This document shows, in pieces, positions 1 through 44,021 of a stretch of DNA of 44,021 nucleotides (the first letter of the stretch is position 1; each line of letters begins with the position of its first letter). The DNA comes from Oscillospiraceae bacterium. Lineage in GTDB: Bacteria; Bacillota; Clostridia; Oscillospirales; WRJC01. The DNA lies in NCBI GenBank assembly GCA_009777355.1, contig WRMA01000005.1, forward strand, positions 1 to 44,021, written 5' to 3'. Below the pieces are notes generated by a model. It was not told where the DNA came from and did no database searches. It saw nothing but the letters and a program-made list of their open reading frames with translations. A program made the translations under genes and the position numbers.

Positions 1-20
1 TTTAGGGAGAGTATAAATAT

Positions 21-908
21 ATGAAATTAAAACTCGGAACAAATTTAGGCTTCGCGATTAACAGATATATCGAGCCTGAAATATGGGCGAAAATAGTCGC
101 TCGAGATTTAGGCTTAAACAGCGTTCAGTTTGTTGCTGATTTATTAAATCCGTTTCTGCCCGAAGATTATATAAACAAAATGACAGAGCGTATTATTGAT
201 TCTCTAAATAAATATAATATTAAAATAGACAGTATGTTCACGAGCGCGTACACGAGAGTGAATCACTTAATGCATCCCGATAAGCAGGCGAGGGAAATCT
301 GGCTTGACTGGTTTAAGAAATTTATTGACATGGGACAGAAATTCGGGGCGAAAACACTCGGAAGTCACTTTGGGATTTTGACGTTTGACGGCTTTGAGAA
401 TAACTATGATTTTTTAGTCGAGGAAGGCGTGAAGAACTGGCAGAAGCTTAGTTTTTACGCGAAAGACGCGGGCTATGACGCATTGATTTTTGAACCGATG
501 AGCGTACCCAGAGAGATGGCGCATACTATACCCGAAGCAATAGAACTCATGGACAGAGTGAACGCAGATTGCGGCGTGCCTATGAGATTATGCCTTGACG
601 TGGGACACGCTCCGCACCCTGATTACAGAGACCCGTATCCGTGGGTGGAAAAACTCGGGAAATACAGCCCGATTATTCACATACAGCAGACAGTTTTACA
701 CAAGAGTAATCACGCGCCGTTCACAGAAGAACATAATAAAACGGGGATAATAAGCGGTGAAAAATTAATAGAAGCGATGAAAAAATCAGGGCTTGACGAA
801 ACGATATTAATGTTTGAAATCGGTCATAGAGAACATTACGACACAGAGTTTAAAATTATAGAAGATTTGAAAGAAAGCGCAGATTACTGGAAAAAATGGG
901 TTAAATAA
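21..908 (+). CDS. Sugar phosphate isomerase/epimerase-like TIM-barrel protein
   Basis: A 295-residue protein of the AP-endonuclease-2/xylose-isomerase-like TIM-barrel superfamily, whose members isomerise or epimerise sugars, sugar phosphates or keto acids with a divalent metal. The expected metal ligands are visible: E158 in FEPMS, D193/H196 in CLDVGHAP, H220 in IIHIQQ and E266 in MFEIGH. The start is supported by GGGAGAG ahead of the ATG. A URO-D-type gene follows after 25 bp, so the two are probably co-transcribed. Two other members of this superfamily occur in the window. The fold is clear, but the substrate cannot be deduced; the neighbours suggest carbohydrate catabolism. Confidence 0.8.
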   Translation: MKLKLGTNLGFAINRYIEPEIWAKIVARDLGLNSVQFVADLLNPFLPEDYINKMTERIIDSLNKYNIKIDSMFTSAYTRVNHLMHPDKQAREIWLDWFKKFIDMGQKFGAKTLGSHFGILTFDGFENNYDFLVEEGVKNWQKLSFYAKDAGYDALIFEPMSVPREMAHTIPEAIELMDRVNADCGVPMRLCLDVGHAPHPDYRDPYPWVEKLGKYSPIIHIQQTVLHKSNHAPFTEEHNKTGIISGEKLIEAMKKSGLDETILMFEIGHREHYDTEFKIIEDLKESADYWKKWVK

Positions 909-933
909 TCAATAATTAAAAGAGGATAGTAAT

Positions 934-2070
934 ATGTTTACAGACGCGAAATTAACTCACAGACAGCGTTTTCTTAACGTAATGGATTATAAAAGCGTGG
1001 ACAGAGTGCCAAATATCGAGGTCGGCGCATGGGGGCAGACGATAGAACGCTGGGAAAAAGAGGGGCTTGATTTATCAAAAGTCCATTTTAACTGGTGGAT
1101 TGGAGAGAATAATTTTTCGATTGACCCGCGCGAATATATCCCCGTCAATTATCAGATGCGTCCTTTTTTTGAATATAAATTAATAGAAAAAACAGACAGA
1201 TATGAGATATTCAGGGATGCGCTCGGAGTCGTACATAAAGCCTTGATTGAGGGTACTGCAAGAGGCACGCGAATGTGCATGGACCAGTATATATCTTTTC
1301 CCGTGGAAAAGCCTGAAGATTTTAAAGAAATCAAAAAGCGTTATGTCGCAACGACGGATAGGTATCCGGCTGACTGGGAATCGAAAATCGACGGCTGGAA
1401 AAACTGCGACGTGCCGTTGATTCTCGCGCATAACTGCCAGACTTTGGGATATTACTGGCGTATGAGGGAATGGATGGGAACGGAAGGATTATCATACGCA
1501 TGGTATGACTATCCTGAATTATGTCATGAAATGTGCGAATTTATCACGGATTTTACGATTGAAGTGTCAAAACCAATTTTGTCGCATAAAATTCCGATTG
1601 ATTACGTCATGATAAATGAAGATTTATCAATGAAAACCGGACCTCTCTTATCTCCGTCTGTTTATAAAAAATTTATCGCGCCCGAAATGCGAAGGCTTGT
1701 TGATTTCTTTAAGTCAAACGGCGTAAAATATGTCTTTCTGGATACAGACGGCAACTGCGAGGTATTAATAAAAACTTTTATGGACTGCGGAGTCGACGCA
1801 ATATGGCCGCTTGAACGGGTAGCCGGAATGGACCCTGTCAGAATACGTAAAGAATACGGCAGGGATTTAAGATTATACGGCGGGGTTGATAAAATGCGGC
1901 TTGCTCTCGGGAAAAAAGAAATCGACAGGCATCTTGCCGAGCTTTGCCCGCTTATCGAGGAAGGCGGATTTATTCCCACCGTTGACCATACTGTATCTCC
2001 CGAGATTTCCCTTGAAGATTTCTATTATTATATCGAGAGAAAAAACGCGGCGCTTTCGGGGAAATTCTAA
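934..2070 (+). CDS. Uroporphyrinogen decarboxylase (URO-D) family protein, MtaA/CmuA-like
   Basis: A 378-residue protein with the URO-D barrel pattern: N-terminal LTHRQRFLNVM…VDRVPN, a central INEDLSMKTGPLLSP, and the C-terminal DTDGN, YGGVDK and PTVDHTV segments. URO-D-like proteins include heme-synthesis HemE and corrinoid methyltransferases of the MtaA/CmuA type. The RFLNVMDY start and the lack of heme genes nearby favour the methyltransferase-like or uncharacterised branch that often accompanies sugar-isomerase genes in Clostridia. The ATG is preceded by AGAGGA. It lies 25 bp after the isomerase-like gene and converges on leuS. Family is confident; reaction unknown. Confidence 0.78.
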   Translation: MFTDAKLTHRQRFLNVMDYKSVDRVPNIEVGAWGQTIERWEKEGLDLSKVHFNWWIGENNFSIDPREYIPVNYQMRPFFEYKLIEKTDRYEIFRDALGVVHKALIEGTARGTRMCMDQYISFPVEKPEDFKEIKKRYVATTDRYPADWESKIDGWKNCDVPLILAHNCQTLGYYWRMREWMGTEGLSYAWYDYPELCHEMCEFITDFTIEVSKPILSHKIPIDYVMINEDLSMKTGPLLSPSVYKKFIAPEMRRLVDFFKSNGVKYVFLDTDGNCEVLIKTFMDCGVDAIWPLERVAGMDPVRIRKEYGRDLRLYGGVDKMRLALGKKEIDRHLAELCPLIEEGGFIPTVDHTVSPEISLEDFYYYIERKNAALSGKF

Positions 2071-2112
2071 TAAAAATAATAAAATATAAAGGACTGCTTA
2101 ATTTTATTTATA

Positions 2113-4533
2113 TCATCTGACGACTATATTCACCAGTTTATCCTGAACCGCGATTTCTTTTACTATAGTTTTGCCGTTGAGCAGTTCCTTTACTTTTTCG
2201 CTGTTTTTTGCCGTATTAATTGCGTCCTGACTCGAAAGCCCCGCCTCTATTATAATTTTATCGCGGACTCTGCCGTTTATTTGAACGGCGATTTCGACCG
2301 CGTTCTCTTTTGTTTTGTTTTCGTCGTAATCTACCCAGTTTCCCAGAGACAGCAGACCCTTGCCTCCCGCCAAAAACCATAATTCCTCGCTTATGTGCGG
2401 CGCGAACGGACAGAGCAGGGTCAAAAATATTTTCAGCTCGTCAATCGTCAGGGAATTATTATCATAGATGTCGTTTACCAACGTCATCAAACCCGCAATC
2501 GCCGTGTTCATTTTCAAATTGTCTATATCATGCGTGACTTTTTTTATTGTCCGGTGAAATTTAACTTCAAGCTCCGGGGTAACTCCCCCGCCCTTTGCGA
2601 TATCTATCAGACCGTAAACCCTCTCGGCAAATCTCCGGCAGCCTTTCATGCCGCTTGTCGCCCACGGCGTGGATTTTTCAAAATCCCCGATAAACATCTC
2701 GTATAATCTGAACGTATCCGCGCCGTATTCCGCAATCACATCGTCGGGATTTACAATGCTTTCAGGCCGCGACTTTGACATTTTACCGCCGTCCTCGGCT
2801 AATATCATGCCGTGCGACGTGCGCTTTAAATAAGGCTCGGGACAGCTCATTACGCCTATATCGTGCAGAAACAGCGCCCAAAATCTCGAATAAAGCAAAT
2901 GCAGAGTAGTATGCTCCATGCCGCCGTTGTACCAGTCCACGGGCATCCAGTAATCGAGCTTTTCTTTCGAGGCTAAAAAATCTTTATTATCCGGGTCGCA
3001 GTATCTCAAAAAATACCATGACGAACCCGCCCACTGAGGCATAGTATCTGTTTCCCTCTCCGCGTCTTTGCCGCACTTCGGACATTTGCATTTAACCCAG
3101 TCCGTTATTTTAGACAGCGGCGATTCACCCGTGTCCGTCGGCTCGTAAGACTCGACGTCGGGCAGGAGCAGCGGCAGCTCGCTCTCGTCAAGGGCGACAA
3201 AGCCGCAATCATCGCATATTATTATGGGAATCGGCTCACCCCAGTATCTCTGACGCGAGAAAACCCAGTCTCTTAATTTATAATTAATTTTTTCTTCGCC
3301 GATTTTCTTATCTTCTAAAAACTCTGTGATTTTCTTCTTTGCTTCGTCCACTTCGAGACCGTCCAGAAAACCGGAGTTTACTAAAATTCCCGTTTCTGTG
3401 TCCGTAAAAGCGGCCTCTGTAATATCTCCGCCCTTTACGACTTCTATTATGGGCAGACCGAAAGTTTTCGCGAACGCATAGTCTCTTTCGTCATGACCGG
3501 GAACCGCCATAATCGCGCCCGTGCCGTAAGAAATCAAAACATAGTCTGAAACAAATACGGGAATTTCCTGATTATTCACAGGATTAACCGCTTTAATTCC
3601 CGATATTTCAACGCCGGTTTTTTCTTTATCGGCGATATTTGACAGTTCAGACCTTTCAAAATCCGATTTTTTAAGCGCCGCGTTTCTGTAAGCTTCGATT
3701 TCAGAATAATTTTCTATTTTGTCTTTTAAATTATTTATAATCGGGTGTTCGGGAGCTATGACCATATACGTCGCGCCGAAAAGAGTGTCCGGACGGGTCG
3801 TGAACACCCGGAGTTTATTCTCGCTGTCTTTGATTGCAAAATCGACCTCCGCGCCGACGGAACGCCCAAGCCAGTTCGCCGTCTGCGTCTTTACCCTGTC
3901 GATAAAATCGAGATTTTCCATGCCGTCCAGTAATTTTTGGGCGTAAGCCGTGATTTTCAGCATCCATTGACTTTTCTCACGTCTTACAACCTCGCTGCCG
4001 CACCTCTCGCAGCCGTTGTCCACGACTTCTTCGTTTGCGAGAACGCATTTGCACGACGTACACCAGTTGACCGCCATTTCCTTTTTATACGCTAAATTAT
4101 TTTTAAAAAGCTGTAAGAATATCCATTGCGTCCATTTATAATATTCGGGGTCCGTCGTGTCTACTTCTCTCGACCAGTCGAGAGAAAGCCCGAACGCCTG
4201 CAGCTGCCTTTTAAATTTTACTATATTATCTTTAGTAACGGGTTTCGGGTGAAGCTTATTTTTAATCGCGTAATTTTCAGTCGGCAGACCGAAAGCGTCC
4301 CAGCCCATAGGGAACAGGACGTTAAAGCCTTCCATTCTTTTTTTGCGCGAGACGATATCCATCGCGACGTAGGGCCGGGGGTGTCCGACGTGAAGCCCCT
4401 GACCCGACGGATAGGGAAACTCTATTAAAACATAATATTTCTGTTTATTTTTGTCTTCAGTAACCTGAAACGCTTTCTCTTCGTTCCATTTAGCCTGCCA
4501 TTTCTTTTCAATTAATTTAAAATCGTACGCCAT
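2113..4533 (-). CDS. leuS: Leucyl-tRNA synthetase
   Basis: Class I synthetase that charges tRNA-Leu in the cytoplasm. At 806 residues it has the normal bacterial length. Motifs in order: the HIGH-type HVGHP near residue 47, a zinc-type CTSCKCVLANEE segment, the CP1 editing domain with TTRPDTLFGATYM and GHDERDYAFA, a second CxxC pair, and GGKMSKSRPE before the anticodon-binding and C-terminal domains. The start is 11 bp after the motB stop, and its GAGGAG ribosome site lies inside the last motB codons, so leuS appears to be the last gene of a motAB-leuS transcript. No T-box fits in that gap. Confidence 0.97.
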   Translation of the reverse strand: MAYDFKLIEKKWQAKWNEEKAFQVTEDKNKQKYYVLIEFPYPSGQGLHVGHPRPYVAMDIVSRKKRMEGFNVLFPMGWDAFGLPTENYAIKNKLHPKPVTKDNIVKFKRQLQAFGLSLDWSREVDTTDPEYYKWTQWIFLQLFKNNLAYKKEMAVNWCTSCKCVLANEEVVDNGCERCGSEVVRREKSQWMLKITAYAQKLLDGMENLDFIDRVKTQTANWLGRSVGAEVDFAIKDSENKLRVFTTRPDTLFGATYMVIAPEHPIINNLKDKIENYSEIEAYRNAALKKSDFERSELSNIADKEKTGVEISGIKAVNPVNNQEIPVFVSDYVLISYGTGAIMAVPGHDERDYAFAKTFGLPIIEVVKGGDITEAAFTDTETGILVNSGFLDGLEVDEAKKKITEFLEDKKIGEEKINYKLRDWVFSRQRYWGEPIPIIICDDCGFVALDESELPLLLPDVESYEPTDTGESPLSKITDWVKCKCPKCGKDAERETDTMPQWAGSSWYFLRYCDPDNKDFLASKEKLDYWMPVDWYNGGMEHTTLHLLYSRFWALFLHDIGVMSCPEPYLKRTSHGMILAEDGGKMSKSRPESIVNPDDVIAEYGADTFRLYEMFIGDFEKSTPWATSGMKGCRRFAERVYGLIDIAKGGGVTPELEVKFHRTIKKVTHDIDNLKMNTAIAGLMTLVNDIYDNNSLTIDELKIFLTLLCPFAPHISEELWFLAGGKGLLSLGNWVDYDENKTKENAVEIAVQINGRVRDKIIIEAGLSSQDAINTAKNSEKVKELLNGKTIVKEIAVQDKLVNIVVR

Positions 4534-4544
4534 AGTTTTTATAA

Positions 4545-5462
4545 TTACTCCTCGTCCTGATTACTTTCCGTGTTTTCTGAATTTTCTGAATCTAAATTTA
4601 TTTCTAACTCTGAATCCGTTTCTGAATCTATATCTGAATCTTCTGCGGCTTTTTTAATCGGATTATCCCGGGATATAAGAAGCTCAACCCGTCTGTTTCT
4701 CTGTCTTCCCTCGGGCGTTTCGTTCGTGTCGATGGGCATTTCCTCGCCGTATCCCTGCATATAGAAATATCTCGAGGCTATTTCGCTTTCGGATATCAAT
4801 ATACCCATAAAATTATTCGCTCGTCCGCTGCTTAGTTCCCAGTTGTTTCTGAACTGCGCCGAATACTGCGGGACGTCGTCCGTGTGTCCGCTTACGACTA
4901 CCCTGAACGGATTCTCTTCGTCGTGGTTATTTTTGAGAAGCTCGGCAAATTCAAGCGCGACGCCGCGCATTTCCTCCGATACTTCCGCGCTTCCCGACGC
5001 GAACCAGACGTCGCTCGTGAGAGTTATGAGCAAATGGTCTCCGTCTCCGTCGCCTTCGTGGAGAAAAATACTCTCGTGCAGGTCGTTTTCAATCAGATAA
5101 AAATTAAGCTGCTGAAACAACGCTATAAGGTCCGCGTTTTCGTCCTCTATTTCTTCGCCGTCCTCCGTTTGCGCGAGGGAATTATTTATATCGGTGCCGG
5201 GAGGAGGCGGAGGCGGGTCTATGTTGAGTTCGTCTCCCGGACCCCAAATTTCCATGCCGTGCTTTACTCTTATCGCCATAAATTCTTCAGAGGTCATTCC
5301 CCCGGGCTGAAACGCAGTAAAAAGCAGTTCAAACTTACCTTTGTCCATCGACGACATCGCGATTAACAAAACAAAAAACGTCAGCATCAGAGTCACCATA
5401 TCCGCGTAAGTAGTCAGCCAGCCTGCGCCGCCGTCCGAATCGTTCCGGTTTCTTCTTCTCAT
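4545..5462 (-). CDS. motB: Flagellar stator protein MotB (OmpA-type peptidoglycan-binding)
   Basis: Stator subunit that anchors the MotA proton or sodium channel to peptidoglycan. Of 305 residues, the N-terminal segment WLTTYADMVTLMLTFFVLLI is the single transmembrane helix with the ion-carrying aspartate at D21. An acidic/proline linker follows (residues about 75-110), then an OmpA/MotB domain with VSGHTDDVP and the NWELSSGRA…GEEMP…RQRNRRVELL sequence. The C-terminus is an acidic, Asp/Ser/Glu-rich tail beyond the OmpA domain, longer than in typical MotB. motA lies 3 bp upstream. No other flagellar genes are visible. Confidence 0.94.
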   Translation of the reverse strand: MRRRNRNDSDGGAGWLTTYADMVTLMLTFFVLLIAMSSMDKGKFELLFTAFQPGGMTSEEFMAIRVKHGMEIWGPGDELNIDPPPPPPGTDINNSLAQTEDGEEIEDENADLIALFQQLNFYLIENDLHESIFLHEGDGDGDHLLITLTSDVWFASGSAEVSEEMRGVALEFAELLKNNHDEENPFRVVVSGHTDDVPQYSAQFRNNWELSSGRANNFMGILISESEIASRYFYMQGYGEEMPIDTNETPEGRQRNRRVELLISRDNPIKKAAEDSDIDSETDSELEINLDSENSENTESNQDEE

Positions 5463-5465
5463 TTC

Positions 5466-6281
5466 CTAATCTCCTCCCCTGTTTCCCCTCGGGTTCGTTA
5501 CGTTTTTTCTTCTCTCTTTATTGAGCTGCTCGCACAAAAGCTCGTATATAAACGACGGACTGCTTCCGTGCTGCAGGGCCATAACCCCGGTGCATATCAG
5601 AGTCTTGTTGAACATCTCCCTCTGGTGGAGAATTTTTAGTCTCGCGGCAATCGGCAGAAAAATAACGTTAGCTAAAATACAGCCGTACAGAGTCGTAATC
5701 AGCGCGGCCGCCATAGCGGCGGTCAGGTTAGCAATCGCGCCTTCCTGGTCAAAGTCCATCGACCCGAGCATGATAATCAGCCCGACGACCGTTCCGACCA
5801 TTCCGAAAGCGGGAGCGAACGAACCCGCCTTCTCATACATCGATACGACTTCGCCGTGTCTCGTGTCGATACTGTCCAGACTGTCCTCGAGAGCTTTTTT
5901 TATTTTCTCTTCCTGTATTCCGTCGACTATCATGCGTACGCCGTACTGCATGGTCGGCTCGGGGATTTGCTCCTCTTCGAGAGCGAGTATCCCCCCGCTT
6001 CGGACTTTGTTCGCCAAATCCACGATTTTTTCGATTTGAGCCTCGGGGGTTTGTTCCTTTCTGACTATAACTTTAAAATGAGCGGGTATTTTGGCGATTT
6101 GCTGAATCGGCACCGTCGTTATCAAAGAGCCGAACGTCGGCGCGATAACCAGCAGAATACTCGGCAAATCGGCAAATCCGCCGACGAGCCCCATATCAAA
6201 ATCGGCAAGAAACATAATGCCGAATACAATCACCGCCAGGCTGAACAGTATTGCGGCCAAAGATAATATTCCTAATCCCAT
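5466..6281 (-). CDS. motA: Flagellar stator protein MotA
   Basis: Channel-forming stator subunit, 271 residues, in the usual size range. It shows the MotA/TolQ/ExbB proton-channel pattern: two N-terminal helices (residues about 5-55), a cytoplasmic domain, and the helix pair SFAPAFGMVGTVVGLIIML and ALITTLYGCILANVIFLPIAARL, with the conserved prolines. The ATG follows AAGGAG. It is the first gene of the motAB-leuS run and has a good sigma-A-type promoter upstream rather than an obvious sigma-28 site. Confidence 0.94.
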   Translation of the reverse strand: MGLGILSLAAILFSLAVIVFGIMFLADFDMGLVGGFADLPSILLVIAPTFGSLITTVPIQQIAKIPAHFKVIVRKEQTPEAQIEKIVDLANKVRSGGILALEEEQIPEPTMQYGVRMIVDGIQEEKIKKALEDSLDSIDTRHGEVVSMYEKAGSFAPAFGMVGTVVGLIIMLGSMDFDQEGAIANLTAAMAAALITTLYGCILANVIFLPIAARLKILHQREMFNKTLICTGVMALQHGSSPSFIYELLCEQLNKERRKNVTNPRGNRGGD

Positions 6282-6374
6282 AAAAAAACTTTCTCCTTAA
6301 TGTGATTCTGTTTTTCCGACTTCCTTAATTTTTAATATTTGTTTGAAGTCTGATAAAGTTACTCTGTTTATACT

Positions 6375-6403
6375 ATTATAACACAGCATAATAAATTAAG
6401 CAA
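6375..6403 (-). promoter_or_regulatory. Predicted sigma-A promoter for motA-motB-leuS
   Basis: On the minus strand TTGCTT and TATAAT are separated by 17 bp, about 95 bp before the motA ATG. The -10 box is perfect and the -35 matches 3 of 6. No motility sigma (TAAA-N15-GCCGATA) match was found in this gap. Confidence 0.6.
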
Positions 6404-6439
6404 GTAAATTTTTATTTTTTATTTATATTTAATAATACC

Positions 6440-6676
6440 GCGCGGTTTTTGAATGAGTTAAATTTTTGTGAACAAATAATGGATTTATTCTTTGCCCTCT
6501 TTCGCAAAGAGGGTGCCGTCCGCAGACGGCGGGTGTTTTCGTCTCCCCGTACGCCACATCAAATTTCAAAAACACCCGTCAGCCGCTTACGCGACTGCCA
6601 CCCTCTTTAAAAAAGAGGGCTTTCCGCGATAATTTTCACATTTGTTCATAATTTGTTTACTCGTTCAAAAACCTTA
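6440..6676. mobile_element. MITE-like palindromic element, copy 1
   Basis: About 237 bp of nested inverted repeats fills most of the 500-bp gap between motA and the next gene. Outer arms GGTTTTTGAATGAGT and ACTCGTTCAAAAACC enclose CCCTCTTT…AAAGAGGG hairpins and a CCGTCCGCAGACGG core. A possible target duplication AATAATACC lies on both sides (6431-6439 and 6677-6685). There is no coding capacity. The interior closely matches the copy at 20270-20461. Confidence 0.7.
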
Positions 6677-6695
6677 AATAATACCCGATTATTTA

Positions 6696-6724
6696 TTGAT
6701 TTGTTTAAAATATTATGTTATAAT
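6696..6724 (+). promoter_or_regulatory. Predicted sigma-A promoter for the 6783 isomerase gene
   Basis: TTGATT and TATAAT are spaced by 17 bp, 58 bp before the ATG at 6783. Confidence 0.55.
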
Positions 6725-6782
6725 ATAAAATAACATAAAAATAAAATTTAATTTTTTAATTTTACGGAGGAAAAGTATATTT

Positions 6783-7571
6783 ATGAAAAAAGGGGTACAG
6801 CTTTTTACGGTCAGGGATTACATGAAGGACAGAAAGCAGGTCGAGGAATCGCTGAAAAAAATCAAGGCTCTGGGCTACGACAGCGTACAGAACGGAACGC
6901 CGCACTTTATGACCGATTCTGAAATTAAATCGATGCTCGACGATATCGGACTGGCTCCGTGTTCGGCGTACGGGGATTTTATGGCTATGCTCGCAAATCC
7001 CGGGGCAATCAAAAAAGCCGTCGCGGCGGCGAAAACGTACGGCGTGAAATACGTCGGAGTGGGAACTCTGCCCAACGAGTGGCGCGAAAGCGCGGACGGT
7101 TACAAAAACTTCGCCGCGGGCATGAACAAAATAGGCAAAGAGTTAAGCAAAGAAGGCTGCGGCATTTTATATCACAACCACGCGCTCGAGTTTTTTTCTC
7201 TGGGCGGAGGAAAGCACGGCATGGATATATTATTCGGCGAAACCGACCCGTCCTGCGTTTTCTTTTCCCACGATACGCACTGGCTTACTTCGGGAGGAGT
7301 AAATCCCGTCGACTGGATTTACAAATCGAAAGGGCGTATGCCTATAATTCACTTTAAAGACTACGCGATAGTCGGCGGCGCGCAGGTCGTCGAAGGCGTA
7401 TGCAAGACTTTTGCCGAAGTCGGCGAAGGCAATCTCGACTGGGCGAATATTGTCAAGGCTTGTCACGACACGGGCATAGAATACGCGATAGTGGAGCAGG
7501 ACGTTTGCAGGGGCTGTCCGTTCGACAGTCTGGAGACGAGCTATAAAAACATGGTTAAATTCGGGGTTTGA
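6783..7571 (+). CDS. Sugar phosphate isomerase/epimerase-like TIM-barrel protein
   Basis: A 262-residue single-domain TIM barrel of the xylose-isomerase-like/IolE-type superfamily. Typical strand-end motifs are YHNHALEF (around residue 128), FSHDTHWL, IIHFKDY and AIVEQD, which carry the metal-binding Glu/Asp/His residues. A strong CGGAGGAAAA ribosome site precedes the ATG. It is probably monocistronic: its own promoter lies upstream, and the next gene starts 101 bp later with a GCCGATTCG/CGAATCGGC hairpin in between. Proteins of this type often act on inositol or dehydrogenated sugars; the exact substrate is not evident. Confidence 0.82.
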   Translation: MKKGVQLFTVRDYMKDRKQVEESLKKIKALGYDSVQNGTPHFMTDSEIKSMLDDIGLAPCSAYGDFMAMLANPGAIKKAVAAAKTYGVKYVGVGTLPNEWRESADGYKNFAAGMNKIGKELSKEGCGILYHNHALEFFSLGGGKHGMDILFGETDPSCVFFSHDTHWLTSGGVNPVDWIYKSKGRMPIIHFKDYAIVGGAQVVEGVCKTFAEVGEGNLDWANIVKACHDTGIEYAIVEQDVCRGCPFDSLETSYKNMVKFGV

Positions 7572-7672
7572 TTTACAGAACGATATGATTTAAATATCAC
7601 CGGGGGCCGATTCGGCAGACGACGAATCGGCTTCCGCCGTTTATTAAAACAACAAAACATACAGAAAATATT

Positions 7673-9601
7673 ATGAAATATTATTTTAAGATAATTAAAA
7701 AATTTTTTTCGGGGAAATCGCAGCTGCTGACCTCCGCCGTTTATCTGGCGATTACTTTTTTCGTATTGGCTCTGATTCAGAGTTTCGGAGCGGGCGCGCC
7801 GAATATAAAAGAGGCGGACGCTGCCGAAGGCATTGCGGATTTAAGGGATTTCGACTTTGTTTCTTCAATCGCGCGCGTCGGCGGGGCGGAGTTTTTCCCC
7901 GGCGTTCTTCTGCCGCCGGAAGAAACGGAAACGGCGCTCCCCGGCGTCCGGAGCGTCCCCGAAAAATATATCACGGCGAGGGTTCGGCTTCTCGTACCCG
8001 ACGGCGAATATTTAATATACGGCAAGGGTCCGGACTATGCGTCGAGGATTTTCGTGAACGGGAAATTGACCGGCGCGGTCGGATTTATAGACGAGGAGGA
8101 CGAAAGCGGGAATATTTATCAGATGACCCAGTTCAGAAGCGCGGCCCGTCCTGACGACGGGGTTATCGAGGTCGTCTTTCATATAGCGGGCATAATCCGC
8201 GGCGACCCGTCCTATCACGGTTTGTTTATCGGAGAATCCGAGCCCGTAAGCTCCCGTCTTATCCGGGATACGGTATACGGTCTGATTCCCGTGATTATCT
8301 TTATCACCTGCGCCCTGTTTTATTTCGGATATTTTCTGTTTATCCCGTCGCAGAAGGCAAATTTATGGTTCGCGCTCATTTCGCTCACTATCGGGGTTTT
8401 CGCGTCGTATAACTGGAAAATAGGCTATAATATTTTCCCGGAGGTGGACTACGGGGTCGAATACGTCGGGTTGCACGTCGCCCTGCTTTTGATTTGCGCG
8501 TTTTATTCGCTGTTTACGCAGTCGCTGTTTTCGACCTCAAAAACAGTTCCGGCCGCGATTTGCGCGGGAGGCGCGCTGCTTGCGGTTTCGTTCGCGGCGC
8601 TTCCGATTTCGGTTACGTCCCGGTATTTACTGGCGCATACGCTTTTTGTCTTTTCTGTCATGTCCGCGAATATACTGCTGATTGTAATGAAATTCAAACA
8701 ATTTAAAACTGAACACACGGTATCTTTCTGCGGTCAGGTTATTTTTATAATCGGCGGCGTACTCGATATGTTCGGTTTCAGATTTATCGATTTCTGGGAT
8801 TTTACGAACGTCGGCATGATTGTATTTTTGTTTACCCAGATGACTTCGCTGTATATCGTGAACAACCGGACCGTGGAAAGCGAGCAGAGGCTGAAGGCCG
8901 ATTATGCCGCTCTGGAAAAACAGAGCGAATGGAAAGCCGAACTCCTCGGGAATTTATCCCACGAACTCAAAACCCCGCTTACGGTCATATCGAACGTGGC
9001 GCAGCTGGCGCAGCTGCGTTCGTCGGAGGATTACGTACGGACGAAACTTGACACGGCGGTCGCCGAGGTCGAGCGTATGAAGCTCACGGTGGGGCAGATA
9101 TTGGCGCTGGCGAGGCTTGAAGACAACGGTCAGCCGCTGAATTTCGGGCCGGTCGATATGAAAATACTGATAAAGAACACGCTGTCGCATTATTTTCAGG
9201 CTCTCAACGAGAATAATAATAAACTGACTATCGAATATCCCGAAAGTTTACCCGAGGCGAGGGCGGACGCGGAACAGGTCGGGAAAGTTCTGGTAAATCT
9301 CATAAACAACGCGATAAGATTCACCCGTAACGGGAACATAACGGTCGGAGTCCGGCATAATTCGATACCGGAAGATTCCGTTCTGGTAACCGTGGAAGAC
9401 GCCGGACGCGGTATAACGCCCGAGCAGAAAGAGCGCATATTCGAACGTTTTTTCACGGGAGACCGTTCGACGGGGACCGGGCTCGGTTTATATATATGCA
9501 AAAAGATTATAGACGCGCACGGAGGCGAAATCAGCGTCAGAAGCGAACCGGGAGAGGGAACCGCGGTCAGTTTTACTCTGCCGGTATGGAAAACCGAATG
9601 A
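7673..9601 (+). CDS. Sensor histidine kinase with extracellular sensor and 7TM-type membrane region
   Basis: A 642-residue membrane sensor kinase. One N-terminal helix (residues about 17-42) is followed by an extracytoplasmic beta-rich domain (about 45-195), some six to seven helices (about 200-395) in the style of 7TMR-DISM receptors, then HisKA with NLSHELKTP (phospho-acceptor H430). The HATPase domain shows VLVNLINNAIRFT (N box), DAGRGITPEQKERIFERF (G1/F) and GTGLGLYICKKI (G2). The cognate regulator is the next gene. The stop codon is formed with the first bases of a MITE-like repeat. No clear ribosome site is seen before the ATG. Ligand unknown; the downstream transporter suggests a small solute such as an amino acid. 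Confidence 0.9.
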   Translation: MKYYFKIIKKFFSGKSQLLTSAVYLAITFFVLALIQSFGAGAPNIKEADAAEGIADLRDFDFVSSIARVGGAEFFPGVLLPPEETETALPGVRSVPEKYITARVRLLVPDGEYLIYGKGPDYASRIFVNGKLTGAVGFIDEEDESGNIYQMTQFRSAARPDDGVIEVVFHIAGIIRGDPSYHGLFIGESEPVSSRLIRDTVYGLIPVIIFITCALFYFGYFLFIPSQKANLWFALISLTIGVFASYNWKIGYNIFPEVDYGVEYVGLHVALLLICAFYSLFTQSLFSTSKTVPAAICAGGALLAVSFAALPISVTSRYLLAHTLFVFSVMSANILLIVMKFKQFKTEHTVSFCGQVIFIIGGVLDMFGFRFIDFWDFTNVGMIVFLFTQMTSLYIVNNRTVESEQRLKADYAALEKQSEWKAELLGNLSHELKTPLTVISNVAQLAQLRSSEDYVRTKLDTAVAEVERMKLTVGQILALARLEDNGQPLNFGPVDMKILIKNTLSHYFQALNENNNKLTIEYPESLPEARADAEQVGKVLVNLINNAIRFTRNGNITVGVRHNSIPEDSVLVTVEDAGRGITPEQKERIFERFFTGDRSTGTGLGLYICKKIIDAHGGEISVRSEPGEGTAVSFTLPVWKTE

Positions 9602-9735
9602 CCCTCTTGCAAAATCACGTTACCATGTAGGGGCGGCCATTGGCCGTCCGTCTGAAAAACGTCAAAACTGCGTTGGTTTTGCGGACGCGCAATGCGCGCC
9701 CCTACAATCAGGATTTTAATTTCGCAAGAAGTCTA
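9600..9735. mobile_element. MITE-like palindromic element, GTAGGGGCGG interior, between kinase and regulator
   Basis: Terminal repeats GACCCTCTTGCAAAAT (left) and ATTTCGCAAGAAGTC (right) enclose GTAGGGGCGGCCATTGGCC and GCGCAATGCGCGCCCCTAC arms. The left end supplies the GA of the kinase TGA stop codon. Related copies or fragments lie at 16126-16202 and 31150-31356. Confidence 0.72.
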
Positions 9736-9762
9736 ATAAAATAAAAGGAGATTGGATAACAA

Positions 9763-10443
9763 ATGATGAGCGCTATACTGCTTATAGAGGACAACGCCGT
9801 TATCATGGACTCGAACAGAGAATATTTGGAGATGCAGGGATACGAGGTATGCGCGGCCTTTACGATACGCGGGGGTTTGGAAATTCTTGAAAGCCGCCGG
9901 ATTGACCTGATAATACTGGATATTATGCTGCCGGACGGTTCCGGTATTGACTTTTGCGCTAAAATGCGGGAGAGTTTCAATATCCCGGTTCTTTTTCTGA
10001 CGTGCCTCGACGACGACGACGCGCTGATTGCCGGTCTGAAAGCCGGCGGCGACGAATATATGACGAAGCCCTACAGCCTTGCGGCGCTGTCCGCGCGAAC
10101 CGACGCGCTGCTGAGGAGGGTCAGGATAGAACGTTCGTCCGAGAGAAGCTTCAGTATAGGTCCCCTGACGATAGACTGCGGCAAACGCAGGGTATATCTC
10201 GACGGAGGGGACGCTCTGCTCACGCCTAAAGAATTCGACGTTCTGCTTATGCTTGCCAGGGATATGGGGAGAGGCTTCACGTCCGAAGAAATATATTCCC
10301 GGGTCTGGGGAGACGAACTGTTCGACAGCCGCACCGTTATCGTCCATATTTCGTCTATCAGGAAAAAACTGCGTATGGACGACGAGAGTCCGCTTACGAT
10401 AGCGACCGAAAAACGAAAGTATTATAGTTTGCGCCGGGAATAA
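9763..10443 (+). CDS. OmpR/PhoB-family response regulator
   Basis: A 226-residue two-domain transcription regulator. The receiver has acidic residues near D10, phospho-acceptor D53 in LIILDIMLPDG and the conserved lysine in YMTKPYS. The C-terminal winged helix shows LTPKEFDVLLMLARDMGR and SRTVIVHISSIRKKLR. An AAAGGAGAT site precedes the ATG. It is the likely partner of the histidine kinase 161 bp upstream and of the transporter genes downstream. The second codon is also ATG, so the true start could be one codon later. Confidence 0.93.
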   Translation: MMSAILLIEDNAVIMDSNREYLEMQGYEVCAAFTIRGGLEILESRRIDLIILDIMLPDGSGIDFCAKMRESFNIPVLFLTCLDDDDALIAGLKAGGDEYMTKPYSLAALSARTDALLRRVRIERSSERSFSIGPLTIDCGKRRVYLDGGDALLTPKEFDVLLMLARDMGRGFTSEEIYSRVWGDELFDSRTVIVHISSIRKKLRMDDESPLTIATEKRKYYSLRRE

Positions 10444-10559
10444 TTTCTGTAATAATAAAATAAAAATACGGTCAAATTTTGTTGATTTAACGGTTTCCCG
10501 TTTTAATTATAGTGTATAATTAATAAAATTAATTATATTATAAAGAAAGGTACTGATTA

Positions 10560-12803
10560 TTGAAGATGAGGACGAAACTGTTTAGGATTTCTAAAATTTT
10601 TCGCGCGTTTGCCTTGGCGCTGACGGCGGCCGCGGTAATATCGGCGGCGGGATGCGGGGAAACGGCGGAGACTCCCGGAGGAGTAAACGCCGAAAACGCG
10701 AATATCGGCGCGCTGACCGGTTCTACGGGGGAAATGTTCGTCGAGGCAAACTACCCGGACGCGGGATTGTACCGGTACGATTCGATTCCGGACGCCGTGG
10801 TCGCCCTGAAGAGCGAGAGGCTGGACTATGTTGTTACCGCGTATACTATTGCGCTGGGTTTTGTCCGGAGCAACCCCGACCTTGAAATTATGCCGGGTAT
10901 TCTGGTCGAAGAAGGGGCCGCAATCGCCGTTAAAAAAGACGAAACGCAGCTTTTAAGCGATATTTCGGAGGTTCTGGAGCGTTTCAGAGGAGACGGAACT
11001 CTGGACGATATAATAGAAAGGTGGATTAAAGAAGACGGGGGCGCTTATGAACAGAGGGAAATCCCCGTACATACCGACGCCCCTGTTTTAATGGTCGGAG
11101 TAGCCGCTAACAGGGAGCCTATGTGCTTTATCGAGAGAGGCGGGATTATCGGCCTTGACGCGGAGCTGATTGAGCGCATCGCCTATGAACTGGGCATGAG
11201 GGTGGAATATATGGATATGCAGTTTTCCGCTTTAATAACGGCTCTGGAGAGCGGGCGCGTCGGCGCCGTGATTTCAAACGTGACCCCGACTGAGGAGCGC
11301 AGACTCATGGTAAATTTCACGGAGGATTATTTCAAGAACCCGCAGATTCTGCTGGGAAGAAAGCCTCATGATTCTGATAACGGCGCGCCGCGTACTCTCA
11401 TAATAGAGGAATGGGAGGGGAAAACCATCGGTGTCGTAACCGGAACCGTCAACGACCAGGTAGTAGCCGAGTTTATACCCGGCGCGGTTCCCGCTTACTT
11501 CAACGACGTTACGGACGCGGTACTCGCGCTGAGAAACGGCCGGATAAACGGCGTGCTGACCGATACGGAGGAATTTAAGATATCCGGGCCGAAAAATCCC
11601 GGACTCAGAATACTTGAGCCTTATTTTAACAATACCGACGCCGGTATGCTCGTATCGAAAGAAAAGCCCGAGCTGCTTGCGAAGCTGAACGACTTCATAG
11701 CCCTAATCAAGTCCGACGGCGTATACGACGAAATGTACGACCGCTGGATAGGAGGAGACGAGACTATGCCGTACATACCCGAGGGAAACGGCGAAACGCT
11801 TATATTCGGGACAAGCGGGGTCTCCGATGGTTTCGCTTACTATAAAGACGGGGAAATTGCCGGATTTGATATCGAGTTCGCCAAACGGTTCGCGGCGCAT
11901 GAAGACATGAAGCTTGACATAATTGTCATGGATTTTTCGGGGTTAATCCCCGCCCTTCAAAGCGGGAGGGTAGATTACGCCGCAAGCTGCTTCGCCATCA
12001 CGGAGGAGCGGAAGCAGAGCGCGAATTTTACCGACCCTTATTTCACGACCGCGAGAGCGATAGCCGTGTTTGACCGCAATTCGGACGCGCAAGCCGGGGG
12101 TAATAATGCCGGAGGATTCTGGAACGGTTTAAAGACGAGCTTCGAGCGGAATCTGATACATGAAGGGCGCTGGAAGATGATTGCGGACGGGCTTCGGGTC
12201 AGTATAATAATCACGATTTTTTCTTTCGCGCTGGCGACCCTTCTAGGTTTCGGGGTATGCGCCCTGCGCATGAGCGGATACGGCGTACTCAGAGTTATAG
12301 GCAATATTTACATAACGGTTCTGCGCGGTACTCCGGTCGTCGTTCTGCTGATGATAACTTTTTACGTGATATTCGCCAGGAGCGGCATGAACGGAACTAT
12401 GGTCGCGGTTATCGCCTTCGGATTCAACGGGGCGGCGTTTATCGGCGAAATTATCCGGAGCGCGATTATGACGATAGACAAAGGACAGGTAGAAGCGGCG
12501 CGCAGTATGGGGTTCTCAAGAGCCGGCGCGTTCTTCACGGTGACTTTCCCGCAGGCGGCCAGGGTTGCGTTCCCCGTGTATATGTCCGAGTTTATATCGA
12601 TGTTCAAAATGACTTCGGTCGTAGGTTATATAGCGGTAGTAGACCTGACAAAAGCGGGGGATATAATCAGAAGCCGGACATACGACGCGTTTTTCCCGCT
12701 GATTATGGTCGCCCTGGTATATTTAACCGCGGCTTCCCTGATGATTTGGCTGTTCAACTATATCAGCCGCAGGACAAACAAACGATTGAGGAGGGCGAAA
12801 TAA
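10560..12803 (+). CDS. ABC amino-acid-type transporter permease fused to one complete and two half substrate-binding domains
   Basis: A 747-residue lipoprotein-anchored importer subunit for polar amino acids or similar solutes. The signal peptide ends in a lipobox with C32 (VISAAGC). Residues about 48-157 resemble only the second half of a family-3 binding protein, 174-397 a complete one ([15 protein letters not shown]…[12 protein letters not shown]…IGVVTGT…[12 protein letters not shown]), and 412-505 only a first half ([11 protein letters not shown]…[16 protein letters not shown]). Residues 540-740 are the HisM/GlnP-type permease with [15 protein letters not shown] as the EAA loop. TTG at 10560 fits AAAGAAAGG (spacing 9) better than ATG at 10566. 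The ATPase gene follows after 4 bp. SBP-permease fusions are known; this half-complete-half order is unusual. Confidence 0.9.
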
Positions 12804-12807
12804 TAAT

Positions 12808-13896
12808 ATGATTACCGTAACTGATTTAAAAAAGAGCTTCGGCAGTCTCGAAGTGATTAAGGGTATTACCGCGACTATAAAAAAGGGCGAGATTATAACT
12901 ATAATCGGCCCGTCGGGAACGGGTAAGAGCACTTTTCTGCGCGCTTTGAATATGCTCGACCCGCCTACCGGGGGTTCGGTTGAGTTCGAGGGAAAAAATC
13001 TCACGGATAAGAAGACCGATATCAACGAAGTCAGAAAGAGAATGGGCATGGTATTCCAGAGTTTTAATTTATTTTCCCATATGAGCGTACTGGATAATCT
13101 ATGCGTCGGGCAGACGAAACTGCTGGGAGTATCCCGTTTAGAAGCCGAAAAAACCGCGCGGGAGCTGCTGTCGACCGTCGGGCTCGCCGAAAAAGCGAAC
13201 GCATACCCCGACGAGTTGTCGGGAGGGCAGAAACAGCGCGCGGCTATCGCCCGGTGTTTGTCTATGAAGCCTGATATTATGCTCTTTGACGAGCCGACGA
13301 GCGCTCTCGACCCGACGATGGTCGGAGAGGTCACGTCGGTAATTAAGCGCCTGGCGCAGAGCGGCATGACGATGGCTATCGTCACCCATGAGATGGAATT
13401 TGCCAGAAACGTTTCAACCCGGGTTATATATATGGACGAGGGGGGAATTTATGAGGAAGGGCCGCCGGAGGTTATTTTCGGTTCGCCCGCGAGGGATAAG
13501 ACGAGGGCGTTTATTAACCGGGTAAAGAGTTACAGATATGAAATAATCTCTGAAAATTATGATTTTATCGAGATGATGAACAATCTTATTCGTTTCTGCG
13601 AAGCGAACGCTTTGAGTAAGGCGAACGCATATAAGGCGCAGCTTACTATTGAGGAACTGGCGAATATTATGCCGAAGTCCGAACCGTCGGAAATCAGCCT
13701 GAGCTTCCCGGAGAATCAAAGCCTGTTTACGGTTACGGCAAGATACGGCGGGGAGAATCTGAATATTCTGGACGATAAAGATAATAAAGATAAAAGAGAT
13801 AAAATGGAAGCGGCGATAATCAAAGGCGGAGCGGACAGCGTTACGCATATGAACGACGGGCAGAATTATCTGACCGTAACGTGGAAATCAAAGTAA
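12808..13896 (+). CDS. Amino-acid ABC transporter ATPase with RsbW-like C-terminal domain
   Basis: A 362-residue protein. Residues 1-240 are a GlnQ/HisP-type ATPase: Walker [10 protein letters not shown] (34-42), Q-loop MVFQSFNLF, signature [13 protein letters not shown], Walker [14 protein letters not shown] and switch VTHEMEFAR. It energises the fused permease encoded just upstream; its GGAGG ribosome site lies in the end of that gene. The extra 120 residues are not normal for this family. [26 protein letters not shown] and the final [15 protein letters not shown] resemble a degenerate HATPase_c_2 (RsbW/SpoIIAB anti-sigma) fold without a clear ATP-lid. The next gene encodes a STAS domain, the natural partner of such folds. 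Tail assignment is inference. Confidence 0.92.
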
Positions 13897-13924
13897 GAAT
13901 TAATTAGGGGGGAGAAAAATATCT

Positions 13925-15481
13925 ATGTCTGATTTAACTTACGACAGCGCCTTAAACGCGGACGAACTGACGATTATTGTCGGAGGAAGGGCAGATTCGG
14001 ACAATTCGAGGGAACTGTCCGAATACTTCGCCGAAGAATGTAAACAGGCTCACGGTTACTTAACGCTGGATTTAGAAAATTTGGAGTATATATCGAGCGC
14101 GGGCCTTCGGGTACTGCTGTCGGTTATTAAAAAAGAGCCGAAACGGGTGAAAGCCGTAAATGTAAGACCCGAGGTATACGATATTCTGGAGATGACGGGG
14201 TTTTCCCAAATGCTCGATACGAGCCGGGCCATGCGCCGGGTTTCGGTCGACGGCTGCGAAAAAATCGGTCAGGGAGGTCAGGGCAGCGTTTACCGTCTTG
14301 ACAAAGACACTATTATAAAAGTGTTCAGCCCGCAGATGCCCCTTGAAGAAATCGAGAAGGAGCGAAGCTCCGCGCAGAAGGCTTTTATGCGCGGGATTCC
14401 GACGGCAATCTCGTACGATATAGTTAAGTGCGGGGACAGTTTCGGCGTGGTATATGAAATGCTCAACGCGGACACGGTAGCGGCGCTGATTAATAAAGAA
14501 CCGGACAAGTTAGAAGATTACGTGAAAGAATATGCGAAGATGGTAAAAAAAGCGCACGGCGTCGATATGTCCGGTTCTGGATTTCCTGATGTAAAGGCGA
14601 TGCGCGGGGGAGGTTTCGAACTGGCGTATATGAACGGTATGCTGAGCAGAGAACAGGCCGACGGGTGCGCCCGGCTTTTCAATACGCTTCCGGAAAGGAC
14701 GACTTTTCTGCACGGCGACATTAATCCGAACAACGTGATGATGCAGGACGGCGAGATGCTGCTGATTGATATGGGCGCGGCCGGGTACGGACACCCTCTT
14801 ATCGACGTTGCGAGCATATATCTGACGACGGGATTTATGGGAAGGCAGGGAAAGAGTCTGGGAGACAAAGTAACGGGAGCGACAAACCCGCTCTCTCCGG
14901 AGCGTTCCGTTCGTATATGGGAAATTTTTATCCGCGAATACTTCGGAACCGACGACAGGGAAACGCTTGAATCTATCGAATATCAATGCGAGACCTTTAC
15001 CCTTCTCACGAGCGTATTTATTTTCACGTTCGGCGCGCAGATGGGTATGGCGCCGGAGCTTACGGAATCTTCCCGAAGAATGTGCGAAAAAATGCTTTTC
15101 CCGAAGATAGAGGAACGGCTGAGGAATATAAAGCCGGACGGAAAGCTCCGAGGGGATTACGCCGACGCCGCGGCGCAGACCGGTGAAAAAACTCCGGAAG
15201 CCCAGGAGCAAAAGAAGAGCCTTCTCGATAAAATATTGGGGAAACGTAAAAAGCCGGAGGCGTCAGCCGCAAAATTAATAACGGCGGACAGCAAAATCAG
15301 GGATATTATAGAAAACGAAGCGGCGAAATCCATACTGGAGCGTAATATTCCGGGGATAACGGAGAACAGTCAGCTTAAAATGGCGTACGGCATGACGCTC
15401 CGCGCCTTGCAGAAATTCCCGCAGGCAAAGATTTCAAAGGAGCGGCTCGACGAAATAGAAAAAGAATTCGCCGGGTTGTAA
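13925..15481 (+). CDS. STAS domain - APH-like kinase fusion with C-terminal helical domain
   Basis: A 518-residue three-part protein. Residues 1-105 are a STAS/anti-anti-sigma domain with LENLEYISSAGLRVLLSV, where S58 lines up with the phosphorylated serine of SpoIIAA. Residues about 110-400 are a protein-kinase/aminoglycoside-phosphotransferase-like fold: IGQGGQGSVYRL glycine loop, IIKVF lysine, FLHGDINPNNVMM catalytic loop and LLIDMGAAG metal site. After a charged linker (400-445), residues 450-518 form a small helical domain. It recalls the Fibrobacter/Clostridia paralogous kinase family TIGR02172 (from memory). A strong GGGGGGAG site precedes the ATG, 28 bp after the ATPase gene. It probably regulates the transporter through partner switching; substrate unknown. 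Confidence 0.83.
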   Translation: MSDLTYDSALNADELTIIVGGRADSDNSRELSEYFAEECKQAHGYLTLDLENLEYISSAGLRVLLSVIKKEPKRVKAVNVRPEVYDILEMTGFSQMLDTSRAMRRVSVDGCEKIGQGGQGSVYRLDKDTIIKVFSPQMPLEEIEKERSSAQKAFMRGIPTAISYDIVKCGDSFGVVYEMLNADTVAALINKEPDKLEDYVKEYAKMVKKAHGVDMSGSGFPDVKAMRGGGFELAYMNGMLSREQADGCARLFNTLPERTTFLHGDINPNNVMMQDGEMLLIDMGAAGYGHPLIDVASIYLTTGFMGRQGKSLGDKVTGATNPLSPERSVRIWEIFIREYFGTDDRETLESIEYQCETFTLLTSVFIFTFGAQMGMAPELTESSRRMCEKMLFPKIEERLRNIKPDGKLRGDYADAAAQTGEKTPEAQEQKKSLLDKILGKRKKPEASAAKLITADSKIRDIIENEAAKSILERNIPGITENSQLKMAYGMTLRALQKFPQAKISKERLDEIEKEFAGL

Positions 15482-15551
15482 TATAAATAACAATCATAAA
15501 AAACAAAAAATAATTATTTTTATATTTATATTTTCAGGAGGATAAGGATAA

Positions 15552-16118
15552 ATGATGAAACTTTATAAATTCAGGGGTTTGCTGTTAATACTGCTTACGG
15601 CGGCGCTGCTCGCCGGCTGTTCGGGAGACGGAAAACCCGCGTCGGCGGATATTTTTGATACGCTTACCGGCGATACGTATCATTTAAAGGGAACTTTCGG
15701 CGGGATAACGATGGAGGCTTACTGCAAAGACGGAATGACGGCTATGATAATCGAGGACAGTTCGGGAGACGTTACCCGCATGATTAACAGAGACGGCAAA
15801 AATCACGGGATAAACGACGCCGAAAGATTGATGTATATTTATGAAGCGGACGAACCGCCGAGCGTCGCGCTGCCGTCCGCGGACCTCGCCTATGTAGTGA
15901 GCGGAGAAAGCGATTTCAACGGGAAAACGCTGCCTTACGACGAATATTCAGACGGCGGCGAGGTTAAAGTATGGCTCTTTATCGACGGAAACTCGCTTGC
16001 GGGCCTGCGTATTCTTGAAGACGGCGAATCGAACGACATAACAATACTGATTTTGGACAAGAACGTTCCGGACGGGGTGTTCGACCTGCCGGAAGGATAC
16101 GACGAAACGGAGATATAA
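15552..16118 (+). CDS. Small lipoprotein of unknown function
   Basis: A 188-residue exported lipoprotein. The signal peptide LLLILLTAALLAGC ends in a lipobox with a cysteine near residue 23. The mature part (TGDTYHLKGTFGG…MEAYCKDGMTAMI…) is beta-rich, ending in VPDGVFDLPEGYD, a pattern seen in LolA-like or outer-leaflet carrier folds (weak resemblance only). An AGGAGG site precedes two tandem ATG codons. It closes the kinase/transporter cluster, 70 bp after the STAS-kinase gene, and may be a membrane sensor or stability factor for it. Function not recognised. Confidence 0.78.
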   Translation: MMKLYKFRGLLLILLTAALLAGCSGDGKPASADIFDTLTGDTYHLKGTFGGITMEAYCKDGMTAMIIEDSSGDVTRMINRDGKNHGINDAERLMYIYEADEPPSVALPSADLAYVVSGESDFNGKTLPYDEYSDGGEVKVWLFIDGNSLAGLRILEDGESNDITILILDKNVPDGVFDLPEGYDETEI

Positions 16119-16125
16119 ATTGCGG

Positions 16126-16202
16126 CGTCGAAACTGCGTTGATTTTGCGGACGCGCAATGCGCGCCCCTACAATCAAGATTTCAATTTCGCAAGAGGTCT
16201 AA
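16126..16202. repeat. Right-half fragment of the 9600-type MITE-like element
   Basis: AAACTGCGTTGATTTTGCGG, the GCGCAATGCGCGCCCCTAC arm and the ATTTCGCAAGAGGTCTAA end match the right half of the 9600-9735 copy. The left arm is missing, so this copy looks truncated next to the lipoprotein gene. Confidence 0.65.
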
Positions 16203-16208
16203 CATACA

Positions 16209-16234
16209 AAAACCCCCGTAAAACCGGGGGTTTT
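16209..16234. terminator. Bidirectional intrinsic terminator
   Basis: AAAACCCCCG and CGGGGGTTTT form a 10-bp stem with a 6-nt loop, with T tracts on both strands. It lies 8 bp past the tRNA-His 3' end on the minus strand and can also end the lipoprotein transcript on the plus strand. Confidence 0.85.
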
Positions 16235-16241
16235 AAATTTA

Positions 16242-16319
16242 TGGGGTGAACGACGGAAGTCGAATCCGCGACCTTCAGGGCCACAACCTGACGCTCTAAC
16301 CGACTGAGCTACGCCCACC
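16242..16319 (-). tRNA. tRNA-His (anticodon GTG)
   Basis: A full cloverleaf on the minus strand: acceptor GTGGGCG/CGTTCAC, D arm GCTC…GAGC, anticodon stem TCAGG/CCTGA with loop TTGTGGC (anticodon GTG), T arm GCGGA/TCCGT with loop TTCGACT. The encoded extra G at position -1 opposite C73 is the identity mark of tRNA-His. CCA is encoded. It has its own consensus promoter and a terminator, and lies directly downstream of queH, whose pathway modifies this GUN-anticodon tRNA. Confidence 0.96.
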
Positions 16320-16351
16320 GTTTTATTTTTGCGAACCAACGCAACTCTCAC

Positions 16352-16380
16352 ATTATATCATATTACCGCGTCCGTGTCAA
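16352..16380 (-). promoter_or_regulatory. Consensus sigma-A promoter for tRNA-His
   Basis: Minus strand TTGACA, 17-bp spacer and TATAAT, all consensus, 33 bp before the tRNA 5' end. The tRNA can therefore be transcribed independently of queH. Confidence 0.85.
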
Positions 16381-16398
16381 TACAAAATTTAAAATATT

Positions 16399-16935
16399 TT
16401 ATTTTTGATTTTTATATTCAGCTTTATATCTGTCGTATTCGCTGAATATGCAGCCGCAGTATTTCTGCATATATAAACTTTTCTCTTTCGCCCGTTTCTG
16501 CCCTTCTCTGAAATTCCCCCTGAAATCGCCGGGGAAAAATTCGACGCCGTATTTCCGCGAATATTTCTCCCCGGTCTCTTTTATTTTTTCGCGGTTCTGA
16601 TACGGACTGCAAAGCAGCGTCGTCGAAAACATATTAAACCCATTTATTTTCGCGCGCTTTGCCGTTTCTTCGAGCCGGATATCATAACAATACGCGCAGC
16701 GTTCGTCCGGATTTAACCCGATAAAATCCATGAGCCCGTAAAAATCTTCTGTAATCAGCCGGATATTATTTTCAAACGCATAATCCGACAAACAGTCAAG
16801 CCTTGATTTATATTCCGAAAACGGGTGAATATTCGGATTATACCAAAAGCAGGACAGTTCAAATTCAGAGACGAACGGCTCCGTACATATAAGACACGGA
16901 GCGCAGCAGACGTGCGTTAAAATCTTATATTTCAT
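16399..16935 (-). CDS. queH: Epoxyqueuosine reductase QueH
   Basis: QueH (DUF208) carries out the last step of queuosine synthesis, reducing epoxyqueuosine at position 34 of GUN-anticodon tRNAs (His, Asp, Asn, Tyr). The 178-residue protein has the family cysteines in order: HVCCAPC at the N-terminus (C10, C11, C14), ERCAYCYDIRLEETA in the middle and YMQKYCGCIFSE near the end, which hold the iron-sulfur cluster and second metal. It sits between a ComFB-like gene (19 bp upstream) and tRNA-His (downstream, same strand). No strong ribosome site is seen, and the start is taken at the HVCC-proximal methionine. Confidence 0.92.
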   Translation of the reverse strand: MKYKILTHVCCAPCLICTEPFVSEFELSCFWYNPNIHPFSEYKSRLDCLSDYAFENNIRLITEDFYGLMDFIGLNPDERCAYCYDIRLEETAKRAKINGFNMFSTTLLCSPYQNREKIKETGEKYSRKYGVEFFPGDFRGNFREGQKRAKEKSLYMQKYCGCIFSEYDRYKAEYKNQK

Positions 16936-16954
16936 TAAATTTAATATTTTATTC

Positions 16955-17578
16955 TTAATTTTTCGGTTTCGGTATAATTTCGCCGATTCTTCTGAATTCC
17001 GCGGGTTCAGAACGATTGCGGGTTGACGCGTCGTAAACGGGCGCGTCGTGCATAGGCGTTTGTTTCACCAGTTCGACGGCTTTGAAAACGGCCGCGGTGA
17101 TTTTCGTCCGCATCTCTATATTCAGCAGATTATTCGCTTTTCTGATAAGCTCCCCCTGTTCGGACGTCGCGTAATACGACGGAAACTCGTTTAAAGCCAG
17201 CGCGCATATGTCATAAAAGCATTTTTCGCATCTGCAAACGTCCGGTATATGCTTCAGCGAAGCGACCGTTTCTTCAATCACAGCGTCTTCGAGAGTGTTT
17301 TTCAGATAATATTTCGACTGCGTTCCGAGGTCTTTTGATTTATACGGATTATACCCGCGCTCTTCTTTTACTGTTTCTCTTGTTTCTATTATCCCTTCAG
17401 GTTCTCTTATTTCTTTTATCTGTTCTATTTCTCCGGATTTTCCAATTTCAACGCCGCCGTCAAGACCGCCGTTTTCTTCTTCCGGAGGTACTTCCGAACT
17501 TATAAATCTCCGGACGACCGACGCCGAACCCTCTCTCGCGTTAAAATCGGCTGATAATTTATTTTTCTTCGCTGACAA
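16955..17578 (-). CDS. ComFB-like protein with disordered N-terminus
   Basis: A 207-residue protein. Residues 1-85 are charged and low-complexity, probably disordered. Residues about 88-165 resemble late-competence ComFB (PF10719): NTLEDAVIEETVASL, then VCRCEKCFYDICALALNEFPSYYATSEQGEL. ComFB folds into a small helical domain of uncertain role; some homologues bind cyclic dinucleotides or metal. The TTG start is supported by GGGAGG nine bases upstream and overlaps the end of parA by 20 bp, so the two are translationally coupled. An alternative is a chromosome- or cell-pole-associated partner of the ParA protein. Confidence 0.75.
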   Translation of the reverse strand: MSAKKNKLSADFNAREGSASVVRRFISSEVPPEEENGGLDGGVEIGKSGEIEQIKEIREPEGIIETRETVKEERGYNPYKSKDLGTQSKYYLKNTLEDAVIEETVASLKHIPDVCRCEKCFYDICALALNEFPSYYATSEQGELIRKANNLLNIEMRTKITAAVFKAVELVKQTPMHDAPVYDASTRNRSEPAEFRRIGEIIPKPKN

Positions 17579-18323
17579 TTCTGTCTACCTCCCGGGCAAG
17601 TTTTTTGTACGCGTTCGCGCCGGAGAAATTCTCCTCGGCAAAATCTCCGACGGGGAGTCCGGCGATTGCCGCGTTTGAAAATTTTACGCTTCTTTTCACC
17701 ACTATATTCAAATACGGGAAATTATCCTGGATTTTGTCCAGAACCATTCTCGCGTGCTTCGTTCTCGGGTCGTACATAGTTATTATAGTTCCCAAAAATC
17801 TTATTCTTTTATTATATTTTCTTATATCGCCCAAAGTCTGGTCTATGATTTCCAGTCCTTTGTACGACAGAAACGACGGTTCTACCGGGACAATCACATA
17901 ATCCGAAGCCATAAAAGAATTTACCGTTAAAATCCCGAGCGACGGCATATTGTCTATAATCGCGTAATCGTAATATTCCGATACTTCCCTCAGTTTTTCC
18001 CTCATCACGTACTCCCGGTTCATAAACGGGATAATCTCGATTTCCGCGACCGACAAATCTATCGACGCGGGAATTATATCGACGTTTTCGAGACCCGTTC
18101 TTATTATCACGTCTTTTGCCGAACACTTGCGGGTTATGAGATGATACGCGCTCTGTTCGAACTGCGCCGGGTCGAATTTCAGATATATAGTAAGCGACGC
18201 CTGAGGGTCGAGGTCGACGAGAAGAACGCTTCTCCCCATTTTTCCCAGTTCGGCGGCAAGATTCAGCGTCGACGTCGTTTTCCCCACCCCGCCTTTATTA
18301 TTTGCAATAGAAATAACTTTCAT
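17559..18323 (-). CDS. ParA/Soj-family ATPase
   Basis: A 254-residue Walker-type ATPase of the ParA/MinD group. The deviant Walker A NNKGGVGKTT (residues 8-17), VLLVDLDPQASLT (Walker A') and DYAIIDNMPSLG (Walker B) are intact. Such proteins position DNA or protein cargo on the nucleoid. There is no ParB gene or parS site here; the overlapping gene is ComFB-like, so this may be an orphan ParA with a different cargo rather than the main chromosome-partition protein. A 22-bp perfect palindrome lies just upstream. Confidence 0.9.
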   Translation of the reverse strand: MKVISIANNKGGVGKTTSTLNLAAELGKMGRSVLLVDLDPQASLTIYLKFDPAQFEQSAYHLITRKCSAKDVIIRTGLENVDIIPASIDLSVAEIEIIPFMNREYVMREKLREVSEYYDYAIIDNMPSLGILTVNSFMASDYVIVPVEPSFLSYKGLEIIDQTLGDIRKYNKRIRFLGTIITMYDPRTKHARMVLDKIQDNFPYLNIVVKRSVKFSNAAIAGLPVGDFAEENFSGANAYKKLAREVDRIVSEEK

Positions 18324-18336
18324 ATCCGTACCAAAC

Positions 18337-18358
18337 TAATTTAAACGAATTTAAATTA
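18337..18358. promoter_or_regulatory. Palindrome upstream of parA, possible operator
   Basis: TAATTTAAA and TTTAAATTA flank CGAA, 14 bp before the parA ATG on the minus strand. Perfect dyads here are compatible with autoregulation, but the AT-rich setting makes chance occurrence possible. Confidence 0.35.
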
Positions 18359-18408
18359 ACAACTTTCTGTAAATTATATTTATAATCCCCCGCCGGATTA
18401 TTATATTA

Positions 18409-18569
18409 GACCTCTTTCAAAACCGAAATACGACCACCCCGCCGTCTGCGGACGGCACCCCTCCACAGAGGGGAATGGAGAACAAACGACCGAAAGTGAT
18501 TAAATTCCCCTCCGTGGAGGGGTGGCGCGACGCGTAAGCGGCGTGACGGGGTGGTTTTGAAAGAAGTTC
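18409..18569. mobile_element. MITE-like palindromic element, CCCCTCC/GGAGGGG interior
   Basis: Terminal arms AGACCTCTTTCAAAACC and GGTTTTGAAAGAAGTTC enclose ACCACCCCG…CGGGGTGGT and hairpin arms around CCGTCTGCGGACGG. It occupies most of the 396-bp gap between parA and the zincin gene. The rest of the gap holds the small hairpin at 18600-18627 and AT-rich DNA. Confidence 0.7.
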
Positions 18570-18599
18570 ATTAATTTGCGAACAAAACAAACCCTTGCC

Positions 18600-18627
18600 G
18601 TAGGGCGATTAATAATCGCCCCTACAT
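18600..18627. repeat. Short GTAGGGCGATTA hairpin repeat
   Basis: GTAGGGCGATTA and TAATCGCCCCTAC form a compact hairpin, a mini version of the GTAGGGGCG repeat arms at 9600 and 31150. Similar short ones lie at 32591-32613 and 37169-37198. Confidence 0.6.
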
Positions 18628-18719
18628 TTTATTTGCGGTTTATATTATATTAATTTTATCAGAAAATAACATAAAAATCTATGACTTTATCTAATAATAT
18701 ATATATTTTTACAAATAAT

Positions 18720-19118
18720 TCAAAAAATATTATTATTTCGTTTATATTCTTCGAGTTTTTGCGCGTCTTTGATTTCAAGCCCTCTTTCTCCCGCCAGCGA
18801 CTCTATATGATGCGTAAACTCGTGAATAAGCGTCCTGCGAAGTTCCGCTTTTTGTCCGTCGGGAGAAAGATGCGAGTATAATCTGACGAAAGACCCGTAA
18901 TATATCGCTATATATCTGCCCAGACCTCCCATGCCTTTCCTGTCGTTGTGATATTCGCCCAGAATAAACAGATTCCCGGCTATACTCCTGACCGCTCCCC
19001 TGTGACGCTTTGTCTCGGGCATCAAAATAATGCCGCCGTTTAAATCCCGGTAAAATTCCTCCGGGATTTCTTCGGCTATTTCGTCGAGCATCGCTCCGGC
19101 TTCCTCAAAACTAATCAT
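18720..19118 (-). CDS. Zincin-like metallopeptidase-family protein
   Basis: A 132-residue protein of the small bacterial zincin family (PF06262 type). The zinc motif LIHEFTHHIESLAGERGLE provides HExxH and a downstream ligand. Such proteins are about this length, with the motif toward the C-terminus, and their substrates are unknown. It starts 7 bp after the oxidoreductase stop with no clear ribosome site, suggesting coupled translation, and ends in an AT-rich stretch. Confidence 0.8.
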   Translation of the reverse strand: MISFEEAGAMLDEIAEEIPEEFYRDLNGGIILMPETKRHRGAVRSIAGNLFILGEYHNDRKGMGGLGRYIAIYYGSFVRLYSHLSPDGQKAELRRTLIHEFTHHIESLAGERGLEIKDAQKLEEYKRNNNIF

Positions 19119-19125
19119 AACTGCG

Positions 19126-20226
19126 CTACACGCGGCTGACGTCGCCGTAAACCGGAGGCAGCGCGTGAGGTCTGACCAAAGCTCCGCCGTTCTCGTACGA
19201 TTCGATTGCAGCGAATATATATTCGATTGTCGCCAGCGCGTCTCTTCCCGACGCCCTTAAATATTCTTTAGGGACTTCGTTCGATACGTCCTCTAAATAA
19301 GCGTGTATTCTCATCGGGAAAGTCGCGTTGAAATCAGACACGCCGCTGTCATGAACGACCGCTTCTTCGTTCGTCTGCCAGTAGGTGAGCTTTTCGACGC
19401 AGTTCTCTATGCACGCCGTGCCTTTCGTTCCCGCGAGTTCATACGTCCACGCGAGAGAAGACGTACAGCCCATGCCGAAGTGCGCGTCGCCTCTCTGGGA
19501 TAATAAATATCCCACGCTGCCGTTTTGGAATCTCATGTGTACGCTCTGTATAGACAGCATTAAATCCTCGTTCGATTTTCTTACGCCGGGTTTGTCCATA
19601 AACGCCTGAATATGCGTTACGTCTCCCTGGAACGCTCTCATGACAGAAAACGGATGGGTTAAAAAAGCCTTCGTATGAGAATACGGCCTGTTCCATTTCG
19701 CGCCGCCGCTTCCGCCGTAAAGCGCCGAACTTCCGTTAAATCCTACTTTGTGTATAGAATTGATTTGCTCGCCTATGCCGCCGTTTTTGATATACTCGAA
19801 TAATTTGTCAGCCGGCGCTGAAAAATAGTGATTGAGATTACAGCCCAGATAAACGTCTTTTTTCGCCGCGTACGCGACAAGCTCTCTCGCGTCCGTGACT
19901 TCGTGGCAGATAGGCTTCTCTACGAGGACGTTTCTGCCCGCGTCGATTGCCTGCATAGCCGGCTCAAAATGCATCGACCCGTTATCGTAACCCGACGTAG
20001 CGATATCCACAATATCGAGCTCCGGATAAGCCGACAGCATTTCTTTAAGAGAATAAAACGCCGGAACGTTAAATTTTTCAGCAGCCGCGTCGGCTTTTTC
20101 TTTGATAATATCGCACACCGCGACAAGATTCGAGAGTTCGTCGTTTGTGTGGCAGGTAGCGTGGAGATTGCCAATGCCGCCCATGCCGACCACTCCCACG
20201 TTTAATTTTTTAGAATTTTCACCCAT
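19126..20226 (-). CDS. Gfo/Idh/MocA-family oxidoreductase
   Basis: NAD(P)-dependent dehydrogenase of sugars or inositols. N-terminal Rossmann fold with VGVVGMGGIGNLHA and VAVCDI; the family hallmark LVEKPICHE follows near residue 110; the C-terminal beta-sheet domain includes GCNLNHYFSAP. The ORF track opens at 20244, but those first codons contain the GAGGTG ribosome site itself, so the start is taken at ATG 20226 (366 residues). It lies between a MITE-like element and the zincin gene. With three TIM-barrel isomerases, a sulfatase and a NahK-like kinase in the window, a role in sugar or inositol catabolism is likely; substrate unknown. Confidence 0.88.
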   Translation of the reverse strand: MGENSKKLNVGVVGMGGIGNLHATCHTNDELSNLVAVCDIIKEKADAAAEKFNVPAFYSLKEMLSAYPELDIVDIATSGYDNGSMHFEPAMQAIDAGRNVLVEKPICHEVTDARELVAYAAKKDVYLGCNLNHYFSAPADKLFEYIKNGGIGEQINSIHKVGFNGSSALYGGSGGAKWNRPYSHTKAFLTHPFSVMRAFQGDVTHIQAFMDKPGVRKSNEDLMLSIQSVHMRFQNGSVGYLLSQRGDAHFGMGCTSSLAWTYELAGTKGTACIENCVEKLTYWQTNEEAVVHDSGVSDFNATFPMRIHAYLEDVSNEVPKEYLRASGRDALATIEYIFAAIESYENGGALVRPHALPPVYGDVSRV

Positions 20227-20269
20227 AATAATTTTACACCTCATGTTTTAAAATATTTAATATTTTATT

Positions 20270-20461
20270 AGAACTCTTGCATAACCCCGGAATCTAATTT
20301 CCCCACCCTCTTTTTTAAAGAGGGTGCCGTCCGCAGACGGCGGGTGTTTTACACCATACGCAGCATCAGATTCTAAAAACACCCGTCAGCCGCTTACGCG
20401 ACTGCCACCCTCTTTAAAAAAGAGGGCTTTCCGTGGTGATTTTCAAGTTATGCAACAGTCT
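20270..20461. mobile_element. MITE-like palindromic element, copy 2 of the 6440 interior
   Basis: Ends AGAACTCTTGCATAACC and AGTTATGCAACAGTCT enclose the same CCCTCTTT…CCGTCCGCAGACGG…CACCCGTCAGCCGC interior seen at 6440-6676. It ends 6 bp from the stop codon of the solute-binding protein. Confidence 0.75.
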
Positions 20462-20467
20462 GTTTAC

Positions 20468-21976
20468 TCACTCCATCGACATAAAAGTTTCGACGATTCT
20501 TTCTATATCCCGTTCCATTCTGGCCAGTCTTCCCTCGTAAAACGATATTATATTTCTGTTGTTGTTTCTCGACAGTTCTATGAAATCCCTCCATACTCCG
20601 CCGAAAGAATACACGCCGCCTATGTCGTAAACCCTGGAGTTGAATATAATATCCAGCATCTCGCTTGATTCTTCGTCCCTCATGTGCTTTCTCTGAAGGG
20701 TAACGTCGTAATAGGCGGGCTGAAGGGTATATCTGCTCTCCGCCGACAACGCTTCGAGAACTATACTCACCCTTTCCAAATCCTCCGCGCTTTTGGGAAC
20801 TCCGAGAAGAACTCCCGTGTACGGGTTCACGACGCTGTGATAATTTTCCTGGTTTTCGTCGAATTTGGGCATCGGGATAATTCCGAAGTTGCCTTCCATT
20901 CCCCTCAGGCTTTCGACCACTCTCATGCGCATCCATAAAAACAATACCCTGCCGTCCTCGAACATAGAGTGATAATCGCCGTATTCTTCTCTGGTATGAA
21001 TATTTACGACATATTCCGGATTATATAACAATTCCATAGTTTTGTCGAGAATCAAGAGGTTTTTCGGGTTCGTGAAAGTCATATACGGCACGTCGTTCTC
21101 GTCCTTTTCTGCAAGCAGACCGCCTCCGCTTACGAGAAGCGCGTGGAGAACGTCGATTCCGACTACAAAACCCCACCTGTCCTCGGGACCCATCGTTCCG
21201 TCGCCGTTCAAATCGGCCTCCGCGCCTTTTATCATATCGTGCATCGCGTCCATCGTCCATTTGCCGCTTTTCACTAAATTATACGGCAGTTCGATTCCGA
21301 AATCGGCCATTAAATCTTTGTTGAATAAAAGCCCGTTCGTCGCTTCGTTGTCGAGTATCAGCAAATCCCCGCCCAGTAAATAATTCTGGTTCGCAATCGA
21401 CATTTCCTTTACCGCGGGGTCCCACCAGGGCTTATCTATATCCACGAACGGCAGGTTATCTATATTGACGAGCAGATTATTAGTGACCACTCCGGGTATA
21501 TTATTGTTAAAAATCACGGCCGCGTCGTAAGTCGAGTCTCCCGAACCGACAGCTCTCCTCAATATTCCGACGTCGTCCGGACGGGCTATCATTTCGATAT
21601 TTATGTTATATTCCGCTTCGATTTTACGGTTTCTGATATACACCGCGTCGTTAATCGGGTCCGCGTTTTCTTCCTCCGCGACGATTTCCCTGGGGTCGGA
21701 GTCGCCTACCCAGTCTCCGGGATAATCGATTTGATGCGCAAAAAAAGTGAAAGTATAATTCTCAAAGTCTTTTTCGGGAAGTTCGGGTTCGATTCTCGCT
21801 TCGCCGACCGACGGATTTTCGCCGTCCTGATTTACCGAATCTCCGCTGCCGCTAATATTGTTATTAGGGTTATCTCCGCCGTCCTGATTTGCTCCGCCGC
21901 CGTCGCCGCACGATATTAAAACGGCGGGGAACAGGCACAAGGCCAAAATTATTATCAGCGCCGTAAATTTTTTCAT
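20468..21976 (-). CDS. Extracellular solute-binding lipoprotein (family 1-like)
   Basis: A 502-residue sugar-type ABC binding lipoprotein. The signal peptide IIILALCLFPAVLISC ends in a lipobox near C23, followed by a Gly/Asp/Asn-rich linker to about residue 65. The mature domain shows the family pattern TYDAAVIFNN, GLLFNKDLMADFGIELPYNLVKSGKWT and GADLNGDGTMGPEDRWGF, a segment common in clostridial carbohydrate-binding proteins. GGAGG precedes the ATG. No permease or ATPase is adjacent, so it must work with a distant transporter or be a remnant of a glycan locus. It lies 40 bp after the LRR gene. Confidence 0.86.
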   Translation of the reverse strand: MKKFTALIIILALCLFPAVLISCGDGGGANQDGGDNPNNNISGSGDSVNQDGENPSVGEARIEPELPEKDFENYTFTFFAHQIDYPGDWVGDSDPREIVAEEENADPINDAVYIRNRKIEAEYNINIEMIARPDDVGILRRAVGSGDSTYDAAVIFNNNIPGVVTNNLLVNIDNLPFVDIDKPWWDPAVKEMSIANQNYLLGGDLLILDNEATNGLLFNKDLMADFGIELPYNLVKSGKWTMDAMHDMIKGAEADLNGDGTMGPEDRWGFVVGIDVLHALLVSGGGLLAEKDENDVPYMTFTNPKNLLILDKTMELLYNPEYVVNIHTREEYGDYHSMFEDGRVLFLWMRMRVVESLRGMEGNFGIIPMPKFDENQENYHSVVNPYTGVLLGVPKSAEDLERVSIVLEALSAESRYTLQPAYYDVTLQRKHMRDEESSEMLDIIFNSRVYDIGGVYSFGGVWRDFIELSRNNNRNIISFYEGRLARMERDIERIVETFMSME

Positions 21977-22016
21977 GAGTTTTTCCTCCCAACTATTAAC
22001 TATTAATTATTAATTA

Positions 22017-24065
22017 TTAATCATCAAGTTCGTATCCCCTGCCGGTATCGAGAGTGATAATTCCAAGCGCTCCGTCCCAGCCTACGTAAACGTCGAGAGC
22101 CTGCATAACGTCCCTGAGTTTAAAATAATTGGAGCCGTTTATTAAATACCCCGCGAACCACACTCTGTCTCCGTCAAGATAAATTACGGACGACGTTCTC
22201 TCCGGGGTATACGGCGTTCTCTCAGGGTTCAGCTCCATTTCGACGCCCGTCCGCGTGTACGGCTCGCCGCTTTTGAGCAGAATCGCGTTCGCCTCTTCGC
22301 TCCAGACTATCTCAAGCCGCTTTTCGGCGGCGTCCAGAATATAAGCCATATCCCTAAGCTTTAAATAATTACTTCCGTTTATTAAATAAGCGTCGAGACC
22401 GACTTCCCTGCCGTTTACTGAAATTCTCTGCGCGGACGGGGAAGCTGTGACGGCCGGGTCGTTCGGGATAAATTTTATATTATTAACCTCTGCGTAATAC
22501 TCCGCGAAAGAACCCGTCGGAGCGTATATTACTAAATTTTCGCCGTGTCTCCAGAACGCGTCGCCGCCGATATTCTTAACGCTGTCGGGTATCGTTACGG
22601 AGAATAAATTTAAGCATCTCGCGAATGCGTAATCGCCTATATTTTCGACTCCGTCCGGTATTACTGCAGAGACTATCAAACTGTTATAAAACAAATCCGT
22701 ACCTATCGTTACAATCCCCGCGTCGCCGGGTATGACTATGTTTCTCGAGATTCCGCCGTAATCTGTCAGAACGCCGTCTTTTATGTAAAAGTCGCCGATT
22801 TTGAGAGTGCCGTCGCCCGACCTCTGGTTTGTTCCGTCTGAAAAATCTATATTGTTTGACAGAGCGTATTTATCAGCGTACGAATCGGCGCGCGCGTATA
22901 TAATCATATCCCGGTTTCCCCCGAAAGCGTTCTCGCCGATACTCGTAACATAGTCCGGGATTTCAATATATTTTAAATTAATGCAGCCCTGAAACGCGCC
23001 CTCGCCTATAGTTCTTACGCTGTCCGGTATATTGACCGACGTAAGCAGCGCGCAGCCCGAAAAAGCGTCCGCTCCGATACTTCTTACGTTGTTTGATATA
23101 ACGGCCGACGTTAAAGCCATATTGTTCATGAACGCCCCGTCGCCTATGCCCGTGATATTACCCGGCATAACGACCCTGCCGTCGCTTCCCAGATATTTTA
23201 TTAATATATCGTTTCTTATTACAAATTCTTCTTTTTGGTTCGTGACGGTAAGACCGTTCCAGACCGTTCCCGCAGCTCCGTAACCCGGGGAGTTCAGGGG
23301 AACGACCGCCATGGCGTATAAATTCACGCCGTCGAAAACCCCGCTGCCGGCAGATACTGCCGGAGGGGTAACGGACCTGAAATAAATATAAGTCAGCTCA
23401 CGCGAGTTCATAAAGGCTTCGCGTCCTATACTCGTTACGCCTCTGCCTATAGTTACGCTTTTAAGACCCGCGCAGTTCGCGAACGACAGCGCGCCGATAC
23501 CCGTAACCCCGTCGGGAATAACAATCTCCGTCAGACCTCCGCAGTTTTCAAACGCGCCGTAGCCGATTTCCCTCAGGGTGTCCGGCAGGGTTACGCCGGT
23601 GAGATTCTCGCCGCCGTAAAAAGCGTAGCCGAAAATCGAGGTAACCCCTCTGGGAACGCTGTAGCTCGACGCGGTTCTCGCCCCCGGATATTTGACAAGC
23701 TGCGTCTGCGTCTTATTAAAAAGTATGCCGTCCGTATCTGAAAAATGCTGGTTATTTCTGTTGACCGTAATCGAAGTGAGGGAAGGCGTGTTCATAAACG
23801 CCCTGAACTCGACGCTCGTCACGTTTGCGTGCAGCTCCACGGACCTCAGAGACGCGCTGCCCGTAAACGCGAAAGCGCCGATACTCGTAACTCCGCCCGG
23901 GATAATGACGTCCGAAGCCGTTCCGTTGTATTTGATAAGCGCGCCGCCGACAATCTCAAAATCGTCCGAAGCGGATACGTTTAAGTTTAAGTTTAACCCC
24001 GCGGGCATAACGGCCAGCGTCATAACAAATACAAGAACAAAACCGATAAATTTTTTTCGTTTCAT
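22017..24065 (-). CDS. BspA-type leucine-rich-repeat surface protein with C-terminal stalk repeats
   Basis: A 682-residue exported protein. A signal peptide (residues 1-31) leads to many LRR_5 units of the BspA kind (GVTSIGAFAFTGSASLRSV, DSVRTIGEGAFQGCINLKYI and others) in at least two blocks, interrupted by about 40-residue spacers. The C-terminus has two copies of a copper-amine-oxidase-N-like stalk motif (LINGSNYLKLRDMAYIL and LINGSNYFKLRDVMQAL). Such proteins are displayed on the surface of gut and rumen Clostridia and bind host or environmental ligands. AAGGAGA precedes the ATG. It lies in the same minus-strand run as the NahK-like kinase. Confidence 0.88.
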   Translation of the reverse strand: MKRKKFIGFVLVFVMTLAVMPAGLNLNLNVSASDDFEIVGGALIKYNGTASDVIIPGGVTSIGAFAFTGSASLRSVELHANVTSVEFRAFMNTPSLTSITVNRNNQHFSDTDGILFNKTQTQLVKYPGARTASSYSVPRGVTSIFGYAFYGGENLTGVTLPDTLREIGYGAFENCGGLTEIVIPDGVTGIGALSFANCAGLKSVTIGRGVTSIGREAFMNSRELTYIYFRSVTPPAVSAGSGVFDGVNLYAMAVVPLNSPGYGAAGTVWNGLTVTNQKEEFVIRNDILIKYLGSDGRVVMPGNITGIGDGAFMNNMALTSAVISNNVRSIGADAFSGCALLTSVNIPDSVRTIGEGAFQGCINLKYIEIPDYVTSIGENAFGGNRDMIIYARADSYADKYALSNNIDFSDGTNQRSGDGTLKIGDFYIKDGVLTDYGGISRNIVIPGDAGIVTIGTDLFYNSLIVSAVIPDGVENIGDYAFARCLNLFSVTIPDSVKNIGGDAFWRHGENLVIYAPTGSFAEYYAEVNNIKFIPNDPAVTASPSAQRISVNGREVGLDAYLINGSNYLKLRDMAYILDAAEKRLEIVWSEEANAILLKSGEPYTRTGVEMELNPERTPYTPERTSSVIYLDGDRVWFAGYLINGSNYFKLRDVMQALDVYVGWDGALGIITLDTGRGYELDD

Positions 24066-24113
24066 TAAATTTTTTCTCCTTCTGTTTCTTTTTTCTTTAC
24101 GCGCGTTTAAAAA

Positions 24114-25220
24114 TTATATTGTTTCGGCGCATTTCCGGACAAATTCTCTCATAACGTCCAGTTTTTCAATCATATCTTCGGCCAGTTTCATCTGGCAGCG
24201 CGCCCTGTCAAGATTATGCCCCTCCCTGTGAACGGCGAAATATTTATCCCCGTCTATATAATCCGCAAGAAATCTCGACGCGAGTTCAAGAGTTATCGTC
24301 GGCGCGCCCAGCGCGAGGGTTTCGGTTTCAAGCTCCGTCATAGATTTCCCGACCGCGCTTATAAATCCCCGGGTAAATTCTTTGAAATAATCGAAATCAA
24401 GAAAAACTTTGCTTAAATCAGTTTCGTCTTCAGAGGCTCTGTTTGCGGCGAATCTTATGGCGTCGCCGAAGTCGTGAGCGACGAGACCGGGCATAATAGT
24501 GTCGAGGTCAAGCACGCAGACCGGCTCGAAAGTATCTTTGTTTAATAATATATTATTATATTTAGTGTCGTTATGCACGGGTCGCAGGGGCAGTTCCCCC
24601 CTGTCCGTCATATCCGTCAGTTTACAGCAGAAATCATAATACTTCTCAAATATTTTAATTTCGTCCTTAACGTTTTTCACCCTGTCGTTTTCGTCCGCTT
24701 CGACTATCCTGAAAAAATTATCCAGACGTTTTTTCGTATTGTGAAAATCGGGAATAGTTATGTTAAGCTTGTCTGCCGGAAAATCTGATATGACGTTCAA
24801 AAAATCTCCGAACGCATATCCCGAGCTTCTTAAAACCGCAGGATTTTCGACAATCTCAAAAGTGATTGTATTCTCTTCAAATATGCAAATACGCCAGAAC
24901 TCCCCGTCGTCTGTAACCGTATAATTTTTATAGTCTCCGTTGACGAGAAAATTAATAATCCTGCACGCGCTTTTCTTATTATTATTTTTAATAAAATTAT
25001 CGAGCATCATAATATTATTCATGACCGCGGCGGGATTTTTAAACACATAAGTATTGACTTTCTGGAAAATATACGGATTTGCAGTTTCAGAAAGTCCGTT
25101 GTTATTTTCTACGAGAACATAATAAGTTTCGTTTATGTGACCGTTCGTGATTTTCCTGTATTCTTTTACTTTGCCGTTAATGCCGTAAAGGTTCATCAAA
25201 AGCTGAATTTTCCGTTCCAT
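24114..25220 (-). CDS. APH-fold sugar kinase, N-acetylhexosamine 1-kinase (NahK)-like
   Basis: A 368-residue phosphotransferase of the APH/choline-kinase fold. Motifs: ITNGHINETYYV and YIFQKVNTYVF near the N-terminus, PVHNDTKYNNILLN as the catalytic loop and VCVLDLDTIMPG as the metal-binding site. These match my recollection of NahK-type kinases that phosphorylate GlcNAc/GalNAc at C1. It lies 25 bp downstream of the PIN toxin gene and 48 bp before the LRR gene, all on the minus strand. AGGAGA precedes the ATG. The class is confident, the precise hexosamine substrate is not. Confidence 0.78.
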   Translation of the reverse strand: MERKIQLLMNLYGINGKVKEYRKITNGHINETYYVLVENNNGLSETANPYIFQKVNTYVFKNPAAVMNNIMMLDNFIKNNNKKSACRIINFLVNGDYKNYTVTDDGEFWRICIFEENTITFEIVENPAVLRSSGYAFGDFLNVISDFPADKLNITIPDFHNTKKRLDNFFRIVEADENDRVKNVKDEIKIFEKYYDFCCKLTDMTDRGELPLRPVHNDTKYNNILLNKDTFEPVCVLDLDTIMPGLVAHDFGDAIRFAANRASEDETDLSKVFLDFDYFKEFTRGFISAVGKSMTELETETLALGAPTITLELASRFLADYIDGDKYFAVHREGHNLDRARCQMKLAEDMIEKLDVMREFVRKCAETI

Positions 25221-25245
25221 TATTTATTTTCTCCTGTTTGTTTCT

Positions 25246-25671
25246 TTATTTCTGTAGGGATTTCATAAAATCTAAAAATTCTGAAGGCTTGACCGCTTTT
25301 ACGGGTGAGTTTAGAAAATGCTTTACATTTCTTGTAATAATATAATCCGCTTTTGTTTTTTGCGCGCAGACCGCCAACAGAGAGTCCTCATAATCGCTTA
25401 CTTTCAATTTCAGAGCGTTCAGGCAGTCTGTTTTGCTTACCGATGCAATCTGAAAAGAATCTACAAGAATCTTTATGACGTTTTTTGCGGCGTTATTGTC
25501 TTTTAGATATTTGAGCGCAAAATAATGAATATCAGTAACGGTACTCGCCGTTAAATACGATTTAATATTATTTTCATCGAGATATTCTATGCATTTTCTG
25601 GAAGTCTCGGCGAAATTTTCGCGTTCCAAAATATAATCCAGAATAATATTCGTATCAATCATTACCGTCAT
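25246..25671 (-). CDS. VapC-type PIN-domain toxin
   Basis: A 141-residue PIN-domain ribonuclease, the toxin half of a type II pair. It has the short PIN layout: MIDTNIILDYI with catalytic D6, an acidic helix in the middle, and DYEDSLLAVCAQKTKADYIITRN with the second acidic cluster. It overlaps the antitoxin gene by 17 bp. Homologues cleave tRNA or rRNA. The pair lies inside a run of sugar-metabolism genes, so its transcript is probably shared with them. Confidence 0.87.
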   Translation of the reverse strand: MTVMIDTNIILDYILERENFAETSRKCIEYLDENNIKSYLTASTVTDIHYFALKYLKDNNAAKNVIKILVDSFQIASVSKTDCLNALKLKVSDYEDSLLAVCAQKTKADYIITRNVKHFLNSPVKAVKPSEFLDFMKSLQK

Positions 25672-25918
25672 ATCGTTTATTCCTTTCCTCGCGGATAATT
25701 TTTTTTACTTCGACGTCTGATAATTTTGATAATTCGGGAGATTTAAGAATACCGTATAAAGAACGTATATTATTTAAATTATTCTTTTCTTCTTTTTTTT
25801 CTTTTATAATTTTAGCTATTTTTTTTCCGTTTTCTGTAATAATAATATCTCCTTTACCTAATAAATTAAGATATTTATTTATATTTTTCGTGAGTTCCGC
25901 CGATGTTACTGTCATCAT
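25655..25918 (-). CDS. Phd/YefM-type antitoxin
   Basis: An 87-residue antitoxin. The N-terminal half (MTVTSAELTKNINKYLNLLGKGDIIITENGKKIAKI) is the Phd/YefM DNA-binding fold. The lysine/glutamate-rich C-terminus would wrap the toxin. The start overlaps the stop of the isomerase gene as ATGA, and its GGAGGG site lies inside that gene. It is followed by the PIN toxin with a 17-bp overlap. Two tandem ATG codons occur; the first is used here. Confidence 0.85.
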   Translation of the reverse strand: MMTVTSAELTKNINKYLNLLGKGDIIITENGKKIAKIIKEKKEEKNNLNNIRSLYGILKSPELSKLSDVEVKKIIREERNKRYDGND

Positions 25919-26769
25919 AAAAATTTCCCTCCGGCTTTCCCGACAAACTTTTCCACTCTTTCGTTCGTTATGTCCGTCGTTTCTTCGTTCGTGTATTCCA
26001 GTATAAACGGTATATCCGGAGTGAATTTAAAATAATTCGCGAAAAACTTTGCCCAGTCGATTTCGCCGTCGCCGAGTATCCTCCCGTAGCAGTCGTTTAC
26101 TTTCCTGTCCTTTCCGTGGAAATACGCGATATGCGGCGTAAGATATTTGAAAACGTCGTCCTCGTCTGAATTTGCGATAAAATTCGCCATATCCATAAGA
26201 ACTTTTATATTTGTCAGTCCGGATTCCTTTTCTATCTGCCCGATAAAATCCCGGAGTCTTTTCGCCGACGGTATAACGTCTATCGCGCAGGCCTCGACGC
26301 ATATATCGAGACCGCGTTCCTTTGCTTTATGCCCGAGTTCGGTAAAGCTTTCTTTTAAACGCCGGAAATCAGACTCGTAATTTTCCGTCGTGATTCCCCT
26401 GTATTCATCTCTGAAGCCCAGTTCGGTCGAGAGGTTTTTAATCCCCGCGTATTCGGCCATATCCATGCACCTGACAAAAGTTTCGATGCATTTGTTCCTG
26501 AAACCGTCGTCCGGAGACAAAAGATTCGTGAATATGCCGAGCGCCGTAACTTCAATCCCGCAGTCTCTCATTATATCCGCCTTTTCTTTCATGATTTCTT
26601 TCGTTATGCCGTTTTCGTCGATACCGGGAACGCCGTTATAAGCCCAGCCGCCGAAATCGGGGTGGGTCATGCACAGTTCCGTGCAGTTATATCCTTTGGA
26701 CCGCATAAATTTTGCCGCTTCCGTTACGGTCATATTCCCGTAACTTCTTGAAACTATACCGTATTTCAT
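25915..26769 (-). CDS. Sugar phosphate isomerase/epimerase-like TIM-barrel protein
   Basis: A 284-residue TIM barrel of the xylose-isomerase-like superfamily. Motifs: NLSTELGFRDEY, DICVEACAIDVI, KVLMDMANF, AYFHGKDRKV and FILEYTNEE, which carry the metal ligands. A CGGAGA site precedes the ATG. It is the first gene of the minus-strand run that continues into the toxin-antitoxin pair and NahK-like kinase. It is distinct from the other two members in the window, so each probably serves a different sugar. Confidence 0.82.
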   Translation of the reverse strand: MKYGIVSRSYGNMTVTEAAKFMRSKGYNCTELCMTHPDFGGWAYNGVPGIDENGITKEIMKEKADIMRDCGIEVTALGIFTNLLSPDDGFRNKCIETFVRCMDMAEYAGIKNLSTELGFRDEYRGITTENYESDFRRLKESFTELGHKAKERGLDICVEACAIDVIPSAKRLRDFIGQIEKESGLTNIKVLMDMANFIANSDEDDVFKYLTPHIAYFHGKDRKVNDCYGRILGDGEIDWAKFFANYFKFTPDIPFILEYTNEETTDITNERVEKFVGKAGGKFL

Positions 26770-26825
26770 AAAAACAAATCTCCGTTTTTTAAATTTTTTT
26801 AATCAGGCAACAATATATAACATAG

Positions 26826-26854
26826 ATTATATACTATTTCAATTTATTCTGCAA
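26826..26854 (-). promoter_or_regulatory. Predicted sigma-A promoter for the isomerase-antitoxin-toxin-kinase run
   Basis: Minus strand TTGCAG and TATAAT separated by 17 bp, 57 bp before the ATG at 26769. Confidence 0.65.
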
Positions 26855-26967
26855 GCATAAAATTATATATTTATCTAAAATTTTTAATTTATTAACTTTT
26901 ATGTGGTATATTTAAAAATACAAACAAAAAAAATATATAAAAAAACGCAGAGGAAAAATTAATTTAT

Positions 26968-27756
26968 ATGCTTAAAAACAAAAAAATTTTTGTCTTCGAC
27001 ATGGACGGGACTATTTACCTCGGAGAAAAAATCCTGCCGAACGCCGTCGAATTAATCTCGAAAATAAATTCCGGCAAAAATAAACGCATAGTTTATTTTA
27101 CGAACAACGCCTCAAAAAATCCCGCGCATTATCTTGAAAAACTGAACCGTCTGGGATTTGACGCTTCAGAAAACCAGATTTTAACCTCCGCGGATATTTT
27201 AATAAAATTTCTGAAATTACACAGAAAAAACAAAAAAATATATCTTCTCGGAACTCCCGAACTCAAAGAAATGTTTGAGCAGAACGGCATAACTTTAACT
27301 TCTGATACGCCCGATATAACGGTTACGTCGTTCGACACGACCCTGACTTACGACAAACTTGCGGAAGCCTGTAATTATATCAGAAACGGCTGCGAATGGC
27401 TGACTACGCATCCCGATATAAACTGCCCCGTCGAAAACGGATATATCCCCGACTGCGGCGCAATCAACGAATTAATCCGGGCGTCGACGGGCAGAGAACT
27501 GCCCAAAGCGTTCGGCAAGCCGTCCGGCGAAGTCGTTAAGAGCCTCGAGGAAATCTATTCTGAAAAGCGGGAAAACATGGTAATCTTCGGCGACAGACTA
27601 TACACAGACATAGCTCTCGGCAAGAAAAACGGCATGACCGCGGTTTTACTTCTCACAGGGGAGGCGACTCTTGAGGAAGCTTTGGCTCTCCCCGAAGATT
27701 TGCGTCCGGATATAATCTGCAAAGATTTATCCGAGGCTGAAAAATATATTTTCTGA
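26968..27756 (+). CDS. HAD-IIA family sugar phosphatase (NagD-like)
   Basis: A 262-residue HAD hydrolase. Motif I FVFDMDGTIYLGE gives D11 and D13, motif II is YFTNNASK, the lysine is in AFGKPSGEV, and motif IV is VIFGDRLYTDIALGKKNGM. The C2-type cap between motifs II and III defines the NagD/HAD-IIA class, which dephosphorylates sugar or nucleoside phosphates. AGAGG precedes the ATG. It stands alone on the plus strand, converging with the WG-repeat lipoprotein gene. Confidence 0.9.
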   Translation: MLKNKKIFVFDMDGTIYLGEKILPNAVELISKINSGKNKRIVYFTNNASKNPAHYLEKLNRLGFDASENQILTSADILIKFLKLHRKNKKIYLLGTPELKEMFEQNGITLTSDTPDITVTSFDTTLTYDKLAEACNYIRNGCEWLTTHPDINCPVENGYIPDCGAINELIRASTGRELPKAFGKPSGEVVKSLEEIYSEKRENMVIFGDRLYTDIALGKKNGMTAVLLLTGEATLEEALALPEDLRPDIICKDLSEAEKYIF

Positions 27757-27765
27757 CAAACACCC

Positions 27766-29559
27766 CTAATCTATCCTGATAAGATTTATCAGACCGCCCG
27801 GGGTTATTTTAAACGTCATCGTTAAAGTTTTATATATATCCGGCGATTTTTGATATGCCTGCTTTATATAGTCGAGCTCCGGGTCGATTTCCAGTAATTT
27901 ATAAAATCTCGAATAATGACGTTCCGATTCGTTTACTATACTTTCAAAAATATCTTCGGGCAAAAGCTCCTGAAGATTATATCTCTCGCCGTTATTTATT
28001 CCGGCAATATATACTTCGGGGATTTCAAAATGTTCGTCGCTTTCCTCGATAACCGCCAATACTTTCGCTTCGTATATTTCCCCGTCCTTTTGCTCTGTTT
28101 CCAAAACTATATGATGCAGAAAATGCGAAGAGTGAAGACCCATAGCATAAAATATATAGTCGTTCGTCGCGGGTCTGTACTGACCGTAACCCGCCATACG
28201 GTCTCTTTTTTCGGGCGTAAAATAAGACTCGTCAAGATTATATTTATAAGAGAGCATACGTTTCATGACGATTTCCGGAACTATTTCAGAGCTTATTCTT
28301 ATTATATCGGGTACGGACATATAAAAAATCTCTTCAAAAAGATTTGATTCGGCCGACACGCCGTTTACATGACCTCGGTAAAACGACAAATATTTTTTTA
28401 TTTTTTCCGTTATATCAGTTTCAAATAAATAATCCGCTTCAAACGCATTGCTGCTTCCTGATATCTTTCTCAGCGTTTCTATAGGTATTTCAGAAATATC
28501 TTTTCTTTTTCCCGATTCGTCTATATAAAACGCTTCGCCGCCGTTGATAACGAGAGCGTAGCCGGATATAAAAATATCCATTAAATCATATATCGGCGGT
28601 GTAATTTCCGTAAAATTATTTTGGTCGAGAACGCAGAATTTACCGTCTCTGAAAGCCGTCAGCGGCATATTATTCGGGGAATACGCAAAAAATATTCCGT
28701 CGTATATATGTTCTGAAATCCGCTCGCCGTCTCTGCCGCCTATATAATATTCGCCGTCTTTTACAAATATAAAATTTTTCATATCGTCATAGTCGAGAGG
28801 TCTTATATAATCGTAAACGGGCGGGATTATTAAATTAAAATCAAAATCGACATAGCCGTATTTATAATATTCAGTTTTATTATAATAATCGTCAGCGTCA
28901 ATAAGAGTAGGGGTTTCGGCATTTTTTGATATAGTATTTTTTTCTTCCATTCTCTCAAGCCAGTCTGTAATAACCGGGTCGTCCTGTAAATAATATTCGC
29001 GTCTCTTCTCGCCGAAATTATAACGGCTGTACGAAGAATACGAGATATTCAACGGAATTAAATCTCCGTGACGATAAAAGTCAAAAGGCGCGTTTAGATA
29101 TCTTTTAATTACTTCGCCGCTTTCCGCGTCTATTATATCGGTAATATAATTTTCGGGAAAATTCTGATATATAAAATAATCCTGTAAATCCAGTCGGCAT
29201 TTTAAATATTTAACTTTGCCCGAATAATTCACGTTGTGTTCGTCAATCGAATTATAACATAATTCAGTCAGAACCCGGCCGTTTTCGTCAATTAAAACAA
29301 CTCCGCCGTCAAGATTGGCGATAATATTTCCGTTCTGCAGCGTTCTCGCCGACGACGATTCGCGCTTAATATTTAAATCCAGGACTAAATTCTCTTCGAG
29401 AAAATATTTTTCGTCGGGAGTAAAAAGCGACGGGTCGCCGTATATCGGAGATTCTTCGCCGGGATTCTCTTCGTTAATATTTTCATCGGCGCATGAATTT
29501 AAAGTTAGTAAAAATATAAATATAAGAGTAAAAACTATAATAATCTTTGCGCGTTTCAT
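27766..29559 (-). CDS. WG-repeat lipoprotein
   Basis: A 597-residue exported lipoprotein. The signal peptide IIIVFTLIFIFLLTLNSC ends in a lipobox near C23. The first two thirds contain degenerate WG repeats (YGYVDFDFNLIIPPVYDYI, KFCVLDQNNFTEITPPIYDLM). The last third, after residue 375, is an uncharacterised domain, possibly of the RsiV/DUF3298 type found with WG repeats. GGGAGA precedes the ATG. It probably faces the cell surface. Function unknown. Confidence 0.75.
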   Translation of the reverse strand: MKRAKIIIVFTLIFIFLLTLNSCADENINEENPGEESPIYGDPSLFTPDEKYFLEENLVLDLNIKRESSSARTLQNGNIIANLDGGVVLIDENGRVLTELCYNSIDEHNVNYSGKVKYLKCRLDLQDYFIYQNFPENYITDIIDAESGEVIKRYLNAPFDFYRHGDLIPLNISYSSYSRYNFGEKRREYYLQDDPVITDWLERMEEKNTISKNAETPTLIDADDYYNKTEYYKYGYVDFDFNLIIPPVYDYIRPLDYDDMKNFIFVKDGEYYIGGRDGERISEHIYDGIFFAYSPNNMPLTAFRDGKFCVLDQNNFTEITPPIYDLMDIFISGYALVINGGEAFYIDESGKRKDISEIPIETLRKISGSSNAFEADYLFETDITEKIKKYLSFYRGHVNGVSAESNLFEEIFYMSVPDIIRISSEIVPEIVMKRMLSYKYNLDESYFTPEKRDRMAGYGQYRPATNDYIFYAMGLHSSHFLHHIVLETEQKDGEIYEAKVLAVIEESDEHFEIPEVYIAGINNGERYNLQELLPEDIFESIVNESERHYSRFYKLLEIDPELDYIKQAYQKSPDIYKTLTMTFKITPGGLINLIRID

Positions 29560-29653
29560 AAATAAAATTCTCCCATTTTATTATTTTTATTTTGATAATA
29601 TCATAAATTTAAAAACTTATATATATTTTTTTATTAAATTTTATTAAAATTGC

Positions 29654-29682
29654 TTGACATATATTAAAATTTATGATATAAT
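29654..29682 (+). promoter_or_regulatory. Consensus sigma-A promoter of rplJ-rplL
   Basis: TTGACA and TATAAT at exactly 17 bp, with transcription predicted to begin about 29689, just before the L10 leader. The distance to rplJ is nearly 400 bp, a long leader. Confidence 0.85.
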
Positions 29683-29700
29683 TTCAGAAGTTATGAAAAA

Positions 29701-29761
29701 TATCCTGAGACAACAGGCGCGCATGCCGCGCATAATTTTGCCTGTCGAGGACAATAATTCT
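29701..29761 (+). ncRNA. Ribosomal protein L10 leader
   Basis: Matches the L10 leader fold: GAGACAACAGGC, an inner GCGC…GCGC hairpin, and GCCTGTCGAGGACA, with ACAGGC (29713-29718) pairing GCCTGT (29740-29745). This RNA binds the L10-L12 complex to repress its own operon. Downstream segments can pair with it: ACAATAA 29751-29757 with TTATTGT 29800-29806, and GAGACAA 29707-29713 with TTGTCTC 29807-29813. These would compete with the attenuator. Confidence 0.85.
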
Positions 29762-29809
29762 TAAATAATATTATAATATTTATAGTTTATTTTGTCGTTT
29801 TATTGTTTG

Positions 29810-29844
29810 TCTCTTACGGTTTTTTCGCCGAAAGGGATTTTTTT
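29810..29844 (+). terminator. Intrinsic attenuator of the rplJ leader
   Basis: TCTCTTACGG and CCGAAAGGGA form a 10-bp stem with one mismatch, followed by seven T's. Its 5' arm shares bases with the L10 leader through TTGTCTC, which fits an attenuation switch. Confidence 0.75.
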
Positions 29845-29866
29845 ATTTTATTAAAAATCAAGAAAA

Positions 29867-30040
29867 CATGAGTTACGCAGTTGATAAAGTTTGCCCAAAG
29901 CCCCCCTTGTTAAAGGGGGGTGTCACGAAGTGACGGGGGGATTCCGGACAACAGAAGTAATCCCCCCTGCGGCTTCGCCGCTTTCCCCCCTTTAACAAGG
30001 GGGGCGAAAATGGCAAATACGTCAAGCGCGTAACTCGTGG
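29867..30040 (+). mobile_element. MITE-like palindromic element in the rplJ leader
   Basis: Arms CATGAGTTACGC and GCGTAACTCGTG enclose CCCCCCTTGTTAAAGGGGGG hairpins and GCGGCTTCGCCGC. The interior shares CACGAAGTGACGGGGGG-type text with the element at 31194-31320. It lies between the attenuator and the rplJ ribosome site, so it is transcribed as part of the leader. Confidence 0.72.
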
Positions 30041-30075
30041 AAAATAAAAAACGGATGAGAGGTGAATAAAGAAAA

Positions 30076-30612
30076 ATGCCGAGTGTAAAAGTGCTTGAGG
30101 AAAAAAAGCAAATGGTCGCCGACGTCGCCGGTAAGCTCAAAAAAGCGTCCGCCGGGGTTCTGGTCGATTATCAGGGCATAAACGTCGAGCAGGATACCAA
30201 AATGCGCAAAGAATTAAGGGAAGCGGGCGTGGATTACTTCGTGTTTAAGAACACCCTGTCGAGACTCGCGGTAAAAGACGCCGGATTCGACGGACTCCTG
30301 CCGGTTCTCGAAAAAGGCATGACCGCTATCGCGGTGAGCGAGAACGACCCGGTCGCGCCGGCTAAAATACTTGCGTCTTACGCGGACAAAATCGAGACGT
30401 TTAATATTAAGGCGGGTTTCGTCGACGGAATGGTTATAGACGTGGGCGGCGTAAGCCAGCTTGCGACCCTGCCGTCGAAAGAAGAGCTCGTCGCGAAAGT
30501 TCTGGGCAGTCTGCAAGCTCCGATTTACGGGCTTGTCAACGTACTCAACGGCAATTTGAGAGGTCTGGCTTGCGTTCTGCAGGCTATACATGACAAAAAA
30601 GCGGCTGAATAA
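30076..30612 (+). CDS. rplJ: Ribosomal protein L10
   Basis: Stalk-base protein of the large ribosomal subunit, which anchors L7/L12 dimers. The 178 residues match normal L10: MPSVKVLEEKKQMVADVAGKLKKA, LVDYQGI near residue 32, ELREAGVDYFVFKNTL, and the C-terminal helix LACVLQAIHDKKA that binds L7/L12. GAGAGGTG precedes the ATG. It follows the L10 leader and attenuator, with rplL 65 bp downstream. The usual rplK-rplA upstream partners are absent here. Confidence 0.97.
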   Translation: MPSVKVLEEKKQMVADVAGKLKKASAGVLVDYQGINVEQDTKMRKELREAGVDYFVFKNTLSRLAVKDAGFDGLLPVLEKGMTAIAVSENDPVAPAKILASYADKIETFNIKAGFVDGMVIDVGGVSQLATLPSKEELVAKVLGSLQAPIYGLVNVLNGNLRGLACVLQAIHDKKAAE

Positions 30613-30677
30613 AAAAATTAAAAAATAATTAAAATTTAAAATTAAAATATTAAGAATATTATTGGAGGAAAATTAAA

Positions 30678-31061
30678 ATGGCGTCTGAAAAAACATTAAA
30701 ATTAATAGAAGAAATAAAAACCCTGACGGTTCTTGACCTTGCCGATTTGGTTAAAGCCCTCGAAGAAGAATTCGGAGTATCGGCGGCGGCTCCCGTAGCC
30801 GTGGCGGCGGCTCCCGCGGGCGCGGCGACTCCCGCAGCCGAAGAACAGACCGAGTTCGACGTTATTCTCACCGGAGCGGGCGAGAGTAAGCTCAACGTTA
30901 TAAAAGTCGTGCGCGAGGTGCTTACCCCTCTCGGACTGAAAGAAGCGAAAGAGCTCGTCGAAAGCGCGCCTAAAGCAATCAAAGAAGGCATAACGAAAGA
31001 AGAAGCGAACGAAATCAAAGACAAACTGGTCGCTGCGGGAGCGGCGGTCGAGATTAAATAA
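30678..31061 (+). CDS. rplL: Ribosomal protein L7/L12
   Basis: Stalk protein that recruits translation GTPases. The 127 residues comprise the N-terminal dimerisation domain ([26 protein letters not shown]), an Ala/Pro hinge ([18 protein letters not shown]) and the C-terminal domain with [42 protein letters not shown]-like TGGAGG precedes the ATG. It is the last gene of the pair and is followed by a terminator. Confidence 0.98.
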
Positions 31062-31076
31062 TTTGTCTGCAGAAAC

Positions 31077-31111
31077 AAAACGCCATGCGATTTATATTTG
31101 CGCGGCGTTTT
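31077..31111 (+). terminator. Intrinsic terminator after rplL
   Basis: AAAACGCC and GGCGTTTT, extended by TGCG/CGCG pairs around an AT loop, followed by ATTTTTTG, 15 bp past the rplL stop. rpoB does not follow, unlike the usual order. Confidence 0.82.
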
Positions 31112-31149
31112 ATTTTTTGTATTATAAGCGGGGGTAAAATAACGCGCCA

Positions 31150-31356
31150 TGTAGGGGCGGCCATTGGCCGTCCGTGTGAAAAACATTAGAAACTCCCCCA
31201 GTCGCCTGCGGGCGACAGCCCCCTCAAAGAGGGAGCCAGGGAAATTACGTCCGAAGCCTCCCTCAGCCGCGAAGCGGCGATTGAGGGGGGTGCTGCGAAG
31301 TGACGGGGGGAGCGGATTTACGTTGATTTTGCGGACGCGCAATGCGCGCCCCTACA
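31150..31356. mobile_element. GTAGGGGCGG element interrupted by a second palindromic element
   Basis: The outer arms GTAGGGGCGGCCATTGGCC and GCGCAATGCGCGCCCCTAC match the compact copy at 9600-9735. Between AAACT and CGTTG an extra block of about 125 bp (31194-31320) is inserted, with CTCCCCCAGTC and GACGGGGGGAG ends and CCGCGAAGCGGC inside. This looks like one repeat nested in another. The 444-bp gap after rplL holds the terminator, this element and the promoter at 31413. Confidence 0.75.
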
Positions 31357-31412
31357 TTTATATAAAAATCAAGCTATTTTTGGTAAAATTCAGCTTTGTT
31401 TAATAAAACCTG

Positions 31413-31441
31413 TTGACAGGATTCTGCAAACGTGATATTAT
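31413..31441 (+). promoter_or_regulatory. Predicted sigma-A promoter for the 31506 gene group
   Basis: TTGACA, 17 bp, TATTAT; transcription would start about 31448, 58 bp before a small ORF with a strong ribosome site. Confidence 0.7.
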
Positions 31442-31505
31442 ATTAATACAATAGTAAATAATATTTACTTAAAAATATTAAATTATATACGGGAGGATTT
31501 TATTT

Positions 31506-31679
31506 ATGTTAAAGAGTGTCCAAATTGTCAGAATAGGGGTGGCTGTTACCGCAATTTCGCTGATTATGGCTCATGTCGCGGGCTTTCCTCACGAACTTAC
31601 GTCGTTTTTGATGGGTATGGGCTGCAGTTTAAGTATAATCGGCGAAGGAAAACGTTTTGCAGAAATACGTTCAGTATAA
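31506..31679 (+). CDS. Small hydrophobic protein, 57 residues
   Basis: Not in the ORF track because of its length. ATG with GGGAGG nine bases upstream, 57 codons, TAA stop: MLKSVQIVRIGVAVTAISLI… through GFPHELTSFLMGMGCSLSII to a basic tail. Two hydrophobic stretches suggest a small membrane protein. A strong promoter lies upstream, and a membrane-protein gene follows after 37 bp. Family not recognised. Confidence 0.65.
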   Translation: MLKSVQIVRIGVAVTAISLIMAHVAGFPHELTSFLMGMGCSLSIIGEGKRFAEIRSV

Positions 31680-31716
31680 GCAAATTATTAATTAAACAAA
31701 GGCGAGGTGTAAAATC

Positions 31717-32568
31717 ATGAAAAATAATAATAACAATAATTCAGTTAAACTTGCGGCGTATCTCAATTCTTATATCACGGCGGGGGTATTGTTCGGCATA
31801 ATATATATATTATCAATGATTTTGTTCGGTCTGGTTACGGAACAGGCTTCCGGCGTTATGCTTTATTTTATAAGCGGCGCGGCGTACATATCGGCTTTTA
31901 TAATTGCCGGAATAACGGCAGTCAGGTGCGCGAAAGCGAACAAAATCAAAAACCCCGATATTTTTACCTCTCCCCGCGACACGGCGTATTATTTTAAGCG
32001 CGTAGCTTTTATCGCCATTATGATTATCCTGATGAATCTTGCCGCTTCTCTTGTGGGAATGTTCGCGAACGCGATTTTAGCGTCGGTTTTTCTCAGAATC
32101 GAAAATATATTTTTCAGAGAATTTTTTATTAAACTTCCGGTGTTTATTTTATATATTATATTTGTCTATAAAATGCTTGTTCGCTATGGATTCATGGATT
32201 CGCAGCGAAAAATATTCAATAAAAATATAAAAACCCTCGCCTTTATTATTGCGCTTTTGGTTTTACTTCCCTCTCTTGTTTATGACAATTATTTCTACTC
32301 GCCGACTTTTTCAAACGAATCGCTGGCCGTCGTGAACGTCCAGACGATTTTAAGCCCTGCCGAAGGCTCTTATATTTTTGAATACGACGGCATGATAGAA
32401 AACGAAAACTTCGGCGTTTTAAATATAATATTAATCGGCTTATCCGTTTTGGCGACGTTTATAATCCAGATATTTATATTCAGGTTCGCATATAATAAAG
32501 GGAAGAAAATTTTTATAAAACAGCACATAAGAGAAGTCGGCGAATACGAAACGGACGAGAATATTTAA
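31717..32568 (+). CDS. Multi-pass membrane protein of unknown function
   Basis: A 283-residue integral membrane protein with about six helices: GVLFGIIYILSMILFGLV, YISAFIIAGITAV, FIAIMIILMNLAASLVGM, LPVFILYIIFVYKMLV, FIIALLVLLPSLVY and ILIGLSVLATFIIQIFIF. A roughly 40-residue segment before the last helix (YSPTFSNESLAVVNVQTIL…) is probably extracytoplasmic. GAGGTG precedes the ATG. It is likely co-transcribed with the small ORF upstream. Family not recognised. Confidence 0.72.
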   Translation: MKNNNNNNSVKLAAYLNSYITAGVLFGIIYILSMILFGLVTEQASGVMLYFISGAAYISAFIIAGITAVRCAKANKIKNPDIFTSPRDTAYYFKRVAFIAIMIILMNLAASLVGMFANAILASVFLRIENIFFREFFIKLPVFILYIIFVYKMLVRYGFMDSQRKIFNKNIKTLAFIIALLVLLPSLVYDNYFYSPTFSNESLAVVNVQTILSPAEGSYIFEYDGMIENENFGVLNIILIGLSVLATFIIQIFIFRFAYNKGKKIFIKQHIREVGEYETDENI

Positions 32569-32590
32569 TATCAGCGCGCAAACAAAACGA

Positions 32591-32613
32591 ATGTAGGGGC
32601 GATTACTAATCGC
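32591..32613. repeat. Short GGGGCGATTA hairpin repeat
   Basis: GGGCGATTA and TAATCGCCC form a small hairpin between two membrane-protein genes, related to the 18600-18627 repeat. Confidence 0.5.
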
Positions 32614-32649
32614 CCGTGAAAAACGACGAATATAAGGGTAAAATAAATT

Positions 32650-32895
32650 ATGATGATAATTATAAAATATATCGGCGGATTTATAAAAAATCTCGCGAAA
32701 GAATTTACGGATATTTATCTTGACGAGAAAAATATCAGGGAATCTTACGGCGACGAATACGCCGACAGGTTTTCCGTAATCAATCCGAAAACGGGCAGAC
32801 GAAAACTCTCGGCTTTGAAATTAGCCAAGAGAATCGTTATAGTTTTAATCGTTGCGTTCTGGGCGCTTATTATATACAGGATTGCGTCGGTTTGA
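32650..32895 (+). CDS. Small protein with one C-terminal transmembrane helix
   Basis: An 81-residue protein with a mostly polar N-terminal part (FIKNLAKEFTDIYLDEKNIRE…) and a C-terminal helix IVIVLIVAFWALIIYRIA, so a tail-anchored topology is likely. Only a weak AAGGGT ribosome site is seen. It follows the multi-pass membrane protein by 81 bp across a small hairpin repeat. Family not recognised. Confidence 0.55.
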   Translation: MMIIIKYIGGFIKNLAKEFTDIYLDEKNIRESYGDEYADRFSVINPKTGRRKLSALKLAKRIVIVLIVAFWALIIYRIASV

Positions 32896-32904
32896 TTATA
32901 TAAT

Positions 32905-34206
32905 TTACGCCGTCAGGCTTTCTATATACGCCAGCTTTATGCATACGCACAGAGCGTCTACCGCAAGGGTCAGGTCGTCTATTGACGGGAACGTCGGCGC
33001 GATTCTTATATTGCTGTCGTCCGGGTCTTTTTTATAGGGATACGTCGAACCCGCGGGAGTCAGGGCGACGCCCAGTTCGGCCGCGAGAGCGATAGTTTTC
33101 TTCGCGCAGTTTTCGGGAACGAACAGGCTGATAAAATATCCGCCGTTGGGTTTATTCCACTTTGCGAGATTCGTTCCGCCCAGATTTTTTTCAAGACCAA
33201 TATTCACGGCTTCGAATTTCGGCTTTAATATTTCCCTGTGCTTTGCCATATGGGCTTTTATTCCCGCTTTGTCTTTTAAGAATACGGCATGGCGCAGCTG
33301 ATTTAATTTATCCGGGCCTATCGTCTGGATAAATACTTTCGAGCTTATGTATTTAATATTTTTTTCGCTTGCGACAAGCGCGCATATGCCGCCCCCCGCG
33401 AAAGTTATTTTTGAAGTCGATATAAACATATTGAGCATATCTTCTTTTTTGTTTTTCTTCAGTTCTGCTAAAATATCGAGAAGAGCGTCGCCTTCGTCCG
33501 TTAAATCGTGGACGAAATAAGCGTTGTCGTAATATATCCTGAAATCGTCGGCGGCGGGGGATAAATCCGCGAGTCTTTTAACGACTTCGTCCGAATAAGT
33601 AATACCGTCGGGATTCGAATATTTCGGCACGCACCATATGCCTTTTACTAACGGGTCGCCGTTCACTAATTTTTCTACTTCGTCCATATCCGGACCGTCA
33701 GAGTTTAATTTTATATTAATCATTTCTATGCCGTAATATTCGCATATAGAGAAATGCCTGTCATATCCTGGAACGGGGCATAAAAACTTCGGCTTTTGAT
33801 TATCCCCGAGTTTACTCCAGGGAGTCGAGCCTTCATAAACTCCGAGAAGCATAGAACGGACTATATTGTCGTGCATGATATTAAGCGACGAGTTTCCGAA
33901 AAGCATGATTTCGTTTACGCTCCCGGCTCCCGTCAAATCCCTGAACATTTCCCTCGCTTCAACTATTCCGGTAAGACCGCCGTAATTTCGGCAGTCGCCC
34001 GCGTCTTTTGAACTGTAATCGATTTCGCTTAAATCCATTTTAAGCATAGGATTCGACAAATCGAGCTGTTCTTTGCACGGAACTCCTCTGGTCATGTTCA
34101 GTTTAAGATTTTTCGCCTTGTATTCGCCGAAAACATTCGTTAATTTTTGTTTTTCCTCAAATAATTGATTTTGACTGAAATCAGAATAAATATTTTTTTG
34201 CGGCAT
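32905..34206 (-). CDS. Type Ic aspartate aminotransferase-like PLP enzyme
   Basis: A 433-residue fold-type I PLP enzyme of the PF12897 type (class Ic aspartate aminotransferase). It shows LNMTRGVPCKEQLDLSNPM at the N-terminus, DCRNYGGLTGIVEAREMF, the VPKYSNPDGITYS segment, the D-Y pair in IYYDNAYFVHDL, and STSKITFAGGG with the Schiff-base lysine. It would convert aspartate and 2-oxoglutarate to oxaloacetate and glutamate. GAGGAGAG precedes the ATG. asnS lies 51 bp upstream on the same strand, an aspartate/asparagine grouping. Confidence 0.88.
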   Translation of the reverse strand: MPQKNIYSDFSQNQLFEEKQKLTNVFGEYKAKNLKLNMTRGVPCKEQLDLSNPMLKMDLSEIDYSSKDAGDCRNYGGLTGIVEAREMFRDLTGAGSVNEIMLFGNSSLNIMHDNIVRSMLLGVYEGSTPWSKLGDNQKPKFLCPVPGYDRHFSICEYYGIEMINIKLNSDGPDMDEVEKLVNGDPLVKGIWCVPKYSNPDGITYSDEVVKRLADLSPAADDFRIYYDNAYFVHDLTDEGDALLDILAELKKNKKEDMLNMFISTSKITFAGGGICALVASEKNIKYISSKVFIQTIGPDKLNQLRHAVFLKDKAGIKAHMAKHREILKPKFEAVNIGLEKNLGGTNLAKWNKPNGGYFISLFVPENCAKKTIALAAELGVALTPAGSTYPYKKDPDDSNIRIAPTFPSIDDLTLAVDALCVCIKLAYIESLTA

Positions 34207-34257
34207 AATTTTTTCTCTCCTCTTTTTATTTTATATAAATTTATTTTTTTGCTGAAA

Positions 34258-35658
34258 TTAAAATCCGGCGTTTCCCGATGTTCTCGGGAAAGCGCAGACG
34301 TCGCGTATATTTGAAACCCCCGTAAGATACATGACGAGACGTTCGAAACCTATGCCGAATCCGGCGTGTTTTGTTCCTCCGTATTTACGCAGTTCGAGAT
34401 ACCATCTGTAATCTTCTTCTTTCAGGCCTTTATTTTTTATCGCATCGATAAGCCTGTCGTGTCTTTCTTCTCTCTGCGAACCTCCAATTAATTCGCCTAT
34501 ACCCGGAACGAGCAAATCGACCGACGCGACCGTTTTGTTAATTTTATCATCGTCGCCGTCGTTTTGACGCATATAAAACGCCTTGATTTCTTCGGGATAA
34601 TCCGTTACGAACACCGGACCGTTAAATATTTTATCAGTCAGATATTTTTCGTGCTCGGTCTGGATATCCATACCCCATTTTACGGGATATTCAAATTTGA
34701 CCCCTGAATTTACCGCTTCTTCGAGTATTCCGACCGCTTTGGTATAAGTTATTCTGGAAAATTTTTGATTTGCGGTTTTATTAAGACGCTCAAGAAGCGA
34801 ATTATCGATAAATTGATTTAAAAATTCAAGCTCTTCTTTGCAGTTCGTTAAAATATAGTCAGTTATAAAAACAAGACATTCTTCCATTAGGTTTATGTCG
34901 TCGTCCAAATCGGCGAACGCGATTTCAGGTTCAATCATCCAAAATTCCGCGGCGTGCTTCTGCGTGTTTGACTTTTCAGCCCTGAACGTCGGACCGAAAG
35001 TATAGACGTTCGCGAAAGCCATCGCGAAACATTCGGCGTTCGTCTGTCCCGAAACCGTCAGAAACGCTTCTTTGCCGAAGAAGTTTTCCCTCTCTTTTTT
35101 TGTCTCGCCGTCCGTTATAACCCGGAACATATTGCCCGCGCCCTCGCAGTCGGAAGTTGTGATTATGGGCGTGTGAACATAGATAAAATTTTTTTCGTTA
35201 AAAAATTTATGGACGGCGAACGACGCGAGCGACCTTATTCTGAAAATCGCGGAATATAAATTAGTCCTCGGACGGAGATGCGCGATTTCGCGCAGAAATT
35301 CGGGCGAGTGACGTTTTTTCTGTAGGGGATAATCGGGCGTCGACGTTCCCTCGATTTTTATTTCCGCGGCGTTTAACTCAAAAGGCTGTTTCGACTGCGG
35401 CGTTAAAATCAACTCGCCGGTTATGACAAAACCCGCGCCGATATTCTGCGAAGATATAAGAGAGTAGTCTCCGGGTATTTTCTGACTTTCAAAAACTACC
35501 TGAAGATTTTTGAAAAAACTCCCGTCGTTAAGCTCGACAAAGCCGACGGACGCTCCCGCGCGCAGCGAACGCGCCCAGCCCGCGACCGTTATGATTTCCC
35601 CGCCGAATTTTCCGGGAGATTTATATATATCTTTTATTTGCGTTCTGATTCCGGTCAT
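34258..35658 (-). CDS. asnS: Asparaginyl-tRNA synthetase
   Basis: Class II synthetase, 466 residues, normal bacterial length. An N-terminal OB-fold anticodon-binding domain ([25 protein letters not shown]) is followed by the catalytic domain with [24 protein letters not shown] (motif 2), [17 protein letters not shown] and [15 protein letters not shown] (motif 3). It charges tRNA-Asn, so this organism has the direct Asn pathway. AGGGGG precedes the ATG. It precedes the aminotransferase gene. Confidence 0.96.
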
Positions 35659-35732
35659 TTTTATACCCCCTATGCGTTTTTTTTAATCGCTGTATTACAG
35701 CATATTATATATGCCGCCGTCAATTAAATTTA

Positions 35733-37127
35733 TCAAATTTTTCTGCCTTTAAGCAGCTGGTTTTTTACCCATTCTATCATTGGGTCGCCGCATTTTTTTA
35801 GTTCGTTATATAATTTTATTCTGAGTTCAGAAATTAATCCGGCCTTCGATTCGTCGTATATTATATTATCTAATTCGTGAGGGTCTGCGTTTAAATCGTA
35901 AAATTCGTCAATATCAGATAAATTCCAGACGTATTTATAATTATCGTCTGTTTTTATGCACCGGGAAGAATATAACCCGAACTGCTGGCCGTTATAGCTT
36001 GACACGGCGCAGTCTCTTTTATGATATTCGCCGCCGTTCGTCAAAGCTCCGGCGAGGCTCTCGCCGTGGAAAATCCCCTCGGGCTTATCTATGTTAAGCA
36101 AATCCAGAATTGTCGGGGCGAAATCGAGGCAGTTATGTACGTATCCGTCGAATATCCCGGGTTTGATTATCTCTTTGCAGCTGATTATAAACGGAACATG
36201 CGTTAAATCTTCATACATGACGTAATGCTTGTCGAGCATTTTATGGCTGCCGCATAAATCTCCGTGGTCGCACGTGTAGACTATAATAGTGTTTTCAAGC
36301 TGTCCGGTATCTTCGAGATTTTTTAAAATCCTGCCGATTGCGTCGTCGTACTGGCTTATACAGCCATAATATAACGCGACCGTTCTCGACCATTCTTCCC
36401 ACGTTCTGTCTTCAAGCTCCCAGTTTATGACCTGCTGTCTGTGCATATACGGCTTGTTCTTAAATTCGTCGCCGAAGCTTCCCCATATTTCTATCTCCTC
36501 GGGTTTATACATAGCGTCGAAAGGCGAAGAAGGCCGGCACGGGAGATGAGGCTCCGAAAAATCTATATTTATAAACCAGGGTTTATTTTGTTTTGCGAAA
36601 TTATTTATTATTTTATTTGCTTTTTTGGCTAAAATATGCGTATGCGAATCTTCGAGGGGGATTGGCGACGGGTCGCCGAAATATCCGTTTTCATATATAA
36701 TATCCGGGTATTTTTTATTTATCGCGGCGTTTATCTCGCCGTCTCCCAAATAAATATCAAAGCCGAACTTATCAGGCGCAAGAGACGCCGAAACGTTCCA
36801 TTTTCCGCAGAACGCCGTGTTATACCCGTTTTGTTTTAAGTGACGGGGATAAGCGTAATCTTCAGTTGAAAGTTCGCGGACCAGATGGGTGATGTGAAAA
36901 TTCCAGAGAGCTCCGAAGACCTCGGGGCGTCTGCCGGTTATGAGCGACTGCCTCGCGGGGGCGCACACGGGAATCGGCGTATAGGCGTTTTTGAACCATA
37001 CGCCGTTCTTCGCGATTCTGTCGATATTAGGGGTTTTCACGGGGCGTATCCCCGCAAAGCCTATGCAGTCGTATCTTTGCTGGTCGCACATTATAAAAAG
37101 CAGATTCTTGTCGTTTTGATTATTCAT
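35733..37127 (-). CDS. Type I sulfatase (formylglycine-dependent)
   Basis: A 464-residue sulfatase of the alkaline-phosphatase superfamily. The sulfatase signature PVCAPARQSLITGRRP contains C55-x-P-x-R, the cysteine converted to formylglycine. N-terminal LLFIMCDQQRYD supplies metal-ligand aspartates, and VYTCDHGDLCGSH is the C-terminal metal/activity motif. No signal peptide is seen, so it is probably cytoplasmic and acts on imported sulfated sugars such as glycosaminoglycan or mucin units. A maturase (anSME) is not in the window. No strong ribosome site is seen before the ATG. Confidence 0.92.
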   Translation of the reverse strand: MNNQNDKNLLFIMCDQQRYDCIGFAGIRPVKTPNIDRIAKNGVWFKNAYTPIPVCAPARQSLITGRRPEVFGALWNFHITHLVRELSTEDYAYPRHLKQNGYNTAFCGKWNVSASLAPDKFGFDIYLGDGEINAAINKKYPDIIYENGYFGDPSPIPLEDSHTHILAKKANKIINNFAKQNKPWFINIDFSEPHLPCRPSSPFDAMYKPEEIEIWGSFGDEFKNKPYMHRQQVINWELEDRTWEEWSRTVALYYGCISQYDDAIGRILKNLEDTGQLENTIIVYTCDHGDLCGSHKMLDKHYVMYEDLTHVPFIISCKEIIKPGIFDGYVHNCLDFAPTILDLLNIDKPEGIFHGESLAGALTNGGEYHKRDCAVSSYNGQQFGLYSSRCIKTDDNYKYVWNLSDIDEFYDLNADPHELDNIIYDESKAGLISELRIKLYNELKKCGDPMIEWVKNQLLKGRKI

Positions 37128-37168
37128 GATATTTTAATATTTTTGTTTATTAAATTAAAAATTGTGTG

Positions 37169-37198
37169 TGTAGGGCGCGGCATCTTGACGCGCCCTAC
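37169..37198. repeat. Short TGTAGGGCGCG hairpin repeat
   Basis: TGTAGGGCGCG and CGCGCCCTACA form a perfect 11-bp stem with an 8-nt loop, between the sulfatase and the Gly/Tyr-rich gene. Confidence 0.6.
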
Positions 37199-37203
37199 AA
37201 TTT

Positions 37204-37620
37204 TTATACGACGCTTACCGCGCCGTAAGCGTATAGTTTTTCTTTGACGTATTCGTAATTGTCGTCCGCGACGTCGGCTTCGAGAGCCGAACGTCCGCCA
37301 AGGCTCGAACGGCTTGAATACGGGAAAGCGCGGGCGTGTCTGTCGGTAACGCCGTAAACTCCGTAAAGTCCGGGAGTCCAGTTCGAAATCATTCCGAAAC
37401 CTCCCAGACCGAAATATCCCATCTCCGGAAATCCCGCGAAATCACCGCCGCGGAGATATCCGTAATCCATATAGCCGTCGTAGCCGTCGCCGTAATCTCC
37501 CGCCGTTCCCTGCGTTATCTTTATATTTGAGCAGTATTTATTTATTTCGTCCATTGCCGAATTAGCTTCTTTTTCGGTCAGAAATTCGCTTCTTATTTTT
37601 TTCAATTTTTTCAACTCCAT
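37204..37620 (-). CDS. Gly/Tyr-rich protein with ferredoxin-like halves
   Basis: A 138-residue protein. The first 36 residues (IRSEFLTEKEANSAMDEINKYCSNI) and last 35 (SALEADVADDNYEYVKEKLYAYGAVSVV) look like the two halves of a small alpha/beta stress-protein-like domain such as YflT. They are separated by a Gly-, Tyr- and Asp-rich stretch (DYGDGYDGYMDYGYLRGG…GYFGLGGFGM). No SD precedes the ATG at 37620; GGAG inside the first codons instead fits a TTG start at codon 6 (37605). Function unknown. Confidence 0.6.
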   Translation of the reverse strand: MELKKLKKIRSEFLTEKEANSAMDEINKYCSNIKITQGTAGDYGDGYDGYMDYGYLRGGDFAGFPEMGYFGLGGFGMISNWTPGLYGVYGVTDRHARAFPYSSRSSLGGRSALEADVADDNYEYVKEKLYAYGAVSVV

Positions 37621-37740
37621 TTTTTTATTTTTATTTTCAAAATCTTAATTATATTTATTTTCTGCAGAATACGCGAAAAAAATACTATAAATTTTAAATC
37701 TAAAATTAAAACGGAATTGATTCCGAAATCAAAATATTCA

Positions 37741-37776
37741 AAAAAGGCGGGGACGCTTATAATCGCCGCCCCCGCG
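37741..37776 (-). terminator. Intrinsic terminator after the 37817 lipoprotein gene
   Basis: On the minus strand GCGGGGGCG and CGTCCCCGC form a 9-bp stem with one G-U pair, followed by six T's. Confidence 0.82.
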
Positions 37777-37816
37777 GTTTTTAATTTTTAATTATTATAA
37801 TTAAATTATTTAAGAA

Positions 37817-38692
37817 TCAGTAATCAATTTTGAGCGCCGCTTTCTCGTTATCCGCAGTCGAAGGGAACACATACGCTACTATGCCGCCGATTTCAAATTC
37901 CTGAATCCCGTAGCCCATATAGAAATTGAAACCCATTACTGAAGACTGCGGCTCGTCGTTCACGACCCGTCCGGTGAATATTACTCTTTCCCATTCGTCT
38001 TCGGGAGGGGTTTGCTCTCTTGCGGGCTGCATGTCGCCTTCCGAAGCCCAGTTATCCGTGGGGGATTTTATCGCGAGATAATAAGTCGCGGGGTCGTCTG
38101 CCATATACTGTTCGGATTCCTCCGTTCTTCTGCCCTTTATCCAGAACACGCCCGCGACCAAATCGTCCTCTTCGGTTTCGAGATTACCCTTGAACGACGC
38201 GGAATAGCCGACCGCCCAAAAATCGTCGACGTCTCTCGAGGTAGAGATTTTATACGCGGCCGAGAACGGCACGCCGTCGCCGCTTACGTCGATTTCTTCA
38301 CGTTTCGTGGCGTTCGGCGAGAATCTTCTCATAAGCTCGGCTTCGTCTTCGCCGTTAAAGACCGCGACGCCGCCGGACAGTCCGTACCATTCGAGCTCCT
38401 GATATACCTGTTCCCAGTAGGACAGGCTGGGGTCTACTTCAAACGGTTCCGTCGGGGGTTCTGTAGGAGGAGGTTCGGTCGGGGGAGGCGGAGGAGTCGG
38501 TTCGGGGGTAGGCTCGGGGGTTGGTTCTTCGCCCGCGGACTCGCCGTTATTATTTACGTCGCCGGTTGCCGCGGAGCCGTCGTCGTTGTCCGCGGCTTCG
38601 CCGCACGCCGCGATAAACAGCGGCAGCGCCGCTAAAATGATAATTATAAGCAGCGCGGGCAGTTTAAATTTCAAAGATTTTGCGTTTTTCAT
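37817..38692 (-). CDS. Lipoprotein with Pro/Thr/Glu-rich linker and a jelly-roll-like domain
   Basis: A 291-residue exported lipoprotein. The signal peptide LLIIIILAALPLFIAAC ends in a lipobox near C30, followed by an acidic segment and a PTPEPTPEPTPPPPPTEP linker (residues about 55-85). The remaining 200 residues form a beta-rich domain ending in WERVIFTGRV…YGIQEFEIGGIVAYVF, a pattern typical of CBM4/9-like carbohydrate-binding jelly rolls. AAGGAGA precedes the ATG, a consensus-type promoter lies upstream and a terminator follows, so it is monocistronic. Carbohydrate binding is inferred. Confidence 0.75.
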   Translation of the reverse strand: MKNAKSLKFKLPALLIIIILAALPLFIAACGEAADNDDGSAATGDVNNNGESAGEEPTPEPTPEPTPPPPPTEPPPTEPPTEPFEVDPSLSYWEQVYQELEWYGLSGGVAVFNGEDEAELMRRFSPNATKREEIDVSGDGVPFSAAYKISTSRDVDDFWAVGYSASFKGNLETEEDDLVAGVFWIKGRRTEESEQYMADDPATYYLAIKSPTDNWASEGDMQPAREQTPPEDEWERVIFTGRVVNDEPQSSVMGFNFYMGYGIQEFEIGGIVAYVFPSTADNEKAALKIDY

Positions 38693-38748
38693 TTAAAATA
38701 TCTCCTTCTGTATAATAATTTAAAAATATAAATATAAATTTATATTAG

Positions 38749-38777
38749 ATTCTATCACAAAATTTTTAAATTGTCAA
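38749..38777 (-). promoter_or_regulatory. Predicted sigma-A promoter for the 37817 lipoprotein
   Basis: Minus strand TTGACA, 17 bp, TAGAAT, 57 bp before the ATG. This lies in the 300-bp gap shared with the divergent sigK gene. Confidence 0.7.
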
Positions 38778-38883
38778 ATATTTTTTTGTAAACAATAAAA
38801 AATTATAAAAATCACAAAAATTATTTAAGAAGATAAAGAAATATTTACGGCCGCCGTTTCACGGCAACTATTTTGTTTTTTCT

Positions 38884-38912
38884 GCATATACTATAATTAT
38901 ACGCTATAAAAT
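38884..38912 (+). promoter_or_regulatory. Possible sigma-E-type promoter of sigK
   Basis: GCATATA and TATAAAAT with 14 bp between resemble the -35/-10 of mother-cell sigma-E promoters, 80 bp before the sigK start. Known sigK genes are sigma-E dependent. The match is partial and in AT-rich DNA. Confidence 0.35.
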
Positions 38913-38992
38913 TATAATATGCGGCAGTCGGAAAAAACGTTAAAATATTTAAATTTATAAGCGCATTGCCGAATATAGGGGGAATTTTTTTC

Positions 38993-39196
38993 ATGTTACT
39001 TGAAACGGTCGCCGCGGTAATTATAAACTGCACTTATTTGTTTTTAAAAGTCTCGTCAAACGGGGAGTTTCCCTCGCCGTTGAGTTCGGCGAAAGAGAGG
39101 GAGCATTTTTTAAGATATAAAGACGGCGACATTGAATCAAGAAATATATTGATTGAGCGGAATTTAAGACTTGTCGCGCACATTGTTAAAGCATAG
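38993..39196 (+). CDS. sigK: Pro-sigma-K, 5' fragment interrupted after region 2.1
   Basis: The late mother-cell sporulation sigma factor, present only as its first 66 residues plus one foreign codon. The hydrophobic pro-sequence LLETVAAVIINCTYLFLKVS is followed by the diagnostic FPSPLSSAKEREHFLRYKDGDIESRNILIERNLRLVAHIVK, then a stop. In intact SigK this continues with KKY…EDLISIGTIGL, which is not found in any frame downstream. The ATG is chosen because AGGGGG lies 10 bases before it; the track start (TTG 38966) lies upstream of that site. The remainder should lie beyond the window, past the inserted element. In B. subtilis sigK is likewise split by skin. Confidence 0.88.
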   Translation: MLLETVAAVIINCTYLFLKVSSNGEFPSPLSSAKEREHFLRYKDGDIESRNILIERNLRLVAHIVKA

Positions 39197-39200
39197 TGAT
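39180..39200 (+). other. Probable left attachment junction of the sigK-intervening element
   Basis: SigK homology ends at the AAA codon of HIVK (39188-39190) and is followed by foreign GCATAGTGATT. The exact core of the crossover cannot be read without the other end. Confidence 0.5.
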
Positions 39201-39331
39201 TAAAAAACATAGTTGAAAAATGGCGTAAAACCGCCGTTTTACACGGTTTGTATAGTTTTTTGAGGAATATTAAAACCCTTGTTTAAATAAGTATTTTACT
39301 AAATACTTTTAACTTTATAGGGGGCTAAAAT

Positions 39332-39529
39332 TTGAGCGGAGAAAAAATAATAATATCAGAAGAATTACAAAAAGAGATGTTAGAATTTTTTTTAAAGACT
39401 TCTATTCCGAGAAAGAAAAAACTAAAAGCAGAACAAGAAAAAGCTCGTTTACTGTCTGAAATTGAAAATCAAAATTCAGATAGGAGTGTTGAAAATGGCA
39501 GTAAAAACGGGAATATATGTAAGAGTTAG
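39332..39529 (+). CDS. Small charged protein upstream of the large serine recombinase
   Basis: A 65-residue Lys/Glu-rich, probably helical protein (ISEELQKEMLEFFLKTSIPRKKKLKAEQEKARLLSEIE). The TTG start is supported by AGGGGG eight bases upstream. The last 35 bp overlap the recombinase start, so the two are translationally coupled. Small basic proteins next to large serine recombinases can be recombination directionality factors (SprB of SPbeta is an example), but there is no sequence proof here. Confidence 0.6.
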   Translation: MSGEKIIISEELQKEMLEFFLKTSIPRKKKLKAEQEKARLLSEIENQNSDRSVENGSKNGNICKS

Positions 39530-40976
39530 TACAGAGGAACAAGCCCAAGAGGGATATTCAATAAGAGGGCAGACAGAAAAATTAAAATCGTATTCGCTAC
39601 TCAAAGACTGGATAATTCACGGCATTTACTCTGATGAGGGTATTTCTGGTAAAAATATTGTAGAGCGACCTGCAATCAACAGATTAATTCAAGATATTAA
39701 ATCAGGTAAAGTAAATAATGTTCTTGTTTTCAAAGTTGACAGATTAACAAGAAGTACAAAAAATTTAATTGAACTTGTTGAATTGTTTGATAAATATAAC
39801 TGTACTTTTAATTCTCTTACAGAAAGCATAGACACAGAAACACCGTCAGGACGTATGTTTTTAAAGATTATCGGCATATTCGCAGAGTTTGAACGTGAGA
39901 ATTTAGTCAGCAGATTAAAATTAGGGTTTGAGAGAAAAGCTAAAGAGGGTTACAGTTTAGCGAGTTTCGGGGCAAGTTTCGGCTATGATTTAAAAAAAGG
40001 TGAAAAGATACAGACTATAAATCAATCAGAGGCAAAAATCGTCAGAGAAATTTTCGATTTATATGTAAATCAAAATATATCAATGACAAAAATAACGGAG
40101 ATGTTAAATAACAGAAAAATAAAGCCGAAAAGAAAGGGTGAAAAATGGAGCGGAACTTCTGTAAGAAATATTTTACTAAATCCAAATTATATTGGTAAAA
40201 TTCGTTACTCAACACAGGATAAAGACCGTTATTTTGAAACAGACGGACATCATGAGCCTATTATTGAAAATAAAGTTTTTGAGTTGGCGCAGGAAAAGCT
40301 GATTAAAAATAATGCAAGATACAATAAGAAAGCTCCTGACGAAAATAATTATTTCTGCGGATTTCTATATTGTGAAAAGTGCGGAAGTACATACACGACA
40401 CATCATAGCTCGCAGATTTTAAAAAACGGCGAAAAAAAAGAATATACTTCGTATAAATGTAACGGGATAAAATATAAAGACTGCGTAACGCCTCAAATAA
40501 TCAGGGAAAAAATGAATTTTTTATTTGAAGATTATATTAAAAACACAAATATAAATGATTTTGATAATCTTAAATTAAATGCTGATAATAATAATCATGA
40601 TTTATTAAATTATATTGCAGAATGTGAAAATAAACTGAAATCATACGAAAAAAAGAAAAAACGTCTTATGGAACGGTTTATAGCAGAGGAAATAGAATTT
40701 GATAATTATAAACAGTTAATTGAAATGATTGACAGTCAATATGCAGATTTAGAAAATGAATTTATAAAAGTTAAATCTGAAATTAACGCAGAAACAAATC
40801 CTGTTATTTCAAGAGAAGATATAATTTTAAATTTAAAAGAAAACTGGCAGTATTTAGACAGTAAAGAACGAATGATTTTTCTACAGCGGTTTGTTAAAAA
40901 GATTGTGATTAACGGAGAGAAAACAAAAGATAAAAATATATTAAGTATAAAATCAGTTGAATTTAATTCTAAATAA
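39495..40976 (+). CDS. Large serine recombinase, SpoIVCA-like
   Basis: A 493-residue site-specific recombinase. The resolvase catalytic domain begins GIYVRVSTEEQ (nucleophile serine in RVST) and includes FKVDRLTRSTKNLIEL and FAEFERENLVSRL. A recombinase domain follows (SYSLASFGASFGYDL…SGTSVRNILLNPNYIGKI), then a zinc ribbon (FLYCEKCGSTYTTHH) and a coiled coil (YIAECENKLKSYEKKKKRLMERFI). The size matches SpoIVCA, the excisase of B. subtilis skin. ATG 39495 with AGGAGTG six bases before is preferred over the track's TTG at 39462. Its position next to the broken sigK supports a role in excising the element during sporulation. Confidence 0.9.
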   Translation: MAVKTGIYVRVSTEEQAQEGYSIRGQTEKLKSYSLLKDWIIHGIYSDEGISGKNIVERPAINRLIQDIKSGKVNNVLVFKVDRLTRSTKNLIELVELFDKYNCTFNSLTESIDTETPSGRMFLKIIGIFAEFERENLVSRLKLGFERKAKEGYSLASFGASFGYDLKKGEKIQTINQSEAKIVREIFDLYVNQNISMTKITEMLNNRKIKPKRKGEKWSGTSVRNILLNPNYIGKIRYSTQDKDRYFETDGHHEPIIENKVFELAQEKLIKNNARYNKKAPDENNYFCGFLYCEKCGSTYTTHHSSQILKNGEKKEYTSYKCNGIKYKDCVTPQIIREKMNFLFEDYIKNTNINDFDNLKLNADNNNHDLLNYIAECENKLKSYEKKKKRLMERFIAEEIEFDNYKQLIEMIDSQYADLENEFIKVKSEINAETNPVISREDIILNLKENWQYLDSKERMIFLQRFVKKIVINGEKTKDKNILSIKSVEFNSK

Positions 40977-40992
40977 TTATGATTTAAAAAAG

Positions 40993-41031
40993 CAGAGAAA
41001 AGTTAGATAATTTAAACTTTTCTCTGTTTTT
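40993..41031 (+). terminator. Intrinsic terminator after the large serine recombinase
   Basis: CAGAGAAAAGTT and AACTTTTCTCTG form a 12-bp perfect stem with a TTTTT tail, shortly after the recombinase stop. Confidence 0.85.
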
Positions 41032-41045
41032 CAAAAGGAGTTGAG

Positions 41046-41327
41046 ATGATTATAAACACACCAGAAATAACAGATATTGATACAGTAATAAGTATATATT
41101 ACCGTTATCCAGAAATAGGTACAAAACAAATTGAGCAGATTTTCAGTAAACGCTCAAAAGCTACTGTCAGCAGACTTAAAAAATCGGCAAAAAAACAAAT
41201 GGCAGAAGATAATATTTATACTTATGGCATGTATAAAATAAATACAGAATGTGCGTATAAGGTATGGGGTATTGATGTTTTAGATTTAGAAAGGCGAAGA
41301 AATAAATTACAGAAATTAGGGTTATAA
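41046..41327 (+). CDS. Small HTH-like DNA-binding protein of the element
   Basis: A 93-residue protein. YYRYPEIGTKQIEQIFSKRSKATVSRLKKSAK looks like a helix-turn-helix, followed by TYGMYKINTECAYKVWGIDVLDLERRRNKLQKLG. AAGGAG precedes the ATG. It lies just upstream of the tyrosine integrase gene, where element regulators and excisionases are often found. Either role is possible; the family is not recognised. Confidence 0.6.
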   Translation: MIINTPEITDIDTVISIYYRYPEIGTKQIEQIFSKRSKATVSRLKKSAKKQMAEDNIYTYGMYKINTECAYKVWGIDVLDLERRRNKLQKLGL

Positions 41328-41380
41328 AAAAATACAGCAGAGGTCTTGTTTTGAATTAAGTTTATATGATATATTACAAA

Positions 41381-41401
41381 TATATAATTCAAGTGCAAGC
41401 C
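41381..41401 (+). repeat. Left inverted repeat of the integrase module
   Basis: TATATAATTCAAGTGCAAGCC is the inverted counterpart of 42830-42851 (20 of 22 positions). It also forms a local dyad with GGTCTTGTTTTGAATTA at 41342-41358, just before the integrase ribosome site, so it may double as a regulatory site. Confidence 0.6.
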
Positions 41402-41423
41402 TCTATAAAAGGAGGTTTGAAAA

Positions 41424-41915
41424 ATGCCGATATACAGGGCGAAAAATGCCAAAAAAGAGGGCTTGCAAAAATATTATGTGCGTGTAAATTATGTTTCAGA
41501 CAGCGGAGAGTATAAACAAATCACTCGTACAGCTTATGGAATTGATGTTGCAAAAGATTTAGAACGCAGGTTAGAGTATGAAATCAAAGAGCAACAAAAA
41601 ACATCTATACATAAAATGACAGTTCAACAGTTATATGAGGAATATATTTCAGTAAAAAAATATGAGGTCAGAGGAACAACTATCAATAAAACAGAAAAAA
41701 CTTTTAAAAAACATATATTGCCGATTATTAAGAAAATTAAAATTGATAAATTATCTGTTTCAGTATTGCAAGAATGGAAAATATCTATTGAAGAAAAAAA
41801 TTTAGCATTAGCAACAAAGAAAGGTTTATATTCAGAATTAAGGACAATGCTAAATTATGCGGTAAGAATGGACTATATTCCCAAACATAATTTGTCAAAA
41901 GTACGGAAATTTTAA
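41424..41915 (+). CDS. Tyrosine integrase, N-terminal part (frameshifted)
   Basis: Residues 1-163 of a phage/ICE-type tyrosine recombinase. An AP2-like arm-binding domain (YYVRVNYVSDSGEYKQITRTAYG) is followed by the SAM-like core-binding domain (MTVQQLYEEYISVKKYEVRGTTINKTEKTFKKHILP…LYSELRTMLNYAVRMDYIPKHNLSKV). It stops at TAA in AAATTTTAAAG. With one T fewer, the reading would continue without a break into the next ORF (KFKDTMAIKREMKFYTPEEF). AGGAGG precedes the ATG. It is either a broken gene, a sequencing slip or a +1 frameshift. Confidence 0.85.
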   Translation: MPIYRAKNAKKEGLQKYYVRVNYVSDSGEYKQITRTAYGIDVAKDLERRLEYEIKEQQKTSIHKMTVQQLYEEYISVKKYEVRGTTINKTEKTFKKHILPIIKKIKIDKLSVSVLQEWKISIEEKNLALATKKGLYSELRTMLNYAVRMDYIPKHNLSKVRKF

Positions 41916-41922
41916 AGATACT

Positions 41923-42564
41923 ATGGCTATCAAAAGAGAAATGAAATTTTACACACCTGAAGAATTCAGAAAGTACATTGATATTGCGAGAAAAATCGCA
42001 TTAGAAGAACAGGAGAAGAACAAAAATCTCTATGAATGGAATTATTATGTGTTCTTTAATATTGCATTTTACACAGGATTAAGAAAAGGCGAAATACACG
42101 CTTTACGTTGGAGTGATATTGACAATAATTATTTAAGTGTTAAACGCAGTATAACGCAAAAGCTACATAAAACATATATTGAAACTCCACCTAAAAACAG
42201 GTCGTCTATGAGGACAATTCAAATTCCGTTACCGCTTATTAAGATATTAAATGAACATAAAGAAAGGCAGAAATTTTTAGGATATTTGAGCGAAGATAAC
42301 AGGGTTTTAGGTGATGAAAAATGTATAAGAGATGGTGTCATTGACAAAAGAAACAATCTTTATTCTTCATTAGCAGGGGTAAAACGAATACGAATACATG
42401 ATTTCAGACATTCTCACGCTTCATTACTTGCTAATATGGGTATAAACATTCAAGAAGTGGCTCGAAGATTAGGACACGCAAGAGTTGAAATGACATGGAA
42501 TACTTATTCCCATTTATACCCAAGAGAAGAAGAAAAGGCGATTGCAGTATTAAATGCAGTATGA
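41923..42564 (+). CDS. Tyrosine integrase, C-terminal catalytic part (frameshifted)
   Basis: A 213-residue catalytic domain with all expected residues: YTGLRKGEIHALRW (Arg I), HDFRHSHASLLANMG (His-x-x-Arg), GHARVEMTWNTYSHLYPREE (third His and the tyrosine nucleophile). It continues the N-terminal part encoded at 41424-41915 but in a different frame. No ribosome site is visible before the ATG at 41923, which argues that the two ORFs form one protein or one damaged gene rather than two genes. Confidence 0.87.
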   Translation: MAIKREMKFYTPEEFRKYIDIARKIALEEQEKNKNLYEWNYYVFFNIAFYTGLRKGEIHALRWSDIDNNYLSVKRSITQKLHKTYIETPPKNRSSMRTIQIPLPLIKILNEHKERQKFLGYLSEDNRVLGDEKCIRDGVIDKRNNLYSSLAGVKRIRIHDFRHSHASLLANMGINIQEVARRLGHARVEMTWNTYSHLYPREEEKAIAVLNAV

Positions 42565-42571
42565 AAAATCG

Positions 42572-42591
42572 TACACGAATTTTACACGAAT
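42572..42591 (+). repeat. Arm-type direct repeat pair 1
   Basis: TACACGAAT occurs twice with 11 bp from start to start, i.e. one helical turn, starting 8 bp after the integrase stop. The same arrangement recurs at 42788-42807. Confidence 0.75.
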
Positions 42592-42787
42592 AAAGTATAA
42601 TTCACTTAAATATGATTGAAATCTAAAAATGAAATTACAGGCTGAAACGATATAAAACAGGGTAGTTATGAGGATTATTTAAACCAAAATGAAACCGTTT
42701 GAAATGCTAAAAATGATTGGGTAGGAACGACCTAATTTTTTATAAAATCGTTTAAAACAGTATATTACAGAGATTAAAAATCAATCA

Positions 42788-42807
42788 TACACGAATTATA
42801 CACGAAT
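42788..42807 (+). repeat. Arm-type direct repeat pair 2
   Basis: TACACGAAT twice with 11-bp phasing, as at 42572-42591. Together these look like integrase arm-binding sites. The 517-bp gap 42565-43081 holds these, the right inverted repeat and a terminator, and otherwise AT-rich DNA. Confidence 0.75.
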
Positions 42808-42829
42808 AAGAAATTTTAAAATATTAATG

Positions 42830-42851
42830 GGCTTGCATTTTGAATTATATA
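42830..42851 (-). repeat. Right inverted repeat of the integrase module
   Basis: The reverse complement (TATATAATTCAAAATGCAAG then CC) matches 41381-41401. With it, the repeat pair brackets the integrase ORFs and both arm-type repeats. Confidence 0.6.
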
Positions 42852-42872
42852 ATTGAATAGTAAAAAAATATC

Positions 42873-42915
42873 AAGGTCAGTTTTGAAAATAAAATTTCTA
42901 AAACCGACCTTTTTT
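42873..42915 (+). terminator. Intrinsic terminator downstream of the integrase module
   Basis: AAGGTCAGTTTT and AAAACCGACCTT pair over 12 bp with one mismatch, followed by TTTTT. Confidence 0.78.
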
Positions 42916-43057
42916 ATTGCGGAAATTTAAATCCGATAAAATTTTATCTGAAACAAAATATTCCCTCAAAAAGATATAAAAACAGTCAGCCATACAGAAA
43001 ATATGCCGTGTTTTTTATTATGTGGTTATTTCTATAATTTTATTTTAATAGAATTAA

Positions 43058-43709
<652 letters not shown>

Positions 43710-43711
<2 letters not shown>

Positions 43712-43739
43712 CTCCGTAAATGTACACATTTACGGAGTT
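43710..43739 (+). repeat. Candidate recombination site 1 of an invertible segment (also terminator-like)
   Basis: AACTCCGTAAATGT and ACATTTACGGAGTT flank the central AC. Serine recombinase crossover sites have the same design, inverted arms around a 2-bp core. It is followed by GTTTTTA, so it could also end the recombinase transcript. Confidence 0.6.
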
Positions 43740-43753
43740 GTTTTTATAAGAAA

Positions 43754-43782
43754 ATGTTAATTCAAAAAAGTGTTTTTGTCAA
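43754..43782 (-). promoter_or_regulatory. Leftward promoter inside the candidate invertible segment
   Basis: Minus strand TTGACA, 17 bp, TAACAT (-10 matches 4 of 6). In the orientation given it points away from the secreted-protein gene. Inversion between the two sites would move it to about 43823-43851 on the plus strand, some 85 bp before that gene. Confidence 0.45.
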
Positions 43783-43864
43783 CAGTTTTCGCAAAAATTA
43801 ATCGGAATTTAAATATAAATTAACAAAATTTTCTTTTTTAGGCTGTAAACTTAGTTAAAACAGG

Positions 43865-43896
43865 CTATTTCGTAAATGTGTACATTTGCGAAGTAG
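43865..43896 (-). repeat. Candidate recombination site 2 of the invertible segment
   Basis: CTATTTCGTAAATGT and ACATTTGCGAAGTAG flank the central GT. The 17-bp core CGTAAATGTGTACATTT is identical to the reverse complement of site 1, so the two are inverted copies with matching GT/AC cores. It lacks a T tract, so it is not a terminator. Confidence 0.6.
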
Positions 43897-43935
43897 TACA
43901 TTGAAAAATATAAAATTTATAAAAAGAGGTACTTT

Positions 43936-44021
43936 ATGAAACGGAAATTTACAAAGAGATTTATCAGTTTTATTTTGACAGTTGTTATGTTAATGACTTT
44001 AATTCCTTTAGCAAGTACAAC
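43936..44021 (+). CDS. Secreted/surface protein, N-terminal fragment (cut by window end)
   Basis: Only the first 28 residues are in the window: MKRKFTKRFISFILTVVMLM…, a clear Sec signal peptide. AGAGG lies 6 bases before the ATG. Signal peptides of this form head many clostridial surface proteins. There is no convincing forward promoter in the upstream 200 bp in the present orientation. Everything beyond the signal peptide is unknown. Confidence 0.7.
   Translation, partial: MKRKFTKRFISFILTVVMLMTLIPLAST

What the first reader, a model, noticed from the sequence alone, without database searches (positions are those of the whole stretch)
38993..40976. Pro-sigma-K gene split by a skin-like element with its own large serine recombinase
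The ORF 38993-39196 carries the pro-sequence and the diagnostic SigK start through RNLRLVAHIVK, then ends, and no frame downstream continues it. The next main gene is a SpoIVCA-type serine recombinase. In B. subtilis and C. difficile sigK is rebuilt in the mother cell by excision of such an element. Here the break is in region 2.1, which I believe is earlier in the gene than the B. subtilis junction; if so it is an independent insertion at a new site.
Basis: partly seen in the sequence, partly recalled or inferred. Interest (0 to 1): 0.85.

Follow-up and report, generated by a model that had tools for sequence, protein, structure and literature searches.

The report
Sporulation sigma gene split by skin-like element
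A gene needed late in spore formation (sigK) is cut after its first 66 codons by foreign DNA carrying its own recombinase, and relatives of this bacterium show the gene cut at the same codon and rejoinable there, so it is most likely rebuilt by excision during sporulation, as in Bacillus subtilis.

Summary
Window 38993-39190 encodes the first 66 residues of pro-sigma-K, with pro-sequence. It breaks off after HIVK where GC falls from 45% to 29%, next to a large serine recombinase (LSR, 39495-40976). The contig ends at 44021. The assembly (2.0 Mb, 91% complete) holds no sigK 3' half and no second sigK, so excision and the right junction are untested here.

Relatives make the skin reading likely. 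In the same order, nine genomes have sigK cut at the same codon pair (VK|KYY, "site A"). Joining the halves gives full-length sigma-K in all three that I rebuilt, one of them needing a second join. The window fragment is under strong purifying selection (pN 0.07, pS 0.86).

The site is not new: B. cereus bv. anthracis has an excisable island at sigK position 195 (PMC10745906). The window's LSR is unrelated to the site-A LSR clade, so the insertion is independent. A 65-aa ORF overlapping the LSR in the +1 frame resembles Skr, the B. subtilis skin directionality factor.

Beyond the window, sigK in this order is hit at three sites (codons ~66, ~115, ~214), each with its own monophyletic LSR clade. 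Four genomes carry two cuts at once.

The parts
38884..38912 (+). Sigma-E-like promoter of sigK: GCATATA-N14-TATAAAAT
   Evidence: Identical -35/-10 elements and 14-nt spacer in both congeneric genomes upstream of sigK; sigma-E assignment is by consensus only.
38993..39190 (+). 5' part of sigK (pro-sigma-K residues 1-66); the ORF runs to a TAG at 39194-39196
   Evidence: NCBIfam TIGR02846 positions 4-66, E 2e-16; 88% and 85% identical to sigK of two congeners; pN/pS 0.07/0.86.
39186..39191 (.). Junction (putative attL core, TTAAA|G) at site A, codons 66/67
   Evidence: Same position as left junctions in G124, G132 and G138 and other members of the site-A clade; exact core not resolvable without the right end.
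39191..39331 (.). Left arm of the element (putative attP half, contains GTAAAAC-CGCC-GTTTTAC inverted repeat)
   Evidence: Sequence; GC step; weak sigma-E-like GAATATT-N14-AATAAGTA at 39265.
39332..39529 (+). 65-aa ORF, candidate recombination directionality factor, overlapping the LSR start in the +1 frame
   Evidence: A related ORF (ELQ..M.KFFLKTSIPRK) lies before the LSR in all eight LSR relatives examined; parallels B. subtilis Skr (64 aa, overlaps spoIVCA in +1 frame; PMC6957869). phrog_30936, unknown function.
39495..40976 (+). Large serine recombinase/integrase, 493 aa (TTG start at 39462 possible), catalytic Ser12
   Evidence: PF00239, PF07508, PF13408; phrog_95 integrase E 4e-122; PDB hits TP901-1 integrase and SPbeta integrase; tree.
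41046..41327 (+). 93-aa ORF of unknown function, no family match
41424..42564 (+). Tyrosine integrase broken into two ORFs (41424-41915 SAM-like domain, 41923-42564 catalytic domain)
   Evidence: PF14659 and PF00589; frame change between the ORFs.
43082..43711 (+). Small serine resolvase/invertase
   Evidence: PF00239, Mpi-type NF009949; phrog_125.
43936..44021 (+). Start of a gene with a signal-peptide-like N-terminus, cut by the contig end; right end of element and sigK 3' part not in the assembly
   Evidence: window = whole contig C5; sequence.

Best explanation
The window shows the left end of a sigK-intervening (skin-like) element. A mobile element with a large serine integrase inserted between codons 66 and 67 of sigK (HIVK|KYY, sigma region 2.1). 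In growing cells sigK is silent because it is cut. During sporulation the LSR, probably with a small directionality factor encoded by the overlapping 65-aa ORF upstream, recombines attL with attR in the mother cell, excises the element as a circle and rejoins sigK, so that pro-sigma-K is made; the forespore keeps the element. Shown here: the cut gene, its position, the LSR and small ORF beside it, the GC step, purifying selection on the fragment, the conserved promoter, and the same cut with rejoinable halves in relatives. Inferred: the 3' half beyond the contig end, excision, its timing, and the role of the 65-aa ORF.
For: Cut gene, no second sigK. Same codon cut in nine order relatives, each beside an LSR; G124 (54.8-kb element) and G132 (3.26 kb) rejoin at this site to single full-length sigma-K frames, and G138 rejoins here (17.3-kb element) but needs a second join at site C. 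Fragment conserved against G001: 38.5 synonymous versus 11.5 replacement differences in 66 codons; promoter elements identical. LSR with intact catalytic serine and domains. In the relatives examined the small ORF-LSR pair lies near an element end. SpoIVA, sigE and sigF/G-type genes are present, so sporulation genes are retained. An excisable island at the same codon region is published for B. cereus bv. anthracis.
Against: The sigK 3' half and the right junction are absent from the assembly. The LSR's closest kin (45-56% identical) are not beside sigK, so target specificity for sigK rests on this one junction. SpoIIID and YabG were not found in the genus, so control may differ from B. subtilis. 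The broken tyrosine integrase suggests a composite or decaying element.
Confidence: 0.7

Rival explanations
1. A recent integrative element landed in sigK and killed it; the 3' part was lost or will not be rejoined, and the strain cannot complete sporulation through sigma-K.
For: No 3' half in the assembly; element carries a broken tyrosine integrase; LSR kin sit in other genomic sites; SpoIIID and YabG not detected.
Against: The same codon is used by a whole clade of sigK elements whose halves remain joinable where tested; the fragment shows no decay, though a very recent insertion would look the same.
Confidence: 0.2
2. The junction is a mis-assembly of a draft genome: a sigK-bearing contig joined to a mobile-element contig.
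For: 143-contig assembly; contig ends 4.8 kb further on; sharp GC step.
Against: The join falls at a codon where nine other genomes are cut and about 140 bp upstream of the small ORF-LSR pair, where related elements also seem to end.
Confidence: 0.08
3. The element is skin-like, but the recombinase that excises it is a different LSR at the unseen far end; the LSR at 39495 belongs to a nested element. (A variant of the best explanation, not exclusive of it.)
For: In G138 and G213 the site-A LSR abuts the 3' half; the window also has a tyrosine integrase and a resolvase.
Against: No site-A-clade LSR anywhere in the assembly (G000 0 matches); the window LSR and its small ORF are the outermost genes at the junction.
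Confidence: 0.15

Closest known systems
B. cereus biovar anthracis CI island IV (22 kb in sigK at nt 195; PMC10745906)
   Same: Same codon region of sigK (65/66); element with an LSR beside the 5' part; excision shown there.
   Different: Its LSR gene faces the 5' part in the opposite direction, as in G124 and G132 here; the window's LSR reads with sigK. Sequences could not be compared.
B. subtilis skin (SpoIVCA + Skr; PMC6957869)
   Same: sigK cut, LSR just inside the 5' junction, small (64-aa) RDF ORF overlapping the LSR start in the +1 frame.
   Different: Different position in sigK according to the literature (PMC10745906); 48-kb prophage; expression under sigma-E and SpoIIID, the latter not detected in this genus.
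C. difficile skinCd (CD1231 + RDF CD1234; PMC5025042)
   Same: sigK-intervening element with LSR; excision needs an RDF.
   Different: Site differs from that of B. subtilis and orientation is opposite (its codon was not compared with the window); C. [quoted passage not shown]
gin element in B. cereus gerE (PMC5595907)
   Same: Non-prophage intervening element with more than one site-specific recombinase.
   Different: Another target gene.

Membership tests
sigK-intervening (skin) elements | sigK coding sequence interrupted | tested here: met
   Residues 1-66 only, then DNA of other composition with mobile-element genes.
sigK-intervening (skin) elements | sigK 3' part at the other end, restoring the frame when joined | tested here: inconclusive
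   Contig ends inside the element; no 3' part in the 91% complete assembly. Met in relatives at the same site.
sigK-intervening (skin) elements | Element encodes a site-specific recombinase (LSR) | tested here: met
   39495-40976 with all LSR domains.
sigK-intervening (skin) elements | Recombination directionality factor | tested here: inconclusive
   65-aa overlapping ORF conserved with this LSR family; function untested.
sigK-intervening (skin) elements | Excision in the mother cell during sporulation | not testable with these tools
   Needs PCR or sequencing of sporulating cells.
sigK-intervening (skin) elements | No other intact sigK in the genome | tested here: met
   Only sigE (behind spoIIGA) and other sigma factors found.
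Site-A LSR clade (G138/G124/G132 type) | Recombinase belongs to this clade | tested here: not met
   Window LSR groups with L061/L062 (100/99), apart from the nine site-A LSRs (100/99).

The most novel reading that the evidence does not exclude
In this bacterial order sigK is a multi-slot integration gene: three attB sites (codons ~66, ~115, ~214), each served by its own clade of serine recombinase. Two elements can occupy one gene, so two independent excisions are needed to build sigma-K. In the window's species an unrelated recombinase has come to use the first site.
Probability: 0.55. Interest if true: 0.8.

Novelty: new member of a known kind. Interest (0 to 1): 0.58.

Why it matters
It adds a lineage of spore formers in which sigma-K production appears gated by DNA excision, and suggests that two unrelated recombinases use the same codon of sigK. 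The comparative set it led to (three insertion sites, one recombinase clade per site, four doubly cut sigK genes, elements from 3.3 to 103 kb) makes the open question of whether mobile elements regulate sporulation, or merely hide in a gene not needed for growth, testable across many genomes. Two very small elements carry little more than an LSR and an ATPase matching phage-defence candidates, which suggests a benefit other than sigma-K timing. Annotation pipelines and spore-former predictors that require an intact sigK would miss it in such genomes.

Tried and rejected
Looked for the window's sigK 3' half by TIGR02846 profile, by congener protein (residues 67-233) and by a pattern for the last codons (SRIEKxA): none. 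Searched viral contigs and species genomes with the window LSR: only distant hits, none beside sigK. Considered C61 as an intact sigK: rejected, it is sigE behind spoIIGA. Considered a site-A-clade recombinase in the window: rejected by tree. First took the G001/G002 C-terminal change for decay; it proved to be the edge of a second class of insertion. In-frame stops reported in several site-A LSRs lie at their C-terminal ends. Rfam found no RNA in 36000-44021. The exact codon of the B. subtilis and C. difficile insertions could not be checked against sequence here.

Full report
OBSERVATION. The window is the whole contig C5 of a 2.01-Mb, 143-contig, 91%-complete genome. The ORF 38993-39196 encodes MLLETVAAVIINCTYLFLKVSSNGEFPSPLSS...RNLRLVAHIVK followed by one codon and a stop. 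Its best family matches are the SigK models (TIGR02846 and NF004471, positions 4-66 and 6-68), far above SigE. A sigK HMM built here finds only positions 2-67 in the window. GC content is 0.45 to the left and 0.29 to the right of the break.

WHAT FOLLOWS. After 141 bp comes a 65-aa ORF (39332-39529) overlapping, in the +1 frame, a 493-aa large serine recombinase (39495-40976) with Resolvase, Recombinase and zinc-ribbon domains and a catalytic Ser12. Further right are a 93-aa ORF, a tyrosine integrase broken over two ORFs, a small resolvase, and the contig end. A related small ORF (ELQ..M.KFFLKTSIPRK) precedes the recombinase in all eight relatives examined. This arrangement is that of B. subtilis skr-spoIVCA, where the 64-aa Skr overlaps spoIVCA in the +1 frame and is required for excision (PMC6957869); the functional equivalence is inference.

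THE REST OF THE GENOME. No sigK 3' half and no second sigK were found. The strongest hit, C61, lies behind spoIIGA and is sigE. SpoIVA is present; SpoIIID and YabG were not detected in this genome or its two congeners. The 66 codons differ from those of congener G001 at 38.5 synonymous but 11.5 replacement positions (pS 0.86, pN 0.07), and the upstream GCATATA-N14-TATAAAAT (a sigma-E-like promoter) is shared by the three species. So the fragment was under selection for most of the time since these species split; a very recent loss cannot be excluded.

THE SAME SITE IN RELATIVES. In the same order, G132, G124 and G138 have sigK cut at the same codon pair, with the 3' part 3.3, 54.8 and 17.3 kb away. 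Joining across this site in silico gives uninterrupted sigma-K of 234 and 230 residues for G132 and G124; G138 needs a second join at site C and then gives 231 residues, scoring above the NF004471 SigK cut-off though not above that of TIGR02846, which most genomes of this order also miss. A search of 394 genomes of the order with the G138 recombinase gives nine close relatives (54-100% identity, itself included), all nine beside a sigK fragment cut at residues 66-73; weaker matches that were looked at are not. In the literature, B. cereus bv. anthracis CI and two further strains carry an element at sigK nt 195, i.e. codon 65/66, and its excision during sporulation was shown for the former (PMC10745906). 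The window's site is therefore not new.

AN INDEPENDENT INSERTION. In a maximum-likelihood tree of 52 recombinases the site-A, site-B and site-C recombinases each form one group (support 100/99, 100/100, 100/99), and the window's recombinase falls elsewhere, with G001:C4 and G003:C1 enzymes (100/99) that do not sit in sigK. Either a second recombinase lineage converged on this codon, or the responsible enzyme lies at the unseen end; I favour the first, because the small ORF-LSR pair is outermost and no site-A-clade enzyme exists in the assembly.

SITES B AND C. The two congeners G001 and G002 have sigK intact through region 2.1 but cut in region 4.2 after ISRSYV (codon ~214), where other relatives read SRIEKKAL or similar. 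In G001 the missing tail SRIEKQALSKIQSYLKSKTLM lies 4.0 kb away, directly behind another serine recombinase; joining restores a 232-residue sigma-K above the NF004471 cut-off. In G002 the two parts lie on different contigs. A search of the order with the G001 recombinase gives 21 close loci in 21 genomes, 20 of them beside sigK sequence cut at about residues 207-214 (the exception is at a contig edge), and none of nine weaker matches looked at. A third site, codon ~115 (RCIEN|EI), is cut in several genomes. Four genomes have two cuts: G138 (A and C; the three pieces at 242, 260 and 363.5 kb of one contig, elements 17.3 and 103.4 kb), G231 (A and C), G077 and G055 (B and C). In G231, G077 and G055 the pieces lie partly on different contigs. 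I found no report of site C or of doubly cut sigK in the held library, which lacks most subscription papers.

SMALL ELEMENTS. The G132 (3.26 kb) and G001 (3.97 kb) elements contain essentially an LSR and one ATPase (AAA_14/DUF4143 and ATPase_2/DUF234), and both ATPases match phage-defence candidate models of PADLOC (PDC-S01, PDC-S27).

CONCLUSION. The window most likely shows the left end of a skin-like element (0.7), a new and independently acquired member of a known kind at a known site. The surprising part lies in the comparative picture: one gene, three target sites, one recombinase clade per site, and genes carrying two elements at once.

Noticed in passing
L045:3302-7294 (G001:C8, same genus): 4.0-kb skin-like element at sigK codon 214 (region 4.2) made of an ATPase_2/DUF234 gene, small ORFs and an LSR; joining the flanks restores sigma-K.
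   Followed up: yes
L091, L130 (G138:C1:242215-363560): sigK in three pieces on one contig: a 17.3-kb element at codon 66 and a 103.4-kb element at codon 214.
   Followed up: yes
L090, L105, L146 (G077); L086, L141 (G055); L144, L166 (G231): Three more genomes with sigK cut at two sites (B and C, B and C, A and C), pieces partly on different contigs.
   Followed up: partly
L095:15678-18768 (G132:C11): 3.26-kb sigK element holding only an LSR and an AAA_14/DUF4143 ATPase that matches PADLOC candidate PDC-S01 (616 bits).
   Followed up: partly
G000, G001, G002 genomes: SpoIIID and YabG profiles find nothing in the genus although SpoIVA, sigE and sigK are present; the control of sigK excision may differ from B. 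subtilis.
   Followed up: partly
window 41424-42564: Tyrosine integrase split by a frame change between 41915 and 41923; decayed gene or sequencing error.
   Followed up: no
window 42569-42590 and 42792-42813: Near-identical direct repeats TACACGAATT(T/A)TACACGAATAA behind the tyrosine integrase, about 220 bp apart; possible attachment or iteron-like repeats.
   Followed up: no
G000:C9:35322-36794: A second LSR of the same family (45% identical) with its own small upstream ORF near a contig end in the window's genome.
   Followed up: partly
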